The translations under genes and the position numbers were made by a program. From NCBI GenBank assembly GCA_903863035.1, contig CAIPAT010000301.1, positions 1 to 64,000 of the forward strand: 64,000 nt of DNA, read 5' to 3'. This document shows, piece after piece, positions 1-64,000 of this stretch (position 1 is its first letter; every line of letters starts with the position of its first letter). The notes under the pieces are model-generated. The model worked only from the letters and a program-made list of their open reading frames with translations, had not been told where the DNA came from and searched no databases. The DNA comes from an uncultured Lentisphaeria bacterium. GTDB taxonomy: Bacteria > Verrucomicrobiota > Lentisphaeria > Victivallales > Victivallaceae.

Positions 1-94
1 ACACTTTTTTCATCAAGCTTGATACCGTTGTTCAGCGAGTGAACGAAGAGCTTGCCTTGCTGGCTGACCAAGCAGCAACAATAGCAAGCATGTT

Positions 95-718
95 TTGCTG
101 GCCATGGATAATAGCGGCAATTTGATTTTTAATTTGAATAACGATTACCAGGACTGGCTGCCTGCATATTGGCTTGCTAACCAGGGTGCAGTCCCCGGAA
201 CTGTCGGCTGGTGGTATGACTGTATTTCGCCTTATGTCGGAATTAAAAATGGCACTGCCGCCCGTAAAATTGGAGCAAAAAATGTTTTTCAGTGTCCGTC
301 TGACTTGCGGTACGGTCGCGCCGGGGTAAGCTATGGTATGAATGTGTTTATATCGCCGCCAACTAATACAGCAAATAATTCTACCCGCCATAAAATGTCA
401 AGGGCCAAATATTCCAGCAAAATCATGCTTCTGAGCGATACCGCAGGATTTGCGGGCGGCATAAAATACATGTTTGATGATCCATATGCCATTCAATACG
501 CAGCTAATGCCAAACCCCAGAATTACGGGGACGGTTTTGCTGTAGTTGATTTTCGCCATGTCAACACCAAGTTCAACTGGCTGGCTGTCGGCGGAAATGT
601 CACCGGTTATTCATATCCGGATTTGCAAACACAGTATAAAGATCAACGTCCAGGGTACGGCGATGACACCAGTTCATTCTGGTCAAAAGACTATGGGTCT
701 CCACCATGGTTCTATTAA
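95..718 (+). CDS. 5'-truncated pseudopilin-like secreted protein (C-terminal part)
   Basis: No function beyond the fold class can be assigned. The open frame lacks the N-terminal prepilin signal and hydrophobic helix that this family needs. The segment MDNSGN followed about 15 residues later by DWLP resembles the stretch right after the pilin helix in Lentisphaerota and Planctomycetes pseudopilins. The end, RHVNTKFNWLAVGGNVTGY, matches the spacing of their C-terminal H-X9-DG motif, with GG in place of DG. The frame is open back to a TGA at 65-67, so the gene either began off the window in another frame or is a 5'-truncated remnant. The start given is the first TTG; an ATG lies at 104-106. No convincing ribosome-binding site precedes either. 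Family assignment is moderate, intactness doubtful. Confidence 0.5.
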   Translation: MLAMDNSGNLIFNLNNDYQDWLPAYWLANQGAVPGTVGWWYDCISPYVGIKNGTAARKIGAKNVFQCPSDLRYGRAGVSYGMNVFISPPTNTANNSTRHKMSRAKYSSKIMLLSDTAGFAGGIKYMFDDPYAIQYAANAKPQNYGDGFAVVDFRHVNTKFNWLAVGGNVTGYSYPDLQTQYKDQRPGYGDDTSSFWSKDYGSPPWFY

Positions 719-880
719 AATTGCCGGGAACTGACGGCAAGAAAGATTAGTATAAAGTCTCGTTTGAATTTGATTTAATTTCTCATCGCTGGGTGAAACA
801 CGGGGATGAGGAATTAATATTGTTCTGCTCTTTTTATTATACTTCAACTATAATATATCATTACAAAGGAAAAATAAATT

Positions 881-3800
881 ATGCCAAGATTGCCGGTAAA
901 AATGTTAATGTTTATGGGGACAATTATATTGTTATGCAACATCATGACTGGTGCTGATAAACCGGTGTTGATGGGGATTTCGCGCATTGATGGTGACAAA
1001 TACAGCGTTGAATATGTTAAAGACTGCAAAGACGCTGCTTTCTTTGCAGGGCAAGGAGTCAAATCAGTGCTGATTGACTACAAGGCGCTTGCTTCGCTTG
1101 CAAATTTAAGAGAATACAATGTAATTATGTTGCGCGGACGTGAAGAAGGGGTTCATCTGTTGACTCCGGAAATTGCGAAACAGGGGGAAGCGCTGGGGCA
1201 GACTTTAAAACAATATGTCGAACAGGGCGGCAGTCTGCTGCTGCTGCCGCAGTCAGTTCGATATCCTAACGATCAGGATGAAAAGTACTGGAATGTGGTG
1301 TTAAAGCCGTTTAATCTTGAAATTCTGCATGAAGGTATTTTTGATCTGGAGAATCAGACGCAAAATGAGATTAAACCGGGATTTTTTGCAAAATTCTTCT
1401 TTACTGCAAACATTAAAAAGCATCCGGCGGTGGAGAATGTCAAGGGTCTGTGGCTGCCGCTGAACAGTTATTATCCGGCAGCCGGAACCCCGGCAATGAA
1501 ATACGGACCGGAATGGGAAGTTATCGTCAGCGGGGAAAAATCCGCGAAGAGTTTTTTAACTCATCCGTCATCAAATGAAATTATTGCGATGCCTGACAAG
1601 GCCGGTACTTACAAGGAGTCTCCGCCAATCGTCGCTGTACGGAATCTGGGGAAAGGGCGGATGGCTTGTCTGCCGCTGGATGTGATTTATACCGGACAGA
1701 ATTACGGCAATGCATTCTGGTCACATATTGTCGAAAGCGCTGGCGAGCCTAAATCAGGAAAGAAAAGCGATGGTATGCTGCTGATCGCCGGCCTGGCGAA
1801 ATGGCTGGGAGAAGGCAATCTCAATAACCCTGCATTCGGAACTGCGAAAATACCGGAGTACACGCCAATACAATTCGCGGAATCCTGTCAGCACGACAGT
1901 TATTCTTTCCCGAAACTGGCCGACGGTTGGTGGAAAAAATCCGCCACCGGTATCCTCGGAGCCCGCACAACTTATACTGACGGAACTGGCTCCGTGGCGG
2001 ACTACGTCAAAGCTGCTAAAGCAGCCGGGCTGGCTTATATCGTATTTACCGACCCGCTGGAATTATTGACCCCGCAAAAGCTTGACGCCTTAAAAGCCGA
2101 CTGCAAAAAGTATTCAGATAAAACTTTCTATGCATGTCCGGGCGTGGAATTCACCGACGGCTCAGGCGTCAGATGGGTATTCTGGGGTGAAAAAGTGGTC
2201 TGGCCGTCCGGCTCTTTCAAGCATATGAATTACACCTATCAGATATGGGATGATTCTAAAAAAGTCGTCAGCAATTTCGGTCAATATATTGGACTTTGCG
2301 GTTATGCCCCATCCGCCATAATTGATTATAAACAGCTGAGCTCAGTCGGGGCTTTTATGGAAAATATGTGGTGGTTCTATAATATTTTTCCGTATGCCTA
2401 TGATGGCGACAAGTTAATCGCGGATAACACAAAGGAATTGCAGTTGTCGCTGCGTGATCTGCGTTTTCTCGTTCCCATGCCTTACACCCGGATTAAAACT
2501 CCGACTGAAGTAAAACTTGCCAGGCATACCGCGCTGTCCGGGATCGGCATCGGCTCTCCGGAAGAAAATATGGCTAATGCTTTTAAAATTCTCAACGCCC
2601 GTTGCGCGTCGTCATATTATAAAGCCACAGATGTTACTGCGTTTGTCACTTATGGCGGATATGCACCGGCGGTGCTACGGATTTACAACAATCAGATGGA
2701 GGAGAACTGGCAGTTCACCCGCGGCGCCCAGCGGGTAAAGGTGCAGATTGACGCTTACAGCGAGGCCGGTATCAAGGAAATTAAACTGCTCGATCCTTCG
2801 AGCAATGATGTACTCCGCCGCTTTCTGCCTGCCACCGGAACAAAAACGTTTTCTCTGGCATTTGAACTGGTTCAGGACAAACAGCACTGGGTGATTGTAG
2901 AAATAACTGACGGCAGCGGGGCGAAGTCATATTCGAATTCCGTGCTGATTTTCAGCTATAAACAGGGACTTGCCCGCTGCGGCGACAATTTGAACATTCT
3001 CGGCTCGTTGGGCATGTACTGGCATCCTGACCGGAACCAGTCATTCCATTTTAACAAAGATTTCAGAAATGCCGAACTGTTCAGTGTGCAGGGGTGGGAC
3101 CGCGGCGGACCGGATTGTCCGGGGCCGGTGGGACAGTCCTGTGACTGGGTCAATATCAAAGGTGTTGGCGAATTCCCGTCTCCTGTGGATAAAAAGAAAA
3201 TCCTTGGTAAGCGCATGGATGTTCAGTTGGCCAGTCATAATCTTCAGATCGTAGATATGAAAATGGATGATCTGATGGAGAAGTTCGACAACAAAGACCG
3301 CCCCGGTCCTTCATTCGCCTCGATCTGCCGGAAAGTGGCGGACAATGAATATTTTGAACGGTTCGACCGCATGATTTCCCCGATGGACCGCATGGACCAC
3401 TACATCGCCTGGAATTTCCGCCGTCTGGCGGAAAGCATTCAGAACTACAAAGGCGATTATATGTGGCACGAAGGCTATGTGAAATTCAAAAAAGATGTGG
3501 TTCTGCAAGGCAATGTGCCGGTTCCGCTGGGCTGGATCACCATGCCGTTCAATCCGGAAAAAGGCTGGGGCAATACGTTGATTGTCAGAGATGGAGACAA
3601 GGAGGCCAGCAAGACTGAAATCAAGACAAAAGGCAATTCTATAAATAAGTCCGGGCAAATTGGCGGCGGCGGTTATATTGCTGTCATTAATAATCCGATC
3701 GGTTATATCGGCGTACTGGTTCCTCATGGCTATGAAATGAGCTATCAAGCTGCAATCCCCGGCAGATTATATGTCGGCATCGGCAAAAGCGGACAGGAAG

Positions 3801-4951
3801 TAAAGGCCGGAACAGTGCTCAAGTATGCCTATATCGCCGCGAATATTACTGATGATAAAAGTAATGACGGACAAAAGATGGCAGCACTGTCAAGGGCAAT
3901 GGATCTCGACGGCAGAGGTCCCGGCTATCCGGTTGAAGTAAAGACCGGCAAACTGCTTGATTCAACCTATTTCCTGACGATTCAGGCTGCCGGCAACGAG
4001 GCCGTATTTACCGCCGGGCCGCAATCCGACATCGGCATCGACCTGCCGGTAAAAATAGAAGGTGTTGAAGACAACGGCTGTGCCGCGATCTACAGTTCAA
4101 ACCGTCAATGGTTCAGGTTTATTGCGACGCTGAAAGATACCGCTTATTTCCAGGAGCCGGTAGATAAAAAGAATGATATCTGGGTGGGTAATGTATTTGT
4201 CGCTGATAACAAATCCATAAAGCTGACACTGGTCAAAGATGGTATTGGTGAAACGCGCAATCCGTTCCTGGAAATCCATAATCCGACTGATGCGCCGGTG
4301 AAAACCAGAATCTCATCTCCGGCCAATACTCCGGAATTCGGCGGAACCAGTTTTGAAGTGACCATTCCTGCCGGCTCAAGCTTTGTCAAAGAGCTGAGAA
4401 GCAGGATCAAACGTAATCTGGCCGTGAACGGTTCGTTTGAAAAAAGCGGAGGGATGTTGAAAGTTCATGCTGATTTGCTCACTAAAGCCGGATTCAAGCT
4501 GGATTTCAAGCTTGCTGACTGGCCGGCGCAATGGCTGATTAATAACTCCACCCAGCCATGCAAAGTCACTACGGTCAGTGCGGATGACGCGCAGGACGGC
4601 AAACGGTATATCCGCGTCGCTGCCGGACCGGAAAGTGTTCATATCAATCCAGCTGTCAGGCCGCTGCCAGGCGACCGCAAATATAAATGCATATTCTTCG
4701 CCAGAGGTACTCCGCTGGAGCAGGACGGTGCGACTTATGAACCGAAAGTCAGATTTTCGGTCTACACTTTCAAGTTGCCGGAAGGCAAGTGGTACGGCGG
4801 CAAACAGTATGAAACTGTTGAACTGGCCAAAGACTGGAAGGAATACACCTTTGAAACAACTAAATTCGATTCGGATGACGGGATTATTCCCGCAATCGAA
4901 CTGACCGGCAACTGTGATCTGGACAATGTCAGATTTATAGAAGCGGAATAA
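881..4951 (+). CDS. Very large secreted protein: amidotransferase-like N-terminus, degenerate PHP-like domain, Ig-like and CBM-like modules
   Basis: A 1356-residue exported protein of unknown activity. Residues 1-25 form a signal peptide (two Lys/Arg, then a hydrophobic core ending near TGA). Residues about 30-300 look like a ThuA/type-1 amidotransferase-like flavodoxin fold, of the kind attached to glycosidases (YVEQGGSLLLLPQS). Residues about 365-440 follow the outline of a PHP domain (TYTDGTGS, then IVFTDPLEL, then CPGVEFTDG), but the metal-binding His residues expected at HxH and TDH are absent. An Ig-like beta segment lies near 640-720. Residues about 1177-1356 are a jelly-roll carbohydrate-binding-like module, opening LAVNGSFEKSG and closing DNVRF. 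A similar opening and closing occur in the next gene. AAAGGA lies about 9 bases before the ATG. A role in surface glycan handling is inferred only from the modules. Confidence 0.75.
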   Translation: MPRLPVKMLMFMGTIILLCNIMTGADKPVLMGISRIDGDKYSVEYVKDCKDAAFFAGQGVKSVLIDYKALASLANLREYNVIMLRGREEGVHLLTPEIAKQGEALGQTLKQYVEQGGSLLLLPQSVRYPNDQDEKYWNVVLKPFNLEILHEGIFDLENQTQNEIKPGFFAKFFFTANIKKHPAVENVKGLWLPLNSYYPAAGTPAMKYGPEWEVIVSGEKSAKSFLTHPSSNEIIAMPDKAGTYKESPPIVAVRNLGKGRMACLPLDVIYTGQNYGNAFWSHIVESAGEPKSGKKSDGMLLIAGLAKWLGEGNLNNPAFGTAKIPEYTPIQFAESCQHDSYSFPKLADGWWKKSATGILGARTTYTDGTGSVADYVKAAKAAGLAYIVFTDPLELLTPQKLDALKADCKKYSDKTFYACPGVEFTDGSGVRWVFWGEKVVWPSGSFKHMNYTYQIWDDSKKVVSNFGQYIGLCGYAPSAIIDYKQLSSVGAFMENMWWFYNIFPYAYDGDKLIADNTKELQLSLRDLRFLVPMPYTRIKTPTEVKLARHTALSGIGIGSPEENMANAFKILNARCASSYYKATDVTAFVTYGGYAPAVLRIYNNQMEENWQFTRGAQRVKVQIDAYSEAGIKEIKLLDPSSNDVLRRFLPATGTKTFSLAFELVQDKQHWVIVEITDGSGAKSYSNSVLIFSYKQGLARCGDNLNILGSLGMYWHPDRNQSFHFNKDFRNAELFSVQGWDRGGPDCPGPVGQSCDWVNIKGVGEFPSPVDKKKILGKRMDVQLASHNLQIVDMKMDDLMEKFDNKDRPGPSFASICRKVADNEYFERFDRMISPMDRMDHYIAWNFRRLAESIQNYKGDYMWHEGYVKFKKDVVLQGNVPVPLGWITMPFNPEKGWGNTLIVRDGDKEASKTEIKTKGNSINKSGQIGGGGYIAVINNPIGYIGVLVPHGYEMSYQAAIPGRLYVGIGKSGQEVKAGTVLKYAYIAANITDDKSNDGQKMAALSRAMDLDGRGPGYPVEVKTGKLLDSTYFLTIQAAGNEAVFTAGPQSDIGIDLPVKIEGVEDNGCAAIYSSNRQWFRFIATLKDTAYFQEPVDKKNDIWVGNVFVADNKSIKLTLVKDGIGETRNPFLEIHNPTDAPVKTRISSPANTPEFGGTSFEVTIPAGSSFVKELRSRIKRNLAVNGSFEKSGGMLKVHADLLTKAGFKLDFKLADWPAQWLINNSTQPCKVTTVSADDAQDGKRYIRVAAGPESVHINPAVRPLPGDRKYKCIFFARGTPLEQDGATYEPKVRFSVYTFKLPEGKWYGGKQYETVELAKDWKEYTFETTKFDSDDGIIPAIELTGNCDLDNVRFIEAE

Positions 4952-5084
4952 TTTTTAAACAAGGCAAAGAACGGTAACCTTGCTGGATACTTATGCCCTC
5001 GGTAATTGTCTGGTTGATGGAAAATTATCCGAATTATGATTATAGTAATGAGTAACCCTTAAAATAAACAAGGAGAAAGACCAA

Positions 5085-5642
5085 ATGAAAAAGTCCATTG
5101 CAATCGCCGCCTTAATCGGAACCGCCATACTTGTCCATGCCGAATTCAAAGAACTGCAGATCAACGGCAGTTTCGAGGCATTGGACAATAACAACATGCC
5201 GGTTAAATGGGTCAACAATGATGTGTTTAAAGCTGAAGGCAAACTCGGCAAGGTAGCGGTATTAACCGAAGGCGCTCAGGAAGGCAAAAATTGTGTTGAA
5301 ATTAAAACTTCCCCATCCGAACTGGTTCATTTTTTCAGCGGGAACATGGCTGATGTCAAGCCCGGCGATAAAATCAAAATTTCTTATTACATAAAAGGAA
5401 CCGGCAATATTCGCGCCGGCGTTTATGTTTATAATGCCAAAACAGTATGGTGCGGTGACTTAGTGCAGGAAACAGAAAGTATTGACGCAAAGGACTGGAC
5501 ATTGAAGGAAGTTACGCTGGAAGTACCGGATAAAGAATATCCCGGTAAAGGCCAGACCGGTAAAGTACGTCCGCTGTTCCAGGTTGACGGTGATGCCGCG
5601 CTGCAAATCGACAATGTCAAGTTTTCAGTGGAAACTAAGTAA
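5085..5642 (+). CDS. Small secreted protein made of one carbohydrate-binding-like module
   Basis: A 185-residue protein with a clear signal peptide (MKKSIAIAALIGTAILVHA, cleavage before EFKEL). The rest is a single beta-rich module opening LQINGSFEALDNNN and closing LQIDNVKFSVETK. This is the pattern of CBM4/9-type or similar jelly rolls, where the terminal D-N-V-x-F strand is typical. The last module of the 1356-residue protein just upstream has the same opening (NGSFE) and closing (DNVRF), so the two are probably paralogous modules that bind the same kind of ligand. A strong AAGGAG lies 9 bases before the ATG. The 133-base gap to the upstream gene allows either co-transcription or an independent promoter. 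Ligand unknown. Confidence 0.7.
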   Translation: MKKSIAIAALIGTAILVHAEFKELQINGSFEALDNNNMPVKWVNNDVFKAEGKLGKVAVLTEGAQEGKNCVEIKTSPSELVHFFSGNMADVKPGDKIKISYYIKGTGNIRAGVYVYNAKTVWCGDLVQETESIDAKDWTLKEVTLEVPDKEYPGKGQTGKVRPLFQVDGDAALQIDNVKFSVETK

Positions 5643-6180
5643 AGGATTTCTGCGGCACATCCTGCCACAGGGGCCTGCCACCTTGTGAAACTTTCACATC
5701 CCGGGGCGGGCCGGATTAAAAAATAAAGAAAATATTCTGTCCGGACAGTGTTGCGTGAGGTTCCGGATTTGTTATTATTTTATTGTTCGCTCCTGGGGAT
5801 TAAAAGACGCGGAAAAAGAAGCTGAAGTGAGCATTTGAGTATAATAAACAGGATAAATGATTTGTGAAGTATTATCAAATTTAGCTGCAATCGCGGAATT
5901 CACTCTGTGCAGATATACTAATCCGGTATGAGGCATACGGGCAGGGTTGTATTAGGCGGTGGAAGATTTATATTGATATACAGTTTTTAACGCCAGTTTT
6001 TTTAGCGGCACAAGGCTTGAAATTTCGGGCATAGGAGTTGTCAAGGTCATTCGTGAACGGCTCCAGGATTCAGAGCTCTGAGTTATGTAAAATACATTGC
6101 CTTCGTCAAATTCACTGGATTTTTTAATATCCGGATGGGATTGCAGGGCGCTGATTACAATTGAGGGAAACAGGTGATTT
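5643..6180. other. 538-base intergenic region with a perfect TGTGAAA-C-TTTCACA palindrome
   Basis: No gene was recognised here. The only structured feature is a perfect 7-1-7 inverted repeat at 5684-5698, TGTGAAA-C-TTTCACA. It resembles a CRP-type half-site pair (TGTGA/TCACA) but with a spacer of five rather than six, and could also be an operator for another regulator. It has no T-tract, so it is not a standard terminator. A minus-strand frame runs from inside the GH3 gene down to 5952 but matches nothing known. Confidence 0.4.
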
Positions 6181-8706
6181 ATGGAAAAGTTTGTTAACGG
6201 AAACATTGAGAAAGAAATAGATAATCTCTTACCGCAAATGACATTGGAGGAAAAGGTGTGGCTGTGCCATGGCTGTTCCGGTATGGAGGCGGGAGGTATT
6301 CCGCGATTTAATATTGGCAGAGCCGCAATGGTGGACGGGCCGCAGGGGGTTCGCCTTGAAGACGGCCGAACTGCCACTGCAATGCCGTCAGGCATGTCGC
6401 TGGCCTGCACCTGGTCGGAAGAAACTGCCCGTGAATATGGCGCACTGCTTGGACGTGAAGTCATCGGCACAGGCAATCATGTCAGCCTGGGGCCTGCTCT
6501 TAATATGATGCGGACGCCGCTTAACGGGCGCAATTTCGAATACATGGGCGAGGATCCGGTACTGGCGGGCAAAATAGCCGCCGGCTATATTCGCGGCTGC
6601 CAGAGTGAAGGCGCCGCCGCCACCCCGAAGCACCTGGCGCTTAATAATCAGGAAATATGCCGCACTACCGGCAGTTCAAATATTGATGAGCGGGCGATGC
6701 GGGAAATTTATCTTACGGCATTTGAGATACTTACTAAAGAAGCTCAGCCGTGGATGATGATGTCGGCATACAACAAGATCAACGGCACTTATGCGTCCGC
6801 CTGCAAACTTGTGCAGCAGGACATTGTCAAAGATGAATGGGGCTTTGACGGGGTGATGGTTTCGGACTGGGGCGGCGCGCATAGCACTAAAGGATGCGCA
6901 TTGGGCGGGCTTGATCTGGAAATGGGGCAGGGAACTAATTCGATTATGGGTGCTCCGTTGATGGAACTTGTCAGGAATGGCGAAATCATGGAGTCTGTTA
7001 TTGACGAAAAAGTCCGCCGGATGCTCCGCTTGTTTTTCCGGCTGGGGATAATGGACGGCAGTAAAAAGCAACGCGCCGGCGAATGCGATACCCCCCGGCA
7101 TCACGCGCTGGTCCGCAAGTTTGCCGCTGAAGGTATGGTGTTATTGAAGAATGACAATAATATTTTGCCGCTGAACAGCAAAAAGATTAAAAAGATTGCA
7201 GTAATCGGTCCTAATGCGGATTTTAAACATTCGACTGGTCCGCTTGAAGTTTGCGGCGGCAGCGGCGCAGTTCATCCGGCTTATGAAATAACTCCATTGG
7301 AGGGGATTCGCAGGTATTGCAGTGATAATGGAATTGAAGTGCTTTATACGTCTGGAGAAGAGTTTGCCTGCAATTCGGTTATTCCGCAGTCATTGCTGAG
7401 TCATGCAGGCCATGCGGGGTTATCCGCCGAGTATTTTCATTCTGTTGAAGAGATGAATTCCGGCGGCGCTGCATATATGACATTGGTAAACTGCAATATG
7501 CAGTTAAACTGGAATAGAATTCAAGCTGTGGCGGGAGTCAAGGCCGATCTGCCTGATAAGGATTTTGCGGTTCGCTGGACCGGCCGGCTTACGCCTGACC
7601 ATGACGGCGAATCTGAACTTATGGTTTACTGCCTCCACGGTTATGTCAGGGTATGGCTTGACGGCAAAGAGATTATTGCGACCGAGCAAAATATGCGCAA
7701 CCGCCAGGCAGGCTGGAAATTCAATGCCGTTGCAGGGCGGAGCTATTCGCTTAAGATTGAGTTCGTCTGTACTTCCGGCGATCCGGAGTTTAAGCTTTTA
7801 TGGAAATTTGATATGCCCGGCAGTTATAATGAAGCGAAGAGAATTGCGGAGCAGGCTGATTTTGTGATTTTCTGCGGCGGAACCAATCATATGTATGATA
7901 AGGAAGCAATCGGCTGGGGAGACGTCCCCGGCGGAGATATTCCAGATTTAAAATTGATTGGCAATCAGGATGCCCTGATTAATGAACTGGCATCGGTAAA
8001 TCCGAATATTGCCGTGGTGTTGACCAATGGCTCGGTCGTTGACGTCGAACCCTGGATTAATAACGTGCCTGCACTGCTGGAAATGTGGTATCCGGGAATG
8101 GAAGGCGGCAATGCTCTGGCGGATGTACTGTTTGGCAGTTATAATCCCGGCGGAAAATTATGCTGCACCTGGGGAAAGAAGCTGCTGGATTATGCCTGCC
8201 ATGCCAACGGCAGCTATCCCGGAGTTAGAACCGGCGACAATCCTCATGTAAATTATAATGAAGGCATTTTTATCGGATACCGTCATTTTGACCAGGCGGA
8301 AATTAAGCCGCGTTTCCCGTTCGGTTTCGGCTTGAGCTACAGCAGTTTTAAAACCAGTCTGGCCGGCTTCAAAGTAATTAACGACAGAGCTGGCAATCCG
8401 GAGGTGTATATTGAAGTGGAAGTTACAAATACCGGCAAATGTGCTGGAAGCGAAGTAGTACAAGTCTATGTCGGTGATGATGAGTCTTCGCAGCCGCGCC
8501 CTCTAAAAGAGCTGAAAGATTTTAAAAAGGTATATCTGGAAGCCGGAGTTTCTGCCACCGTAACTTTCAATTTGACTTTTCGCGCGTTTGCCTGCTGGTC
8601 ATCTTCAATCCGGGAGTGGGAAGTGGAGTCTGGCAGTTTTACGATTTATATTGGAACGTCCGCCGGAGATATTAACCATACTGAAAAAATCGCCATTTCA
8701 GGATGA
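6181..8706 (+). CDS. Glycoside hydrolase family 3 beta-glycosidase with PA14 insert
   Basis: A retaining GH3 enzyme that probably releases terminal beta-linked sugars (beta-glucosidase or beta-xylosidase type). The N-terminal TIM-barrel-like domain holds the nucleophile motif GVMVSDWGG, with Asp229 as the presumed nucleophile, and the GRNFEYMGEDP and TPKHLALNNQE substrate-binding stretches. The second alpha/beta domain starts near residue 310. It is interrupted at about residues 410-545 by a PA14 module (GLSAEYFHS to FKLLWKF), as in a known GH3 subgroup. A fibronectin III-like domain closes the protein (EVEVTNTGKCAGSEVVQVYV). There is no signal peptide, so it probably acts in the cytoplasm on imported oligosaccharides. 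Length (841 aa) is normal for PA14-GH3 enzymes. GAGGGAAACAGG precedes the ATG. Exact substrate is not predictable from sequence alone. Confidence 0.93.
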   Translation: MEKFVNGNIEKEIDNLLPQMTLEEKVWLCHGCSGMEAGGIPRFNIGRAAMVDGPQGVRLEDGRTATAMPSGMSLACTWSEETAREYGALLGREVIGTGNHVSLGPALNMMRTPLNGRNFEYMGEDPVLAGKIAAGYIRGCQSEGAAATPKHLALNNQEICRTTGSSNIDERAMREIYLTAFEILTKEAQPWMMMSAYNKINGTYASACKLVQQDIVKDEWGFDGVMVSDWGGAHSTKGCALGGLDLEMGQGTNSIMGAPLMELVRNGEIMESVIDEKVRRMLRLFFRLGIMDGSKKQRAGECDTPRHHALVRKFAAEGMVLLKNDNNILPLNSKKIKKIAVIGPNADFKHSTGPLEVCGGSGAVHPAYEITPLEGIRRYCSDNGIEVLYTSGEEFACNSVIPQSLLSHAGHAGLSAEYFHSVEEMNSGGAAYMTLVNCNMQLNWNRIQAVAGVKADLPDKDFAVRWTGRLTPDHDGESELMVYCLHGYVRVWLDGKEIIATEQNMRNRQAGWKFNAVAGRSYSLKIEFVCTSGDPEFKLLWKFDMPGSYNEAKRIAEQADFVIFCGGTNHMYDKEAIGWGDVPGGDIPDLKLIGNQDALINELASVNPNIAVVLTNGSVVDVEPWINNVPALLEMWYPGMEGGNALADVLFGSYNPGGKLCCTWGKKLLDYACHANGSYPGVRTGDNPHVNYNEGIFIGYRHFDQAEIKPRFPFGFGLSYSSFKTSLAGFKVINDRAGNPEVYIEVEVTNTGKCAGSEVVQVYVGDDESSQPRPLKELKDFKKVYLEAGVSATVTFNLTFRAFACWSSSIREWEVESGSFTIYIGTSAGDINHTEKIAISG

Positions 8707-8935
8707 GCAGGTTTTATACCGATTCGTCATCAAAAATGACTGCAGGACAATTCTTGAAATTTTCATAACTCGTGATGTATTGACTGGATGTGGAAAAAAA
8801 CCGGCATGGAAGTCGGCTTTCTATTGGTGCAATATGGGGGAAGAACGGAGCCGGAAAATACTTCCCAGTCTTCCCAGTACTCCCAAGCTCATTATGCAAA
8901 TGTCCCAAACGGGGAGAAACTGTTATTGGAAACAG

Positions 8936-8968
8936 AAAAAAACCGCCAGAGACATAACTCGCCGGCGG
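8936..8968 (-). terminator. Rho-independent terminator of the oxygen-defence operon
   Basis: On the minus strand, just after the rubredoxin stop, a hairpin with arms CCGCC (8964-8968) and GGCGG (8943-8947) and an inner GAG/CTC pairing is followed by seven T. It sits where the six-gene minus-strand operon ends. Confidence 0.75.
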
Positions 8969-8983
8969 GATGATATTGGTTGA

Positions 8984-9145
8984 TTATTCTACAGGGCTGA
9001 AGCTGTCTTTGCTGACGCCGCATTCCGGGCAGACCCAGTCTTCGGGGATGTCCTTGAATTCTGTTCCCGGCTTGATGCCGTTATCCGGATCGCCGACTGC
9101 GGGGTTATAGATGTAACCGCATACATCACATACGAATTTTTGCAT
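8984..9145 (-). CDS. Rubredoxin
   Basis: A 53-residue electron carrier with a single Fe(Cys)4 site formed by Cys6, Cys9, Cys39 and Cys42 (VCDVCG and VCPECG knuckles). The conserved core aromatics (Tyr11, Tyr13, Phe30, Trp37) are present. The frame is open further upstream, but the ATG at 9145 has AAGGAGA at the right distance and matches the family length, so it was chosen. It is the last gene of the operon, 34 bases after the flavodiiron protein gene. Rubredoxin is the known electron donor to flavodiiron proteins, rubrerythrin and superoxide reductase, all encoded just upstream, so that is its likely role. Confidence 0.95.
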
Positions 9146-9179
9146 TTTCAATCTCCTTTTTTGTGGTTTTCTACTTTTG

Positions 9180-10409
9180 TTATTTTTCTGCCGGTTTATT
9201 GCCGGCTTCAATTTTTTCGATTAACCGGTTGCCTAACGCAGCTCCGGCATTGAAGCATTCGTGAAGCGCTGCCTGGTCCGGTACGTATTTGGATTTTACG
9301 CCTCCGCAAGTCAGTTCCACGTCAGTCGCAGTAAGATATTCGTTGATCTGTTTTATAGACTCGCCGCTCCATCCGTAGGAGCCGAACGCGAATCCAATTT
9401 TATTCAATGGTCTCAGTCCTTTGAGATAGGTCAGGATATCCGCGATTGGCGGCAGCAGTTGATTGTTAAGGGTGGAACTGCCGATAACAAGGGCGCCTGA
9501 CTTCAACGCCATGGTCGCGACATAACTTCGATCTCTGGCCTTGAGCGAGATCAGTTCAACTTCAACTCCGGTACTGCTGATACCATCGGCAATCGCTTTT
9601 GCCATTGTCGCAGTGGATTCCCACATGGTATCATAAACGATGATCGCGCGTTTTTCCGGTTTCTGGGCAGACCATTTGCGGTATTGTTCGATAATCCAGC
9701 CGGGATTTTTGCGCCAGCAGGGGCCGTGATCCGGAGCGATTATTTTTATATCAAAATTAAATCCCGGCAGCGATTCAATAACAGAAAGAATCTTTGGGGC
9801 GTAAAGCATCAGGATATTGGCGTAATATTTAGCGCCTTCCCATTCAATTACATAGTCAGGATATTCATCGGCAAAGCGTTCCAGACCAGCCATATGCATG
9901 CCGAATCCGTCCTGCGAGAAGAGTATTTTTTCCCCGCTGAGATATGTAAACATGCTGTCCGGCCAGTGAATCATCCTGGTCTCGACAAATGATAATGTAT
10001 TGTCTCCCAGACAGATCGAGTCGCCGGTTTTTACTATTTCAAGCTGCAAGTCATTGCCGAAATGCGCCTTCAGGTTTTTTTCTCCCATCGGCGAAGCAAA
10101 AACCTTTTCCGGTTTGACGATTTTTATCATTTCCGGCAGACACCCTGAATGGTCCATTTCTGCGTGGTTGGAGACGATGTAATCAATTTTCTCCGGATCT
10201 ATGACGGAACTGATTCTGGCCAGCAGCTCGTCTCTGAACGGGGCCTTTACGGTATCGATCAGGGTAATTTTTTTGTCTATTACCAGATAGGCATTGTAAG
10301 TAGTGCCGCGCTCTGTGGAATAGCCATGGAAATTTTTTATTTCCCAGTCTACTGCGCCAACCCAGTAAACTTTTTCAGTAATTTTTACAGCATTCAATAA
10401 TTCTTTCAT
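9180..10409 (-). CDS. fprA: Flavodiiron protein (FprA-type A-type flavoprotein)
   Basis: A cytoplasmic enzyme that reduces O2 to water (and/or NO to N2O) with electrons from rubredoxin. The N-terminal metallo-beta-lactamase-like domain carries the di-iron ligand motif HAEMDHSG (around residue 85), the following DGFGMH region and APDHGP. The C-terminal flavodoxin domain begins [15 protein letters not shown] (about residue 250) and binds FMN. Length (409 aa) is normal for the two-domain form; no rubredoxin is fused, and a free one lies 34 bases downstream. The frame extends to a TTG six codons upstream, but the ATG at 10409 has AAAGG in position and is preferred. It follows the ferritin gene by 81 bases. 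Whether O2 or NO is the main substrate cannot be read from the sequence. Confidence 0.94.
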
Positions 10410-10490
10410 CTTTTTACCTTTAGCCAAATTAACGGAATGCGCCAGATTTATTGACTAAACCAGACGCATTACCCAATTTGCGGAACTGGA

Positions 10491-11024
10491 TTATAACGGA
10501 GCCGAAACGGCCGCAGTTATATTGGCCATCGGCGATAGTACGCGGGCGCCCAGTTCAGTATCAATCATCATCAAACCATCAGAAGAATTTTTAGTTTTTT
10601 TGATTTTTTCAATGATGGTTTTGCCGTTGCTCTCTTCTTCAATCTGTTCGGTGACAAACCACTGGAGAGTGCTGTTAGTCACATGATCTTTTTCCATCAG
10701 CGCGAGGTCAACCAGGTTGCAAATTCTGGAAGTGACGATTATTTCATGCTTATGTGCATCGTCGAACACTTCAAGGAATGACTTCCAGTCAGTTTTCGGC
10801 TTTTTAATTTCCTGAAGGACTGCTCTGCCTCCGCGGTCAATGATGTAATTGAAGAACTTATTTGCGTGAAATAGTTCTTCCAGAGTCTGAATGCGCATCC
10901 AGTGTGCGGCGCCTTTGAAGTTCATGGCTTCCAGCGCGGAAGTCATCGCCATGTAAAGGTACGAAGAATATATTTCGAAATTCACCTGATCGTTCAGCGC
11001 TTTTTCCATTGTCTTGGTCAACAT
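10491..11024 (-). CDS. ftnA: Bacterial non-haem ferritin
   Basis: An iron-storage four-helix protein that oxidises Fe(II) and sequesters it, limiting Fenton chemistry. Ferroxidase ligands are at the standard positions: Glu17, Glu50 and His53 (LEELFHANKF). The third helix pair contains the usual Glu/Gln ligands in LQWFVTEQIEEE. The length of 177 aa fits bacterial ferritin rather than bacterioferritin, and no haem-binding Met is apparent. The chosen ATG at 11024 (MLTKTMEKALN) has AGAGGTG upstream; an in-frame ATG 15 codons earlier lacks both a site and family support. It lies 63 bases after the superoxide reductase gene, within the oxygen-defence operon. Confidence 0.94.
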   Translation of the reverse strand: MLTKTMEKALNDQVNFEIYSSYLYMAMTSALEAMNFKGAAHWMRIQTLEELFHANKFFNYIIDRGGRAVLQEIKKPKTDWKSFLEVFDDAHKHEIIVTSRICNLVDLALMEKDHVTNSTLQWFVTEQIEEESNGKTIIEKIKKTKNSSDGLMMIDTELGARVLSPMANITAAVSAPL

Positions 11025-11087
11025 AATACACCTCTTTTTATGATTATATTTCCGGCTAAAATCAAGCACCGGGAATATGAATTATGA

Positions 11088-11480
11088 TTATTTTCCGCCG
11101 GTCCAGAGACCGTGCAGATTGCAGTAAGAACGCACTTCCAGATGACTCTGCATCGGGACATAAAATTCAGCTTCCGGTGCTTCGCCGGGTTTCAAATACT
11201 TGCGGTTAACGTATGGACCGTTGGCAACTTCAATCCACATGATGTAGTGATTTTCTTCCATCGGATGGGGAATGGTGCCGACAACGACCTTGATGCCTTT
11301 TTCATTGCCGGTCAATACCGGAACATGTTTTTCCTTGCCCGCATCGCTGGTTTTGGCCTGGAGTAACTGCATCTCATCGCCGCAGCATTCCAGTTTAACG
11401 CATTGATCTTCCGAGGTGAGCACTTCCACGGTTAAGCCGCTATGTGCGCATTTGTAAATCTGGCTTCTTTTAATAGTCAT
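11088..11480 (-). CDS. dfx: Superoxide reductase (desulfoferrodoxin) with incomplete N-terminal iron site
   Basis: It reduces superoxide to hydrogen peroxide without releasing O2. The C-terminal domain has the catalytic Fe(His)4Cys ligand pattern, with IPHPMEENHYIMWIE and, near the end, CNLHG. The N-terminal desulforedoxin-like domain normally carries CxxC and CC for a rubredoxin-like iron. Here Cys11, Cys32 and Cys33 are kept but the second Cys is Ser14 (CAHS). Cys27 lies nearby and might substitute. The structural iron site is therefore probably altered or lost, while the catalytic site looks intact; class II enzymes without centre I are known to be active. It starts 27 bases after rubrerythrin in the same operon, and rubredoxin is the likely donor. 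Confidence 0.93.
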   Translation of the reverse strand: MTIKRSQIYKCAHSGLTVEVLTSEDQCVKLECCGDEMQLLQAKTSDAGKEKHVPVLTGNEKGIKVVVGTIPHPMEENHYIMWIEVANGPYVNRKYLKPGEAPEAEFYVPMQSHLEVRSYCNLHGLWTGGK

Positions 11481-11507
11481 GACAGTTTTCCTTTTATGAC
11501 AGGGTTA

Positions 11508-12083
11508 TTAATAATTTTCAGAGAGAACGACAAAATATTCCTTGGGATGCTGACAGGCCGGACACTTGTTCGGCGGAGTTGTTCCTTTGTGTAAATAGCC
11601 GCATTTTGAGCACTCCCAGGTGACTTCTTCAGGCTTTTCGAACAATGTGTTGTTCTCAAGGCTTTTCAGCAATGCCAGGTAGCGCACTTCATGGTGTTTT
11701 TCAGCTTTTGAGACAGTGCGGAACGCTGAGGCTACACTTGGGAAACCCTCCTTTTCCGCCACATCGGCAAACGACGGATACAGGCTTTCCCATTCCATGT
11801 GTTCGCCTGCGGCGGCCGCTTTCAGGTTCTCGGCAGTTGTTCCGATCTTGCCAGCCGGATAAGCTGCGGTTATTTCCAACTCGCCGCCTTCGAGAAAACT
11901 GAAATAGCGCTTGGCATGAAGTCTTTCCTGATCTGCGGTTATATCAAAAATAGCAGCAATTTGAACCAAACCTTCACTTTTGGCCTGCGATGCGAAATAG
12001 CCGTAACGGTTTCTGGCCTGAGACTCACCGGCGAATGCTTTTAGCAGGTTCTTTTCGGTCTCTGTTCCTTTAATGCTTGACAT
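11508..12083 (-). CDS. rbr: Rubrerythrin (NADH/rubredoxin peroxidase)
   Basis: A peroxide-scavenging enzyme of anaerobes. An N-terminal ferritin-like four-helix domain provides the di-iron site ([11 protein letters not shown], then [11 protein letters not shown], then GEHMEWE and [10 protein letters not shown], all carrying the expected Glu and His residues). A C-terminal rubredoxin domain follows with [11 protein letters not shown] and CPACQHP. Length, 191 aa, is typical. The ATG at 12083 was chosen because GAGGGGG lies 8-10 bases ahead; an ATG five codons upstream would overlap that site. The gene begins 46 bases after perR, and PerR-type control of rubrerythrin is well established in anaerobes, so co-regulation is likely. 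Confidence 0.96.
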
Positions 12084-12129
12084 AGAATACCCCCTCATTG
12101 TTTATGGTTTTAGCAAATAACGTCAATTA

Positions 12130-12528
12130 TTATCTTTTACGGCTGCACTTGCTGCATTTGCCGTTAAGCTCCAGTCTGTAACCCTCAAACTGCATTGATT
12201 CAATCATTTCGCTCAGTTTGCGATCGATTTCAGTCATTTCCTCAGCGGGTATATCTTCCACGCAATCACATTTTGTACATCTTATATGATAATGCCTGTT
12301 TATCTGTCCGTCAAATCGTTTTTGCTTACCGGCCATTTCCAGTTTCTGGATAGTTCCCGCCGCCGCCAGCTGATCAAGATTGCGATAGACTGTTCCCAGA
12401 CTGATCTGAGGCAGCGTCTTTCGTACAATAATATACAACTCGTCCGCTGTCGGATGAGTCTTGAGTTTATTTAACTCATCAAGAATGACTCTGCGTTGAA
12501 TTGTATTGCTTAATTTAATAATTTTAAT
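12130..12528 (-). CDS. perR: PerR-like Fur-family peroxide-sensing repressor, with no canonical start codon
   Basis: A winged-helix repressor of oxidative-stress genes. The DNA-binding domain has the family signature HPTADELYIIVRK and ISLGTVYRNLDQL. The dimerisation domain has the regulatory metal ligands RFDG, HYHIRC and an Asp at the PerR (rather than Fur) position in VEDI. A structural zinc site is formed by CTKC and CSKC. The conserved N-terminus extends upstream of the first TTG (12436-12438) as SNTIQRRVILDELNKL, but the frame closes at a TAA at 12547-12549 with no ATG, GTG, TTG or CTG between. Translation therefore probably starts at an ATT, here taken as 12526-12528, or the sequence has an error. 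It leads the oxygen-defence operon and has a Fur-type operator directly upstream. Confidence 0.85.
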   Translation of the reverse strand: MKIIKLSNTIQRRVILDELNKLKTHPTADELYIIVRKTLPQISLGTVYRNLDQLAAAGTIQKLEMAGKQKRFDGQINRHYHIRCTKCDCVEDIPAEEMTEIDRKLSEMIESMQFEGYRLELNGKCSKCSRKR

Positions 12529-12540
12529 ATATACTTTTGA

Positions 12541-12555
12541 TAATAGTTACTATTT
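12541..12555 (-). promoter_or_regulatory. Fur/PerR-type operator upstream of perR
   Basis: The sequence TAATAGT-T-ACTATTT is a 7-1-7 inverted repeat with one mismatch, the architecture of Fur and PerR boxes. It lies directly ahead of the perR coding region, so autoregulation and control of the downstream rubrerythrin to rubredoxin genes are likely. The assignment rests on symmetry and position. Confidence 0.6.
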
Positions 12556-12763
12556 TTATAATACTACTCAAAATACTTCATGCAACTGTTTTAATTAAAA
12601 ATTAATGTTTTTCTTGCAGTATGCGTCAATTATCCGGGTTTTAGCTTGAAAGCGGATGACTTCAGCAAAAGAAGTTATGCAATAGTTTTACTTCTTTAGT
12701 ACAAGCCACATTAAGGTTAGGTGGCGAACAAAGCAATTTACTTGTGGAATTATTTTATGCCGG

Positions 12764-12785
12764 AGCGGTGTAAAAATACACCGCT
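12764..12785 (-). terminator. Perfect 9-bp hairpin after the first CBS gene
   Basis: Arms AGCGGTGTA and TACACCGCT enclose a four-base A loop. It lies 22 bases beyond the minus-strand CBS gene and could end its transcript, but no T-tract follows, so intrinsic termination is uncertain. Confidence 0.4.
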
Positions 12786-12806
12786 AATATTTAACACTGT
12801 GCAAAA

Positions 12807-13274
12807 TTAAAAGTTAATGTCGCGGCGGGTTGCTCCGAACATGTCATTGATGTGGCTCATGGCTATTTCCTGTTCCATGTCAACACAGTACATCAGGTCG
12901 CGGATCGATATCAGTGCAATAATTTTGCCGTGTTCTTCAAGGGGAATATGGCGGATATGATTTTCGCGCATTTTTCTTATAGTCGCTTTGACATCGTCGA
13001 GGACATTGGCAATAATCATGTCTTTGTGCATAATCTGGTGTATCGGAATATTGTTCATATCAACGTTTTCCGCACAGCACTTGATAATGTCTTTTTCAGA
13101 GATGATACCGGAGAACGCCCCATGTTCAGGAACGTATTTCTCAACCAAAGCAGCTCCGATATTTTCTTTTACGAACAGTTTGGCCGTTTCAGCGATTGTC
13201 GCATTGTAACCGATAGTATGCATTGGCGCAACTTTGCGGTTCAGCCTTTCTGCAAGAACTTTTATCATTTTCAT
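12807..13274 (-). CDS. Two-CBS-domain protein (paralogue 1)
   Basis: A 155-residue protein consisting of a CBS pair (Bateman module). CBS1 spans about 20-75 (IAETAKLFVKENIGAALV, then GIISEKDIIK). CBS2 spans about 85-140 (TIRKMRENHIRHIPL, then ALISIRDL). CBS pairs commonly bind adenine nucleotides and regulate a partner, but no catalytic domain is attached, so the partner is unknown. GGAGGG lies about 11 bases before the ATG; a second ATG two codons in is also possible. Paralogue 2 lies 141 bases upstream on the same strand and is colinear over its full length, so the pair arose by tandem duplication. Proximity to the oxygen-defence operon may be coincidental. Confidence 0.9.
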   Translation of the reverse strand: MKMIKVLAERLNRKVAPMHTIGYNATIAETAKLFVKENIGAALVEKYVPEHGAFSGIISEKDIIKCCAENVDMNNIPIHQIMHKDMIIANVLDDVKATIRKMRENHIRHIPLEEHGKIIALISIRDLMYCVDMEQEIAMSHINDMFGATRRDINF

Positions 13275-13415
13275 AATATTACTATCCCTCCAGGTTTTTC
13301 TAATGCCGTAGCGGCCTTTGCCTTGTTATTAAGCAAAATAACACACCGGCGTATTTTTACAATTATTTTTTATCTGGTTTCCATGCAAAAAGAATTATGC
13401 TATGGGTATGTTCTG

Positions 13416-13883
13416 TTAAAAACTGGTGTCGCTGTGGTGTGCTCCAAACATTTCGTTAATATCGCTCATGGTCTTGTCCATCTCCATATCAATACAGTGC
13501 ATAAGGTCGCGGACCGATATCAGCGCGATGATTTTGCCGTTCTCTTTCAGTGGAACATGGCGGACGTGATGTTCGCGCATTCTTCTGACAGTTGAACTCA
13601 CATCATCATCAATATCAGCGGTAAGCATTTCCTGCTTCATGAGCTGGGATACCCGGACACTATTCAGGTTACTGGCTTCGGCAATGCATCTGATAATATC
13701 TTTTGCGGTTATGATGCCGGCGTAAAAACCAGGTTCCGGAGCTTCTTTTTCAACCATTGCCGCGCCAATATTTTCTCTTTGAAAATATTGCGCAGTATCT
13801 CTGATAGTGGCACACTGGCAGATCCTGTATAACGGCGGATGATTACGGCTGATTTTTTCTGCGAGAACTTTACTCATTTTCAT
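13416..13883 (-). CDS. Two-CBS-domain protein (paralogue 2)
   Basis: The same length (155 aa) and architecture as the gene downstream of it, with CBS1 near GIITAKDIIRC and CBS2 near TVRRMREHHVRHVPL and ALISVRDLMHC. Both copies end with an acidic/amphipathic tail that contains INDMFGA or INEMFGA. An AGGAGAAG sequence lies about 7 bases before the ATG. Sequence divergence is spread evenly and neither copy is broken, so both are probably functional. Ligand and partner are unknown; adenine nucleotide sensing is the general expectation for the fold. Confidence 0.9.
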   Translation of the reverse strand: MKMSKVLAEKISRNHPPLYRICQCATIRDTAQYFQRENIGAAMVEKEAPEPGFYAGIITAKDIIRCIAEASNLNSVRVSQLMKQEMLTADIDDDVSSTVRRMREHHVRHVPLKENGKIIALISVRDLMHCIDMEMDKTMSDINEMFGAHHSDTSF

Positions 13884-14084
13884 ACATTAACTTCTCCTGT
13901 TCATTCAGAGCAAGCGCCTCATCCTGAAATTGGACGGGCTGGATTGTCATATCTTATATTATACACCTGCTTCCGGCAGTTATCTAGAAATTATCCGGTA
14001 AATAATTAAGCATATTTTGTACAATGAATGAACAGAGCAATATTTTTCAGATAATTTTTCTTGGAGATTGAGTATTGGAAGGAA

Positions 14085-14585
14085 TTACTGAGATGCTTTT
14101 TTGATTTTATCGAGGTCTTCTTGAGCAAATTCTACAACTTTTTCGAATTTCGGAATGTTATTTTGGTCAACATCCATCAGGGTTTGGTGAGCTTCCACTA
14201 CAGTTTCGGCAGTGGTTAATCGGTCTTTTTCCGATTCGCTTTGCTGCCAGTCAACATTTTCCATGGTTTCTTGCCGGTCAATGAAAACAAAGAGTTTTTC
14301 AAGACCGAGTCCAATCAGCAGATGGCGGTTATTGGCATCGGCATTGACGATTTCGACAATTCCTCCGACCTTGCGGGCTTTCAGCCCGATCATGGCCAGC
14401 ACTCCCATGAATGTGCTGTCCATACCGGTACAGCTTGTCAGGTCAATGCAAACTTTTTCGAATTTGCCTTCAAGATTTTTGGCAAAATTACGCAGGGGAA
14501 GTCCGTACTCAAAATTGGCGCGTCCTTCCACTTTTATATTATAAACGCCCTTATTGTGGGCTATCAGCAAATCAGCTCTTTTCAT
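14085..14585 (-). CDS. STAS-domain protein (anti-sigma factor antagonist-like)
   Basis: A 166-residue protein whose first 110 residues form a STAS domain. The motif DLTSCTGMDSTFMGVL matches the helix start where anti-anti-sigma factors (SpoIIAA/RsbV type) are phosphorylated on Ser, preceded by the GRANFEYG strand region. The C-terminal 50 residues are charged and helical, beyond the usual 110-residue family length. No partner kinase or sigma factor lies next to it. The Ser/Thr kinases at 50-57 kb in this window are of the Hanks type, not the HATPase type that normally pairs with STAS proteins. Function beyond partner-switch regulation is not assignable. Confidence 0.82.
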   Translation of the reverse strand: MKRADLLIAHNKGVYNIKVEGRANFEYGLPLRNFAKNLEGKFEKVCIDLTSCTGMDSTFMGVLAMIGLKARKVGGIVEIVNADANNRHLLIGLGLEKLFVFIDRQETMENVDWQQSESEKDRLTTAETVVEAHQTLMDVDQNNIPKFEKVVEFAQEDLDKIKKASQ

Positions 14586-14665
14586 GCAAATGGTAACCCT
14601 TTTTACCTGATTCAGACAAAATTATTCTGTTTGTCTGCCAAATTAGATAACAACTATAGCACACA

Positions 14666-16444
14666 TTATTCTTTAATCAATACCGCTTTAATCCTTCTGA
14701 CGCCTCTGCTGGAACTCTCTTCCTTCAAAATTTTGAATTTAACGAGGTCTCCGGTATTGGAAGCATGCGGGCCACCGCATATTTCCTTGCTGAAGTCGCC
14801 GATGGTGTAAACTTTTACGTTATCGCCGTAGCGGTCGCCGAACAGGCCGATTGCACCTTCATTTTGAGCATCTTCCACGGTCATCTCCCGGCAATTTATC
14901 GGCAGTTTGCCGGCAATGACTTCATTTACAATTTGCTCGACCTTATCCAGGTCTTCCTGGGAAATCCTGTCATTATGTGAAAAGTCAAAACGGAGACGTT
15001 CTGCGGTAATATTCGATCCGCGCTGTTCGACGTGTTCCCCGAGCACTTTGCGCAGTGCCGCCTGCAGGAGATGGGTTGCGGTATGCAGGCCGGCGGTTGC
15101 TTCGGAACTGTCTGCGAGCCCGCCTTTGAATTTCTGCTCGGCGCCCTTGCGGGAAAGTTCCTGATGTTTGGCAAAGGCTTCACTGAATCCGGCACGGTCT
15201 ACCTGGAAACCTTTTTCCGCGGCCATTTCTTCGGTCAGTTCCAGCGGGAATCCGTACGTCTCATACAGAAAGAACGCATTTTTACCGCTGATGACTTTCT
15301 TTACTACATGCTCTGGAACTCTGGAAATCAGTTTTTCAAATTCCCGTGAGCCTTTTTCAAGAGTCAGTTCAAACTGGCTTTCTTCTGCATGCAGTTCTTC
15401 GATAATTTTGGCTTCATTCTGCTTCAGTTCGCTGTAAACATCACAGAAATTATCAATCACAACCTGTGCCACAGGCACGATGAACGCCTTGTCAATGCCG
15501 AGTTTCCGCCCTTCGCGGATAGCCCGCCGGATCAGGCGGCGGAGTACATAGGACTGGTCAACATTGCCAGGTGTGATGCCGTCGGCAATGATGAATACTG
15601 AAGAACGGATATGATCGGCAATGATGCGTTCTGAATTGGTGCGGATTTCCGGCGCGGCAATGCCGCGCAGTTCGTCTACTTTATGCAAAATCGGCTGGAA
15701 AATTTCAGTATCGTAGCAACTGGCTTTGCCCTGCAGCACGGCGGTAACGCGCTCCACGCCCATGCCGGTGTCTACGTTCCGCTGCTTTAACGGTTCATAT
15801 TTGCCTTCAGCGTTTTTGTTGTACTGCATGAAAACATCGTTCCAGATTTCCACCCAGAGCCGGTTTTTCGGATCAAATACTTCCGGTGCTTCGCCGGGGC
15901 CGGTCCAGTAGAACATTTCAGTATCCGGACCGCAGGGGCCGGTTTGCCCTGCCGGTCCCCACCAGTTGTCGGCTTTGGGGCATTTGGCGATGCGTGGCAG
16001 GGGGATTCCCAGGCGGTGCCAGAGATTGTAGGCCAGATCATCAAAAGGCGCGTCTTCATCTCCGGCGAATACTGTGACTGCCAGTCTGGAGATAGGGATA
16101 TTCAGCCATTCCGGGCTGGTCAGAAATTCAAAACTGAATTGAATGGTCTCTTCTTTAAAATAATCGCCGAGCGACCAGTTGCCGAGCATTTCGAAAAAGG
16201 TCAGGTGAACTGGATCGCCTACTTCTTCGATATCGCCGGTACGGATGCATTTCTGCACATTGACCAGGCGACTGCCAAGCGGATGCTTTTCGCCCTGGAG
16301 AAATGGAACCAGTGGATGCATGCCGGCAGTGGTGAACAGACAGGTAGGGTCATTGTCAGGAATCAGCGATGCACTTTTAATGACTTTATGCTTTTTACTG
16401 ACAAAAAAATCAATATATTTTTTACGTAAATCTACAGCTTTCAT
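14666..16444 (-). CDS. alaS: Alanine--tRNA ligase, short form without C-terminal domain
   Basis: It charges tRNA-Ala and hydrolyses mischarged Ser/Gly-tRNA. The class II catalytic core spans about residues 1-240 (motif 1 near DPTCLFTTAGMHPLVPF, then NVQKCIRTGDIEEVG and the GPCGPDTEMFYW region, then GMGVERV). The tRNA-recognition helices follow (SYVLRRLIRRAIREG). The editing domain holds the zinc ligands HTATH (near 453) and CGGPHASNTG (near 558). The protein ends right after that domain at 592 aa, whereas standard AlaRS is about 870 aa with a coiled oligomerisation part and C-Ala. The stop is clean and the gene looks intact, so this is a natural short form; similar short AlaRS occur in some spirochaetes. 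It is probably monomeric. It is the only alaS in the window. Confidence 0.92.
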   Translation of the reverse strand: MKAVDLRKKYIDFFVSKKHKVIKSASLIPDNDPTCLFTTAGMHPLVPFLQGEKHPLGSRLVNVQKCIRTGDIEEVGDPVHLTFFEMLGNWSLGDYFKEETIQFSFEFLTSPEWLNIPISRLAVTVFAGDEDAPFDDLAYNLWHRLGIPLPRIAKCPKADNWWGPAGQTGPCGPDTEMFYWTGPGEAPEVFDPKNRLWVEIWNDVFMQYNKNAEGKYEPLKQRNVDTGMGVERVTAVLQGKASCYDTEIFQPILHKVDELRGIAAPEIRTNSERIIADHIRSSVFIIADGITPGNVDQSYVLRRLIRRAIREGRKLGIDKAFIVPVAQVVIDNFCDVYSELKQNEAKIIEELHAEESQFELTLEKGSREFEKLISRVPEHVVKKVISGKNAFFLYETYGFPLELTEEMAAEKGFQVDRAGFSEAFAKHQELSRKGAEQKFKGGLADSSEATAGLHTATHLLQAALRKVLGEHVEQRGSNITAERLRFDFSHNDRISQEDLDKVEQIVNEVIAGKLPINCREMTVEDAQNEGAIGLFGDRYGDNVKVYTIGDFSKEICGGPHASNTGDLVKFKILKEESSSRGVRRIKAVLIKE

Positions 16445-16752
16445 ATAGTTATATTCAATCCATGCTTGTTTTTATTAATTATGAACTTGTTACAATACCC
16501 TTGAAAAAAATAATTTTCAAATCGCAATCGGCAATTTTCAGGATGTCAGGAAAATTCAAAAAGCAATACGTCAACATTTTTATACATTCCGGATACTTTC
16601 GGAGTCGTCAAGGACGCGGACGTATCCAGGGCGAGGTATCTTCCGCAATTTTGTGAACAGGATGTTTAATAAAAATTTTCTGCCGTTCAGGCTATCACCC
16701 TGATACAAGTATATGGGGATTGCGCCAGAACTCCAGCGTCCTTCGGACGTTT

Positions 16753-16914
16753 AGGAGCCGTAAAGAAATAACCTTTACATCTTCGCGCTTCTCCCGAATG
16801 CCTTTGTGTTTGCCGGTTCGTTACATACCTTCAGGTATGCGCCTTACCGGCAATTCCCAAAATCACTTCGGGATATTTCGCGGGACTTGTCATGTTTATT
16901 TCTTGACAGCTCCT
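16753..16914. repeat. MITE-like repeat family A, copy 1
   Basis: About 162 bp bounded by imperfect inverted repeats of about 20 bp (outer part AGGAGC, inner part AAGAAATAA). The internal sequence shares long stretches with 37928-38077, such as AACCTTTACATCTT and the GATATTTCGCG block near the right end. No open frame or transposase is inside, so it fits a non-autonomous element. It lies in the alaS-cobO intergenic space. A 5-bp hairpin, CGTCC-TTC-GGACG, abuts its left end. Confidence 0.65.
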
Positions 16915-17367
16915 TATAGAGTATAGATGGACGACGCCTGGTTAAAATATAAAAATTGAGACCGGAAAATGGTGAATTTGAAGGATGAAGAAAGTTTTCC
17001 GGTAAAAGCAGGAGAAGATGCCGGCAACGGCAATGCTGCACTGGACGGGCGGTTGCCCGGTTTGTTGCTGATGCAGGGGCAAAACAACGGGGCTTACGGG
17101 GGCATCAGGAATAGCGTGTAAGAATGTACGAGCGCATTGTCCAAAATGACGATAGTATTTCGGTTTTGCCCAAACTGGCAGGCAGGCGTTTGGGGCTAAA
17201 ATGCCATACAACGGTAAAACCATTCTGCATCGGGGGGCCAAAATGTGCGGGGAGGTTGTCCAAAAGGTAAAATATAGTACGGAGTTTTTTAATACGATAC
17301 TTGAATTATTTTTCATCATTGGTAAACTTAAGAAGTATCCGAAAATACTAATAATATATGAGAGAAT
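16915..17367. other. Unassigned stretch between repeat A and cobO
   Basis: No gene was recognised. A minus-strand frame (16942-17400) has no ribosome-binding site, no family resemblance and cysteine- and proline-rich low-quality composition. No cobalamin riboswitch was found ahead of cobO: the conserved B12-box core GCCACTG is absent. Confidence 0.5.
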
Positions 17368-17916
17368 ATGATTAAGCAGGAAGATAGAGAAAAACGCCAC
17401 GGACTGTTAATCAACATTACCGGACCGGGAAAAGGCAAAACCACCAGTGCGCTCGGCACTTGTCTGCGGGCGCTGGGCTGGAACTGGAAAGTCGCCGTCA
17501 TCCAGTTTATCAAAAACGACAGCGAAACCGGGGAAAGACATTTCGGCGATGTAAGCGGTATGCCGTTTGAAATCTGTTCGCTGGGCGCCGGCTTTACCTG
17601 GCGCAAAGGCGGCAGTTCAAATGAAGATACCCAATGTGCGGAAAACGCCTGGCAGAAAGCCGGGGAATATCTTGCTGAAGGCCGGGTTGACCTGCTGGTG
17701 CTGGACGAATTCAATATTGCGCTGGACAAAAAATATCTGCCGCTGGATAAAGTAATCGCGACACTCCGTGACAGACCGTCCTGGATGCATGTCATTATAA
17801 CCGGGCGCAATGCGCCGGCGGCGCTGATTGAGGCATGTGATCTGGTGTCGGAGATACGGGAAATAAAACATCCATTCAATGCTGGAATTCCAGCTCAAAA
17901 GGGAATCGAATTCTGA
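17368..17916 (+). CDS. cobO: Cob(I)yrinic acid a,c-diamide adenosyltransferase (CobO/BtuR type)
   Basis: It transfers the 5'-deoxyadenosyl group from ATP to reduced corrinoid, making adenosylcobalamin precursors. The N-terminal P-loop is GPGKGKTTSALG, followed by KVAVIQFIKND. The Walker B-like strand is LLVLDEFNIALD and the typical end is VIITGRNAPAALIEACDLVSEI. Length 182 aa is normal for this adenosyltransferase family. The ribosome-binding site is weak (GAGAGA). cbiA begins 13 bases after the stop, so the two form an operon. The only possible corrinoid user seen nearby is the UroD-like protein at 36.4 kb, and its corrinoid link is unproven. Cytoplasmic. Confidence 0.93.
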   Translation: MIKQEDREKRHGLLINITGPGKGKTTSALGTCLRALGWNWKVAVIQFIKNDSETGERHFGDVSGMPFEICSLGAGFTWRKGGSSNEDTQCAENAWQKAGEYLAEGRVDLLVLDEFNIALDKKYLPLDKVIATLRDRPSWMHVIITGRNAPAALIEACDLVSEIREIKHPFNAGIPAQKGIEF

Positions 17917-17929
17917 TGAGGTATCAGTC

Positions 17930-19291
17930 ATGAGCGGATTCAGCGCACTATGTATCGCCGGAACCAGTTCCGGGGACGGCAAAACAACCGTAACCCTGGC
18001 CCTGCTGCGGGCTTTAGTAAGACGGAAACTCACCGTGCAACCGTTTAAATGCGGGCCTGATTATATTGATCCGACCTTTCATAACATCGCGGCACATCGT
18101 TATTCGCGCAACCTGGACTGCTGGATGATGGGCGCGGAACAGGTGGAAAAGTCTTTCGCCAGCGGGATCGCCGATGTCGATTGTGCAGTTATCGAGGGCG
18201 TAATGGGCATGTTCGATTCGGCTGCGCCCGGCTCGCTGGAAGGCAGCACTGCGGAAGTTGCCGTGCTGCTTGACGTGCCGGTTATTCTGACTGTCAACTG
18301 CCGGGGTATGGCCGGCAGTATCGCCGCAATCGTCAAAGGTTATACTGAGTTTTGCGATAAAGTCAAAGTAATCGGGGTCATCGCCAATATGACTGGTTCC
18401 GAAACCCATGCCGCGATTCTGCGCCGGGCGCTGGAACTGGCGAACCTGCCGCCGCTGCTGGGCTGGCTGCCGCGCAATGAGAAATGGGCGCTGCCGGAGC
18501 GGCATCTGGGGCTGGTCCCGTTTATCGAAAATGAAAAATCCGATGAATGGTTTGAGCAGCTCGGTGAAGCCGCGGAGCAGTATTTTGACATAGACCGGAT
18601 ACTTGCGCTCTGCCGCACGGAAAAGATTAAACCGCCGAAGAAGGCATCGTATCCGGCTAAACTCAGGCTGGCAGTCGCTGAAGATGAAGCTTTTCACTTC
18701 TATTATCAGGACAATCTGGATATTCTGCGGGAAAACGGCTTTGAGCTGGTAAATTTTTCACCGATACACGATCAGCGGCTCCCCGACAATATCCAGGGGA
18801 TCTACCTCGGAGGCGGTTTCCCGGAAGTCTTTGCCGCCGAACTTGAGCAAAACAGCGGGATGCGGCAGGCAATCAAGGATTTCGCCGCTAACGGCGGTGC
18901 GATCTATGCGGAATGCGGCGGCTTTATGTACCTGACGGAGAAACTAACGGATAACACAGGCAAAGCAATGGCCATGTGCGGAATTATTCCCGCTCATACC
19001 TTTATGGGAGACCGCCTCGGCTCCTTCGGCTACCGGGATGCAAAAACTTGCAAAGACTCTTTTTTCGGACCGGCCGGGACCGTATTCCGGGGACACGAAT
19101 TTCACTGGTCGGATATTGAATTTAACTGCCGGGCGGAGCCGTTGTGGCTGACTAAAGGCTCGCATCCTGAAGCCGAATGGAGTTCTTGCGGTTATCATGC
19201 CGGGAATGTCTGCGCCAGTTATATTCATCTGCATTTTGCATCAAATCAGGCGGCAATCGCCTCAATGCTTCATAACCTTATTTCGGGATGA
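17930..19291 (+). CDS. cbiA: Cobyrinic acid a,c-diamide synthase
   Basis: It amidates the a and c side chains of (hydrogeno)cobyrinic acid with glutamine and ATP. The N-terminal dethiobiotin-synthetase-like domain has the P-loop GTSSGDGKTT and then GPDYIDPTFH, a family signature. The C-terminal type-1 amidotransferase domain has IYAECGGFMYLTE with the nucleophile Cys near residue 328, and ends with the His of SYIHLHFA. The frame is open 17 codons further upstream, overlapping cobO, but the ATG at 17930 with GAGG ahead and the family N-terminus (SALCIAGTSSG) fix the start. 453 aa is the usual length. No other cobalamin genes occur in this window, so the rest of the pathway, if present, lies elsewhere. 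Confidence 0.94.
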   Translation: MSGFSALCIAGTSSGDGKTTVTLALLRALVRRKLTVQPFKCGPDYIDPTFHNIAAHRYSRNLDCWMMGAEQVEKSFASGIADVDCAVIEGVMGMFDSAAPGSLEGSTAEVAVLLDVPVILTVNCRGMAGSIAAIVKGYTEFCDKVKVIGVIANMTGSETHAAILRRALELANLPPLLGWLPRNEKWALPERHLGLVPFIENEKSDEWFEQLGEAAEQYFDIDRILALCRTEKIKPPKKASYPAKLRLAVAEDEAFHFYYQDNLDILRENGFELVNFSPIHDQRLPDNIQGIYLGGGFPEVFAAELEQNSGMRQAIKDFAANGGAIYAECGGFMYLTEKLTDNTGKAMAMCGIIPAHTFMGDRLGSFGYRDAKTCKDSFFGPAGTVFRGHEFHWSDIEFNCRAEPLWLTKGSHPEAEWSSCGYHAGNVCASYIHLHFASNQAAIASMLHNLISG

Positions 19292-19296
19292 TATAC

Positions 19297-19316
19297 TTTG
19301 CCAACTGATTGGCAAA
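19297..19316. other. Perfect 8-bp hairpin between cbiA and ugd
   Basis: Arms TTTGCCAA and TTGGCAAA enclose the loop CTGA, six bases after the cbiA stop. There is no T-tract. It may be an attenuated terminator or an operator for the downstream gene. Confidence 0.35.
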
Positions 19317-19377
19317 CTTAATGATTTGTGCTATATTTAGCGTTTTGAGAATTTGAAACAGACCTATAGGAGATGAC

Positions 19378-20751
19378 ATGAATAAAACCATCCTTTGCAT
19401 TGGCGCGGGATACGTCGGCGGACCGACTATGGCCATTATTGCAGACAACTGTCCTGACTACAAAGTGATTGTTGTAGATAAAAACGAGGCGCGGATCAAG
19501 GCATGGCAGTCAGAGACTCTGCCCATCTATGAACCCGGTCTGGATGAAGTAGTAAAGCGTACCCGCGGCAAAAATCTGTTCTTTTCCACAGACATTTTCG
19601 GCGGCATCAATGAAGCCGACATCATTTTCGTCAGCGTCAACACCCCGACCAAGACATTCGGCGCCGGCGCCGGTAAAGCGGCGGATCTGCAGTACTGGGA
19701 AAAAACCGCCCGCGACATCATTGAACATTCCAGTCACGACAAAATCGTTGTTGAAAAAAGCACTCTTCCGGTAAGGACCGCCGCCGCCATGCAGCGCATA
19801 TTGCAGTCCAACACCAAGGGTTTGAATTTTGAAGTCATATCCAATCCTGAGTTTATGGCGGAAGGTACCGCCGTCACCGACGTGCAGCATCCGGACCGGG
19901 TGCTGATCGGCAGTATGGACACGCCAACCGGCCGGGCCGCCTTGCAGCGCATGATCGATATTTACATGCACTGGGTTCCCAGGGAAAAGATTAAGACCAC
20001 CAATATCTGGAGCAGCGAACTGTCCAAACTGGTGTCAAACGCCATGCTGGCGCAGCGCATCTCTTCAGTAAACAGCATCTCCGCGCTCTGCGAAAAGACC
20101 GATGCCAACATTCTGGAAGTTTCCGCCGCCATGGGTCTGGATTCCAGAATCGGTTCTAAATTCCTGAAAGCCAGTATCGGCTTCGGCGGATCGTGTTTTA
20201 AAAAAGACATTCTCAATCTGGTTTATCTGTCGGAGTTTTACGGTTTACCGGAAGTCGCCGCTTACTGGGAACAGGTGGTGCTGATCAATGATTATCAGGA
20301 AAGACGTTTTGTCGGGAAGATATGCAACAAAATGTTCAACACCATCGCCGGCAAGAAAATCGCGGTTTTCGGTTTTGCGTTCAAGGCTGACACCGGCGAC
20401 ACTCGCGAATCCCCTGCGATTTATGTCTGCAAGATGCTGCTGGAAGAGCGGGCCAAACTGGCGATACACGACCCGAAAGCGCTGGAAAACGCCATGCTCG
20501 ATCTGGCCGATGAAACCGGGGACATCACCTATTGCACCGACCCGTATGAAGCAGTCAAAGGCGCACATTGCATAGCAGTGCTCACGGACTGGAAAGATTT
20601 CCTGAAATACGATTTCCGCAAGATTTACGAGCTGATGGAAAAACCGGCGTTTATTTTCGACGGACGGAACCTGCTGGACCACAAAGCAATGTTCGATCTA
20701 GGATTCAACGTCTATCCGCTGGGACAGCCTGCATTGAGTCATTTGATGTAG
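19378..20751 (+). CDS. ugd: UDP-glucose 6-dehydrogenase, animal/plant-like type
   Basis: It oxidises UDP-glucose twice to UDP-glucuronate with NAD+, feeding surface polysaccharide synthesis. The N-terminal Rossmann motif is CIGAGYVGGPT. The central helix region contains SSELSKLVSNAMLAQRISS. Catalytic Cys273 is in GFGGSCFKKD. The C-terminal NAD domain has KIAVFGFAFKADTGDTRES. Many stretches (LPIYEPGL, GKNLFFST, SVNTPTKT, HWVPREKI, CDGAH-like KGAHC, KPAFIFDGR) are those of the human and plant enzymes rather than the shorter typical bacterial Ugd, recalled from general knowledge of those sequences. Length is 457 aa. TAGGAGA precedes the ATG. No other sugar-nucleotide genes lie next to it. Confidence 0.94.
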   Translation: MNKTILCIGAGYVGGPTMAIIADNCPDYKVIVVDKNEARIKAWQSETLPIYEPGLDEVVKRTRGKNLFFSTDIFGGINEADIIFVSVNTPTKTFGAGAGKAADLQYWEKTARDIIEHSSHDKIVVEKSTLPVRTAAAMQRILQSNTKGLNFEVISNPEFMAEGTAVTDVQHPDRVLIGSMDTPTGRAALQRMIDIYMHWVPREKIKTTNIWSSELSKLVSNAMLAQRISSVNSISALCEKTDANILEVSAAMGLDSRIGSKFLKASIGFGGSCFKKDILNLVYLSEFYGLPEVAAYWEQVVLINDYQERRFVGKICNKMFNTIAGKKIAVFGFAFKADTGDTRESPAIYVCKMLLEERAKLAIHDPKALENAMLDLADETGDITYCTDPYEAVKGAHCIAVLTDWKDFLKYDFRKIYELMEKPAFIFDGRNLLDHKAMFDLGFNVYPLGQPALSHLM

Positions 20752-20913
20752 AGTTTCATGCTTCAGTCTTAAAATTTACCATTAAAAAATGGCGTAAATT
20801 GCTTCTATTCCGCTTGATAAATACGCGAAAAACAAGTAGTGTACGGGCTCCAGGTCATATAGATTGATATCGTTTTTTACAAACGTTTAATTTAAGATAA
20901 AAGGGAATGAAAC

Positions 20914-22569
20914 ATGAGCAATATTTCTGCTTTACAGAAAGCCAGAGCCGCCTATTGTCCGAAACTGCCGCCCGCACTTGAAAGCGGAGCCGATGTCAAA
21001 CTGGTCGAGGGCAGACCGACTACCGCAGTCGCCGACGCTAAAAAGATCAAAGCGCTTTTTCCGGCAACCTACGGCAGTCCGGAAGTAACATTCAAGAAGC
21101 TGGTCAAAAAAGCGGCAGTCAAGCCGGTCAACGTCGGCGTGATCCTCTCCGGCGGCCAGGCGCCGGGCGGTCATAACGTAATCGCCGGGCTTTTCGACGG
21201 TATCAAATCACTCAATAAAAAGAGCAAACTTTACGGCTTCAAGAAGGGGCCGGACGGCCTTGTCAAAAACGAATACATGGAGATCTCCGCCAAAATAGTT
21301 GACGATTACCGCAATACCGGCGGCTTCGACATGATCGGTTCCGGCAGAACCAAATTGGAAAGCGCAGCACATTTTGAAACCGCCAGGAAGAACTGTGAAG
21401 CCCTCGGCATCAGTGCGCTGGTGGTTATCGGCGGCGACGACTCCAATACCAATGCCTGCCTGCTGGCGGAATATTACAAGTCCCACAAGATTCCGATCAA
21501 TGTCATCGGCTGCCCGAAGACCATTGACGGCGACCTGAAAAATGAGCACATTGAAGCCTCTTTCGGTTTTGATACCGCCTGCCGTGTTTACAGTGAACTT
21601 ATCGGCAACATCTGCCGTGACTCCAACTCCGCCAAAAAATACTGGCATTTCATCAAAGTTATGGGCCGCTCCGCTTCCCATATCGGTCTTGAATGCGCGT
21701 TGCAGACCCATGCGAATATTACGATCATTTCCGAAGAAGTCGCCGCCCGCAAAATGACTATTGCCGGTATCGTCAAAGATATCTGCGATGTCGTTGCCAG
21801 GCGTGCGGCCAATGGCGAAAATTTCGGTGTGGCGATCATCCCGGAAGGCCTGATTGAATTCATTCCGGAAGTGAAGACGCTCATCAGCGAACTGAATGAC
21901 ATTCTGGCGAAAGAAGCCGATGCTTTCCAGAAACTCGACTATGAAGACAAAATCAAATTCGTTATTAAATCTCTTGACAAAACGATGTCCAAGACTTTCA
22001 GTTCCCTGCCTCAGGGCATCCAGCTTCAACTCTGTCTTGACCGTGACCCCCACGGCAATGTTCAGGTTTCTCTGATTGAAACAGAAAAGATGCTGGCCGA
22101 AATGGTCAAGAAGCAGCTCAAGGAAATGGCCGCAAAAGGACAATACAAAGGTAAATTCAGCACACAAAGCCACTTTCTTGGCTATGAAGGCCGCTGCGCC
22201 GCGCCGTCCAACTACGACGCCGACTATTGCTACAGCCTTGGCTACACTGCCGCCGCGCTGATCGGCGCCGGCAAGACCGGATATATGGCATCAGTCCGCA
22301 ACACTACCAAATCCAGCGCAAAATGGGTTTGCGGCGGTATCCCGATCACCATGATGATGAATATTGAAAAACGTCACGGCGAAGACAAGCCGGTAATTCA
22401 GAAAGCGCTGGTCAAGCTCGATGGCGCGCCGTTTAAGTTCTTCGCGAAAAACCGCGACAAGTGGTCAGTGAGCAGTGAATATATTTATCCCGGTCCGATC
22501 CAGTACTTCGGTCCGTCTGAAGTATGTGATCAGGTAACTGTAACACTCGCTCTGGAACACAGCAAATAA
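20914..22569 (+). CDS. pfp: PPi-dependent 6-phosphofructokinase, long (plant/spirochaete) type
   Basis: It interconverts fructose 6-phosphate and fructose 1,6-bisphosphate using pyrophosphate, the glycolytic step favoured in many anaerobes. The signature GGDDSNTNA (about residue 173) has Asp where ATP-dependent enzymes have Gly, the known determinant of PPi use. PKTIDGDLKN carries the catalytic Asp, and MGRSASHIGLE the fructose-phosphate contacts. Length 551 aa and the N-terminal 70-residue extension place it in the long clade with plant PFP subunits. AAGGGAATGAAAC lies before the ATG. gatC follows after 24 bases, so the four genes pfp-gatC-gatA-tlpA-like are probably co-transcribed. Confidence 0.95.
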   Translation: MSNISALQKARAAYCPKLPPALESGADVKLVEGRPTTAVADAKKIKALFPATYGSPEVTFKKLVKKAAVKPVNVGVILSGGQAPGGHNVIAGLFDGIKSLNKKSKLYGFKKGPDGLVKNEYMEISAKIVDDYRNTGGFDMIGSGRTKLESAAHFETARKNCEALGISALVVIGGDDSNTNACLLAEYYKSHKIPINVIGCPKTIDGDLKNEHIEASFGFDTACRVYSELIGNICRDSNSAKKYWHFIKVMGRSASHIGLECALQTHANITIISEEVAARKMTIAGIVKDICDVVARRAANGENFGVAIIPEGLIEFIPEVKTLISELNDILAKEADAFQKLDYEDKIKFVIKSLDKTMSKTFSSLPQGIQLQLCLDRDPHGNVQVSLIETEKMLAEMVKKQLKEMAAKGQYKGKFSTQSHFLGYEGRCAAPSNYDADYCYSLGYTAAALIGAGKTGYMASVRNTTKSSAKWVCGGIPITMMMNIEKRHGEDKPVIQKALVKLDGAPFKFFAKNRDKWSVSSEYIYPGPIQYFGPSEVCDQVTVTLALEHSK

Positions 22570-22593
22570 TCCGTTTGACAGGAAACCGCAGTT

Positions 22594-22902
22594 ATGGGAG
22601 CCAACAGCAGCATTGATGTCGGGTATATCGCCGGCCTGGCCAGGATTGAACTGGATCCGGCTGACAAGGAACGCCTTCAGCATGATATGGAGGCGATCGT
22701 CGGCTATATTGAACAGCTCAGTGAGTTGAATGTGGATGGTATTGAGCCGACCGCACACGCCGTTCCCATGACCAATGTCTGGCGCGAAGACCGCGCCGGA
22801 ATGCCGTTAGGCCGCGAAGCAATGCTGGCCAATGCTCCAGCCACTATTGACGGAGAACAGTTAAAAGTGCCGCAAGTGCTGCCGGGCGAAGGGATGGCAT
22901 AA
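22594..22902 (+). CDS. gatC: Asp-tRNA(Asn)/Glu-tRNA(Gln) amidotransferase subunit C
   Basis: The small subunit that clasps GatA and GatB in the complex converting Glu-tRNA(Gln) and Asp-tRNA(Asn) to their amidated forms. Family features are IAGLARIEL at the N-terminus, IVGYIEQLSELNVDGIEPTA in the middle and the R-x-D-R-x-G turn in VWREDRAGM. The protein is 102 aa, the usual size. An AGGAAACC sequence precedes the ATG. The stop is separated from the gatA start by a single base, so translation is probably coupled. gatB is not in the window. Confidence 0.95.
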   Translation: MGANSSIDVGYIAGLARIELDPADKERLQHDMEAIVGYIEQLSELNVDGIEPTAHAVPMTNVWREDRAGMPLGREAMLANAPATIDGEQLKVPQVLPGEGMA

Positions 22903-22903
22903 A

Positions 22904-24382
22904 ATGAGCATTAATATCAAAAAAATGACTGTCGCTCAAGCCGCGGATGAGCTTGCCGCCGGAACCTGTACCGCCGTTGAACTTTGTCAGTCCTATCTGG
23001 ACCGGATCAAAAGTGTTGACGGTCAGGTCAAAGCCTTCCTGAAAATAGATGAAGCCGATATTATGGCGCGTGCCGCGGAATCCGACAAACGGCGCTCCGC
23101 CGGCAAACCGCTCAGTCCATATGATGGTATTCCTGTCGGCATCAAAGATTGTATTGTCACCCGGGGGCAGACTTGCAGTTGTGCTTCAAAAATACTTGAA
23201 AACGTTGTTTCGCCTTATGATTCAACGGTTGTCTCCAGATTAAAAGGCAAAGGTTTCATTCCGACAGGACGGCTCAACATGGACGAATTCGCCATGGGCT
23301 CATCCTGTGAAAACAGCGCATTCCAGAAAACTGCCAATCCCTGGGATCTGAATTGTGTGCCAGGCGGTTCCAGCGGCGGTTCCGCCGCGTCAGTAGCGGC
23401 TTCTGAAGTGCCGGTTTCACTTGGTTCGGACACTGGCGGCTCTATCCGTCAGCCGGCGGCGTTCTGCGGCATTGTCGGCCTTAAACCGACCTATGGCAGA
23501 GTTTCCCGTTACGGCCTGGTTGCTTTCGCCTCTTCGCTTGATCAAATCGGCCCGATGGCGCATGACGTGCTTGATGCCGCAATAATTCTGGATATCATCG
23601 GCGGACACGACCCGAAAGATTCAACATCGCTGTCCGCCCCTTGCCATGGCTTTGCCGATGCCGTCCGCGCTGCCGGAAAAGAAACATTGAAAGGACTCAA
23701 AATCGGCCTCCCGAAAGAGTATTTCAATGGCGAAGGCTTGACGCCGTCGGTCAAACAAGCTATTGACCAGGCAGTCGAAACGGTTAAGAATCTTGGGGCC
23801 GAGACGGTGGAAGTCTCGCTGCCGCATGCAAGATATGCAATTGCCACCTATTACATTATCGCTACTGCTGAAGCCAGCGCCAATCTGGCCAGATTTGACG
23901 GTATCCGCTACGGGGCGAGGTCGGAGAGTCCGGATCTGATTCAAACCTATTTCAAATCCCGCGGCAAAGGCTTCGGCGATGAAGTCAAGCGCCGCATCCT
24001 GCTCGGAACTTATGTGCTCAGCAGCGGTTATTATGACGCATACTATCTGCGCGCTCAGAAGGTCCGCACCCTGATCCGTCAGGACTTTGAAAATGCCGGC
24101 GCCAAATGCGATGTGATTCTTACTCCGGTAACTCCGACGACAGCATTTAAATTCGGCGAGAAATCTGACCCGCTGCAGATGTATATGGCGGATATTTTCA
24201 CCATTGCGCTGAACCTTGCCGGAAACTGCGGCATCAGTGTTCCGGCCGGTATCTGTCCGGAATCCGGTCTGCCGGTTGGCGTACAGTTTATCGCTCCGGC
24301 CATGCAGGAGGAAACACTGCTGAAAGTAGCCAGAATCTTTGAGTTGAACCGCCCGGTCCGGGAATTTTTCCCCAAGCTCTAA
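22904..24382 (+). CDS. gatA: Asp-tRNA(Asn)/Glu-tRNA(Gln) amidotransferase subunit A
   Basis: The glutaminase subunit that releases ammonia for tRNA-dependent amidation. The amidase-signature triad is complete: Lys81 (PVGIKDCIV), cis-Ser156 (PGGSSGGSAASVA) and nucleophile Ser180 (GSDTGGSIRQPA). The C-terminal part has TPTTAFKFGE and GNCGISVPAGI as in other GatA. It is 492 aa, a normal length. It follows gatC by one base and precedes the thioredoxin-like gene by 20 bases. An organism carrying GatCA usually lacks a dedicated GlnRS and/or AsnRS, which cannot be checked here. Confidence 0.96.
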   Translation: MSINIKKMTVAQAADELAAGTCTAVELCQSYLDRIKSVDGQVKAFLKIDEADIMARAAESDKRRSAGKPLSPYDGIPVGIKDCIVTRGQTCSCASKILENVVSPYDSTVVSRLKGKGFIPTGRLNMDEFAMGSSCENSAFQKTANPWDLNCVPGGSSGGSAASVAASEVPVSLGSDTGGSIRQPAAFCGIVGLKPTYGRVSRYGLVAFASSLDQIGPMAHDVLDAAIILDIIGGHDPKDSTSLSAPCHGFADAVRAAGKETLKGLKIGLPKEYFNGEGLTPSVKQAIDQAVETVKNLGAETVEVSLPHARYAIATYYIIATAEASANLARFDGIRYGARSESPDLIQTYFKSRGKGFGDEVKRRILLGTYVLSSGYYDAYYLRAQKVRTLIRQDFENAGAKCDVILTPVTPTTAFKFGEKSDPLQMYMADIFTIALNLAGNCGISVPAGICPESGLPVGVQFIAPAMQEETLLKVARIFELNRPVREFFPKL

Positions 24383-24402
24383 AATCTTGAATTCCGAGGT
24401 GC

Positions 24403-25569
24403 ATGATGAATAAAGTAATACTTATATTATCCCTGCTCACAGTCTGTTTATTACAGGTATTTCAGGTTTACGCACTGGAATCGGAGAACGAAGCCCCTGC
24501 GCTGAAGCTGTCCAAATGGTTGATGAACGGACCGGTGAAGATTGAATTTGATAAAAAAGACAAAGACGCGGACAAAAAACTTTTCGCCATAGTGTTCTGG
24601 GGAACCTGGTCCAGTTCCTGCCGCGACGCGGTTCCATTGCTCATGTATCTGCAGAAACAATATCGCGACAAAGGTCTGAAAATCATTGCGGTGACTCGTG
24701 AAGATGAAAATAGCGTAACAAAGTTCATCGAGTCCAACCAGACGATCAACTTTGGAATAGTGCTGGATGACCAGAGTATTTCTACATTAACTTATATGGG
24801 GGAAAGCCGGATATTTCCTAAAGTATTCATCATCGGCAATGGCAATCAGATTCTCTGGAGCGGTGAAGCCATAGACTTGTCTACAGTTCTCGATAAGTTT
24901 TACTCCGGACGCTTCAACCTGTCGAAACAGCGGGAAATCTCGAAACTGTCGCAGGAACTTCAAATAGCCATGTTACAGTCTAAAAACGAGCTGGTAAGAT
25001 CAATTGCCCAGCGTATTCTTGAAATTGATGCCGAGGATGGTTTTGCCTTCAGGACTATGATGTTTGCTTATGAGAATGATGACAAAGCAGATGAAGCAAT
25101 ACAGTTCATGTCAAAAATGATAAAAGAGAACCAGAAAATAGCCAGATTCAACTTTATCAAAATAGATTTTATCGCCAGATACCCGGTTTTTACCAAAGAA
25201 TTGTTGCCGATGGCTGAAACTTTCTTAACCAATTTTGCAGATAATCCGGCTGAACTCAATAACCTGGCGTGGTCATTGATAGACCGTTTTCCGTATCTGC
25301 CGGGTACATTGGAAGTGGCTTGGAAAGCTGCCGATAAAGCCTGTAAGGCAGTTGAAAAGAATGGTACCGGTGAGCAGAAATCAGCTTACCTCAATACAAT
25401 GGCGCTGATTTATTATAAATGCGGGATGCTGCAACCAGCTATTGATACCCAGAAAAAGGTATCCAGTCTGCTGAAAGATAATGCTGCAGTTCAACGAAAT
25501 TCAGCTTTATCACTAGCCTATTATGAATCAGCCTTGAAAATGCAGCAGCAATTAAGTAATTCCAGATAA
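24403..25569 (+). CDS. Secreted thioredoxin-like (TlpA-type) protein with helical repeat tail and one active-site Cys
   Basis: A signal peptide (hydrophobic 5-24, ending VYA) leads to a thioredoxin-fold domain at about 35-165. The active site reads WGTWSSSC, so the first Cys of CxxC is Ser70 and only Cys73 remains. Disulfide exchange of the ordinary dithiol type is therefore unlikely; a binding or monothiol role is more plausible. FPKVFIIG gives the expected cis-Pro region. Residues about 180-388 are alpha-helical with TPR-like spacing (NTMALIYYKCGMLQPAIDTQKK). GAGGTG precedes two adjacent ATG codons. It is the last gene after pfp-gatCA, a location that suggests shared transcription rather than a shared function. 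Confidence 0.82.
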   Translation: MMNKVILILSLLTVCLLQVFQVYALESENEAPALKLSKWLMNGPVKIEFDKKDKDADKKLFAIVFWGTWSSSCRDAVPLLMYLQKQYRDKGLKIIAVTREDENSVTKFIESNQTINFGIVLDDQSISTLTYMGESRIFPKVFIIGNGNQILWSGEAIDLSTVLDKFYSGRFNLSKQREISKLSQELQIAMLQSKNELVRSIAQRILEIDAEDGFAFRTMMFAYENDDKADEAIQFMSKMIKENQKIARFNFIKIDFIARYPVFTKELLPMAETFLTNFADNPAELNNLAWSLIDRFPYLPGTLEVAWKAADKACKAVEKNGTGEQKSAYLNTMALIYYKCGMLQPAIDTQKKVSSLLKDNAAVQRNSALSLAYYESALKMQQQLSNSR

Positions 25570-25587
25570 GGTGGATCACGCCAGTAT

Positions 25588-26346
25588 TTATTTCACAATA
25601 CCCGGCAGTTCTTTGAAAAGCGTTTTTGGAATATTCTCGGCCGTTACTCCGACATCAATTTCATCAAATTCAACATTGGTCCGCCAGCCGGGGCCGTACA
25701 GCTTCAATTTATTTACTATCCAGAAATCTTTTTCCTTCTTGAATGAGGCTGCTTCCAGCGTACGATATGGTTCCTCATTTTCAACATATTTGTCTTTAAA
25801 CCATTCGACTTTCATCGGGAAACAGTACAGACTGTTAATATAAACCCTGGCGATTTCTCCGTTCTTTGGCTCCTGCAGGATAAATACCCGGCATTCCGAG
25901 CCTTTGATATCTTCCCTCGCCAGTTCTTTCTGGAAATTCCAGTAAAGAAAGCTCATGGAAAGATCCTGTGCCCGCAGGCCGAATTCGCTCAGCATTGACT
26001 TCTTGTAGCCGTCCGGATTCAAAGGGATAACCGTAGTGCTGTCATTCCCGGCGTATGCCTGGCCGAGAGTATATCCTTCTTTGTTATCAATCACCACCTG
26101 CGCCAGCATCCGGTCGGGATTGAAAGCGATTCCCAGGTATAACGGAGCGTTGGCCGTATCCGAACCGCTCTTGCGGTGAATGACCTTGCCATCCATGGTA
26201 CACCATGTGCGGTTATCAGGATTGCGGGCTTTCAGAAGAAAAGCTTTAGAATCCAGCTTGTCCAGCCGGTTTTCAGCGCTTACCGCCGGAATCAGAGCAG
26301 CAACAAGCAGAAACGACAACATTACCTTGATTGATAAATTTGTCAT
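25588..26346 (-). CDS. Periplasmic LolA-like outer-membrane lipoprotein-sorting family protein
   Basis: An exported 252-residue protein with a signal peptide ending SAE (about residue 25). The body matches the LolA-like/MucB-type half-barrel seen in proteins annotated as outer membrane lipoprotein-sorting protein. Typical segments are CRVFILQEP, ARVYINSLYCFPMKVEWF and KLYGPGWRTNVEFDEIDVG near the end. Such proteins bind lipids or lipoproteins in the periplasm, which implies a diderm envelope. The start ATG overlaps the lon stop by four bases (TCAT on the plus strand), so the two genes are translationally coupled. Specific cargo is unknown. Confidence 0.75.
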   Translation of the reverse strand: MTNLSIKVMLSFLLVAALIPAVSAENRLDKLDSKAFLLKARNPDNRTWCTMDGKVIHRKSGSDTANAPLYLGIAFNPDRMLAQVVIDNKEGYTLGQAYAGNDSTTVIPLNPDGYKKSMLSEFGLRAQDLSMSFLYWNFQKELAREDIKGSECRVFILQEPKNGEIARVYINSLYCFPMKVEWFKDKYVENEEPYRTLEAASFKKEKDFWIVNKLKLYGPGWRTNVEFDEIDVGVTAENIPKTLFKELPGIVK

Positions 26347-28775
26347 TTCTTCCTTCTTATATCTTTACTCAGCGCGTATGAGATTGCCTCGCAGGCGTTG
26401 TCCACAAATTTAAAATCCAGTTTGTCTTTGATGTAGGCTGGAATATCTTCAAGATCTTTGCGGTTGGACTCCGGCATAAGTATGGTTTTCACTCCGGAAC
26501 GCAGCGCTGCAATAACTTTCTCTTTGATGCCGCCAACCTGGGTTACTCTTCCCCTGAGAGTAATTTCTCCGGTCATCGCCAGTGAAGGCTTGGCAGGCGC
26601 TGACATCAACAGAGAGGCCAGGGCCACCGCCATAGTGACGCCGGCCGAAGGACCGTCCTTCGGAGTAGCGCCATCAGGCACATGAATATGGAAATCGTTC
26701 TTTTCGAAAACGTCATCTTTGACTTTCAACATAGCGCTATTGCTGCGGATATAACTGAATGCCGCTTCTGCGCTTTCGCGCATGACATTGCCAAGACTGC
26801 CGGTGAGTTTTAGATTGCCTTTGCCCGGCATCATAGTTACTTCAACCGGCAGGATTGTACCGCCGGCGCCGGTCCAGGCCATGCCGGTCGCGGTGCCGAT
26901 TTCCGGTTTATGATCGGCTTCGTCCATGAGAAACTTGCGGGGACCAAGATAGGAATTAACATCCGTCTGGGAAATGATCGTTTTTACTTTGTCTTTGACT
27001 TCACCTTCGACAATCTTCCTGGCGAGCTTACGGCAAACCGTGCCGAACATCCGCTCAAGAGTACGCACTCCGGCTTCACGGGTGTAATAATTAATGATTT
27101 CGTCAATTGCGTCATCGGCAAAACTAATCTGCCGCAGTTTCAAACCATTCTCTTTAAACTGTCTTGGAATGAGGAAATGCCTGGCAATCTGTTTCTTTTC
27201 AAAACCGGTATAACCGGGCAGGTGAATGATCTCCATTCTGTCCAGCAACGGCCCCGGAATCGTGTCCGATATGTTGGCCGTGGCAATAAACATCACTGAG
27301 CTGAGATCAAAATCCAGCTCCAGGAAATGATCGTTAAACGTTTTGTTTTGCGCCGGGTCCAGCACCTCCAGCATCGCGGAAGCCGGATCTCCACGGTAAT
27401 CGCTGCCCAGTTTGTCGATTTCATCCAGCATAAATACAGGATTGGCGGTACCGGCTTTTTTCAGTCCCTGGATGATTCTGCCGGGAAGGGCGCCTACATA
27501 GGTTCGCCGGTGTCCACGGATTTCGGCTTCATCCTTGATTCCGCCCAGCGACATTCTTACAAACTGACGCTGCATCGCCCTGGCGATAGACTGGCCCAGC
27601 GAAGTTTTACCGACCCCGGGCGGACCGATAAAGCACAATATTGGTGATTTGCGGTCTTTTTTTAATTTAAGCACAGCCAGAAACTCAAGTATTCTCTCTT
27701 TTATGTCCTTCAATCCGTAATGGTCGTGATCAAGTATCTTTGCAGCTTCCTTTAGATCCAGACGGTCTTCGGAGAAAATACTCCATGGCACAGAAACCAT
27801 CCAGTCTATATAGTTATAGGCCACATGATATTCAGCGGAAGCCTGAGGAATAACTTCGAGCCTCTCCAGTTCTTTACGCACTACCTTTTCAATATTCTCC
27901 GGCAGTTTTAATGTTTTCAGTTTCTCTTCAATTGCAACGACATCGGGATTGCGATTCTCTTCGCCAAGTTCTTTCTTGATAGTTTTAAGCTGTTCCCGCA
28001 GAAAGAATTCGCGTTGCGAACGCGACAAAGCATTATGCACCTGACTCTGTATTTCGGAGCCAAGATGCAGAACTTCCACTTCGCGATTGAGCAGAATGGT
28101 CAGCAGTTGAAGCCTTTCATGCAGGCTCGGCAACGTCAGGATACTGAGTTTTTCGATAAATGAAATATTCAAAGTATCGGCCATCAGGTCGACCACTCTG
28201 GAATTGTCATTGACATTCAATATTGCAACCTTCAGCTCTTCCGGAAAATTGGGGGAATATGAAATAATCTCCTGAAATTGATTGATGCTGTTCTTGATCA
28301 TCGCCGCAGTTTCAATGCTGTCGTCTTTGGACTCGACCACATCATCAACTACCGCGCATTTGGTTGAATCCTGGTCTTGAGTGGTTCTAAGAATACTCAC
28401 CCGCTTGATACCTCTCACCAGTACCCGGACGGTTCCATCCGGGAAATTCAACATTTTGACGATGCGGGCGACTACCCCGATACGGGAAATCTTAGCACCG
28501 AAAAAGTCAAATGGTTCAAACTTGTGCTGATTCCCGGACGCGTTAAGCATCTCATCAGTCGGTAATTCGCAGAAAACTCCAAGCAGACGGTTCTCGTTGG
28601 TAGTTTTGGTAATCATCTGGACATTATCCTGACCTTCGATTACAAGGGGCGTCAAGGTATAAGGGAAAACCAGTACTCCTTTCAGGCACAACACAGGCAC
28701 AAAGTTATCTTCTTTACGCGGACTGCCGAGAATGCCGCCGCCTTTAACGGTTATGCTTCCGATTTTATCTGCCAT
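26343..28775 (-). CDS. lon: ATP-dependent protease La (Lon)
   Basis: A cytoplasmic AAA+ protease for misfolded and regulatory proteins. The N-terminal LON substrate domain (about 25-220) begins VPVLCLKGVLVFPYTLTPL. The AAA+ module has Walker A GPPGVGKTSLG near 385 and Walker B FMLDEIDK. The protease domain has the catalytic Ser in PKDGPSAGVTMA (about 710) and Lys in GGIKEKVIAALR (about 753). 810 aa is standard. The frame is open upstream of the chosen ATG, but AGGAGG seven bases ahead and the family N-terminus fix 28775. It overlaps the downstream LolA-like gene by four bases. Confidence 0.97.
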   Translation of the reverse strand: MADKIGSITVKGGGILGSPRKEDNFVPVLCLKGVLVFPYTLTPLVIEGQDNVQMITKTTNENRLLGVFCELPTDEMLNASGNQHKFEPFDFFGAKISRIGVVARIVKMLNFPDGTVRVLVRGIKRVSILRTTQDQDSTKCAVVDDVVESKDDSIETAAMIKNSINQFQEIISYSPNFPEELKVAILNVNDNSRVVDLMADTLNISFIEKLSILTLPSLHERLQLLTILLNREVEVLHLGSEIQSQVHNALSRSQREFFLREQLKTIKKELGEENRNPDVVAIEEKLKTLKLPENIEKVVRKELERLEVIPQASAEYHVAYNYIDWMVSVPWSIFSEDRLDLKEAAKILDHDHYGLKDIKERILEFLAVLKLKKDRKSPILCFIGPPGVGKTSLGQSIARAMQRQFVRMSLGGIKDEAEIRGHRRTYVGALPGRIIQGLKKAGTANPVFMLDEIDKLGSDYRGDPASAMLEVLDPAQNKTFNDHFLELDFDLSSVMFIATANISDTIPGPLLDRMEIIHLPGYTGFEKKQIARHFLIPRQFKENGLKLRQISFADDAIDEIINYYTREAGVRTLERMFGTVCRKLARKIVEGEVKDKVKTIISQTDVNSYLGPRKFLMDEADHKPEIGTATGMAWTGAGGTILPVEVTMMPGKGNLKLTGSLGNVMRESAEAAFSYIRSNSAMLKVKDDVFEKNDFHIHVPDGATPKDGPSAGVTMAVALASLLMSAPAKPSLAMTGEITLRGRVTQVGGIKEKVIAALRSGVKTILMPESNRKDLEDIPAYIKDKLDFKFVDNACEAISYALSKDIRRKK

Positions 28776-28962
28776 ACTTTCCTCCTGTCGAACACGATAT
28801 ATAATACATCTTTTTTTTAAATCTTTATATAGCAAGTGAGTAAGAAATAAATTCAAATAATATTTCCGTACTTCACTTCGGTAATTATTTAATATAGTAC
28901 ACAGTTCAAACGTATATACAAGGCTTAAAACCAATTGTAAATGTTAAAAACCGAATTATCAA

Positions 28963-30252
28963 TCAAATATTGAGAATCTCCTCTTCCGAGGATAACATCC
29001 GCAGCGCATCTCCTGCAAGATAAAGCGAACCGGTAATAAGTCTGCGGGCGGAAGTCTTTAACTTCGCGGCATCTTCAATGCTTGAAGCCCAGGTACAGGG
29101 AACAGCAGATATTTTCTTCAGCATCGCTGACAATTCAACTCCGGTCCAGCTCCGCCGGCCTCCGCCATGCAGCGGCACAAAAATAAATTCTTCCGCATGG
29201 CCGCTAAGTATCCTCAATATCTGTTCTGTATCTTTGTCTGCAAAGTTACCGAAAACTATCGAGAATTTATGTCCGGGGAAAATCTCTGAAAGCGACTCCA
29301 TCAAGGCGGCCGCTCCGTCCGGGTTGTGGCCGCCGTCAATTATTGAGCCGTCCGGCACAAACTGAATTCTAGCCGGCCACCTGACGTTCTCCAAACCGGC
29401 CAGCACATTTTTCAGGGGGAAACCGGATTCCATGGCAATATGTTTCAACACCATAAAAGCCAGCTTGAAGTTCTGTCGCTGAAACTTCCCGGCCAGCCCA
29501 AGTTTCACCCGGAAATTATCATAATCAAAGCTCTGCCGACAGTAACCGCCGGAGGTGTCAAACTGCAAATCGGAACAGTCTGTATCAGAAACAATATTCA
29601 ATTGGGATCCGGTCGCCCCGCATTGTTCACAGATCACTTTCAACGCGGCATCCGGCAGTCTGCCGCAAAATACCGGTCGCCCGCTTTTAATGATTCCAGC
29701 CTTTTCAAAGGCTATTTTCTCAATAGTATCGCCAAGATATTGCTGGTGTTCCAGGGCTATTCCGGTAATTACTGAACAATAAGGAATTACAACATTGGTG
29801 GAATCCAGCCGTCCGCCCATTCCGGTTTCCCATACTACCCAGTCAACTTCATGCCGGTAGAAATACAATGCAGCCATCACGGTGGTGAACTCGAAATATG
29901 TCGGACAACGGCCGGAGCTGACCATTTTATCGGCAAAGGGACGCAATAAGAAAACCAGTTCGCTAAACTCCGCCTGAGATATGGCGGTTCCATTCAAACG
30001 AATGCGCTCACGCGGCGAAATAAGGTGCGGCGAGGTGAAAAGTCCGACTTTGAAACCGGCACTGCGCAGACCGGCGTTGAGCATGGCGGAAAAAGAACCT
30101 TTGCCATTGCTTCCAGCCACGTGAACAAAACGCAGTTTGCTTTCAGGCGAACCGGCGGCAAGAAGGAGTTCCGATACCTGTTCCAAACCAAGCTTTATTC
30201 CGAACTTCTGGAGTCCGTTCAGATAGGCGCAGGCATTTGCAAAATCCGGCAT
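28963..30252 (-). CDS. folC: Folylpolyglutamate synthase / dihydrofolate synthase
   Basis: It adds glutamate to dihydropteroate or folates with ATP. The Mur-ligase-like P-loop is HVAGSNGKGS (residues about 44-53), followed by GLFTSPHLISPRERIRLNG and the omega-loop region. YFEFTTVMAALYF, WETGMGGRLDSTNV and ITGIALEHQQYLGDT are all classic FolC motifs. The C-terminal domain has IIDGGHNPDGAAALM. 429 aa is the usual length. The start lies 4 bases after the tolB-like stop, so these genes share a transcript running from about 31.45 kb. Confidence 0.95.
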   Translation of the reverse strand: MPDFANACAYLNGLQKFGIKLGLEQVSELLLAAGSPESKLRFVHVAGSNGKGSFSAMLNAGLRSAGFKVGLFTSPHLISPRERIRLNGTAISQAEFSELVFLLRPFADKMVSSGRCPTYFEFTTVMAALYFYRHEVDWVVWETGMGGRLDSTNVVIPYCSVITGIALEHQQYLGDTIEKIAFEKAGIIKSGRPVFCGRLPDAALKVICEQCGATGSQLNIVSDTDCSDLQFDTSGGYCRQSFDYDNFRVKLGLAGKFQRQNFKLAFMVLKHIAMESGFPLKNVLAGLENVRWPARIQFVPDGSIIDGGHNPDGAAALMESLSEIFPGHKFSIVFGNFADKDTEQILRILSGHAEEFIFVPLHGGGRRSWTGVELSAMLKKISAVPCTWASSIEDAAKLKTSARRLITGSLYLAGDALRMLSSEEEILNI

Positions 30253-30256
30253 CAGA

Positions 30257-31447
30257 TTAATTCAGGTTCGACCAGCTGGGCATGCTTACATTCATGGAGA
30301 GATTGATTAACTGGCGGTATTTTCCAGTCCAGGTGTCAATAATATACAACGCGGAATCACGTCCGTTTTTCCGGCTGCAAACCACATGCCTGTTGTCCGG
30401 TGCCCATGACGGAGATTCCCAATGACCGGGAGCCTTGAAGATTTGCCCGGAAGGTTTCTTGCCTTCCAGATCAATCACTGCAATGGTATATTCGCCGTCA
30501 ACGCGGGCGGAATATGCAATCTGATTATCCTTTGACCAGTCAGGCGTAGCAGCTTCAGAGCCGATTGTTCCAAGCAGGCTGGATGTGCCGCCGGATGCGC
30601 TGACGCGATATAAACGCGGCACTCCGGTCTGATCGCTGACATAGCAAATCGTGCCGCCGGTGGGACTCCAGCACGGAGAAGCTTTCGTTGAAATGCTGTT
30701 AGTCAGCCGCATCTTGGCTTCACTGTTAACCGCTTTGATGTAAAGTTCAACCTGACGGTCCTTGCTCATGATCATCGCCAGATTTCTGCCGTCCGGGGAG
30801 ATTGAAGCTCCAGCATTAAGCCCCGGATAGTAGGCCAGGCGGCGGCTCATCAGCGGTGAAAGCGTAGTCTGGATTATTTCCGTATCAGATTTTCCGTACA
30901 TCGTGTAAACAATGGATTTGCCGTCGGGGAACCAGCCAGGCTCCACGCACAGTGTGTTGTAAGACGTAATCTTCTTTACATCCCGTCCGTCAATATCGCA
31001 TGTATAAATATTCTTGATGCTGCGTCCGGTTTCCGCGCAGAAAACCACTCGTGTCGCGCAAATGCCGTCTACCTTGAAAGACTGTTTCAGCAATGCGTCA
31101 ATGGCAGCTTTCGCCGAGCGTCTGTCAGAACCGGAAACTCTCACCGAATAAGAAGAACCTTCACGTTTGGTCAAAGTCAACTTCAGGTCGCTGCCGGAAG
31201 AACTGCCGGACAGGGTATAATCCGCACTTGGAGCCGTGTAGATGTCGAACCAGCCGCAGGCGCCGATCAGCGAAGAGACTTCGCCTGATGCCTGGGCATT
31301 CCCTGCCACGCCGGTGTAATACAGCGTCGGGTTGCCGGCAAAACCTCTGGCTGTTTTCTCAACTCTGACTTGTGCGGTTGCCACAGTCACGGCCAATACT
31401 CCGATGACAGCCGTAAGCATAAATCTCGATACCATTTTCAATCTCAT
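30257..31447 (-). CDS. tolB: TolB-like periplasmic beta-propeller protein
   Basis: A periplasmic protein of the Tol-Pal type that supports outer-membrane integrity. The ATG at 31447 has AGGAG 11 bases upstream; a further in-frame start upstream lacks one. After a signal peptide (residues about 5-25, ending TATAQ) comes an N-terminal alpha/beta domain of about 110 residues, then PD40/WD40-like blades with repeated motifs such as DGRDVKKITSYN, WFPDGKSIVYTMYG, SPDGRNLAMI and CWSPTGGTICYVSDQTG. At 396 aa it is close to TolB length. No tolA, tolQ, tolR or pal lies beside it, so the exact role is inferred from architecture. Confidence 0.82.
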   Translation of the reverse strand: MRLKMVSRFMLTAVIGVLAVTVATAQVRVEKTARGFAGNPTLYYTGVAGNAQASGEVSSLIGACGWFDIYTAPSADYTLSGSSSGSDLKLTLTKREGSSYSVRVSGSDRRSAKAAIDALLKQSFKVDGICATRVVFCAETGRSIKNIYTCDIDGRDVKKITSYNTLCVEPGWFPDGKSIVYTMYGKSDTEIIQTTLSPLMSRRLAYYPGLNAGASISPDGRNLAMIMSKDRQVELYIKAVNSEAKMRLTNSISTKASPCWSPTGGTICYVSDQTGVPRLYRVSASGGTSSLLGTIGSEAATPDWSKDNQIAYSARVDGEYTIAVIDLEGKKPSGQIFKAPGHWESPSWAPDNRHVVCSRKNGRDSALYIIDTWTGKYRQLINLSMNVSMPSWSNLN

Positions 31448-31663
31448 TTTTAACGTTGCTCCTGTTACTGTAAATATTTTATGCAAAATGCATGAATTAA
31501 TAATTGAACACAAATGGTAAAATAATAGTTTCAACAGTATTTTGCCAGTCCTATTTTAAAAAATACCGCCTTTTTTAAGCCTTTCACAAGTTTATTTTTC
31601 CTTTTTATCATGTAGATTTAAAACTTGTTATATTTAATGGAACTTTAGTTACACTCAGGATTT

Positions 31664-33754
31664 ATGATAAAGCCAGCTGAATACAGTATTGAACAAAGAT
31701 GGTCACCGGAAGATCCGGTGAATGATAGTGATTTCGACGGGATTCGCGGCCATGAACCGGGTGACGACGAAAACAGCGCCGCTTCCGCCGCTGAAATACT
31801 TGACCTGACGGAAAAGTTTTTCCTGCAGGAGAGTCCGCTGGCGGAAGCGGAAAAGTACGGCGGACGGGCTTACGAATACCGGCCGCAGCAGGCGGAAATG
31901 GCCAGGCGGACGGCGGAAGCGCTGGTCGGACGCCACAATCTTTGTGTCGAAGCTCCTACCGGCGTCGGCAAAAGTTTCGCTTACCTGGTGCCGCTGATCT
32001 ATTACTCGCAAACCCAATCCAAACCGGTGCTCATTTCCACCGAAACGATCAACCTTCAGGAACAGCTGATTGATAAAGACATCCCGATACTGGCCAAACT
32101 CACCGGGATACAGTTCAAAGCCGCGCTGGCTAAAGGCCGCAGCAACTACCTCTGTCTGCGCCGCATGACCATGGCCGCCGGCGACCGCCAGGATGAACTT
32201 ATTCCTCTCGCCTCGCTGGTGCTCGACATTCAACGCGTCGCCAAATGGGCGGACGTGACCAAAGACGGCAACCGTGACGACATGGACCTGAGAATCGATC
32301 CTTCATCCTGGAGCTATGTCTGCTGCGAGGCCGGAAACTGCGCCGGTCCCAGATGTGACTTCTTCAAATCATGTTTCTACTGGCGCGCCAGACTGGAATG
32401 GGAGAAGGCCAATATCATCGTCGCCAATCACGCCCTGTTTTTCACCGATCTGAAAATGAAGCAGGATGAGAATCTTGAAACCACGCTCCTGCCGCCATAC
32501 TGCGCCGTCGTGATTGACGAATCCCATACGCTTGAAAACAATGCCGCTGAATACCTCGGGCTCCGCGTCAACAGCGCCGGGCTGCACAGCTTCCTGAACC
32601 GGCTTTTCAATCCGGAAAACGGCAAGGGGCTTCTGGTTAAGAGCGGTCAGGAAGCCATGGAACTGCGTTCCATGATCGCCGACATCAAGCGTGACGCCGC
32701 CGCTTTCTTCAGCATGGCCGAGCAGTTCCTGCTGGAAAAGCAGGACAGTGTCCGCCGTTTTCTGAAACCGGCGCTGATTCCGGATCTGCTCAGCCAGCCC
32801 CTCGGCAGGATGCGCAATATGCTGAGCGAATTCGTTAAGACCCAGGATGATAAAGATTTTAAAACTGAACTTGAATCGCAGCTCATGCGCTGCGATGCTT
32901 ATATTGACGGCATCAACGATTTCTCCCAGATGACCTATCCCGAACATGTTTACTGGATCGAGGAGGACAAGGTCGGTGTATCGCTGCGGGCCGCCCCGCT
33001 GAACGTCGCTGCAATCCTGGAAACCATCCTGTTCGCCAAGACATTTCCGGTGATCCTGACCAGTGCTACGCTGACCGTTAAAAACAGTTTCGATTATTAC
33101 CGCTCACGTGTCGGTTACGGACGTGGCGCGGAACTCCGGCTCGATTCGCCGTTCAGCCCCGGCCAGGTCAAACTCTTCATCTCCAGAAATATGCCGGAAC
33201 CGACCGATCAGACGTACAAAGACGCGCTTTTGCAGGAAATACCGAAATTCCTGATGATGACCCACGGTAAGGCGTTTGTGCTATTTACCAGTTATCAACT
33301 GCTCAAATACTGCGCCGAAAACCTGAAAGACTTTTTCGAAGACAACAACATTACCCTGCTTACTCAAGGCGAATCCATGACCCGCTCCTCCATGCTTAAA
33401 GAGTTTAAAAGTGACATCAATTCTGTAATTTTCGGCACTGACAGTTTCTGGACAGGGGTGGATGTTCCCGGCGAAGCATTGTCCAACGTCATTGTCACCA
33501 AATTTCCTTTCGCCGTTCCGTCCCACCCGCTGATCGAAGCCAGATGTGAGAAAATTGAAGCCTCCGGCACTAATTCATTCATGGGGTACAGCCTGCCCGA
33601 AGCCGTGCTGAAATTCCGCCAGGGCGTAGGCCGCCTGATCCGCAGTAAGCACGACACCGGCATCATCGTCATTCTTGACCGTCGGGTTTTCTCCAAACGT
33701 TATGGGCAATATTTTCTGGATTCCATCCCGCCATATCCGGTTCATTATACCTGA
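31664..33754 (+). CDS. dinG: DinG/XPD-type ATP-dependent DNA helicase with Fe-S cluster
   Basis: A superfamily 2 5'-3' helicase for unwinding R-loops, D-loops or forks. Walker A is EAPTGVGKSFAYL (about residue 98). Four Cys in VCCEAGNCAGPRCDFFKSC (about 219-238) form the Fe-S domain. The Walker B variant is VVIDESHTLENNAAEY (near 284), and motif VI is FRQGVGRLIRSKHD. No exonuclease domain is fused, unlike the Firmicutes DinG. 696 aa matches YoaA/DinG proteins. About 50 acidic N-terminal residues before the helicase core have no recognisable fold. The ribosome-binding site is weak (AGGA close to ATG). It diverges from the tolB operon across a 216-base gap. Confidence 0.92.
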   Translation: MIKPAEYSIEQRWSPEDPVNDSDFDGIRGHEPGDDENSAASAAEILDLTEKFFLQESPLAEAEKYGGRAYEYRPQQAEMARRTAEALVGRHNLCVEAPTGVGKSFAYLVPLIYYSQTQSKPVLISTETINLQEQLIDKDIPILAKLTGIQFKAALAKGRSNYLCLRRMTMAAGDRQDELIPLASLVLDIQRVAKWADVTKDGNRDDMDLRIDPSSWSYVCCEAGNCAGPRCDFFKSCFYWRARLEWEKANIIVANHALFFTDLKMKQDENLETTLLPPYCAVVIDESHTLENNAAEYLGLRVNSAGLHSFLNRLFNPENGKGLLVKSGQEAMELRSMIADIKRDAAAFFSMAEQFLLEKQDSVRRFLKPALIPDLLSQPLGRMRNMLSEFVKTQDDKDFKTELESQLMRCDAYIDGINDFSQMTYPEHVYWIEEDKVGVSLRAAPLNVAAILETILFAKTFPVILTSATLTVKNSFDYYRSRVGYGRGAELRLDSPFSPGQVKLFISRNMPEPTDQTYKDALLQEIPKFLMMTHGKAFVLFTSYQLLKYCAENLKDFFEDNNITLLTQGESMTRSSMLKEFKSDINSVIFGTDSFWTGVDVPGEALSNVIVTKFPFAVPSHPLIEARCEKIEASGTNSFMGYSLPEAVLKFRQGVGRLIRSKHDTGIIVILDRRVFSKRYGQYFLDSIPPYPVHYT

Positions 33755-34072
33755 TTTTGGACACATGTCCGCACATTTTGGACACATGCCCTGCACAATG
33801 CTTTTCATAATCCGGGTCATCACGGACACTATGTACCTGGACATTTTGGACCCCGAAAATTGTTTTACCATGCGGCCAGCATAGCCAGACGGACAGCCGT
33901 CCGACTCCGATACTTTGGATAGTCGTTGAGCAGAGACTGTTTCAGGTTTTTATAAGATTTTCAAACAACATTCTCGACAACCGGTTAAGTTCTTGTACTC
34001 GTTGCCTTACTGACACATGATATATCCAACTCGCGAATACATCCACTCGAATTCGCAAGTAAAAGTATAAAA
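33755..34072. other. Intergenic region with repeated ATTTTGGAC motif
   Basis: No gene was recognised. ATTTTGGACACATG occurs twice (beginning at about 33753 and 33777), and a third shorter copy, ACATTTTGGACC, lies near 33842. A small hairpin with arms CGGAC and GTCCG lies near 33890. The purpose is unknown. Confidence 0.4.
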
Positions 34073-34114
34073 TATTAGAAATAATATTGTTTTTTTCTAA
34101 TAAAGCATTATAAT
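34073..34114 (+). promoter_or_regulatory. Promoter and overlapping inverted repeat of the toxin-antitoxin pair
   Basis: TTGTTT (34087-34092) and TATAAT (34109-34114), 16 bases apart, form a good sigma70-type promoter 26 bases before the toxin ATG. A perfect inverted repeat, TATTAGAAA (34073-34081) and TTTCTAATA (34094-34102), overlaps the -35 box and spacer. It is well placed to be the operator by which the antitoxin represses its own operon. Confidence 0.6.
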
Positions 34115-34139
34115 AGTTAATATAAACAACGGAGAGGCA

Positions 34140-34400
34140 ATGAATCAAATACTCTGGAGCAAAAAGGCTGAGCGTCAATTGGAAAAGGTTCCGGCTGATT
34201 ACCGGGCGAAAATAATTATTAAAACTCGTGAATTAAAAATATATCCTGATTGCGCGGCTGATATCAAGCAATTGCAGGGACAGTCGGAAAAGCGATTGCG
34301 GGTTGGCCGTTACCGGGTGATTTTTAACCACGAGGTTGAAATAAAAATCATTCGCATAGAAGAAGTAAAGAAACGCGATGACCGCACTTATAAACATTAA
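34140..34400 (+). CDS. RelE/ParE-superfamily toxin
   Basis: An 86-residue basic toxin of the RelE fold, expected to cut ribosome-bound mRNA or otherwise inhibit growth. Typical features are WSKKAERQLEKVPADYRAKI at the start, the central DIKQLQG, the conserved RLRVGRYRVIF strand and the ending IKIIRIEEVKKRDDRTYKH with catalytic-type basic residues. GGAGAGG lies six bases before the ATG. The antitoxin gene starts 14 bases after its stop. The toxin-first order is the one seen in HigBA-type systems. Target specificity is not deducible. Confidence 0.9.
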   Translation: MNQILWSKKAERQLEKVPADYRAKIIIKTRELKIYPDCAADIKQLQGQSEKRLRVGRYRVIFNHEVEIKIIRIEEVKKRDDRTYKH

Positions 34401-34414
34401 GGAGAATATAAAAC

Positions 34415-34759
34415 ATGAATACCCAGTACATTTACCATGACCGGAAAATTGAATATGTGGTGATTCCGTACCGCGATTACCTGCGTCTGACTAAACAGCC
34501 TGCGCCGGCCGGAAACGCGGATGAAGATGATAATGTCTTGATTCCGCATGAAGTAATCGAACTGCGATTTCTCAAGGGAATGTCTAAACTGGCCGCCTGG
34601 CGCAAGTATCTGAAGATATCGCAGAAAGATATGGCCAGTCGCGCCGGGATGACGCAGGGGGCGCTTTCCCAGATCGAGAAAAGCGGTTCCAATCATCGCG
34701 CCACTCTGGAAAAACTTGCCGCCGCCATGAATATCAGCGTCGCTCAACTTGCTGATTAA
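34415..34759 (+). CDS. Antitoxin with XRE-type helix-turn-helix domain
   Basis: A 114-residue antitoxin. Residues 1-45 (IYHDRKIEYVVIPYRDYLRL) resemble the Phd/RelB-like strand-helix module that often wraps the toxin. Residues 50-114 are a Cro/XRE HTH (KYLKISQKDMASRAGMTQGALSQIEK, then LEKLAAAMNIS). The HTH probably binds the inverted repeat at the operon promoter and represses both genes. A strong AAGGAG lies nine bases before the ATG. The combination of a RelE toxin with a two-part antitoxin is common among chromosomal and mobile toxin-antitoxin modules. Confidence 0.88.
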   Translation: MNTQYIYHDRKIEYVVIPYRDYLRLTKQPAPAGNADEDDNVLIPHEVIELRFLKGMSKLAAWRKYLKISQKDMASRAGMTQGALSQIEKSGSNHRATLEKLAAAMNISVAQLAD

Positions 34760-34955
34760 GCAGGTTTATAGCAGCGCGGCCTGCCGCACGGGTGTCACTT
34801 CTGGACGCTCCCATGTTGGCGAGAATTTCATGAATGGCATCTGTTAATGTAGATGCCGGCGGCGTCAGCGAGACATCAGACATCGGGGCAATTTTAGCTT
34901 CCGTTTTCCGTTGCTTGAATATCGTGGTAATATATCGCTGTGCGGCTCTGGAATA

Positions 34956-35948
34956 TCAGGACAGTTTGCTGACGGTTTCGCGCTCGAGCAGCTTGACGGG
35001 GACGGCTAGCTGATAGGGTTCGCCGCCGCCGGTTACATGTATGACGGCTTCTATGAGTTTGTCCGCAAACATTTCCTCATTCAGGTCAAGGGTGGTAAAT
35101 GCCGGAGTCGCATATTTGCCCCAGTAGAGGTTGTCGGTGCCGATCAGGCTGACGTCATCCGGCACCCGCAGCTTGTTCATGGAGAACGCCTTGATTGCCG
35201 GAAACATCAGGTTATCGGCAAAGCAGTAAAACAGCGTCGGCAGTTTCCGGTCTTTCGACAACTGGCGGATTTCTCCGGTCATGGTTTCATGATCGAATGT
35301 GACTGTCCAGCGGAATTCTTCAGGGCATTGTCCGCCGCCGGTGGTGAAGGCTTCGACAAAGCCGTTGAATCTGGCGCCGGGAACGCCTTTCGGGAAAATA
35401 GTTCCGGCAGCAGTGTGGCCCATTTTCAGGGCATACGCTCCGGCGATTTTGCCGGCGGAATAATCGTCGCAATATATTGATACGCATTCCAGCATGATGC
35501 CCGATTGCACCAGAATGACTTTAAGTCCGTTTTTTAACAAATATTTAGCGGCAACCGGGCTGCTGCACAGAAAGACATCGATGTCCATGGCGCGCAATTT
35601 CTGCAATTGCAGATAAGACTCTTCCGGGCTTTCAGTCCTGAATTCGTGCAATGAGAGTTCGAACTTTTTGCCGGCGGATTTCCGCTGCATATTGCTGTAG
35701 ACTCCTGCAAAAAACGAGGTGCCGGAGTTGAACTGCTCAATTCTGGGAGTGAGGTAGGCAAGGCGCGTCCAGCCGAGCAGATTGATGCGCGGCAGTTTGC
35801 GGTAATTCATCGCCACCGCCGCGGCAATGACTTTCCGCCGGGTATCTTCGCTGATGCCTTTTTCCTGTCCGTTCAGGACAAATGATATCGTGGCAGCGGA
35901 AATACCCAGCTTTTCAGCGATGTCTTTAACCGTGGTCTTTTTTGTCAT
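34956..35948 (-). CDS. LacI-family transcriptional regulator
   Basis: A sugar-responsive repressor. The N-terminal HTH is VKDIAEKLGISAATISFVLNG (residues about 6-26), followed by the hinge helix region ISEDTRRKVIAAAVAMNY. The periplasmic-binding-protein-like effector domain spans 62-330, with DDYSAGKIAGAYALKMGH and VPDDVSLIGTDNLYWGKYATPAFTTLDL as landmarks. Length 330 aa is typical. Transport or hydrolase genes are not adjacent; the nearest gene on the same strand is the UroD-like gene 475 bases upstream, across a repeat-rich gap. The target is unknown, and no CG-centred LacI operator was found in the flanking DNA. Confidence 0.93.
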   Translation of the reverse strand: MTKKTTVKDIAEKLGISAATISFVLNGQEKGISEDTRRKVIAAAVAMNYRKLPRINLLGWTRLAYLTPRIEQFNSGTSFFAGVYSNMQRKSAGKKFELSLHEFRTESPEESYLQLQKLRAMDIDVFLCSSPVAAKYLLKNGLKVILVQSGIMLECVSIYCDDYSAGKIAGAYALKMGHTAAGTIFPKGVPGARFNGFVEAFTTGGGQCPEEFRWTVTFDHETMTGEIRQLSKDRKLPTLFYCFADNLMFPAIKAFSMNKLRVPDDVSLIGTDNLYWGKYATPAFTTLDLNEEMFADKLIEAVIHVTGGGEPYQLAVPVKLLERETVSKLS

Positions 35949-36078
35949 TATTCTTTAATTTTATCTTCTGTTTTCTGTCTCAAATTTCTTTTTACCCAAG
36001 AGGCCCGGAGACACAGAGAAATCCTTTTATTTTTTTTGCTTTTACCAGTCACTATTCATGTGTTTTCTGATATGTGTC

Positions 36079-36272
36079 GTTCCTATGGAACTGTTTTATT
36101 CTTTGATCATTACAACGGGTTGAAACCCGTTGCTACAATATCTGGCGTTCCTTCGGAACTCATTTTTTCACCAGAGCCATCGGCTTGTTTGATTTATTGT
36201 ATTTGTGTCTATTAATATATCACGCCGCTGGCAAATCCTGAAATCCTGGTTATGACGGAGCATAACCCTCCA
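36079..36272. repeat. Cluster of REP-like short hairpins
   Basis: Four perfect small palindromes in series: GTTCC-TAT-GGAAC (36079-36091), CAACGGGTT-GA-AACCCGTTG (36113-36132), GTTCC-TTC-GGAAC (36147-36159), and a 25-base unit with arms GGTTATG/CATAACC (36248-36272). The last unit is repeated exactly, in inverted orientation, at 42156-42180. The rest of the LacI-UroD gap holds no gene. Confidence 0.6.
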
Positions 36273-36350
36273 GAGGGGGTAACCCTTTCATCTTATTCTG
36301 ACTTCCGGCTGTTGCCTCCCTGCGGCTGACTTTCTGATTTATTCTGGCTC

Positions 36351-36399
36351 CTGACTTCTGACTTCTGACTTCTGACTTCTGACTTCTGACTTCTGACTT
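36351..36399. repeat. Seven tandem CTGACTT heptads
   Basis: Seven uninterrupted 7-bp units, preceded by TTTATTCTGGCTC. The same TTTATTCTG-plus-heptad junction occurs, inverted, at 42079-42114. Being a multiple of seven in non-coding DNA, it is a simple-sequence tract that can vary in copy number. Confidence 0.75.
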
Positions 36400-36423
36400 C
36401 CGGCTGTTGACTCTTGTATTTCT

Positions 36424-37506
36424 TCAGTATTTTCCCAGTTTTAAACCTTCGTCAACAAAGAACCTGTATGTTTCATAATTGCAGTTTTCCGGGATTGAAT
36501 GGTCGGAATGGAGGATATATCCGGAACCGGCTTTTACTGTCGGGATTTTTTCTTCCAGTTCAGCTTTAATGGCTTTTAAATCATTGGCCACCAGATTTCT
36601 GGCGTCCATGCCGCCGAACAGCGCAAGTTTATCGCCGTAATTCTTTTTAATGCGGAGCAGATCCATGCCTGCCTTCACTTCAATTACCTGAAGACAGTCA
36701 ACGCCGGATTCAACGATACCCGGCAGCAGCGGTTCGACATAACCGCAGGAGTGCATGATAACCTGCATTCCTCCGGCGTGAGCATAGTCAATGGTTTTCT
36801 TGTGCGCCGGTCCGATCAGTTCACGATACATATCCAGCGAGAAAAACGGGCGGCCTTTGAAGCCCATATCTTCGTAAAACCATATTCCGTCCGGTCGGCC
36901 TTCTTCTGAGAAAAGCATCTCCATCAAATCAATGGTTAACTGCGCGTAAGTATCAGCCATGTCTTTAATCCAGTCCGGGTCCATCGCCATGCCGTACAGC
37001 ATGTGCTCATGACCGCACACCGGATGCATTAATTCAAAAACATTTACACCGGCCCAGTTGAAGTAACGATTTTTTGCTTCGGCATGTTTTTTAGTTTCCC
37101 GGTAAGCTTCAAAATTAATCCGGTCTCTGGTCGGTTTCAGCAGCGGTTTGATTTTTTCTTCCCAGGCGGCTCTTTCCTTGACCATGAAGTCAACATGTTC
37201 CGGAGTCGCGTTGTGCAGTTTATGACGGCGCAGCAGGGCGCCGTTGCCGTCGCGTTCCAGAATAGTTTCATCAGTTTCTTCGATAATCTCATTTTTAAAA
37301 TCAACGATGCCGGCCATTTTGAAAACCCAGGCGTTTTCCATATCAAACCCGAAATGGTCGGCCAGGTTTTCGTCCGGTTTAACATGGCCCTGCTCCTGCC
37401 ACCGCTTCAAGGTGTCACCCCAGAAGTGCTCGTACAGTCCGATACGGTCAACCGGTTTATGTTGGATTATTCGCGTTATGCGCTCTTTGCCAGTCATCTG
37501 ATTCAT
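36424..37506 (-). CDS. Uroporphyrinogen decarboxylase-family protein (methyltransferase-like, not haem pathway)
   Basis: A 360-residue TIM-barrel protein of the UroD/MtaA superfamily. It starts MTGKERITRIIQHKPVDRIGLYEHFW, the usual beginning of the divergent UroD-like proteins rather than of HemE. Near residue 252 it has MHSCGYVEPLLP, the H-x-C motif that binds zinc in MtaA-type corrinoid:thiol methyltransferases, and DLLRIKKNYGDKLALFGGMD later. Lentisphaerota and other gut anaerobes hold many such paralogues, often near sugar regulators; functions are mostly unproven. A role in methyl-group or aromatic-ether metabolism is a guess. The nearby LacI gene is on the same strand but downstream of it. 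Confidence 0.8.
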   Translation of the reverse strand: MNQMTGKERITRIIQHKPVDRIGLYEHFWGDTLKRWQEQGHVKPDENLADHFGFDMENAWVFKMAGIVDFKNEIIEETDETILERDGNGALLRRHKLHNATPEHVDFMVKERAAWEEKIKPLLKPTRDRINFEAYRETKKHAEAKNRYFNWAGVNVFELMHPVCGHEHMLYGMAMDPDWIKDMADTYAQLTIDLMEMLFSEEGRPDGIWFYEDMGFKGRPFFSLDMYRELIGPAHKKTIDYAHAGGMQVIMHSCGYVEPLLPGIVESGVDCLQVIEVKAGMDLLRIKKNYGDKLALFGGMDARNLVANDLKAIKAELEEKIPTVKAGSGYILHSDHSIPENCNYETYRFFVDEGLKLGKY

Positions 37507-37586
37507 TATAATAAATCTCCGTAGTTAATTATTTACTAAATATTTTAGTTGCTGTTTCGAGTTTTGTCAACAGCGGAAAGCATTTT

Positions 37587-37862
37587 TATACTCTATTAGT
37601 TTGAAAATTTAAAATAGATTGCGAAGATTTTGAGAATTGGTTCGCATTCTGAGAGGCTGCCGATACCGGGGTATCGAAGGCCTCGAATAGCGCGAATTAA
37701 GACTCAAAAGATCGCAATCCCGCAATTGCGGGATGAATGTCTTGCGACCGTATTTTTCCGTTCCTTCTTCCGGCGATATTTATATCGCCTGTCAGTCGGA
37801 TCGAAAAAATCCAATCCACAATCCTGCTCATCTATGTTAAATTTTCAACCTAATAGAGTATA
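37587..37862. repeat. MITE-like repeat family B, copy 1
   Basis: A 276-bp element ending in terminal inverted repeats that match at 31 of 33 positions, outermost TATACTCTATTAG. The inside holds further palindromes: GATACCGGGGTATC, CCCGCAATTGCGGG and GGCGATATTTATATCGCC. The copy at 63311-63587 aligns along its whole length in the opposite orientation. The ends are TA, so a TA target duplication of the Tc1/mariner-IS630 type is possible. No transposase is inside. Confidence 0.8.
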
Positions 37863-37880
37863 TTTTAAAATTGTGGCATA

Positions 37881-37912
37881 ATAAAAAGCTCCGGGTTTTA
37901 AGGCCCGGAGCT
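37881..37912 (-). terminator. Rho-independent terminator of nifJ
   Basis: On the minus strand a perfect 9-bp stem (AGCTCCGGG with CCCGGAGCT, 8-base loop) is followed by a run of T. It lies about 175 bases after the nifJ stop, with repeat A copy 2 in between, so that repeat is transcribed as part of the nifJ 3' untranslated region. Confidence 0.85.
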
Positions 37913-37927
37913 GTAATGATCATCAAC

Positions 37928-38077
37928 TATGGAGCTGTTCAAAAATAACCTTTACATCTTTGCGATTCTACCGGATGCCTTCTGGATTGCCGTTACTCAA
38001 AGTACTCTTTAGCAGCCCCGAAATCAACTCGTGATATTTCGCGAAACCAGTTAAGTTTATTTCTTAACAACTCCTAT
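37928..38077. repeat. MITE-like repeat family A, copy 2
   Basis: About 150 bp with imperfect inverted ends (left GGAGCTGTTCAAAAATAA; right end reads GGAGTTGTTAAGAAATAA on the other strand). It shares AACCTTTACATCTT near the left and GATATTTCGCG near the right with copy 1 at 16753-16914. It sits eight bases after the nifJ stop codon and 65 bases from repeat B copy 1. Confidence 0.65.
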
Positions 38078-38085
38078 GGGAAATC

Positions 38086-41000
38086 TTACATGATTTCGCC
38101 CATCTGCTGATAGAATTTCATGCGGCGTTTCGCATCTTCTTCAGCACGCGCGAAGATAGCTTCCGCTTCATTCGGAGCAGTCTTGAGCAAGGTGGTGTAC
38201 CTGCGTTCGCTGCGAATGAAATCCTGATAGCTGCCGGTGGGTTCTTTGGTTTCCCATTTGAACGGTTTCGCATCCATCGGATTGTAACGGAAGAGCGGCC
38301 AGTAACCGGCTTCAACCGCGCGTTTCTGTTCGAGCTGGCTCTTCATCATGTCAATGCCGTGAGCAATACATGGGGAATAGGCCATAATGATGGACGGGCC
38401 GTTATAGGCTTCCGCTTCCTGGAATGCCTGGAGCAGCTGATTACGGTTGGCGCCCATGGCGACAGACGCGACATAGACATTGCCGTAGCTCATGCACATG
38501 AAACCAAGGTTCTTTTTGGTCAGACGCATGCCGGAGTTGGCGAACTGTGCTACAGCACCGATCGGAGTGGACTTGGATGCCTGACCGCCGGTGTTGGAAT
38601 ATACTTCGGTATCCAGCACCAGGATATTGACATTGCGGTTCTGCGCCACGACATGGTCGAGTCCGCCGAAGCCGATGTCATACGCCCAGCCGTCGCCGCC
38701 GATAATCCAGACGCTTTTGTCAACGAAGTAGTCTTTGAGCTCTTCGATCTTGGACAGGATTTCTTTGGCTTCGCCGGAAGCAGCTTTAACTGCCTCGGGC
38801 AGGAGAGCCGCGACTGCCTTCTGGTCGGCAATGGATTCCGCGTCTTTCTTATCCCACAGTTCCAGTGATTTGCCGAGGGCATTCTTCAGGCTGTCGGCAG
38901 TCCCCAGTTCCAGGATGCGCTGAACATTGGCTTTCAACTGTCCGCGATTCTGATCAACAGCCAGTCTCATGCCGTAACCGTATTCGGCGTTGTCTTCAAA
39001 GAGGGAGTTAGCCCAGGCAGGACCGCGGCCCTCTTTATTTTTGGTGTACGGAATGGTCGGGAACGAACCGCCGTAGATTGAGGAGCAGCCGGTGGCGTTG
39101 GCGATGATCATGCGGTCACCGAACAACTGCGAGACCAGTTTCACATACGGGGTTTCGCCGCAGCCGGCGCAAGCTCCGCTGAATTCAAACAGCGGCTTCA
39201 GGAATTGTGAACCCTTGACCGTGGAGGGAGCGGCGCCGTCAATAACATTATCCGGCAGCGCTTCGAAGAACTCGGCGTTCTTGCGTTCGCCTTTATCGCG
39301 TTCCTTCTGGATGTGGGAGAACTCGAGAGCCTTGGTCTTGGCCGGACAGGTTTCGATACAGACGCCGCAGCCGGTGCAGTCTTCGATGTAAACCTGGAGG
39401 CGGTAATCCAGATCGCGGTCATTTTTGGTCTTGGACTTGACCGTGATGAATGATTCCGGCTTGTTGACCAGGTCTTTCGGATCAATCTGCTTGGCGCGGA
39501 TTACTGCGTGCGGGCAGGACATTACGCACTGGTTGCACTGAATGCAGTTTTCATTGATCCATTTCGGCACTTGCGGCGCGATTCCACGCTTTTCAAGACA
39601 GGTGGTGCCGGTCGGCATTGAACCGTCATAAGACATCGTGGAGACGCTGATGTTGTCGCCGTCCTGATGCATGATCGGCTTGATGATATTGCGGGCAAAC
39701 GCGGAGGCGTCGTCAGCAATGAGTTTGGGCGGCACATAGGAAACCGTAATTGTCTCCGGAACCTGAACCTTCTGAAGCGCGGCAATGGTATTGTCCACGC
39801 AAGTCATATTCATTTTGACGATATCATCGCCTTTTTTCTTGAAACTCTTTTCGATGGTTTTCTTGATGTAGCCGATCGATTCGTCAACCGGAATGATGTT
39901 GGCGAGGTTGAAGAACGCCACCTGCATTACCGTGTTGATACGGGCGCCGAGGCCGGCGTCTTCGGAAATCTTAAGCGCATTGATATTGTAGAAATTGATC
40001 TTCTTGCTGATGATCGTTTCCTGCATATCTTTGGTCAGGTGGTTGAACACTTCCTTTGAATCAAATTCAGAGTTCAGCAGGAAAGTGCCGCCTTCGCGGA
40101 TGCCGGCCAGCATATCGTAGCGTCCGATATAAGCGGGGTTGTGACAGGCCACGAAGTTCGGGGAAGTTACCAGATATTCAGACTTGATCGGAGTGTTGCC
40201 GAAGCGGAGGTGGGAAATGGTAATCCCGCCCGACTTCTTGGAGTCGTATACGAAATAAGCCTGAACATATTTATTGGTATTGTCGCCGATAATCTTGATG
40301 GAATTCTTGTTCGCGCCAACCGTGCCGTCCGCGCCAAGGCCCCAGAACATGCAGCTGACCACGTCGGCAGGTTCGGTATGGATATTTTCCACAACCTTGA
40401 GTGACAGATTGCTGACGTCATCGTCGATGCCGACGGTGAAACCGGTGGTGCATGCGCCGTCGAGATGCTTGTAAATCGCATTGACCATCGACGGAGAGAA
40501 TTCTTTACTGGACAGACCGTAACGGCCGCCGATAACGTTGATGCCGGTGTTGGCCAGGCAGGCTTTGACATCCAGATAGAGCGGTTCGCCGAGTGATCCG
40601 GGCTCTTTAGTTCTGTCGAGTACTGCAATCTTTTTGACTGTCTTCGGCAGTGCGCCGATAAACGCTTCAGCAGAGAACGGACGGTATAATCTGACTTTCA
40701 ATGCACCGACCTTCTGGCCTTTGCTGTTCAGATAATTTACCGTTTCTTCAATGGTTTCGCAGGCGGAACCCATGGCAATGATAACTTTCTCCGCATCCTG
40801 GGCGCCGACATAGTCGAACAGGTGATACTGTCTGCCGGTAACTGCCGCAACCTTGTTCATGAAATCCTGAACCATTGCGGGAAGCGCGGCATACTGATTA
40901 TTGGTGGTTTCGCGACCCTGGAAATAAACATCGGGGTTCTGAGCTCCGACTTTCGCATAGGGTTTTTCCGGACGCAGTGCGCGGTTACGGAATTTTTCGA

Positions 41001-41598
41001 CGTCTTTCACATCGAGCAGATTTTTCATATCGGAATAGTCAAGAGCTTCGATTTTCTGGACTTCATGCGAAGTACGGAAGCCGTCGAAGATGCTGAGGAA
41101 CGGAATTTCGCTCTTAAGTGAGGACAGATGCGAAACAATCGCCATGTCATGCGTTTCCTGGATGGATGCCGCTGACAACATTGCAAAACCGGTATTGCGG
41201 CAGCCCATAACGTCAGAGTGATCGCCGAAGATCGAGAGCGACTGCGCGGCAAGGGCACGGGCGGAAACATGGAAAACCGCAGGCAGCATTTCGCCGGCAA
41301 TCTTGTGCATGTTCGGGATCATCAGCAGCAATCCCTGCGAACAGGTGAAAGTAGTGGTGAGAGCTCCGGCGCTGAGTGAGCCGTGTACTGCACCGGCGGC
41401 ACCGGCTTCAGACTGCATTTCCGCCACTTCAACAACTCTGCCGAACATGTTCTTCATGCCCTGGCTTGCCCAGGTGTCGGCATACTCGCCCATCGTTGAA
41501 GACGGGGTGATGGGATAAATCGCAGCTACTTCGCTGAACGCGTAAGCCACATAGGCTGCTGCGTAATTCCCGTCAATGGTTACCATTTTCTTTGCCAT
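38086..41598 (-). CDS. nifJ: Pyruvate:ferredoxin (flavodoxin) oxidoreductase
   Basis: It decarboxylates pyruvate to acetyl-CoA and CO2 while reducing ferredoxin, the central fermentative step of anaerobes. The homodimeric single-chain form (1170 aa) has all domains in order. The N-terminal alpha-like TPP domain opens AYAFSEVAAIYPITPSSTMGE. The gamma-like domain follows. The two [4Fe-4S] ferredoxin motifs are CIQCNQCVMSCP (about 683) and CTGCGVCIETCP (about 743). The C-terminal TPP domain has GDGWAYDIGFGGLDHV and the YSNTGGQASK metal site (about 966-1003). GGAGG lies 8 bases before the chosen ATG; an ATG five codons earlier overlaps that site. It is monocistronic, with its own terminator at 37881-37912. 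Confidence 0.97.
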   Translation of the reverse strand: MAKKMVTIDGNYAAAYVAYAFSEVAAIYPITPSSTMGEYADTWASQGMKNMFGRVVEVAEMQSEAGAAGAVHGSLSAGALTTTFTCSQGLLLMIPNMHKIAGEMLPAVFHVSARALAAQSLSIFGDHSDVMGCRNTGFAMLSAASIQETHDMAIVSHLSSLKSEIPFLSIFDGFRTSHEVQKIEALDYSDMKNLLDVKDVEKFRNRALRPEKPYAKVGAQNPDVYFQGRETTNNQYAALPAMVQDFMNKVAAVTGRQYHLFDYVGAQDAEKVIIAMGSACETIEETVNYLNSKGQKVGALKVRLYRPFSAEAFIGALPKTVKKIAVLDRTKEPGSLGEPLYLDVKACLANTGINVIGGRYGLSSKEFSPSMVNAIYKHLDGACTTGFTVGIDDDVSNLSLKVVENIHTEPADVVSCMFWGLGADGTVGANKNSIKIIGDNTNKYVQAYFVYDSKKSGGITISHLRFGNTPIKSEYLVTSPNFVACHNPAYIGRYDMLAGIREGGTFLLNSEFDSKEVFNHLTKDMQETIISKKINFYNINALKISEDAGLGARINTVMQVAFFNLANIIPVDESIGYIKKTIEKSFKKKGDDIVKMNMTCVDNTIAALQKVQVPETITVSYVPPKLIADDASAFARNIIKPIMHQDGDNISVSTMSYDGSMPTGTTCLEKRGIAPQVPKWINENCIQCNQCVMSCPHAVIRAKQIDPKDLVNKPESFITVKSKTKNDRDLDYRLQVYIEDCTGCGVCIETCPAKTKALEFSHIQKERDKGERKNAEFFEALPDNVIDGAAPSTVKGSQFLKPLFEFSGACAGCGETPYVKLVSQLFGDRMIIANATGCSSIYGGSFPTIPYTKNKEGRGPAWANSLFEDNAEYGYGMRLAVDQNRGQLKANVQRILELGTADSLKNALGKSLELWDKKDAESIADQKAVAALLPEAVKAASGEAKEILSKIEELKDYFVDKSVWIIGGDGWAYDIGFGGLDHVVAQNRNVNILVLDTEVYSNTGGQASKSTPIGAVAQFANSGMRLTKKNLGFMCMSYGNVYVASVAMGANRNQLLQAFQEAEAYNGPSIIMAYSPCIAHGIDMMKSQLEQKRAVEAGYWPLFRYNPMDAKPFKWETKEPTGSYQDFIRSERRYTTLLKTAPNEAEAIFARAEEDAKRRMKFYQQMGEIM

Positions 41599-41854
41599 TT
41601 CTAAATCCTCCATATATATAAATTGATGGCTTGAACTAAAAACTCACAATTGACTTCCGGCCTGTGAGTACGGCAGACAAACACCTGTCGTAACTATAAG
41701 ACAAAAAGCCGAAATGAACATACACCGCAAAAAGAAATTTTCAAAGCGGAAGATAACGGAATTTTCGCTAAATCAATATTTTTATATTAATTTAATAATA
41801 AAATCATGTTATACTTGTATGATGTATTTATTCTGTTTTCACTATTCCCGCTGC

Positions 41855-41903
41855 GACCGGGGAACCCACCGGCAGTTCTGTGGTGAGAGTGGTTCCCGAG
41901 GTC
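41855..41903 (+). other. Nested three-tier hairpin, possible structured RNA
   Basis: Three stacked stems form one bulged hairpin: GACC (41855-41858) with GGTC (41900-41903), GGGAACC (41860-41866) with GGTTCCC (41891-41897), and CACC (41867-41870) with GGTG (41882-41885). It stands alone between nifJ and the topoisomerase operon, with TATACT-like AT-rich DNA upstream on the plus strand. It matches no RNA family that I recognise. Confidence 0.4.
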
Positions 41904-42076
41904 CGGAGATTATCAGTTAAAGAAAATCTTAACAAGCTGGTTGAAAAAGGGGGAAAAACTCTTGCTTTTTGGATGGAATGCGCTATTGTTGAAAGTTGGA
42001 ATCAGTGAGTGCAAGGAACAGGCTTTGGCCTGAAATAGTTTGCCTGGATACAGGAGATGGAGCATGACCCCGCCTG

Positions 42077-42453
<377 letters not shown>

Positions 42454-42490
42454 CCGAATTTATATATAACAAAATGAAGAATCATATATT

Positions 42491-44299
42491 ATGAGCGCCG
42501 AAAATACAGTTCAGTACGATGAGGACAAGATCAAGACGCTGAGTTCGCTGGAGCATATCCGGCTGCGTCCGGGTATGTATATCGGGCGGCTTGGCGACGG
42601 TTCTCATCCCGACGACGGGATTTATATCCTGATCAAGGAAGTCATTGACAACAGCATTGACGAATACATCATGGGTGCCGGCAAACGCATCGACGTCAAA
42701 ATCGACGGTCCCCGCATCAGCGTCCGCGATTACGGTCGCGGCATCCCGCTGGGCAAGCTGGTGGAATGCGTTTCCGTAATGAACACCGGCGGCAAGTACA
42801 ACGACGATGTCTTCCAGTTCTCGGTCGGTCTTAACGGGGTAGGCACTAAAGCGGTAAATGCGCTGTCCAGCGAGTTCACCGTCCGGTCGGTGCGCGAGGG
42901 TAAATTCCACGAAGCCACGTTTAATTCCGGAGTGCTGGCCGGTGACAGAAAAGGTCATTCGGATGAAAAGAACGGCACTATGGTCAGCTTTATTCCGGAC
43001 CCGGCGCTGTTTTCCAATTACACCTTCCAGATGGAGTATATTGAAAAGCGGCTGTGGATGTATGCATATTTGAACAGCGGTCTTTCGCTTTACCTTAATG
43101 ACAAGCGCTATTATTCCCAGAACGGCCTGAAGGACTTGATTGAGGCGGAGATCGGGGAAGACAAGATATACGACATTATCGCGCTGAAGGGGAAGATGCT
43201 GGAATTCGCGTTCTGCCATACTTCCAGCTACGGAGAAAATTATTTTTCGTTTGTGAACGGCCAGTACACCAACGACGGGGGTACCCATCTTTCGGCGTTT
43301 CGCGAAGGCGTCTTGAAGGCAGTTAATGAATTTTCCGGGAAAGGTTATCAGCCATCGGATGTGCGGGACGGCATTGTCGGCTCCATCGCGATTAAACTTA
43401 AAGATCCTATTTTCGAGTCCCAGACCAAAAACAAGCTGGGCAATACCGATATTCGCGGCTGGATTGTCAATGCGGTTCGTGACGCCGTGGTTGACTATCT
43501 GCACCGTCATCTGAGCGAAGCGGAAATTCTGCTGGAAAAAATTGCTAACAACGAGCAGGTGCGGCGCCAGATTCAGGCAGTTAAAAAGCAGTCCAAAGAA
43601 AAATCGAAGAAAATGAGCCTGAAGATACCTAAGCTTAAAGACTGCAAGCATCACCTGGGCGATTCTTCCGGCAAAGGCGACCAGACGATGATCTTCATCA
43701 CCGAAGGTCAGTCCGCCGCCGGTTCCATGATCAGCAGCCGCGATGTTTACACTCAGGCTATCTTCTCGCTGAAGGGCAAGCCGCTGAACTGCCATAAACA
43801 GAAAATTGACAAAGTTTACGACAATGAAGAACTTTTTTATATCATGCAGGCGTTGAATATTGAGGAAGATGTGGAGGAGCTGCGCTACAATAAGGTCGTC
43901 ATCGCCACCGACTCCGATGTGGACGGGCTGCACATCCGCAACCTGCTGATAACCTTCTTCCTGACCTACTTCGAGCAACTGGTGCTGTCCGGGCATCTGT
44001 ATATTCTGGAAACCCCGCTGTTCCGGGTGCGGAACAAGACCAGGACGATATATTGTTACAGCGAACAGGAGCGTGACCAGGCGGTGCTGGAGTTAAGCCG
44101 CGGCGTGGAAATCACCAGATTCAAAGGGCTGGGAGAAATTTCGCCGGACGAATTCGGCGCTTTCATCGGCAATGAGATCCGGCTGCTGAGCGTAACGATT
44201 GACCATATGCGCAATATTCAGGAGATGCTGGAATTCTTCATGGGGGACAACCAGAAGACCCCGGAACGCCGCGAATTAATCATGAATAAACTCGTTTAA
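42491..44299 (+). CDS. parE: Type IIA DNA topoisomerase subunit B (ParE-like, Bacteroidetes-type)
   Basis: The ATPase/TOPRIM subunit of a topoisomerase IV-like enzyme. The GHKL ATPase begins LEHIRLRPGMYIG and has EVIDNSIDEY (general-base Glu and Asn), DYGRGIPLG and GLNGVGTKAVNALS. The TOPRIM domain has ITEGQSAAGS (about 403), where most GyrB/ParE read EGDSA, and TDSDVDGLHIRNLL (about 474). FSLKGKPLNC and the ending TRFKGLGEISPDEF resemble the ParE recalled from Bacteroidetes. 602 aa is short compared with GyrB (about 640 aa or more), fitting ParE. subunit A starts 13 bases downstream. Confidence 0.9.
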   Translation: MSAENTVQYDEDKIKTLSSLEHIRLRPGMYIGRLGDGSHPDDGIYILIKEVIDNSIDEYIMGAGKRIDVKIDGPRISVRDYGRGIPLGKLVECVSVMNTGGKYNDDVFQFSVGLNGVGTKAVNALSSEFTVRSVREGKFHEATFNSGVLAGDRKGHSDEKNGTMVSFIPDPALFSNYTFQMEYIEKRLWMYAYLNSGLSLYLNDKRYYSQNGLKDLIEAEIGEDKIYDIIALKGKMLEFAFCHTSSYGENYFSFVNGQYTNDGGTHLSAFREGVLKAVNEFSGKGYQPSDVRDGIVGSIAIKLKDPIFESQTKNKLGNTDIRGWIVNAVRDAVVDYLHRHLSEAEILLEKIANNEQVRRQIQAVKKQSKEKSKKMSLKIPKLKDCKHHLGDSSGKGDQTMIFITEGQSAAGSMISSRDVYTQAIFSLKGKPLNCHKQKIDKVYDNEELFYIMQALNIEEDVEELRYNKVVIATDSDVDGLHIRNLLITFFLTYFEQLVLSGHLYILETPLFRVRNKTRTIYCYSEQERDQAVLELSRGVEITRFKGLGEISPDEFGAFIGNEIRLLSVTIDHMRNIQEMLEFFMGDNQKTPERRELIMNKLV

Positions 44300-44312
44300 C
44301 GGATTATATAAA

Positions 44313-46883
44313 ATGGCAGACAGCAAAAAAGTAAGAAAACTGAAAAAGCATGTTCCGGAGCCGGAAGAATCTTCACAGAATCTGGAAGAGGTGGCGGCGC
44401 TGGAAGCTGAAGCATTGTCCGAAGGCGAGCAGGAAGCTTCCACCGAGACCCAGAAAGGCAGCAATAAATTTATCCGTTCCATGATGGAGTCGAACTTCAT
44501 CGAATATGCTTCATATGTCATTAAAGACCGCGCTATTCCGGACGTGGACGACGGGCTGAAGCCCGTGCAGCGGCGTATTCTATGGTCGCTCCACCGGATG
44601 GATGACGGCAAATTTCACAAGGTGGCGAACGTCATCGGACATACCATGCAGTTTCATCCGCATGGAGACGCTTCCATCGGCGATGCGCTGGTCGTGCTGG
44701 CCAATAAAGAATATTTCATGGAAAAGCAGGGAAATTTCGGTAACGTTTACACCGGGGATCCATCTTCCGCCGCGCGTTATATTGAGGCCCGGCTTTCCCA
44801 TCTGGGCCGCGAGGTCTTGTTCAACGAAGATATTACCGAATTTGTGGATTCCTACGACGGGCGGAATAAGGAGCCGGTAGTGCTGCCGGTCAAAATTCCG
44901 TCGCTGCTGATGCTCGGTGCGGAAGGCATCGCCGTTGTGATGGCGACTAAGATCATGCCGCATAACTTCTGCGAACTGCTCCAGGCGCAGATTGCCGTCC
45001 TGAAAGGTGAAGAATTTGAACTTTATCCGGACTTTCAGCAGGGCGGTATGATGGATGTCTCCGAATATGACGAAGGCAACGGCAAAATCACGCTGCGGGC
45101 TAAAATTGACTTTGACGGCAGAAAACTTATTATCCGTGAAGTCCCGGCAACCACGAACACGGAAAAGTTGATCGCCTCGATTGAAAAGGCCGCGGAGAAA
45201 AGCAAGATCAAGATAGCCGCAATCAATGATTATACCGCTGAAAGCGTGGAAATCGAAATTACCCCGATGCGCGGTTACGATCCGGAGAAAGCCCTGCAGG
45301 CGCTGTATACTTATACCGATTGCGCGGTATCTGTTTCCGTGAACATGATGGTTATCTGCGAGAATAAACCGGTGCAGATGAATGTTCAAAGCGTAATCCG
45401 GCGCAATACTGAAAAGCTGCTGGAGTATCTCAAACTTGAACTGGAAATCGACCTGCGCAAGCAGAATGAACTGTTCCACTCCAAGACCCTTGCCCAGATA
45501 TTCATTGAGAACCGCATTTACAAGCGGATTGAGAAATGCGAGTCCTATGAAGTTGTAGTCGCTGAAGTCCACAAGGGACTGCTGCCGTACCGTAAAATGC
45601 TTAAACGCGATGTTACTGATGATGATGTGGAAAAACTGCTGGCAATCCAGATCCGCCGGATTTCGCTTTTCGACATCCGCAAAAATCAGGAAGAACTGTC
45701 TGAGATACTGAAAAACATTGAAGAGATCCACCGCAACCTGAAGCATCTGAATGCTTACGCCATAAAATATATTCAGGAGCTGCTGGATAAATACGGTTCG
45801 ATGTTTCCTCGCCGTACCAAAATAGAGACCTTCGGCAAAATAGACCGCAAGGCTGCGGCGCTGAACAATATCAAAGTCGGCTGGGACCGCAAGAACTGCT
45901 ATATCGGCACCAATATCAAGAGTGAAGACAATGTCACCTGCAATGAATTCGATCATCTGCTCTGTGTCGAGCGCAACGGCAATTACAAGATCATCAATAT
46001 CCCGGAGAAGATTTTTATTGACCGGCTTTATGATTTCAGGAAATATGATCCGGCAATAGAATTCGGCGTGGTCTACAAAGACACTAAAAGTGGTAAATGT
46101 TACGGGAAGCGCTGTGTCATCAATAAATTCATTACGGACAAACAGTACCGGATATGTCCGGCCGGATGCCGTCTGGAACTGATTACGCCGCGACCGGATT
46201 CGATTTACGAAATGACTGTAGACACCAAAAGAAAAGAGAACAGGAAGTCCGAAATAAACCTGAAGGAAATGCCGCTGCGCACTCCCAAAGCCCGCGGTCT
46301 GCTGATCAGCTCCAAACCGTTGCTGAAACTGAACCACGTCCGGTATCTTGAAGTTGAAGAACTGGCCGCGTTTGTAGCGGAAGTGATTCCTGAAGATGAT
46401 GAAAACGAATCGGTCGACGTTGAAGCCGTTGAACAGGAAACTGTCGCCGTGGTGACAGAAGAAATATCTGTTGAAATAGAAGAATTCGAACTGGAAGAAC
46501 CAGTTCTCAAAACGGTAAAAAAAGGCAGAAAGCCAGTGCCGCAACCGCCGGCGGCGTCAAAGCCGGAAAAGAAAACTATGCCGCAAGTAGTTCCGGCTGA
46601 GGACTCTGTGCCTGTCGCGAAACAGAAAGCCAAAGCGGCTCCGGTTAAAGAGCAAACCATTGAGCCGGAGATGAAAGAGAAAGCATCAGCCAAAACTGCC
46701 AAAGCCAGTAAGGATGATGAAATTTTACTCGGATTGGAAATAGAAAACGTTCCGCCTGAAAGCAGTAAAAAAGATAACAGTGCCAAAACAAAGTCGGCTG
46801 TAAAATCCGGTAAGAAGTCAGACCGCAATAACAACAATGACGATGATGATTTCGGAATTATTCAGCCTGGATTTGACTTTTAA
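44313..46883 (+). CDS. parC: Type IIA DNA topoisomerase subunit A (ParC-like) with long acidic/basic tail
   Basis: The DNA-cleaving partner of the upstream ParE-like subunit. The winged-helix domain has RAIPDVDDGLKPVQRRIL and GDASIGDALV, with catalytic Tyr156 in AARYIEARLS. The tower and coiled-coil regions follow (SVNMMVICENKPV, KHLNAYAIKYIQELLDKYG). Residues about 510-690 are a degenerate C-terminal beta region. The last 170 residues are low-complexity, rich in Glu, Lys, Pro and Ala, ending DDDDFGIIQPGFDF; a 45-residue acidic N-terminal extension is also unusual. The pair parE-parC plus the amidohydrolase 26 bases on form an operon. Confidence 0.9.
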   Translation: MADSKKVRKLKKHVPEPEESSQNLEEVAALEAEALSEGEQEASTETQKGSNKFIRSMMESNFIEYASYVIKDRAIPDVDDGLKPVQRRILWSLHRMDDGKFHKVANVIGHTMQFHPHGDASIGDALVVLANKEYFMEKQGNFGNVYTGDPSSAARYIEARLSHLGREVLFNEDITEFVDSYDGRNKEPVVLPVKIPSLLMLGAEGIAVVMATKIMPHNFCELLQAQIAVLKGEEFELYPDFQQGGMMDVSEYDEGNGKITLRAKIDFDGRKLIIREVPATTNTEKLIASIEKAAEKSKIKIAAINDYTAESVEIEITPMRGYDPEKALQALYTYTDCAVSVSVNMMVICENKPVQMNVQSVIRRNTEKLLEYLKLELEIDLRKQNELFHSKTLAQIFIENRIYKRIEKCESYEVVVAEVHKGLLPYRKMLKRDVTDDDVEKLLAIQIRRISLFDIRKNQEELSEILKNIEEIHRNLKHLNAYAIKYIQELLDKYGSMFPRRTKIETFGKIDRKAAALNNIKVGWDRKNCYIGTNIKSEDNVTCNEFDHLLCVERNGNYKIINIPEKIFIDRLYDFRKYDPAIEFGVVYKDTKSGKCYGKRCVINKFITDKQYRICPAGCRLELITPRPDSIYEMTVDTKRKENRKSEINLKEMPLRTPKARGLLISSKPLLKLNHVRYLEVEELAAFVAEVIPEDDENESVDVEAVEQETVAVVTEEISVEIEEFELEEPVLKTVKKGRKPVPQPPAASKPEKKTMPQVVPAEDSVPVAKQKAKAAPVKEQTIEPEMKEKASAKTAKASKDDEILLGLEIENVPPESSKKDNSAKTKSAVKSGKKSDRNNNNDDDDFGIIQPGFDF

Positions 46884-46909
46884 TCCCGCAATGTGATTGA
46901 GAGGACATC

Positions 46910-48082
46910 ATGAAAGACTTTCATAAAAGTACGGCTGGCGCAATTAATAAAAACGCACTTGCGGTTAAAGCCGTTTCCGATGCGATTCATGCCCGTCCGG
47001 AGATTGGATTCGAAGAATTCAACGCCGTCAACGCTCAGCTTGATCTACTTAAAAATGCCGGGTTCCGCATCAAAAATCCGGTTGGCTCCCTGCCCACGGC
47101 ATTTAAAGCCGAGTGCGGCGAAGGCTCGCCTGTTTTTTGCCTGTTAAGCGAATACGATGCGCTTCCGGAACTCGGCCATGCCTGCGGGCACAACCTGATT
47201 GCGGGGTCAGCCGTTGCGGCCGGGCTGGCGGTTAAAGACGTAATGGAGCAGGAGTCCATTGCCGGCAGATTAGTGATAATGGGAACTCCCGGCGAAGAGT
47301 CCAAAGGCGGAAAAGTAATCATGCTGGAGGAAAATGCCTTTGAAGGGATAGACGCATGTGCAATGGCACATCCGTTTCAGGTTACCGGCCCGGATTCCGG
47401 CAATCTGGCAGTATCCCGCTATGACGTTATTTTTTCCGGTAAAGCCGCGCATGCCGCTTCGGAACCGGAAGCCGGAATTAACGCGCTTGACGCGATAAAT
47501 CTATTATTCTGCGGTATCAATGCCTGGCGGCAGCAGCTTCATGAGACGTCCAGGATTCATGGAATCATTACTGAAGGCGGGGTCGCGCCAAACATCATTC
47601 CTGAAAGGTCCAGCGCGTTCTTCTACATCCGGGCCGTAGACAACACCATCCGCGATGCGATGGAAGCCCGCTTTGAGAATATTGTCAAAGGCGCAGCGCT
47701 GATGACCGGATGCGATTATCAATGTTCAAAAATTCCTCATTCTTACGATGCCAATATTCCTAATGCCCCGTTGAATGGTTTAGTGATGGAACTGGTAGCG
47801 CAGTTGAAGATGGACCCGCAAACTGTCAGCAGTAAAATTTCCACAGACTTTGCCAATGTAACTCAGCAAATTCCAGGAGTAAGTTTCTTCTTCCGGGCGA
47901 CACAAGATCAGATTTCATTGCATTCAAGGGAGTTTGCGAAAGCAGCCGGCGATATTTTTGCTTTTGAGCAGGCTATGCTGGCGGCCCGGGTGCTTGCCGT
48001 TACCGCCCTTACATATTTCACAGACGGAAAACTGCGCGAAGCAGTCAAGGCGGATTTTGACAGACGGAAAACGGGGAAATAG
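46910..48082 (+). CDS. M20-family amidohydrolase (AbgB/ACY1L2-like)
   Basis: A metal-dependent amidohydrolase or peptidase. Metal-site motifs are HARPEIGFEE, GHACGHN (about residue 87), PGEESKGGK and AMAHPFQ. The dimerisation domain lies at about 180-290 (SGKAAHAASEPEAGINALD) and contains the second-site GVAPNIIPE. The sequence is closest in outline to p-aminobenzoyl-glutamate hydrolase subunit B and the ACY1L2 group, so aminoacyl or acyl-amino substrates are likely. 390 aa. GAGAGGAC precedes the ATG. It is the third gene after parE-parC and converges on prfA, with 18 bases between the stops. Confidence 0.9.
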   Translation: MKDFHKSTAGAINKNALAVKAVSDAIHARPEIGFEEFNAVNAQLDLLKNAGFRIKNPVGSLPTAFKAECGEGSPVFCLLSEYDALPELGHACGHNLIAGSAVAAGLAVKDVMEQESIAGRLVIMGTPGEESKGGKVIMLEENAFEGIDACAMAHPFQVTGPDSGNLAVSRYDVIFSGKAAHAASEPEAGINALDAINLLFCGINAWRQQLHETSRIHGIITEGGVAPNIIPERSSAFFYIRAVDNTIRDAMEARFENIVKGAALMTGCDYQCSKIPHSYDANIPNAPLNGLVMELVAQLKMDPQTVSSKISTDFANVTQQIPGVSFFFRATQDQISLHSREFAKAAGDIFAFEQAMLAARVLAVTALTYFTDGKLREAVKADFDRRKTGK

Positions 48083-48100
48083 AACTGAGTTCAGGAGCTA

Positions 48101-49189
48101 TTACATCTGCTGATTCAAGGCTTCAAGGCGGCGTTCACTGTCCACCTTGATAATCTGTTCAAAGAGCGGTTCCAGCGCACCTTCCATCAGCGTAGGGAGG
48201 TCGAAAACAGATACTCCGTAACGATGGTCGGTAACCCGGTTCTGCGGGAAATTATATGTTCTGATCCGCTCGCTGCGGTCACCGGTACCAACCTGGGCGC
48301 GTTTGTCAGCGGCCTGTTTGGCGGATTCTTCCTGCTGCTGACGTTCAAGCAGTCTTGCGCGCAGGATTCGCATAGCGATTTCTTTGTTGCGGTGCTGGGA
48401 TTTTTCCTGCTGGCTGGCTACGGCAAGTCCGGTCGGCAAGTGAGTGACACGCACGGCGGAGTCGGTGGTGTTGACGCACTGTCCGCCGGGGCCGGATGAG
48501 CGATAAACGTCAATCCGCAAATCTTCCGCCCTGATCTCGATTTCAACTTCTTCTGCTTCAGCCATTACCGCTACGGTAATGGTCGAAGTATGAATGCGTC
48601 CGCCGGATTCAGTGGAGGGAATGCGCTGTACGCGATGTACGCCGCATTCATATTTCATCCGGGAAAAAGCATCTTCGCCGGCCAGTGAGAACGCTACACT
48701 TTTCAGTCCTCCAAGTTCACTGGCGGACATATCAAGGATTTCCATTTTCCAGTTCTTATGCTCGGCATATCTGGAATATGCCCGGAAGAGCTCCCCCGCA
48801 AACAGTGAGGCTTCTTCGCCGCCGGCTGCTGGACGGAGTTCAACAATAATATTCCTGGAGTCATTCTGATCCGGTGGAAGCAACGCAAACCGAACAGTGG
48901 ATTCAAGAGTGGCAATTTCATTATTCAGGGCATCAATATCTGCCTGGATAAGGCTTTTAAGTTCCTCGTCCTGTTCCGCCATCATCGCCGAGTTCTCTTC
49001 AAGCTCTTTCAGTGCCGCGCACCAGCGGTTATAACTGCGGAAAAGACCGTTCATGCGCTGATGTTCGCGGGAAACTTTTTTCAACTCCAGATGATTGGCA
49101 TAAATCGCCGGATCAGCTAATTTGCTTTCCAATTCTTTGAAGCGCAACTTACTGGATTCTATATAGCGGCAGATGTCTTGAGGAGTCAT
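48101..49189 (-). CDS. prfA: Peptide chain release factor 1
   Basis: It recognises UAA and UAG and triggers hydrolysis of peptidyl-tRNA. The peptidyl-transferase GGQ motif is SSGPGGQCVNTTDSAVR (about residue 233). The stop-codon tripeptide region HRVQRIPSTESGGRIHTS has the RF1 form P-x-T (PST) rather than the RF2 SPF. 362 aa is standard. It starts 78 bases after rpmE, beyond an intrinsic terminator, so it may rely on read-through or its own promoter. prmC, which methylates the GGQ glutamine and often follows prfA, is not adjacent. Confidence 0.96.
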   Translation of the reverse strand: MTPQDICRYIESSKLRFKELESKLADPAIYANHLELKKVSREHQRMNGLFRSYNRWCAALKELEENSAMMAEQDEELKSLIQADIDALNNEIATLESTVRFALLPPDQNDSRNIIVELRPAAGGEEASLFAGELFRAYSRYAEHKNWKMEILDMSASELGGLKSVAFSLAGEDAFSRMKYECGVHRVQRIPSTESGGRIHTSTITVAVMAEAEEVEIEIRAEDLRIDVYRSSGPGGQCVNTTDSAVRVTHLPTGLAVASQQEKSQHRNKEIAMRILRARLLERQQQEESAKQAADKRAQVGTGDRSERIRTYNFPQNRVTDHRYGVSVFDLPTLMEGALEPLFEQIIKVDSERRLEALNQQM

Positions 49190-49207
49190 AACCAGCTCGT
49201 GAATAAA

Positions 49208-49257
49208 TAAAAAACGCCTGTTAACCCGACACCATGGAAGTGTGCGTCAACAGGCGT
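49208..49257 (-). terminator. Intrinsic terminator after rpmE
   Basis: On the minus strand a perfect 9-bp stem (ACGCCTGTT with AACAGGCGT) encloses a further ACAC/GTGT pairing and is followed by six T. It begins 11 bases after the rpmE stop and ends 19 bases before the prfA start. Confidence 0.85.
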
Positions 49258-49267
49258 AAATATCAAA

Positions 49268-49477
49268 TTATTGTTCAGACTTGATACCGTAACGCTGGCG
49301 GAATCTTTCAACACGACCCGCTGTATCAATAAATTTCTGTTTCCCGGTAAAGAACGGGTGGCACTTGGCGCAGATACCGACTTTGATATCATTACGGGTG
49401 GATTTGGTTTCCCAAACTTCACCGCAGGCGCAGACGATCTTTGTACTTCCGTATTTCGGATGAATATCTTTCTTCAT
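49268..49477 (-). CDS. rpmE: 50S ribosomal protein bL31 (zinc-binding form)
   Basis: A 69-residue large-subunit protein at the central protuberance, bridging to the small subunit. Four Cys in [13 protein letters not shown] and [15 protein letters not shown] make it the zinc-binding C+ type. The start [10 protein letters not shown] and the end [11 protein letters not shown] are those of the family. No C-minus paralogue is seen here. Confidence 0.97.
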
Positions 49478-49671
49478 TTTTTTGATAAACCTTGTTTTAA
49501 AGTTATATTTAAAGTTATTAAATTAAGCATATAGTTAATGATGTTTAATTAATCAAAAGTCTGAGAATATATACCGTAAGTATGAATATGCAAGAACTTT
49601 TGGTTCAGTTTTGAAAAAAAATGCTAATTTTTGAATAAAACGTCTTTTGAAAGAGCAAAGGAATACGTATA

Positions 49672-50163
49672 ATGAGTAATGACAGACCGCTGTGGGCGCC
49701 ATGGAGAATTGAGTTTATCACAGGTGAAAAGGAAAAACGATGCTTTCTGTGCGGCAAAGAAACGGCTAATCCGGCATGGCCTGAAGAAAATCTGGTAATA
49801 TTTCGCGGCAGCACGTCATTTGTTATTCTGAATCGCTATCCTTATAATTCAGGACATCTGATGATTGCGCCATATTCCCATACGGGTGATATTTCTGCAT
49901 TGACTGCTGAAGAACGTTATGAAATTATGGACTTGTGCGTAAAGTCAAAAGAAATACTTCAAAAAACCATATTTCCGGATGCATTTAATGTCGGATTCAA
50001 TCTCGGCACTGCGGCCGGGGCCGGGATTGCAGATCATCTGCACATGCATATTGTGCCGCGCTGGGCAGGGGATACTAATTTCATGCCGGTAATCAGCGAC
50101 ACCAGATGCGTGCCTCAAGCGCTTGAGGCAACAGCCGCACTCCTCAAGGCAAACTGGAAATAA
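49672..50163 (+). CDS. HIT-family nucleotide hydrolase/phosphorylase (Ap4A type)
   Basis: A 163-residue histidine-triad protein. The active site is DHLHMHIVPRW (His121, His123, His125). The N-terminus RPLWAPWRIEFITG and the CFLCGKE knuckle are those of the actinobacterial and archaeal Ap4A phosphorylase/hydrolase branch (APA2-like HIT proteins). It probably acts on diadenosine polyphosphates or adenylated small molecules in the cytoplasm. AAAGGAA precedes the ATG at the usual spacing. It converges with the HPt gene, with 12 bases between the stops. Confidence 0.92.
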   Translation: MSNDRPLWAPWRIEFITGEKEKRCFLCGKETANPAWPEENLVIFRGSTSFVILNRYPYNSGHLMIAPYSHTGDISALTAEERYEIMDLCVKSKEILQKTIFPDAFNVGFNLGTAAGAGIADHLHMHIVPRWAGDTNFMPVISDTRCVPQALEATAALLKANWK

Positions 50164-50175
50164 TGTGCTTAATCT

Positions 50176-50532
50176 CTACTGCTTTGGGAGAACATCGATA
50201 AGAGCATGCATTTCCTTTTCCATAACAGTAAGCATTGCTTCAGCTTCAGCAGGTTCCTGACGTTTTCCGGCCTGTTCCAGTTTCAAAGCAACAGCATTAA
50301 TTCGTTCAAGGCAAAGCGTGGCGGCTTCCCCCTTCACCAGGTGGGCAGTAGAAATCCATACGGGATAATCCTTAGCCGCAATTGCCGTTTTGAGGGTTTT
50401 TAATTTATCCGGTATCCCGTCGGCAAAATACTGCAACATCTCATCCAGTAATTCCGCATTGTCGCAAAAATTTTCCAGAGCAGTTTCTTTTGCCAGAACC
50501 CGCAGACCTTCAGGAATATATTCCTCGCTCAT
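50176..50532 (-). CDS. Histidine phosphotransfer (HPt) domain protein
   Basis: A 118-residue four-helix HPt protein that relays phosphoryl groups between receiver domains. The phosphorylatable His64 is in STAHLVKGEAATL, the usual H-x2-K-G-x-A/S pattern. It opens with a short N-terminal segment and has no catalytic domain. It lies 20 bases downstream of a stand-alone receiver and in line with the receiver-kinase fusion gene, so those receivers are probable partners. No histidine kinase is in the window, so the phosphate source is unknown. Confidence 0.9.
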   Translation of the reverse strand: MSEEYIPEGLRVLAKETALENFCDNAELLDEMLQYFADGIPDKLKTLKTAIAAKDYPVWISTAHLVKGEAATLCLERINAVALKLEQAGKRQEPAEAEAMLTVMEKEMHALIDVLPKQ

Positions 50533-50552
50533 TTTTTATCCTCCATGATTAT

Positions 50553-50972
50553 TTAATCGAGCAAATGTGAAAGTTTATTTTTTAATACTGAACATAAATT
50601 TTCCATGGACAAAGGTTTGGCGATTATTTCGTCCATGCCGGCTTCATAACATTTTCGTTGCTCGTCCGGCATAATGCCGGCAGTCAAAGCAATAATCGGA
50701 ATATGGTTTGGAGGATTGCGTTGTTTTTCCAGTTCGCGAATCGTGGCTGTTGCCTCCAGACCATCTATTCCAGGCATATTTACATCCACAAAGACTAAAT
50801 TCCAGCTGCCGGAGTTAAACTGCTGCAATAGCTCTTCCCCGTCAACAGCAACACTTACAGAACATCCACACTGCTGCAGAAGACTCGCCATAATCTTCCG
50901 GTTAACCGGACTGTCGTCGGCAATTAAAACCGCAGGAACCATCTTCCACTTAAAACTATATACCATTTCCAT
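50553..50972 (-). CDS. Stand-alone response regulator receiver
   Basis: A single CheY-like receiver with acidic pocket Asp19/Asp20 (LIADDSPVNRK), phospho-acceptor Asp63 (VFVDVNMPGIDG), Thr in ALTAG and Lys in IIAKPLS. The pattern with VNRK and the NMPGIDG loop is typical of the receivers found in hybrid histidine kinases and Barr-like relays, which exchange phosphate with HPt proteins. An HPt gene follows after 20 bases. The ATG at residue 11 (MVPAVLIADD) is an equally possible start, giving 129 aa. The upstream fusion gene ends 23 bases before it. Confidence 0.92.
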   Translation of the reverse strand: MEMVYSFKWKMVPAVLIADDSPVNRKIMASLLQQCGCSVSVAVDGEELLQQFNSGSWNLVFVDVNMPGIDGLEATATIRELEKQRNPPNHIPIIALTAGIMPDEQRKCYEAGMDEIIAKPLSMENLCSVLKNKLSHLLD

Positions 50973-50995
50973 TTGTCACTTTCAATCATATCCGA

Positions 50996-53017
50996 TTACT
51001 GACCGGAAGGAGATTTTTTATCTTTATCTTTATCTTTGCTTATCGGAACTGCCGCATCCTTATCCTTATCTTTGCTTATCGGAACTGCCGCATCTTTATC
51101 CTTATCTTTGCTTATCGGAACTGCCGCATCCTTATCCTTATCTTTGCTTATCGGAACTGCCGCATCTTTATCCTTATCTTTGCTTATCGGAACTGCCGCG
51201 AAATCAGAAGATCCGCAGTTGGGGCACTTGTATGACTCTTCCGAGGCTTTGCTGTATTCCTCGGGAGTCATTTTATCAATATTTTTGATTTCTGGAAGTG
51301 CGAATACACGACTGCATTTATGACATTTCATTGCTGGCGCCACTTGGCCTCCGCAGCGTGTGCATTGGGCCTGGCTGATATCTTTGAGCCGGCGCTCTTC
51401 TGTAAAATTACATTTTTTACAGATAACCGTCATCTCCGGTCCCTGAAGCACCGTCTGCGGTACATCGTTTCGGGTAAAAATATTATACCCAACAATTCCG
51501 GCCGCGACAGATATTACCAGCAGCAGTACAGAGAGGGCGATTATTTTGAACTGCATCTGAGTCAATGACTTCAGTGAATCAAGCAAATTACCGACTTCAA
51601 TTATTTGAATCGCATTTTTCTTTGCCGGCCGGCTAATCGCGGTTTTGACAAAAATATCATCCAGCACTACCATTCTGGCGCGGAGAAGGTCAGGATCTCT
51701 TTCCATTAAATCATCGTTTTTATGTACCGGTTGAACAGCCAGGTCGTCTTCCACCATTCTGCTGCTGCCTTTTTTCTTATCTACCTGTGACAGCAGCATG
51801 CGGCATTTGTTATATTCGATCAAGTTGGAGAAAACATTTTCTAGTTCTTCTTCAGAAGGCCGGTGCTCTGGATTTTTTTCCAGCATGGCAAGAATGGCAT
51901 TTGAAAAATACTCTGTAATATTCTGGTCATAATTCCGCAATGAAGGCGGAACCAGATTGATTTGCCGGAAAATTCCGACAGAAGGGCGGTCAGAATAAAA
52001 AGGGTTGTCTCCGGTAACAGACTGGTAAATAGTTATGCCGAGGCTGTAGATGTCACTTTTTGAGGTTACCGGAAATTCCATTGTCAGGCATTCCGGAGAA
52101 ATATAGCCGGTAGTGGTCCAGTTTTCCGCATTTAGCGGCATTGCCGCCGATTTTCTCGAAACGACTATTCCGAAATCACCAAGTTTGTATTGTCCTTCGG
52201 CGATAAGAATATTCCCGGGGTTTACATCAAGATGAACCAGTCCGTTATCGCGAAGATTTTTGATTCCGCGAACAATATCCAGTCCCATCTGTGCGGCTTC
52301 AAGCTCGTTCAATTTCTTGTGTTTCAGAACTTTCAGTAAATCTGCGTCCACCGCATATTCCTGTACCAGATAAATTCGCTCGTAATACTTGCCTATATCA
52401 TAGATTTTCAGAACATAAGGGGAATCAATTTTACTGAATTTTTTGGCTTCTTCAATATAGCTTTTCACCATATCATCAGGGATGACGGTATCTCTGAAAA
52501 GTTTTAAAGCAAACTTTTTGTCACTGTTTTTGGTATCATTTACCAGAAATACCACGGAATGAGAACCATATCCGAGCATTTTCTCGACCCGGTATTTACC
52601 GTCAAAAACGATGTGTTCTCTGACCAGCTCAAAGTCACGCTTATGCAAAGAGGAGATGTCCAGCGTGGTTTTCAACTTTGCGATGAGGTGCGCTTCTTTC
52701 ACTGGTTTTACCAGATAATCATCTGCTCCGGCATTAAGGCCGTCAAGAATATCATTTTCTTCATCAAGCGCTGATACAATAATAATCGGAACGGATGCAC
52801 CGGCTGGATGTTTCCTGATTTCGCGGCATGCATCCAGTCCGCTCATAACTGGCATGTCGACGTCAAGAATCAGCAGTTCAGGAGAATTTACCAGAAAAGA
52901 TTCTACAGCTTCTTTTCCGTCATTGCAAGAAATAACCTCATGGCCCATCATAGAAAGCATGCTTTCATACGACTTCCTGACAATCAGACTGTCATCGGCA
53001 ATTAATATCTTAGCCAT
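50996..53017 (-). CDS. Receiver-Ser/Thr kinase-membrane-zinc ribbon fusion (paralogue 1, with repeat tail)
   Basis: A 673-residue signalling protein. Residues 1-120 are a receiver (Asp8, Asp9, acceptor Asp52, Lys in LVKPVKEAHL). Residues about 140-400 are a Hanks-type kinase with glycine loop GYGSHSVVF, beta3 Lys in FALKLFRD, catalytic loop VHLDVNPGN, DFG in LGDFGIVV and SDIYSLGI. The catalytic loop has Leu for Arg and Asn where Lys is usual. A single hydrophobic span lies near 487-511. Beyond it are several zinc-ribbon CxxC knuckles (CKKC, CTRC, CHKC, CPNC) and then five copies of AAVPISKDKDKD. The paralogue at 54037 lacks that tail. This is the largest member of the signalling island. Confidence 0.9.
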   Translation of the reverse strand: MAKILIADDSLIVRKSYESMLSMMGHEVISCNDGKEAVESFLVNSPELLILDVDMPVMSGLDACREIRKHPAGASVPIIIVSALDEENDILDGLNAGADDYLVKPVKEAHLIAKLKTTLDISSLHKRDFELVREHIVFDGKYRVEKMLGYGSHSVVFLVNDTKNSDKKFALKLFRDTVIPDDMVKSYIEEAKKFSKIDSPYVLKIYDIGKYYERIYLVQEYAVDADLLKVLKHKKLNELEAAQMGLDIVRGIKNLRDNGLVHLDVNPGNILIAEGQYKLGDFGIVVSRKSAAMPLNAENWTTTGYISPECLTMEFPVTSKSDIYSLGITIYQSVTGDNPFYSDRPSVGIFRQINLVPPSLRNYDQNITEYFSNAILAMLEKNPEHRPSEEELENVFSNLIEYNKCRMLLSQVDKKKGSSRMVEDDLAVQPVHKNDDLMERDPDLLRARMVVLDDIFVKTAISRPAKKNAIQIIEVGNLLDSLKSLTQMQFKIIALSVLLLVISVAAGIVGYNIFTRNDVPQTVLQGPEMTVICKKCNFTEERRLKDISQAQCTRCGGQVAPAMKCHKCSRVFALPEIKNIDKMTPEEYSKASEESYKCPNCGSSDFAAVPISKDKDKDAAVPISKDKDKDAAVPISKDKDKDAAVPISKDKDKDAAVPISKDKDKDKKSPSGQ
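51020..51201 (-). repeat. Five 36-bp tandem repeats in a coding tail, with alternating 72-bp pattern
   Basis: The core GCTTATCGGAACTGCCGC (plus strand) recurs exactly every 36 bases, beginning at 51038, 51074, 51110, 51146 and 51182. The bases between cores alternate between CATCC and CATCT, so the array grew as 72-bp pairs. Each unit encodes AAVPISKDKDKD at the end of the fusion kinase. Confidence 0.92.
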
Positions 53018-53039
53018 ATCATTTCTCCTAATAAGGTTG

Positions 53040-53969
53040 TTATTGAGGCATTCCCATCTTGTAGTGTCCCATTATCTCTTTATCAGACAATGCTTTATTG
53101 TATATTAAAAACTCGTCCATAAAACCCGAAAACCAGTTGGAAAAACGTGGAGTTCCTTTTGCGTTAACTCCGTTATTCGACGCTCCGAGCACCAGGTCTT
53201 GAGTCGCCTGATAGCTGATCGGGAGGGCAGGGGTATTCCCGCCTGTCATCAGCGTTCCGTTTACATACATTTTGACCCCGACTTTGGCCTTATTGACCAA
53301 TACTATATTATACCAGGTCGACGGCAGAATTGCCGGTATGGTTCTGGTTAAATTTGAATTGCCGACGCGCGACCGCAAGGAAGCGTTCAAATACAGATCA
53401 TATTGAGAGTTCCCGGTAAGCGTGTTATTTTTGCCGAAAAGACACTGCACAGTGCGTGCTGTATTGAAATTGACCCACATCAATACCGTAAAATCCTGAA
53501 CAGACGGATCAAAGCTTACACATTTTGTTCCGGGAACTGTCACATAACTATTGCTGCCGTTAAAAGATAACGAGTTCTTTAAGTGCAACCAGCGTCCGCC
53601 GCCCTGCACCCATTGCGGCAAATTCAGCGCGGCAGTCCTGGGATTGGTAACCGTCGTGGATAGAATCCCATTGTAACTGGCCGAATCATAACCGGGCATA
53701 TTGCAGGCCAGCGCACCATTATACAGCGTCGGCGTATAAATCCCGTCAACTTTCGTCTGAAAGTCTATGGCTTCAAAGTTATAATTGATTACCGTATCCG
53801 GATCGCGATTATTCTGAGCATTGGACGCCAGCCAGCGTACGTACTTAGCACGTTTCTGCGCCTTTGCATAAGCCGGCATCATCATTCCAATCAGGACTCC
53901 GATTATGGAAATCACTATAAACATTTCAACAAGAGTGAAGCATAATTTCTGTTTCGAATATCGCCTCAT
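53040..53969 (-). CDS. Pseudopilin with C-terminal LamG-like (concanavalin-fold) domain
   Basis: A 309-residue type II secretion/type IV pilus-like protein. The prepilin signal is RRYSKQKLC followed by FTLVEMFIVISIIGVLIGMMMP: mature Phe1 and Glu5 are present, but the -1 residue is Cys10 instead of Gly. After the helix come about 60 residues, then a LamG/laminin-G3 jelly roll at about 130-300 (LSFNGSNSYVTVPG, FTVLMWVNFN, WYNIVLVNKAKVGVKMYVNG, GFMDEFLIYNKALSDKEI), a fold that often binds carbohydrate. It lies between two paralogous receiver-kinase genes in the same orientation, with gaps of 22 and 67 bases, so the three probably share a transcript. It may carry the extracellular sensing or adhesive function of the island. 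Confidence 0.88.
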   Translation of the reverse strand: MRRYSKQKLCFTLVEMFIVISIIGVLIGMMMPAYAKAQKRAKYVRWLASNAQNNRDPDTVINYNFEAIDFQTKVDGIYTPTLYNGALACNMPGYDSASYNGILSTTVTNPRTAALNLPQWVQGGGRWLHLKNSLSFNGSNSYVTVPGTKCVSFDPSVQDFTVLMWVNFNTARTVQCLFGKNNTLTGNSQYDLYLNASLRSRVGNSNLTRTIPAILPSTWYNIVLVNKAKVGVKMYVNGTLMTGGNTPALPISYQATQDLVLGASNNGVNAKGTPRFSNWFSGFMDEFLIYNKALSDKEIMGHYKMGMPQ

Positions 53970-54036
53970 GTTCTGATTCTCCCGACTTAATTTAGAAAGT
54001 CATCATATAAAATAATTAACCAGTTGCTCTCTAAAA

Positions 54037-55869
54037 TTACAAGTCACTGGTTTCTTTAGTTAACGGCACCGCTGAAATTTCATCGGTGCCACACTTGGGA
54101 CATTTATAAGTTTTCTTAACAGCTTCACTGTATTCCTCTGGAGTCATATTATTCGCTCCAGTTAGCTCAGGCAACGCGAATACATGTTTGCAATTTTCGC
54201 ATTTTTCCGCCATCGCTATCGGACCTTCACATTTGCTGCATTTTGCTTCAGTAATTTCTTTGACTCTGCGTTCTTCAAGTAAATTACATTTTATACAGAT
54301 TACTGCAGTCATTGGTCCCTGTATAACCGCAACTGGAACTCTGTCCGAAAAAACATGATATCCCGCCCAGCCGGCAGCGGCAGATACTAGCAAAAAGGCT
54401 GCAGATAAAGCTATTATTCTGGGATCACTGCGCTTCAGTGATTTCAACAGCTTTTTAGCTTGACGTCTGTAAAGCGGCATTTGTCCAAGGCGTTTTTCGA
54501 TAGACGCAATCTTTACCTGCGGCGCCGGAGTAAATCCACGTTCGGTTGAATGTTCGGCAGTTGCTTCCTCCGCAACTAACAGTTGATTGGATGCGGCAGA
54601 CACAGCCTCTTGAGACCTGGCTGCTTTTTGCTTAGCATTTACCTGATCTTCGCGACATTGATTATATTCAACCAGACTGGCAAAAACTTCCTCGAGCTCC
54701 TCTTCCGATGGTCTCTGTGCCGGATTTTTCTCCAGCATGGCAAAAACTGCTCCGGAAAAATACTCCGATACACCCTTGTCATAATTCTGCAGTGCCGGTG
54801 GAATCAGGTTGACCTGACGGAACATGCTGACTGAAGCACGCTCGGAATCAAAAGGATTGTCTCCGGTGATTGCCTGATACAAGGTTATGCCCAGGCTGTA
54901 TATGTCACTTTTAGTGGTCAACTCATTTTCACAAGTCAAGTATTCCGGCGAGATATAACCGGCAGTACTCCATATTTCCGCGTTTAGCGGCATGGTTACT
55001 GATTTTCGCGGAACGACCATCCCGAAATCGGCAAGTTTGTAATGCCCGTCACTGCAAAGAATATTGGCAGGTTTGATATCGAGATGAACTATCTTTTTTT
55101 TACGAAACTCTTTAATGCCGCGGACAATGTCATAAGCGAGTTGCGACGCTTCCAGTTCAGTCAGTTTCTTGTGTTTTAGAATTTTCTGCAGATCGCCGCC
55201 AGCCGCAAATTCAAGCACCAGATAAATTCTGTCCTGGAACTTGCCGACATCATAGATTTTAAGAATACTTTCGGAATTGATTTTGCGGATTACTTCAGCT
55301 TCAGCAATGAAACACTTTACCATGTCTTCCGCGGCGAATGACTCTTTCAACAGTTTGAGTGCGCATTTGCGGTTATTATCTTCAAGATCGCTAACCAGAA
55401 ACACCGTAGAATGGGAACCGTACCCCAGCATTTTTTCAATCCGGTATTTTCCGGCAAATACAGTGCGTTTTTTAGCCAGATCGAAATCCTGCCTGTGCAA
55501 AGCGGAAATACCAAGCGATGTTTTCAGTTTGGCGATAAGGTGCGCTTCTTTTACCGGCTTTACTAGATAGTCGTTAGCGCCGGCGTTGAGCCCTTGGAGA
55601 ATATCGTCTTCTTCTTCCAGCGCCGAAACAATAATAATCGGAATTGAAGCGCCATTCGGCAACCTCCTGATTGCACGGCAGGCATCGAGACCGTTCATAC
55701 CCGGCATCTGAACGTCAAGAATCAGCAGTTCCGGAGATTCAGTTTCAAATGCAGTTATTGCATCCTTGCCGTCTTTGCAGGATATAACATCATGCCCTAG
55801 AAACGTGAGCATGCTTTCATAAGACTTCCTGACAACCAGGCTGTCATCAGCAATTAATATTCTCGCCAT
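54037..55869 (-). CDS. Receiver-Ser/Thr kinase-membrane-zinc ribbon fusion (paralogue 2)
   Basis: A 610-residue paralogue of the protein at 50996-53017, colinear over the receiver (MARILIADDSLVVRKSYES), kinase, membrane span (about 480-503, IIALSAAFLLVSAAAGW) and zinc ribbons (CIKC, CSKC, CENC, CPKC). Its catalytic loop VHLDIKPAN keeps the Lys that the other copy has lost, though HRD still reads HLD. It has a Gln/Ala-rich linker between kinase and membrane (about 400-460) and no tandem-repeat tail. It is the first gene of this minus-strand run, with no other gene for 237 bases upstream. Substrates are unknown. Confidence 0.92.
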   Translation of the reverse strand: MARILIADDSLVVRKSYESMLTFLGHDVISCKDGKDAITAFETESPELLILDVQMPGMNGLDACRAIRRLPNGASIPIIIVSALEEEDDILQGLNAGANDYLVKPVKEAHLIAKLKTSLGISALHRQDFDLAKKRTVFAGKYRIEKMLGYGSHSTVFLVSDLEDNNRKCALKLLKESFAAEDMVKCFIAEAEVIRKINSESILKIYDVGKFQDRIYLVLEFAAGGDLQKILKHKKLTELEASQLAYDIVRGIKEFRKKKIVHLDIKPANILCSDGHYKLADFGMVVPRKSVTMPLNAEIWSTAGYISPEYLTCENELTTKSDIYSLGITLYQAITGDNPFDSERASVSMFRQVNLIPPALQNYDKGVSEYFSGAVFAMLEKNPAQRPSEEELEEVFASLVEYNQCREDQVNAKQKAARSQEAVSAASNQLLVAEEATAEHSTERGFTPAPQVKIASIEKRLGQMPLYRRQAKKLLKSLKRSDPRIIALSAAFLLVSAAAGWAGYHVFSDRVPVAVIQGPMTAVICIKCNLLEERRVKEITEAKCSKCEGPIAMAEKCENCKHVFALPELTGANNMTPEEYSEAVKKTYKCPKCGTDEISAVPLTKETSDL

Positions 55870-56106
55870 TTTACTACTCCAGGAACAGGCTTTTTAATGA
55901 TAATTTTACATTATCAATTTTGTATGTACAAAACCTGCAAAAACTTACAACTGACTTAAAATAATTCTTTATTTGCAATAATCAATCAGCGCTAAGTACA
56001 AATAGGGGAATATTTACCTGTGTATATGCAAATAACCAGGCTGGTAAATCCATGAAACGAATTTTATGGGCTTCAATATCGACAGTAAATTAAGATTTGA
56101 ATACAA

Positions 56107-56490
56107 TTATTTTGAGCATATTTCTATCAGCAGAAGGATGCATACTATATAAGCCGGGCCGGCAAAAATAACCGAAAGAATTCTGGCAAATTCTAATTCA
56201 TCGTCTTTAACCGGCAATGCCCGAGGCGTGAATTTTCGTATGTCACCCCAAATCGACATATAAAAATCGAACAGAATAATACCGGTTACGGGCAGCACCC
56301 ATATAACAGAAATCCGGTCTTTGATATCCGGGTAAAAGTAAATAAAAATCAGAAAAGCCATGTAAACGCCGGACAATAGTTCATACAGCAGCATCGCCAG
56401 GCTGCCTTTATACTTTATCCAGTAATAAATATTGGAAAGAAGAATAAGCAAATAAATGCAGACATAGGTAAGCATTATAAAACGCATCAT
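56107..56490 (-). CDS. Small integral membrane protein, unrecognised
   Basis: A 127-residue protein with four predicted membrane segments (about 4-22, 36-55, 62-80 and 104-123). The second and third are separated by the short loop YPDIKDRIS. A charged loop, RKFTPRALPVKDDELEF, precedes the last. I do not recognise the family. It is encoded 38 bases downstream of the Ser/Thr kinase gene on the same strand, so co-expression with that kinase is likely. No ribosome-binding site is striking; two ATG codons stand together at the start. Confidence 0.65.
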   Translation of the reverse strand: MMRFIMLTYVCIYLLILLSNIYYWIKYKGSLAMLLYELLSGVYMAFLIFIYFYPDIKDRISVIWVLPVTGIILFDFYMSIWGDIRKFTPRALPVKDDELEFARILSVIFAGPAYIVCILLLIEICSK

Positions 56491-56528
56491 ATGCTCCGCA
56501 TTTCTCTTATTCCGCTAAGCAGGCAAGC

Positions 56529-57572
56529 CTATTTGCCTGTGACCTTGAAGTAGTCGTTCGGCAGCACCACCGTTTTGTCGCCGTGGCTGACGCTCTCCAG
56601 AATAAGCGTTTTTTCCGCTGTTTCCGATTCAGTATTTTCAATGATTTGATCAGAGAAAATACCGGGCATTTGCTCTCTGAGATAGTTTGCCAGTGTAACA
56701 ATAGTCGGACCGTAGCCGTCTTTGTAAATGAAATATTCCAAGTCTTTAGCCAGTTCAGAAGTATTTTGATAACGGTCTTCAGGACTGGTGGTCAGCATTT
56801 TTCTCAAGATTTTCTGTAATTCCGGGTCAAGTCCTCTGGGCAGTTTTTCCCAGTCAATATAATTCTCCTGTGCCTGTAGCAGGATTTCACGGAGCTTTAC
56901 ATCAAGCCTTCTCGTAGTATGTCCGGAAAGCATGTAGAAAAGCACAATTCCAAGTGAATAAATATCTGATCGGAAATCGATTTCTGCTTTATTGGCCTGT
57001 TCCGGAGACATGAACGGCAGCTTCCCGGAAATGGTATCGTCACTGCAGATGGTGGCGGCTCTGGCAATCCCGAAGTCGGTAATTTTAGGCAGGCCTTCCG
57101 ATGTGATCAAGATATTGTGAGGGCAGATGTCGCAGTGGACAATATTCATAGGCTGTCCCAGCGAGTCTTTGCGGCTGTGCGCGTAAGCCAGGCCGCGCGC
57201 CACGCGCGCCGCCACAAACACCGCAAGATTCCGCGGGAACGGCGTGTTCGTTTTATTGTGGAATTCCATGAAATCGAACAATGAAATGCCGTCAACATAT
57301 TCCAGCACGAAAAAGTATTGATCGTTATATTGGCTCAATTGATAAATCTGTACGATATTTTCATGCACCAGGTTGGCTACCAGCTTGGCTTCTTCAATAA
57401 AGCGGTCAACAAATTTCTGATCATCAGAATAGCAGCTTAATAAAGTTTTAATAGCAACTACTTTTTCAAATCCTTCCAAACCCTTCGCCAGTGCTTTGCA
57501 TACAGAGCCCATGCCGCCTTCTGCAATGTGCGCAATTATTTCATACTCAACATTTCCATATAATTTTTCCAT
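56529..57572 (-). CDS. Soluble Hanks-type Ser/Thr protein kinase with degenerate HRD motif
   Basis: A 347-residue kinase without receiver or membrane span. The glycine-rich loop is IAEGGMGSVCKA, beta3 Lys is in VVAIKTLL, and DFG is in KITDFGIARA. APE is replaced by SPE in FMSPEQANKAEIDFRSDIYS. The catalytic loop IVHCDICPHNILI has Cys for Arg and Cys for Lys, so catalytic strength is uncertain; kinases of the VHRDVSPQN type are the nearest pattern. A 70-residue tail follows the kinase fold. AAGGAGCTG lies before the ATG. The membrane protein and the HD gene flank it on the same strand. Confidence 0.9.
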   Translation of the reverse strand: MEKLYGNVEYEIIAHIAEGGMGSVCKALAKGLEGFEKVVAIKTLLSCYSDDQKFVDRFIEEAKLVANLVHENIVQIYQLSQYNDQYFFVLEYVDGISLFDFMEFHNKTNTPFPRNLAVFVAARVARGLAYAHSRKDSLGQPMNIVHCDICPHNILITSEGLPKITDFGIARAATICSDDTISGKLPFMSPEQANKAEIDFRSDIYSLGIVLFYMLSGHTTRRLDVKLREILLQAQENYIDWEKLPRGLDPELQKILRKMLTTSPEDRYQNTSELAKDLEYFIYKDGYGPTIVTLANYLREQMPGIFSDQIIENTESETAEKTLILESVSHGDKTVVLPNDYFKVTGK

Positions 57573-57625
57573 TTTCAGCTCCTTGTTAATATTGTTAATC
57601 CTGTATATTTGCTTCTCTAAATTTA

Positions 57626-58216
57626 TTAGAACACGGTGCTCTTTCTTGCATCAATCAGTTGCTTCAGGCAGTCTGCTTTAACTGCGTCTCTCGATTCCCG
57701 GCAGTATCTGGTGAAATAATGGTGGTTTTTTAGAAAATTAATCTGAAAATCCAGCCACTCCTGATCGGTAAACAAAATATTGTAAAAGCTCATTTCCTTT
57801 CGCAGCAGCGTTGACTGCTTATCATATTCTTCCGTCCCCAGATATTGCAGATCTGCGTCACAGATAATCTGTTCTTCCAGGTTTCCCGGCTTCTGAGGGA
57901 TTCTTGTTGCCAGGATCACGCGGCATATTTTTTCAATTTGTTCAGGAGTATAATCGTATTCCGGCAGAAATTCCCGGGCTATTTCTGTTCCAATCCGTTC
58001 ATTGTCTACCGGCATCCGTAAATAGCCTGAGTCATGAAAAAGCGCCGCCGTCTTAAGGATGATTATTTCTTCTTCCGGCAGCCCTTCAGCCCTGCTGAAT
58101 TCTTCCGCGGCTCTGATAGTCTCACAGGTATGGCTGACATTATGGTAGTATAATTTATCTGAAAGCTTTCTTTTCAGCATATCTAAAATAAATTTTTCTA
58201 CTCTGGCGTAATCCAT
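57626..58216 (-). CDS. HD-domain metal-dependent phosphohydrolase
   Basis: A 196-residue HD protein. Metal ligands follow the order H...HD...D: YHNVSHTCETIRAAEEF (His), LKTAALFHDSGYL (HD) and IICDADLQYLG (Asp). HD proteins of this size hydrolyse nucleotides or cyclic nucleotides, but this one carries no signature of a named subfamily. It lies 54 bases upstream of the kinase gene on the same strand and is divergent from the adenylate cyclase across 268 bases. A role in turning over the cyclase product is conceivable but only inferred from position. Confidence 0.88.
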   Translation of the reverse strand: MDYARVEKFILDMLKRKLSDKLYYHNVSHTCETIRAAEEFSRAEGLPEEEIIILKTAALFHDSGYLRMPVDNERIGTEIAREFLPEYDYTPEQIEKICRVILATRIPQKPGNLEEQIICDADLQYLGTEEYDKQSTLLRKEMSFYNILFTDQEWLDFQINFLKNHHYFTRYCRESRDAVKADCLKQLIDARKSTVF

Positions 58217-58484
58217 ATAAATTATCTCCGGCTATTGGATTGTACTATATCTCTACTGATAATATAAAGCAATAATTTATTATTTTTTCTTCATTCAGAT
58301 TTGGCCTTCATATTGGAAAATGATATGGCATACTTGGCTTATTTATAACTTATAATTGGAGTGACCCTGCATAAAAATATTGATTTTTATCTTTTCCGCC
58401 GCTATTATTCATTTGTTTAAGGCAATATAGTAATAGCTATGGTTGGGACTGTAATTGAAGCGAAAACCTTGAGAGAACCTTGAA

Positions 58485-59429
58485 ATGACTGTTAGTTATT
58501 TATTTACTGCAATTATTATCCTGCTGTTAATTGCCGCTAATCTGGTGACTGTCGTATATATGCACCGGCGGGCGGAAAAATTGCTGGACAGCGAGAAACA
58601 GAAATACGATAGAGAGAAAAAAGAGTTTTTACATTCCACCTTGCGTCCGATGCAGGAAAAAGAAGAACAGAAATTCAGAATGGCGGAAGCCAACTTGAAG
58701 CTGCTGGAGCATCAGGAGGAACTCAAACGTCAGAAGCTGGAAATGGCGGAAGCCAATCTGCAGCTGCTGGAGCTGAAAGAACAGGTTGAGCAGGAAAAAG
58801 AACGTTCCGACCGTCTGCTGCTCAACGTTCTGCCGGAGCGCGTTGCCAATGACTTGAAGGAAAAAGGCACAAGCATTCCTGAATGTTTTGACAACGTTAC
58901 TGTATTTTTCTCCGATATCGTCAATTTCACCAAATTGACCAGTACAATTGACCCGGCTGACGTCATTTGCGAGTTAAGCGATATTTTTACCGGATTTGAC
59001 CAAATATTCAAGCGTAACCATTGTGAGCGGATCAAGACCATCGGCGATGCATATTTAAGTGTTTCAGGCATGCCTGAACCGGATGAAAAACATGCCTGCA
59101 ATGTTCTTAAGGCAGCCTTTGAATGTATGGTTTTTCTAGAAAAACGCAACCAGAACCACCGGATGAAATGGCAGATGCGCATGGGCGTACATTCCGGCAG
59201 GGTGGTCGGTGGAATTGTCGGCATAGAAAAGTATATCTACGATGTGTTCGGGGACACGATCAATACCGCTGCACGGATGGAGCATTATTCAGAGCCAGAT
59301 AAAATCAATGTTTCCAGTGAAACATATGCACTTGCCAGCGAATATTTCATTTTCAAAGAACGCGGCTCGGTTGAGGTCAAAGGTAAAGGTCTGATAACGA
59401 TGTACTTCCTGGAAGGCATTAAACAGTGA
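58485..59429 (+). CDS. Membrane-anchored class III adenylate cyclase
   Basis: It makes cAMP from ATP. Residues 4-26 form one membrane anchor. Residues about 30-120 are a long heptad-rich coiled coil containing two copies of a MAEANL[KQ]LLE unit. Residues about 135-310 are the cyclase homology domain. Metal-binding Asp residues are in VFFSDIVNFTKL and IGDAYLSVSG. The substrate-selecting pair is Lys (RIKTIGD) and Asp (YDVFGDT), which indicates ATP rather than GTP. The transition-state Asn/Arg pair is present in NTAARME. There is no extracellular sensor domain. It stands alone on the plus strand at the end of the signalling island; no CRP gene is in the window. Confidence 0.92.
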   Translation: MTVSYLFTAIIILLLIAANLVTVVYMHRRAEKLLDSEKQKYDREKKEFLHSTLRPMQEKEEQKFRMAEANLKLLEHQEELKRQKLEMAEANLQLLELKEQVEQEKERSDRLLLNVLPERVANDLKEKGTSIPECFDNVTVFFSDIVNFTKLTSTIDPADVICELSDIFTGFDQIFKRNHCERIKTIGDAYLSVSGMPEPDEKHACNVLKAAFECMVFLEKRNQNHRMKWQMRMGVHSGRVVGGIVGIEKYIYDVFGDTINTAARMEHYSEPDKINVSSETYALASEYFIFKERGSVEVKGKGLITMYFLEGIKQ

Positions 59430-59455
59430 TTTATGCTGAACCTGAATAATTCGGG

Positions 59456-60733
59456 CTAACGGCGTTTTTCCAGATATTTCTTGATGGTATCATTCAGTTT
59501 GCGGTGCCGCCCTTCCGGCAGATTGAATCTTTCGCAAACTTCCAGAATTACTCTGGCTGCGTGTTCAATATATCCGCTGGCCATGTCGGCCGCTGTGCGG
59601 TTGAGCTGGATTTTGATTTGCGGAATTCGGCAGATGCAGTCAGACTCACGGTCAAGCTTCTTCAACGGTTCCGGGGTATTGGTCAAAGTCACTCCTTCAA
59701 CATGATCAATTTCAATCCTGATGTCCAGCAATTCTTCATAGTAGCCAAGTTCGGAATACAACTGGCTGAGACCATTGACCGCCTCGGAAAAAAACTTCAC
59801 AAGCTCGGGATACTTTATTGTTTTGCCGGAATCGCTCCAGACGCTGATGTAATGAAACATGCCTGATTGGAACATCTGCCACAGTTTTTTACCTCTTTCC
59901 GGCATGGAACGCAATGAGATGTTCGAAAAATAGCTTTCATCTAATTCCGCCTCGGATATAAAATTATTAGAGGTTTGCAGTGAAATCACATCGGAAAAAG
60001 CCCGTTTCAGCTCGGAAAGGCTAAATTTTTCCGGGATGTATTGCGGCGGCGCCACCATAATATCGATCCTGATGCCAGAGCTGTCTCCGGCTAGGTTGCT
60101 CCGGCGGTCGAAGAATGTTCTGGAATGCGCTCTTTCTTCGGCGAAATGGCTTTTGGCATTCTGCTCGATCGTCACTCGTTCTTCATAGAGTACGCCGCGG
60201 ATCATCCGTCCGAGGATCTCCCGTTGATTGCGCAGCGCCCGCTGAATGATGCCGTGAATCTCGCTGGCCCGGTAGGCGGGTCTGCTGGATGCGTCTGCGG
60301 TGCGGATGTAAAAAACTCCCTGCTGGAGCTCATTTTCAAAACCATAACTGCATACATGCGGAATATTGGAAAAGCGCCGGATGACGAATATCGCATAGCG
60401 TTTGCCGTCAACGATCGGGCGCTCAATTGTGAAATCAATTTCAGGATCGGCATATTTGTTGATAAAATTGCCTACAATCGTCGGATCAAATGATTTGGCC
60501 TGTTCTCCGGTGAGTCCGGTAAACAGTGACGGCTGTCCGGCGGAATCCTCGCCGACACCGACTACGATATAACCGCCTTTGGTATTGGCCATCGCCAGGC
60601 AGTGGCGCACGAATTTCGCTTTGCTGCCGCGGTTCAATTTGCGCCAGTCGAGCCCTGCTTTATAGTCGAGTTCTTCCGACTCAACCCCGCGGTAGACGAT
60701 GTTCTTCCAGTCAATTTGAATCTTTACTGACAT
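59456..60733 (-). CDS. Schlafen AlbA_2 domain protein
   Basis: A 425-residue protein whose first 170 residues are an AlbA_2 (Schlafen-type, putative DNA/RNA-binding) domain: ESEELDYKAGLDW at the start, FVRHCLAMANTKGGYIVVGVGED as the hallmark, and FYIRTADASSRPA at the end. The C-terminal 250 residues contain IRIDIMVAPPQYIPE and a helical end, with no recognised fold. Such proteins are scattered in prokaryotes and often lie near mobile or defence genes, but no mobile-element gene accompanies this one. Its function is unknown. The ribosome-binding site is weak. Confidence 0.8.
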   Translation of the reverse strand: MSVKIQIDWKNIVYRGVESEELDYKAGLDWRKLNRGSKAKFVRHCLAMANTKGGYIVVGVGEDSAGQPSLFTGLTGEQAKSFDPTIVGNFINKYADPEIDFTIERPIVDGKRYAIFVIRRFSNIPHVCSYGFENELQQGVFYIRTADASSRPAYRASEIHGIIQRALRNQREILGRMIRGVLYEERVTIEQNAKSHFAEERAHSRTFFDRRSNLAGDSSGIRIDIMVAPPQYIPEKFSLSELKRAFSDVISLQTSNNFISEAELDESYFSNISLRSMPERGKKLWQMFQSGMFHYISVWSDSGKTIKYPELVKFFSEAVNGLSQLYSELGYYEELLDIRIEIDHVEGVTLTNTPEPLKKLDRESDCICRIPQIKIQLNRTAADMASGYIEHAARVILEVCERFNLPEGRHRKLNDTIKKYLEKRR

Positions 60734-60786
60734 GCTGCCATAAATTCGCCGTACTTGCCAAAACTAACACGGCTTTTATAAAGGTG

Positions 60787-61167
60787 TTACTTTTTAGCTT
60801 TAATGTCGCACTTGAGGCCAATGGCCTTGTTGAAATTATTAAATGCGCTCATCATTGCCGCTATTTCCAGCGCACCGGTAATTTCTTCCTCTTTCACGCC
60901 GGCTTTAAGAGCCATTGCACGGTGTGCTTCCACACAGTATTGACAGCCGTTGACGGCGCTGACCGCGATAGCAATCAATTCTTTGGTTTTGGGCTCAAGG
61001 TTCTTGCCGGCGGCGTCTGCGAGCTTCAGCAGGTTGTCCAGAAACTCCCCGCTGCGCCCCATGGCTTGAAAAACTTCCGGAACAAAACCGAAATTATTTT
61101 CGAGACTGGTCTGGATTGTGACTGCTTTCTTATCACCGGTTTTCTTGTAGAGTTTTACGCTGGCCAT
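60787..61167 (-). CDS. AhpD-like alkylhydroperoxidase / carboxymuconolactone decarboxylase family protein
   Basis: A 126-residue all-helical protein with the redox motif VNGCQYCVEAHRAMA (Cys pair about 71 and 74, then the proton-relay His). This is the catalytic core of AhpD-type peroxidases rather than of the decarboxylases, so it is probably a thiol-based peroxidase or disulfide reductase. AGGAGG lies about 8 bases before the ATG. It complements the PerR-linked oxygen-defence genes at 9-12 kb, but no Fur-type box was noticed ahead of it. Confidence 0.9.
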   Translation of the reverse strand: MASVKLYKKTGDKKAVTIQTSLENNFGFVPEVFQAMGRSGEFLDNLLKLADAAGKNLEPKTKELIAIAVSAVNGCQYCVEAHRAMALKAGVKEEEITGALEIAAMMSAFNNFNKAIGLKCDIKAKK

Positions 61168-61272
61168 AATATACCTCCTGTTGAGTTTTGATGTATTCTT
61201 CCGGAGTCTGACTTCACTTTAATTACACTAACAATAACCGCTGAAAACGGTTTTGCAACTATTTCGCGATTT

Positions 61273-62085
61273 TTACCTGAACTGATTGATCAGGTCGCGC
61301 AACTCGATGGCGGCCTGCCTCGCCCCGCCGGCAAATTCCGCTGAGCTGTCAGCGTAAATAATGCCGCGGGATGAATTGATAATCAGGCCAAGGCCGTCAG
61401 CGGAAAGCCCGTTTTCGATAACTTTCTTAACATCTCCACCCTGTGCTCCGACACCGGGGACCAGAAATGGTATTTCCGGGCAGATGGCGCGGACTCTGCC
61501 GAGTTCTTCCGGAAATGTCGCCCCGACGACCAGCAGGATGTTCCGGTTGTAATTCCATTTTTCCTGGGCCAGTTTAGCGACGTGTTCATAAACCGGTATT
61601 CCGTTGCAGGTCAACTCCTGAAGTTCCTTGGAACTCGGGTTGGAAGTACGGCAGAGGATGACCGTGCCGCGGTCGGCATAGTCCATAAAGGGTTTCAGCG
61701 TGTCCAGTCCCATATAAGGATTTACCGTGACGGCGTCGGCGTTGAAAATGACAAATGCCTCTTTTGCGTACATTTCGGCGGTTGGCCCGATATCGCCGCG
61801 CTTGGCATCGAGGATGACCGGTATCTCCGGATAGGCTTCCTTCAGGTACGAAATTGTCATTTTAAGTTCAATTTCCACATCCTGTCCGGCATAGTATGCG
61901 CACTGCGGTTTATAACAGCAGACCAGATCGGCGGTGGCGTCTATCAGTGCCTTGTTGAATTTAAAAACCGGATGCTGGGCCCCTTTTAAACAGGCTGGCA
62001 GCTTCTTTATGTCAGGGTCGAGGCCGACGCAGACCAGTGAATTGTTCTTTACCCAGGCCTGATGGATTTTTTCCATGAATGTCAT
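61273..62085 (-). CDS. pyrF: Orotidine 5'-phosphate decarboxylase (type 2)
   Basis: The last step of UMP synthesis. The active-site signature is VILDAKRGDIGPTA (Lys near residue 90, with the flanking Asp residues). VCVGLDPDIKKLP at the N-terminus, VNPYMGLDTLKPF and FLVPGVGAQGGD are marks of the type 2 subfamily. About 270 aa, as usual for that group. Of several in-frame ATGs, that at 62085 has AAGGA 8 bases ahead; one two codons upstream is too close to it. No other pyr genes are adjacent. Confidence 0.95.
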   Translation of the reverse strand: MTFMEKIHQAWVKNNSLVCVGLDPDIKKLPACLKGAQHPVFKFNKALIDATADLVCCYKPQCAYYAGQDVEIELKMTISYLKEAYPEIPVILDAKRGDIGPTAEMYAKEAFVIFNADAVTVNPYMGLDTLKPFMDYADRGTVILCRTSNPSSKELQELTCNGIPVYEHVAKLAQEKWNYNRNILLVVGATFPEELGRVRAICPEIPFLVPGVGAQGGDVKKVIENGLSADGLGLIINSSRGIIYADSSAEFAGGARQAAIELRDLINQFR

Positions 62086-62382
62086 TGGCATATTCCTTAA
62101 AGATTAGATTTATTGTTAAATTCTCATGTCATCTGCAAATAATAGTTTCCATTGGCAAGTTTTCAACTGCTGAAATTGCAATTTGTGGAACATGCAATCC
62201 GCATCCCGGACATATCGGATACCGTCTGCCATGCTGAAAGATTCAGGAGAAATCAGTCAAAAAAAACAAAAACAGCAAACGCAACTTGACTTTCCTGCTG
62301 AATCAAGTTAATTTCCAACGACGTTTGTGTTTCTGTATTAGTTAATTTATGCACAGATCATTGCTCCCCTGGAGAATTTGAA

Positions 62383-63210
62383 ATGATGAAAAATCTAGTG
62401 CTTTTAGTGGTTTTGACGGTTTGCTTTTGCGCATGCCATAGTTTAAGCGCAGTAGTCGCCAAAGATGAAGCCAACGTGGAAAGTTATCGTGAGGCCGCTG
62501 AACAAGGCGATGCGCAAGCTCAGAATAATCTTGGTATGTGCTATGCCAAAGGCGATGGCGTCGTTGAGGATAAAGCCGAATCCGTAAAATGGTATCGCAA
62601 AGCTGCCGAACAGGGATATGCGGAAGCCCAGTACAATCTTGGCGCGTGCTATGCCAAAGGCGAAGGTGTCGCCAAAGATATAGCAGAGGCGGTGAAGTGG
62701 TATCGTAAAGCCGCCGAACAGGGCGATGCAATGGCACGGTATAATCTTGGTTTATGCTATGACAAAGGCGAAGGCTTTGCCAAGGCTGAAGCCAACTCCG
62801 TAAGTTATCGCAAAGCCGCTGAACAGGGCGATGCGCAATCACAGAATAATCTTGGCGTGTGCTATGCCAGAGGCGAAGGTGTCGCCAAAGATAAGGCTGA
62901 GTCCGTAAAGTGGTATCGTAAAGCCGCTGAACAGGGATATGTGAAAGCCCAGTATAATCTTGGCGTGTGCTTCGCCGGAGGCGAGGGTGTTGCCAAAGAC
63001 CAAGCCGAAGCTGTGAAATGGTTCCTTAAAGCCGCTGGACAGGGTGATGCGGAAGCCCAGTATAATCTTGGTGTGTGCTATGCCAAAGGCGAGGGTGTTG
63101 CCAAAGATGAAACCCAGGCAATAAAGTGGTTTCGTAAAGCTGCGGCAAATGATAATGAAGCGGTAAAGCATGCGGCAAATATTGCGCTGGGTGTTTTACA
63201 GGGGGAGTAA
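62383..63210 (+). CDS. Secreted Sel1-repeat protein
   Basis: A 275-residue exported protein. The signal peptide ends in a cysteine-rich patch (VCFCACHSLSA), so lipid attachment at one of these Cys is possible, though no clean lipobox is seen. The rest is six full 36-residue Sel1 units plus a degenerate seventh. The consensus is WYRKAAEQGDAEAQYNLGVC followed by YAKGEGVAKDKAESVK. The coding DNA is likewise a 108-bp tandem array, so copy number may vary. Sel1 proteins are solenoid scaffolds for protein partners; some mediate host interaction. Partner unknown. Confidence 0.93.
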   Translation: MMKNLVLLVVLTVCFCACHSLSAVVAKDEANVESYREAAEQGDAQAQNNLGMCYAKGDGVVEDKAESVKWYRKAAEQGYAEAQYNLGACYAKGEGVAKDIAEAVKWYRKAAEQGDAMARYNLGLCYDKGEGFAKAEANSVSYRKAAEQGDAQSQNNLGVCYARGEGVAKDKAESVKWYRKAAEQGYVKAQYNLGVCFAGGEGVAKDQAEAVKWFLKAAGQGDAEAQYNLGVCYAKGEGVAKDETQAIKWFRKAAANDNEAVKHAANIALGVLQGE

Positions 63211-63310
63211 TCCTGATTAGTTGTTTTGCCGCTGGTCAAATATGATTTAAGGGATATGATATTTTTCATTTCACTATTGACAAATATTAATTTTAGCGTA
63301 AATGTTAATA

Positions 63311-63587
63311 TATACTCTGCACTGTTGAAAATTTAAGAATAGACGAGCAGGATTGTAGATTGTATTTTTTCGATCCGACTGACAGTAGATATGAATATCG
63401 CATGAAGTAGGAACGGAAAAGGACAGCCGCAAGACGCTCGTCCCGTAATTGCGGGGTTGCGATCTTTCTAGTTTGGATTCGCACTCTTCGAGGCCTTCGA
63501 TACCCTGGTATCGGCAGCCTCTCAGAATACGAACCAATTCTCAAAATCTTCGCAATCTATGTTAAATTTTCAGCAGTGCAGAGTATA
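63311..63587. repeat. MITE-like repeat family B, copy 2 (inverted relative to copy 1)
   Basis: 277 bp, 100 bases beyond the Sel1 stop. The terminal inverted repeats begin TATACTCTGCACTG at both ends, with one mismatch over the first 26 positions. The interior matches copy 1 (37587-37862) along its whole length in the reverse orientation, including GATACCNGGGTATC and the CCCGYAATTGCGGG palindromes. Positions 9-14 of the ends differ from copy 1 but still pair with each other. Confidence 0.8.
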
Positions 63588-63641
63588 CATGTCGAATGCT
63601 GGAAAAAATAAACGGTATGGACTTTATAAGGATTTGAAATT

Positions 63642-64000
63642 ATGACAATACAACAAGGCCAATTATCCGTATCGCACAACGCTAATTTTATCAACTGGAC
63701 GATTAGAGTTAAAGAATACGACCTGATGCTGGACCGGAAAACAGGCGAATTGACCGCGAAAATATCCAGCGGTTTTAACGAGAAAACCGGAGAGGAAATA
63801 GCCGAGTCGATAACCATTGAACAATTGGTAAAAGACAATAATATCACCAGTGTTTTATTGCCCAACGGAGAAGGGTTGAGTTTAACTGATAAACGCGAAT
63901 ATTTCAATAGAGCTGCCGACCATTATTACTTGAGCCATACCTCAAAAAGCTATGAAGAATTAAAAGAGAGCGACTATTTTGAATTTAAAAGAAAAATGTG
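63642..64000 (+). CDS. Unrecognised protein, C-terminus off the window
   Basis: An open frame of 119 codons from ATG at 63642 to the window end, with no stop. AAGGATTTG lies 5-12 bases upstream, a good ribosome-binding site. The protein begins MTIQQGQLSVSHNANF and is hydrophilic, rich in Glu, Lys, Asn and Tyr (KEYDLMLDRKTGELTAKISS, KREYFNRAADHYYLSH). It has no signal peptide. I recognise no family in the visible part. It starts 55 bases after repeat B copy 2. Confidence 0.7.
   Translation, partial: MTIQQGQLSVSHNANFINWTIRVKEYDLMLDRKTGELTAKISSGFNEKTGEEIAESITIEQLVKDNNITSVLLPNGEGLSLTDKREYFNRAADHYYLSHTSKSYEELKESDYFEFKRKM

Follow-up and report, generated by a model that had tools for sequence, protein, structure and literature searches.

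A LamG pilin paired with a double zinc ribbon membrane protein in Lentisphaeria suggests an undescribed link between a surface filament and intracellular signalling

Few model systems exist for the open question of how bacteria sense what their pili touch. In Pseudomonas, PilS-PilR couples a membrane kinase to a type IV pilin, PilA, in the inner membrane, and a passage of PMC6058289 credits Kilmury and Burrows (2016) with the observation that PilA in the membrane is a signal to which PilS responds. Feedback from adhesin-bearing pilus tip proteins is described for the FimS-AlgR two-component system with PilY1 and the minor pilins (PMC5979040). Modular pilins can themselves carry a C-terminal ConA-like or LamG domain; one such lectin pilin is PilC of Streptococcus sanguinis (PMC9934059), and PF13385 pilins are listed as a common modular pilin architecture (PMC9934059, PMC8179133). 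A dedicated zinc ribbon membrane partner or kinase was not found for these pilins in the same two papers. Among the kinases, PASTA-type Stk1/PknB proteins join a cytosolic Hanks kinase to an extracytoplasmic sensor by one transmembrane (TM) helix, and hybrid histidine kinases of the ArcB/BarA type have the order HK-REC-HPt. Searches of the open-licence literature found no description of a LamG pilin-zinc ribbon-kinase system, and the initial annotation's remark that no such system is described therefore holds for these papers.

The window analysed here is a 64,000-nucleotide stretch from a genome of the Lentisphaeria, a little-studied bacterial group. Five genes lie on its minus strand at 50176-55869, in the order kB, LamG pilin, kA, lone receiver and HPt. 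The initial annotation had described five same-strand genes with gaps of 20-67 bases, and their coordinates, strand and gaps were all reproduced (kB-pilin 67, pilin-kA 22, kA-receiver 23 and receiver-HPt 20 bases). The receiver-kinase-TM-double-ribbon protein is hereafter called RKZ. The features are as follows.

55870..56106, no strand: intergenic gap of 237 bp, 5' of kB, with weak promoter-like sites toward kB (consensus match only)
54037..55869, minus: kB, 610 aa, an RKZ with REC, Hanks Ser/Thr kinase, TM and double zinc ribbon; it leads the operon
55525..55860, minus: kB receiver domain (Pfam PF00072, residues 4-115), phospho-acceptor Asp52; D8, D9, D52 and K104 present
54694..55446, minus: kB kinase domain (Pfam); K172, D264, N269 and D281 present, HLD replacing HRD
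54361..54417, minus: kB single transmembrane helix (hydropathy), richer in K/R on its N-terminal side, a helix in the structural model
54091..54297, minus: kB double zinc ribbon, eight invariant Cys (C525-C593), AlphaFold pLDDT mostly above 90, predicted outside the cytoplasm
53040..53969, minus: modular pilin with a C-terminal LamG/ConA-like domain, 309 aa
53073..53561, minus: LamG domain of the pilin (Laminin_G_3, PF13385; Pfam E 1e-18), ConA-like fold match
50996..53017, minus: kA, the second RKZ, 673 aa, 56% identical to kB
51215..51421, minus: kA double zinc ribbon
51020..51199, minus: 36-bp tandem repeat in five copies coding AAVPISKDKDKD, C-terminus of kA, absent from both congeners
50553..50972, minus: stand-alone receiver, 139 aa
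50176..50532, minus: HPt protein, 118 aa, His64

Judged from the sequence, the operon likely starts in the gap upstream of kB. The downstream neighbour of the HPt gene is a convergent HIT gene. All five genes are under purifying selection, with dN/dS values of 0.09-0.29 against congeners.

Hanks-type Ser/Thr kinases are recognised by a catalytic Lys, the Asp of HxD, an Asn and DFG, all of which were identified in kB and kA (K172, D264, N269, D281). In kB, Pfam places Response_reg at residues 4-115 (E 3e-28) and Pkinase at 142-392 (1e-47); kA contains the same domains (1e-26 and 3e-40, respectively). These domains, the TM helix and the Cys residues confirm the two paralogous fusions that had been annotated. 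The receiver residues D8, D9, D52 and K104 are intact in both proteins. A residue table of 16 RKZ proteins showed that receiver and catalytic residues are kept in nearly all of them, consistent with the functional receivers and kinases initially assumed; the clear exceptions are L055 and, for the receiver, L067. L055 retains the pilin and the ribbon although it is a pseudokinase and its receiver is degenerate, so at least one lineage can do without kinase activity. In kA, Lys266 of the HRD loop is replaced by Asn, a change shared by the congener's kA; kA may therefore be a weak or regulatory kinase, and kB is likely the active kinase of the pair. The C-terminal array of five 12-aa repeats is private to this genome's kA. 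The best NCBIfam match covers residues 136-505 and is of the PASTA type; membership was rejected, as the scores, 166-200 bits, stay below the cut-off of 450 and Pfam gave no PASTA match. Unlike Stk1/PknB, the RKZ proteins have a receiver in front and zinc ribbons in place of PASTA repeats.

Each kinase has a single TM helix by hydropathy (kB 485-503, kA 492-510), followed by eight Cys in four CxxC motifs that are invariant across 16 relatives. Summed over 16 proteins, 96 K/R residues precede the helix and 43 follow it, with some sequences neutral and one contrary. Hydropathy and charge thus point to a probable cytoplasmic location for the kinase head and a periplasmic one for the ribbon tail. 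Zinc ribbons outside the cytoplasm are unusual. Queried with the TM-ribbon model, Foldseek found nothing at E below 0.001; the hits above that threshold were generic ribbons such as HypA.

The pseudopilin between the kinases has the prepilin leader FTLVEM, with Glu5 and a hydrophobic helix (a long helix at 13-55 in the model), and Laminin_G_3 at residues 137-299, in line with the LamG-like pseudopilin of the initial annotation. Its matches to GspG and PilA models are weak. The LamG fold resembles ConA-like carbohydrate-binding domains, for example AbnA domain 4 (5hon, TM-score 0.74 by target length), and the head is a putative sugar binder on the basis of this modelled fold. The Foldseek matches are generic ConA-like or jelly-roll folds and include clostridial neurotoxin receptor-binding domains and sialidase lectin domains; these appear as likeness of the modelled fold only, with no functional link. 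The genome encodes T2SSF platform proteins and at least 150 pilins. Only three are LamG pilins of this type, and all three adjoin a ribbon protein.

The stand-alone receiver (Pfam E 7e-27) and the HPt (3e-10), with the annotated His64 lying in HxxKG, complete the locus. The residues of a REC-HPt phosphorelay are present: this His, and the Asp pair, acceptor Asp and Lys of the kA and kB receivers. The lone receiver shares 38-42% identity with receivers from hybrid histidine kinases that adjoin receiver-kinase or RKZ genes elsewhere. By sequence, the two proteins resemble the C-terminal part of a hybrid histidine kinase split into separate genes, in the order of an ArcB/BarA-type REC-HPt tail; the probable target here would be the receiver of a Ser/Thr kinase, not that of a transcription factor. 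Pfam found no HisKA or HATPase_c domain in any of the five proteins, and a PilS-type pilin sensor was rejected on this ground. With the HK-REC-HPt protein of a relative as query, the genome was searched for the histidine kinase that the locus lacks, which gave 28 matches and no clear candidate; nearly all were histidine kinases elsewhere in the genome, together with the window's own receiver.

RKZ proteins span six families and about 17 genera within a single order of the Lentisphaeria. Within this order, the gene adjoining the RKZ encodes a LamG pilin in 21 of the 22 assessable loci, on the same strand and with spacings from overlap to 98 bp. The neighbourhood is thus conserved in related genomes far beyond the genus. 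In a wider survey of 198 genomes of the class with a proximity criterion of 3.5 kb, 42 of 69 ribbon matches had a LamG pilin nearby; of the best 46 LamG pilins, 36 had a ribbon match nearby (38 with two adjoining half-ribbon RKZs). The cytosolic head of the ribbon protein varies: it is a REC-kinase, a set of several additional ribbons, or nearly absent, the protein then being about 150 aa long. Both the multi-ribbon and the small TM-ribbon proteins likewise adjoin LamG pilins, the small kinase-free form in at least 11 genera. Among five ribbon-less receiver-kinase fusions, none had an adjacent LamG pilin, and the receiver-kinase was therefore rejected as the part that tracks the pilin: association with the pilin goes with the ribbon and not with the kinase. 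The conserved unit is a LamG modular pilin with a TM protein bearing eight invariant Cys; that protein can have any of three heads, among them the kinase.

The initial interpretation of the locus is consequently supported in part. Its pairing of a LamG pilin with an RKZ is conserved, but the core is smaller than the five genes. The two kinases around the pilin are present here but reflect a duplication limited to the genus, other genomes carrying one RKZ. RKZ genes have a histidine-kinase or phosphorelay gene as neighbour in about nine lineages, but about half of the RKZ loci have none adjacent, and the receiver and HPt lie outside the universal core.

The pilin tree contains three clades, each confined to one partner type (2 changes against 15.1 in shuffles), and this holds even where one genome has two types. 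Ribbon and pilin distances correlate within RKZ with r 0.74, a mirror-tree value that still includes shared species ancestry. Linked duplication of the gene pair could instead account for the matching trees.

We consider it about an even chance (roughly 50%) that the locus is a pilin-coupled signalling system in which pilin state and a phosphorelay jointly gate the kinase. We infer the ribbon-pilin contact, the ligand, the direction of signalling and the phosphotransfer in the following form. The periplasmic ribbon tail would dock on the LamG pilin, either in a membrane pool or in a complex at the filament base or tip. Glycan binding by the LamG head, or assembly and depletion of the pilin, would alter this contact and thereby change kinase activity. 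A hybrid histidine kinase encoded elsewhere would pass phosphate through the HPt to the kA and kB receivers, and Ser/Thr phosphorylation would then require both the intracellular cue and the pilin state. By analogy, the pair may work somewhat like PilS-PilA, in function and with no sequence relation claimed. PilS is a histidine kinase, whereas an RKZ is a Ser/Thr kinase with an N-terminal receiver, one TM helix, a zinc ribbon tail and a lectin-type pilin partner. FimS-AlgR differs in kinase class and lacks the gene fusion, the zinc ribbon and the LamG pilin.

The direction could also run from inside to outside, a possible though less probable reading: the ribbon protein would chiefly serve the LamG pilin as a chaperone or anchor in the membrane, keeping it stable and in position, and the kinase and phosphorelay would time pilin assembly or release, making the locus an effector of piliation and not a sensor. 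The kinase-free ribbon proteins beside LamG pilins point to a role of the ribbon without signalling, the L055 pseudokinase is in agreement, and S. sanguinis PilC is stabilised by a partner pilin (PMC9934059). This reading alone does not account for a receiver fused to a kinase whose catalytic residues have persisted through deep divergence.

That the genes are only neighbours, co-inherited for regulatory convenience, with kinases acting on unrelated targets and the pilin one of many pseudopilins, is improbable. Within the genus the flanks are as syntenic as the locus itself, so genus-level synteny is no proof of a functional link and was set aside as evidence for a module. Adjacency, however, persists across families despite otherwise different flanks; there are three partner architectures with exactly matching pilin clades, and in a genome so rich in pilins all three LamG pilins lie beside ribbon proteins. 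Conservation and matching clades also led us to reject a chance neighbourhood. A defence module built on a Ser/Thr kinase, against phages or otherwise, is very improbable: the kinase domains match PADLOC kinase models (mad6, PD-T4-6) with up to 200 bits, but mainly over the generic kinase domain, and a separate kinase at 56529-57572 scores equally high. The pilin, receiver and HPt have no PADLOC matches, the full gene sets of MADS and PD-T4-6 are absent, and the conserved neighbourhoods do not resemble a defence island.

Returning to pilin-coupled signalling, the pairing of a LamG pilin with a receiver-kinase-ribbon protein suggests an undescribed link of a surface filament to intracellular signalling. 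A little short of even odds, we would extend this to an undescribed Lentisphaeria two-protein family: a lectin-bearing pilin and a dedicated membrane protein whose extracytoplasmic double zinc ribbon reads or anchors the pilin and whose cytosolic heads vary, the RKZ form being a transmembrane receptor in which a His-Asp phosphorelay and a surface signal carried by the pilin converge on Ser/Thr phosphorylation. The module would be a compact receptor, with a lectin-type domain on the pilin and a partner that is itself the kinase, for which kinase-free and pseudokinase variants offer natural controls. If true, it would represent a rare direct junction of a His-Asp phosphorelay with Hanks-kinase signalling and give functional access to the very large expansion of pilins in the Lentisphaeria.

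Domain scans upheld every assignment made in the initial annotation, which had described five same-strand genes at 50176-55869 as an envelope-sensing island. Two paralogues, kB and kA, each fuse a receiver, a Hanks Ser/Thr kinase, a transmembrane (TM) helix and a double zinc ribbon (hereafter RKZ), and flank a modular pilin with a C-terminal LamG/ConA-like domain (LamG pilin).

55870-56106, gap of 237 bp upstream of kB
54037-55869, minus strand, kB (RKZ)
53040-53969, minus strand, LamG pilin
50996-53017, minus strand, kA (RKZ)
50553-50972, minus strand, stand-alone receiver
50176-50532, minus strand, HPt
ending at 50163, convergent, HIT-family gene downstream of HPt

The two RKZs share 56% identity, each with one TM helix and eight cysteines (four CxxC motifs). 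In the RKZ tree they group with their congeneric orthologues in one clade with full support, so the pair arose by duplication on the branch leading to this genus. Unlike kB, kA carries a Lys-to-Asn change in its catalytic loop, in common with a congener's kA. A 36-bp, five-copy tandem repeat (51020-51199), lacking in both congeners, extends the kA C-terminus by AAVPISKDKDKD units; since congeners carry at most one unit, the expansion is considered recent. Upstream of kB on the same strand, 56107-58216 encodes a further Hanks kinase (56529-57572), an HD-domain protein and a small protein that has no Pfam match and looks membrane-spanning; congeners keep these genes, and no counterpart was seen at the RKZ loci in other families.

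The same genes occur in two further metagenome-assembled genomes of the genus (CAIKZE and CAIMFA, both uncultured Lentisphaeria), the five-gene order being complete in one and split across two contigs in the other. The flanking genes are equally syntenic, so genus-level synteny alone is no evidence of function. The dN/dS ratios were 0.09-0.29 over the five genes.

Beyond the genus, the full-protein profile detected RKZ in ~17 genera and six families, all of the same order. A scan of 84,980 species, one genome each, returned 22 loci titled Lentisphaerae, Lentisphaeria, Victivallis or relatives, beyond which identity dropped to kinase-only matches in other phyla; ribbon-profile matches among 388 genomes of the phylum were confined to the class Lentisphaeria. 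Neighbourhood conservation was borne out, the LamG pilin adjoining RKZ in 21 loci (the genus's three genomes; two each in G042, G051 and G056; one each in G060, G052, G012, G015, G045, G041, G038, G123, G122, G049, G011 and G027). At G122:C248 the adjoining pilin lacks LamG, and two further RKZ loci stop at contig edges. Where the number of candidates per genome was capped, the counts are lower bounds, and many contigs are short. The annotated pair of kinases around the pilin holds for this genus, but G011 and G027, assigned to the same ancestral locus because they share the window's prfA-HIT flank, have a single RKZ and neither receiver nor HPt.

The conserved core is the LamG pilin plus TM-ribbon. 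The tail profile matched 69 places across the class, 42 with a LamG pilin within 3.5 kb, under three head forms: RKZ (~600 aa), small TM-ribbon (140-170 aa) and multi-ribbon-TM-ribbon (430-770 aa). LamG pilins adjoin all three. Conversely, 36 of the best 46 LamG pilins have a ribbon match within 3.5 kb, and two more adjoin half-ribbon RKZs. The window's own genome has at least 150 pilin genes listed but only three LamG pilins of this type, each adjoining one of its five ribbon proteins. In a tree of 35 pilins, the RKZ-linked, small-linked and multi-linked sequences formed three separate groups without exception, although two head forms coexist in many genomes. The ribbon tree was concordant, with two changes and weaker support; raw ribbon and pilin distances, which include species relatedness, correlated at r 0.74 (RKZ) and r 0.70 (small form).

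Many contigs of the same genome start ~100 bases before a pilin-leader gene (G000:C54:104, C277:95, C464:104), and the repeated prepilin N-terminus therefore seems to break assembly. Multi-ribbon proteins at G000:C336 (L061:9855-11615, minus) and G001:C130 (L060) have no nearby LamG pilin and adjoin the same 470-aa and 710-aa genes. Another family of the class, f21, has kinase-TM-ribbon proteins without a recognisable receiver (L231:8495-13810 in G097; L228 in G099); the LamG proteins that they adjoin are large, and one of these includes a GH42-like domain.

No LamG pilin lies beside five ribbon-less receiver-kinase fusions (G012:C371, G042:C104, G049:C7, G042:C125, G040:C359). The 858-aa protein of G042:C125 (L224:4030-6606, minus) joins receiver-kinase to malic enzyme (PF00390 and PF03949), an odd union of signalling kinase and metabolic enzyme; the malic-enzyme scan covers this protein only, G040:C359 (L225:92-2665, minus) being an 857-aa receiver-kinase from a second family. 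That of G042:C104 (L223:8164-10314, minus) has a C-terminal GH26-like domain (PF02156; scan of L223 only), and its gene neighbourhood resembles that of G049:C7 (L222:7988-10450, minus), in a second genus.

RKZ adjoins HK-REC-HPt (L052), REC-HPt and HK-REC-REC-HPt (L053, L054), HK-REC (L058), HK-REC-REC-HPt (L059), PAS-HATPase or HATPase kinases (L057, L065), a receiver protein (L064) or, in this genus, receiver and HPt. About half of RKZ loci lack an adjacent phosphorelay gene; phosphorelay input is therefore common without being universal. The window receiver shares 42% identity with its counterpart in the L052 hybrid kinase and 38% with that in the kinase adjoining the G012 receiver-kinase, and the REC-then-HPt order is the same, so it is probably the tail, now encoded separately, of a hybrid histidine kinase-type protein. 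The two RKZs with damaged receiver pockets, L055 and L067, have no two-component gene next to them, and in L055 the catalytic and DFG aspartates are missing as well.

AlphaFold models were confident for the pilin (mean 86) and the TM-ribbon tail (ribbon mostly >90 pLDDT). A structure search with the ribbon gave no match at E <0.001; the LamG part matched ConA-like domains, the best by size being AbnA domain 4, given in its entry as an arabinanase part in a ligand complex. Lysine and arginine, counted over 16 proteins, favour the side before the TM helix (96 against 43 after), a bias that supports placing the kinase in the cytosol and the ribbon outside.

Earlier papers describe modular pilins of the lectin type (PMC9934059, PMC8179133) and two-component systems linked to pilins (PMC6058289, PMC5979040); pilin-linked membrane signalling is known. 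As the initial annotation had supposed, no described system of this composition was found in the open-licence literature searched, nor any account of the receptor itself, of its zinc-ribbon tail or of the lectin pilin paired with it. Architecture, conservation, co-inheritance and mostly intact active sites are features we observe directly. That the module controls assembly is the less likely alternative, at about one chance in three; kinase-free forms show a ribbon with a role of its own, yet almost every sequence retains the kinase and receiver residues. For this reason we favour, at roughly even odds (about 0.5), a pilin-ribbon-kinase receptor, in which the ribbon would lie outside the cytoplasm and contact the pilin, the ligand may be a glycan, phosphate would be passed to the receivers, and the signal would run from pilin to kinase.
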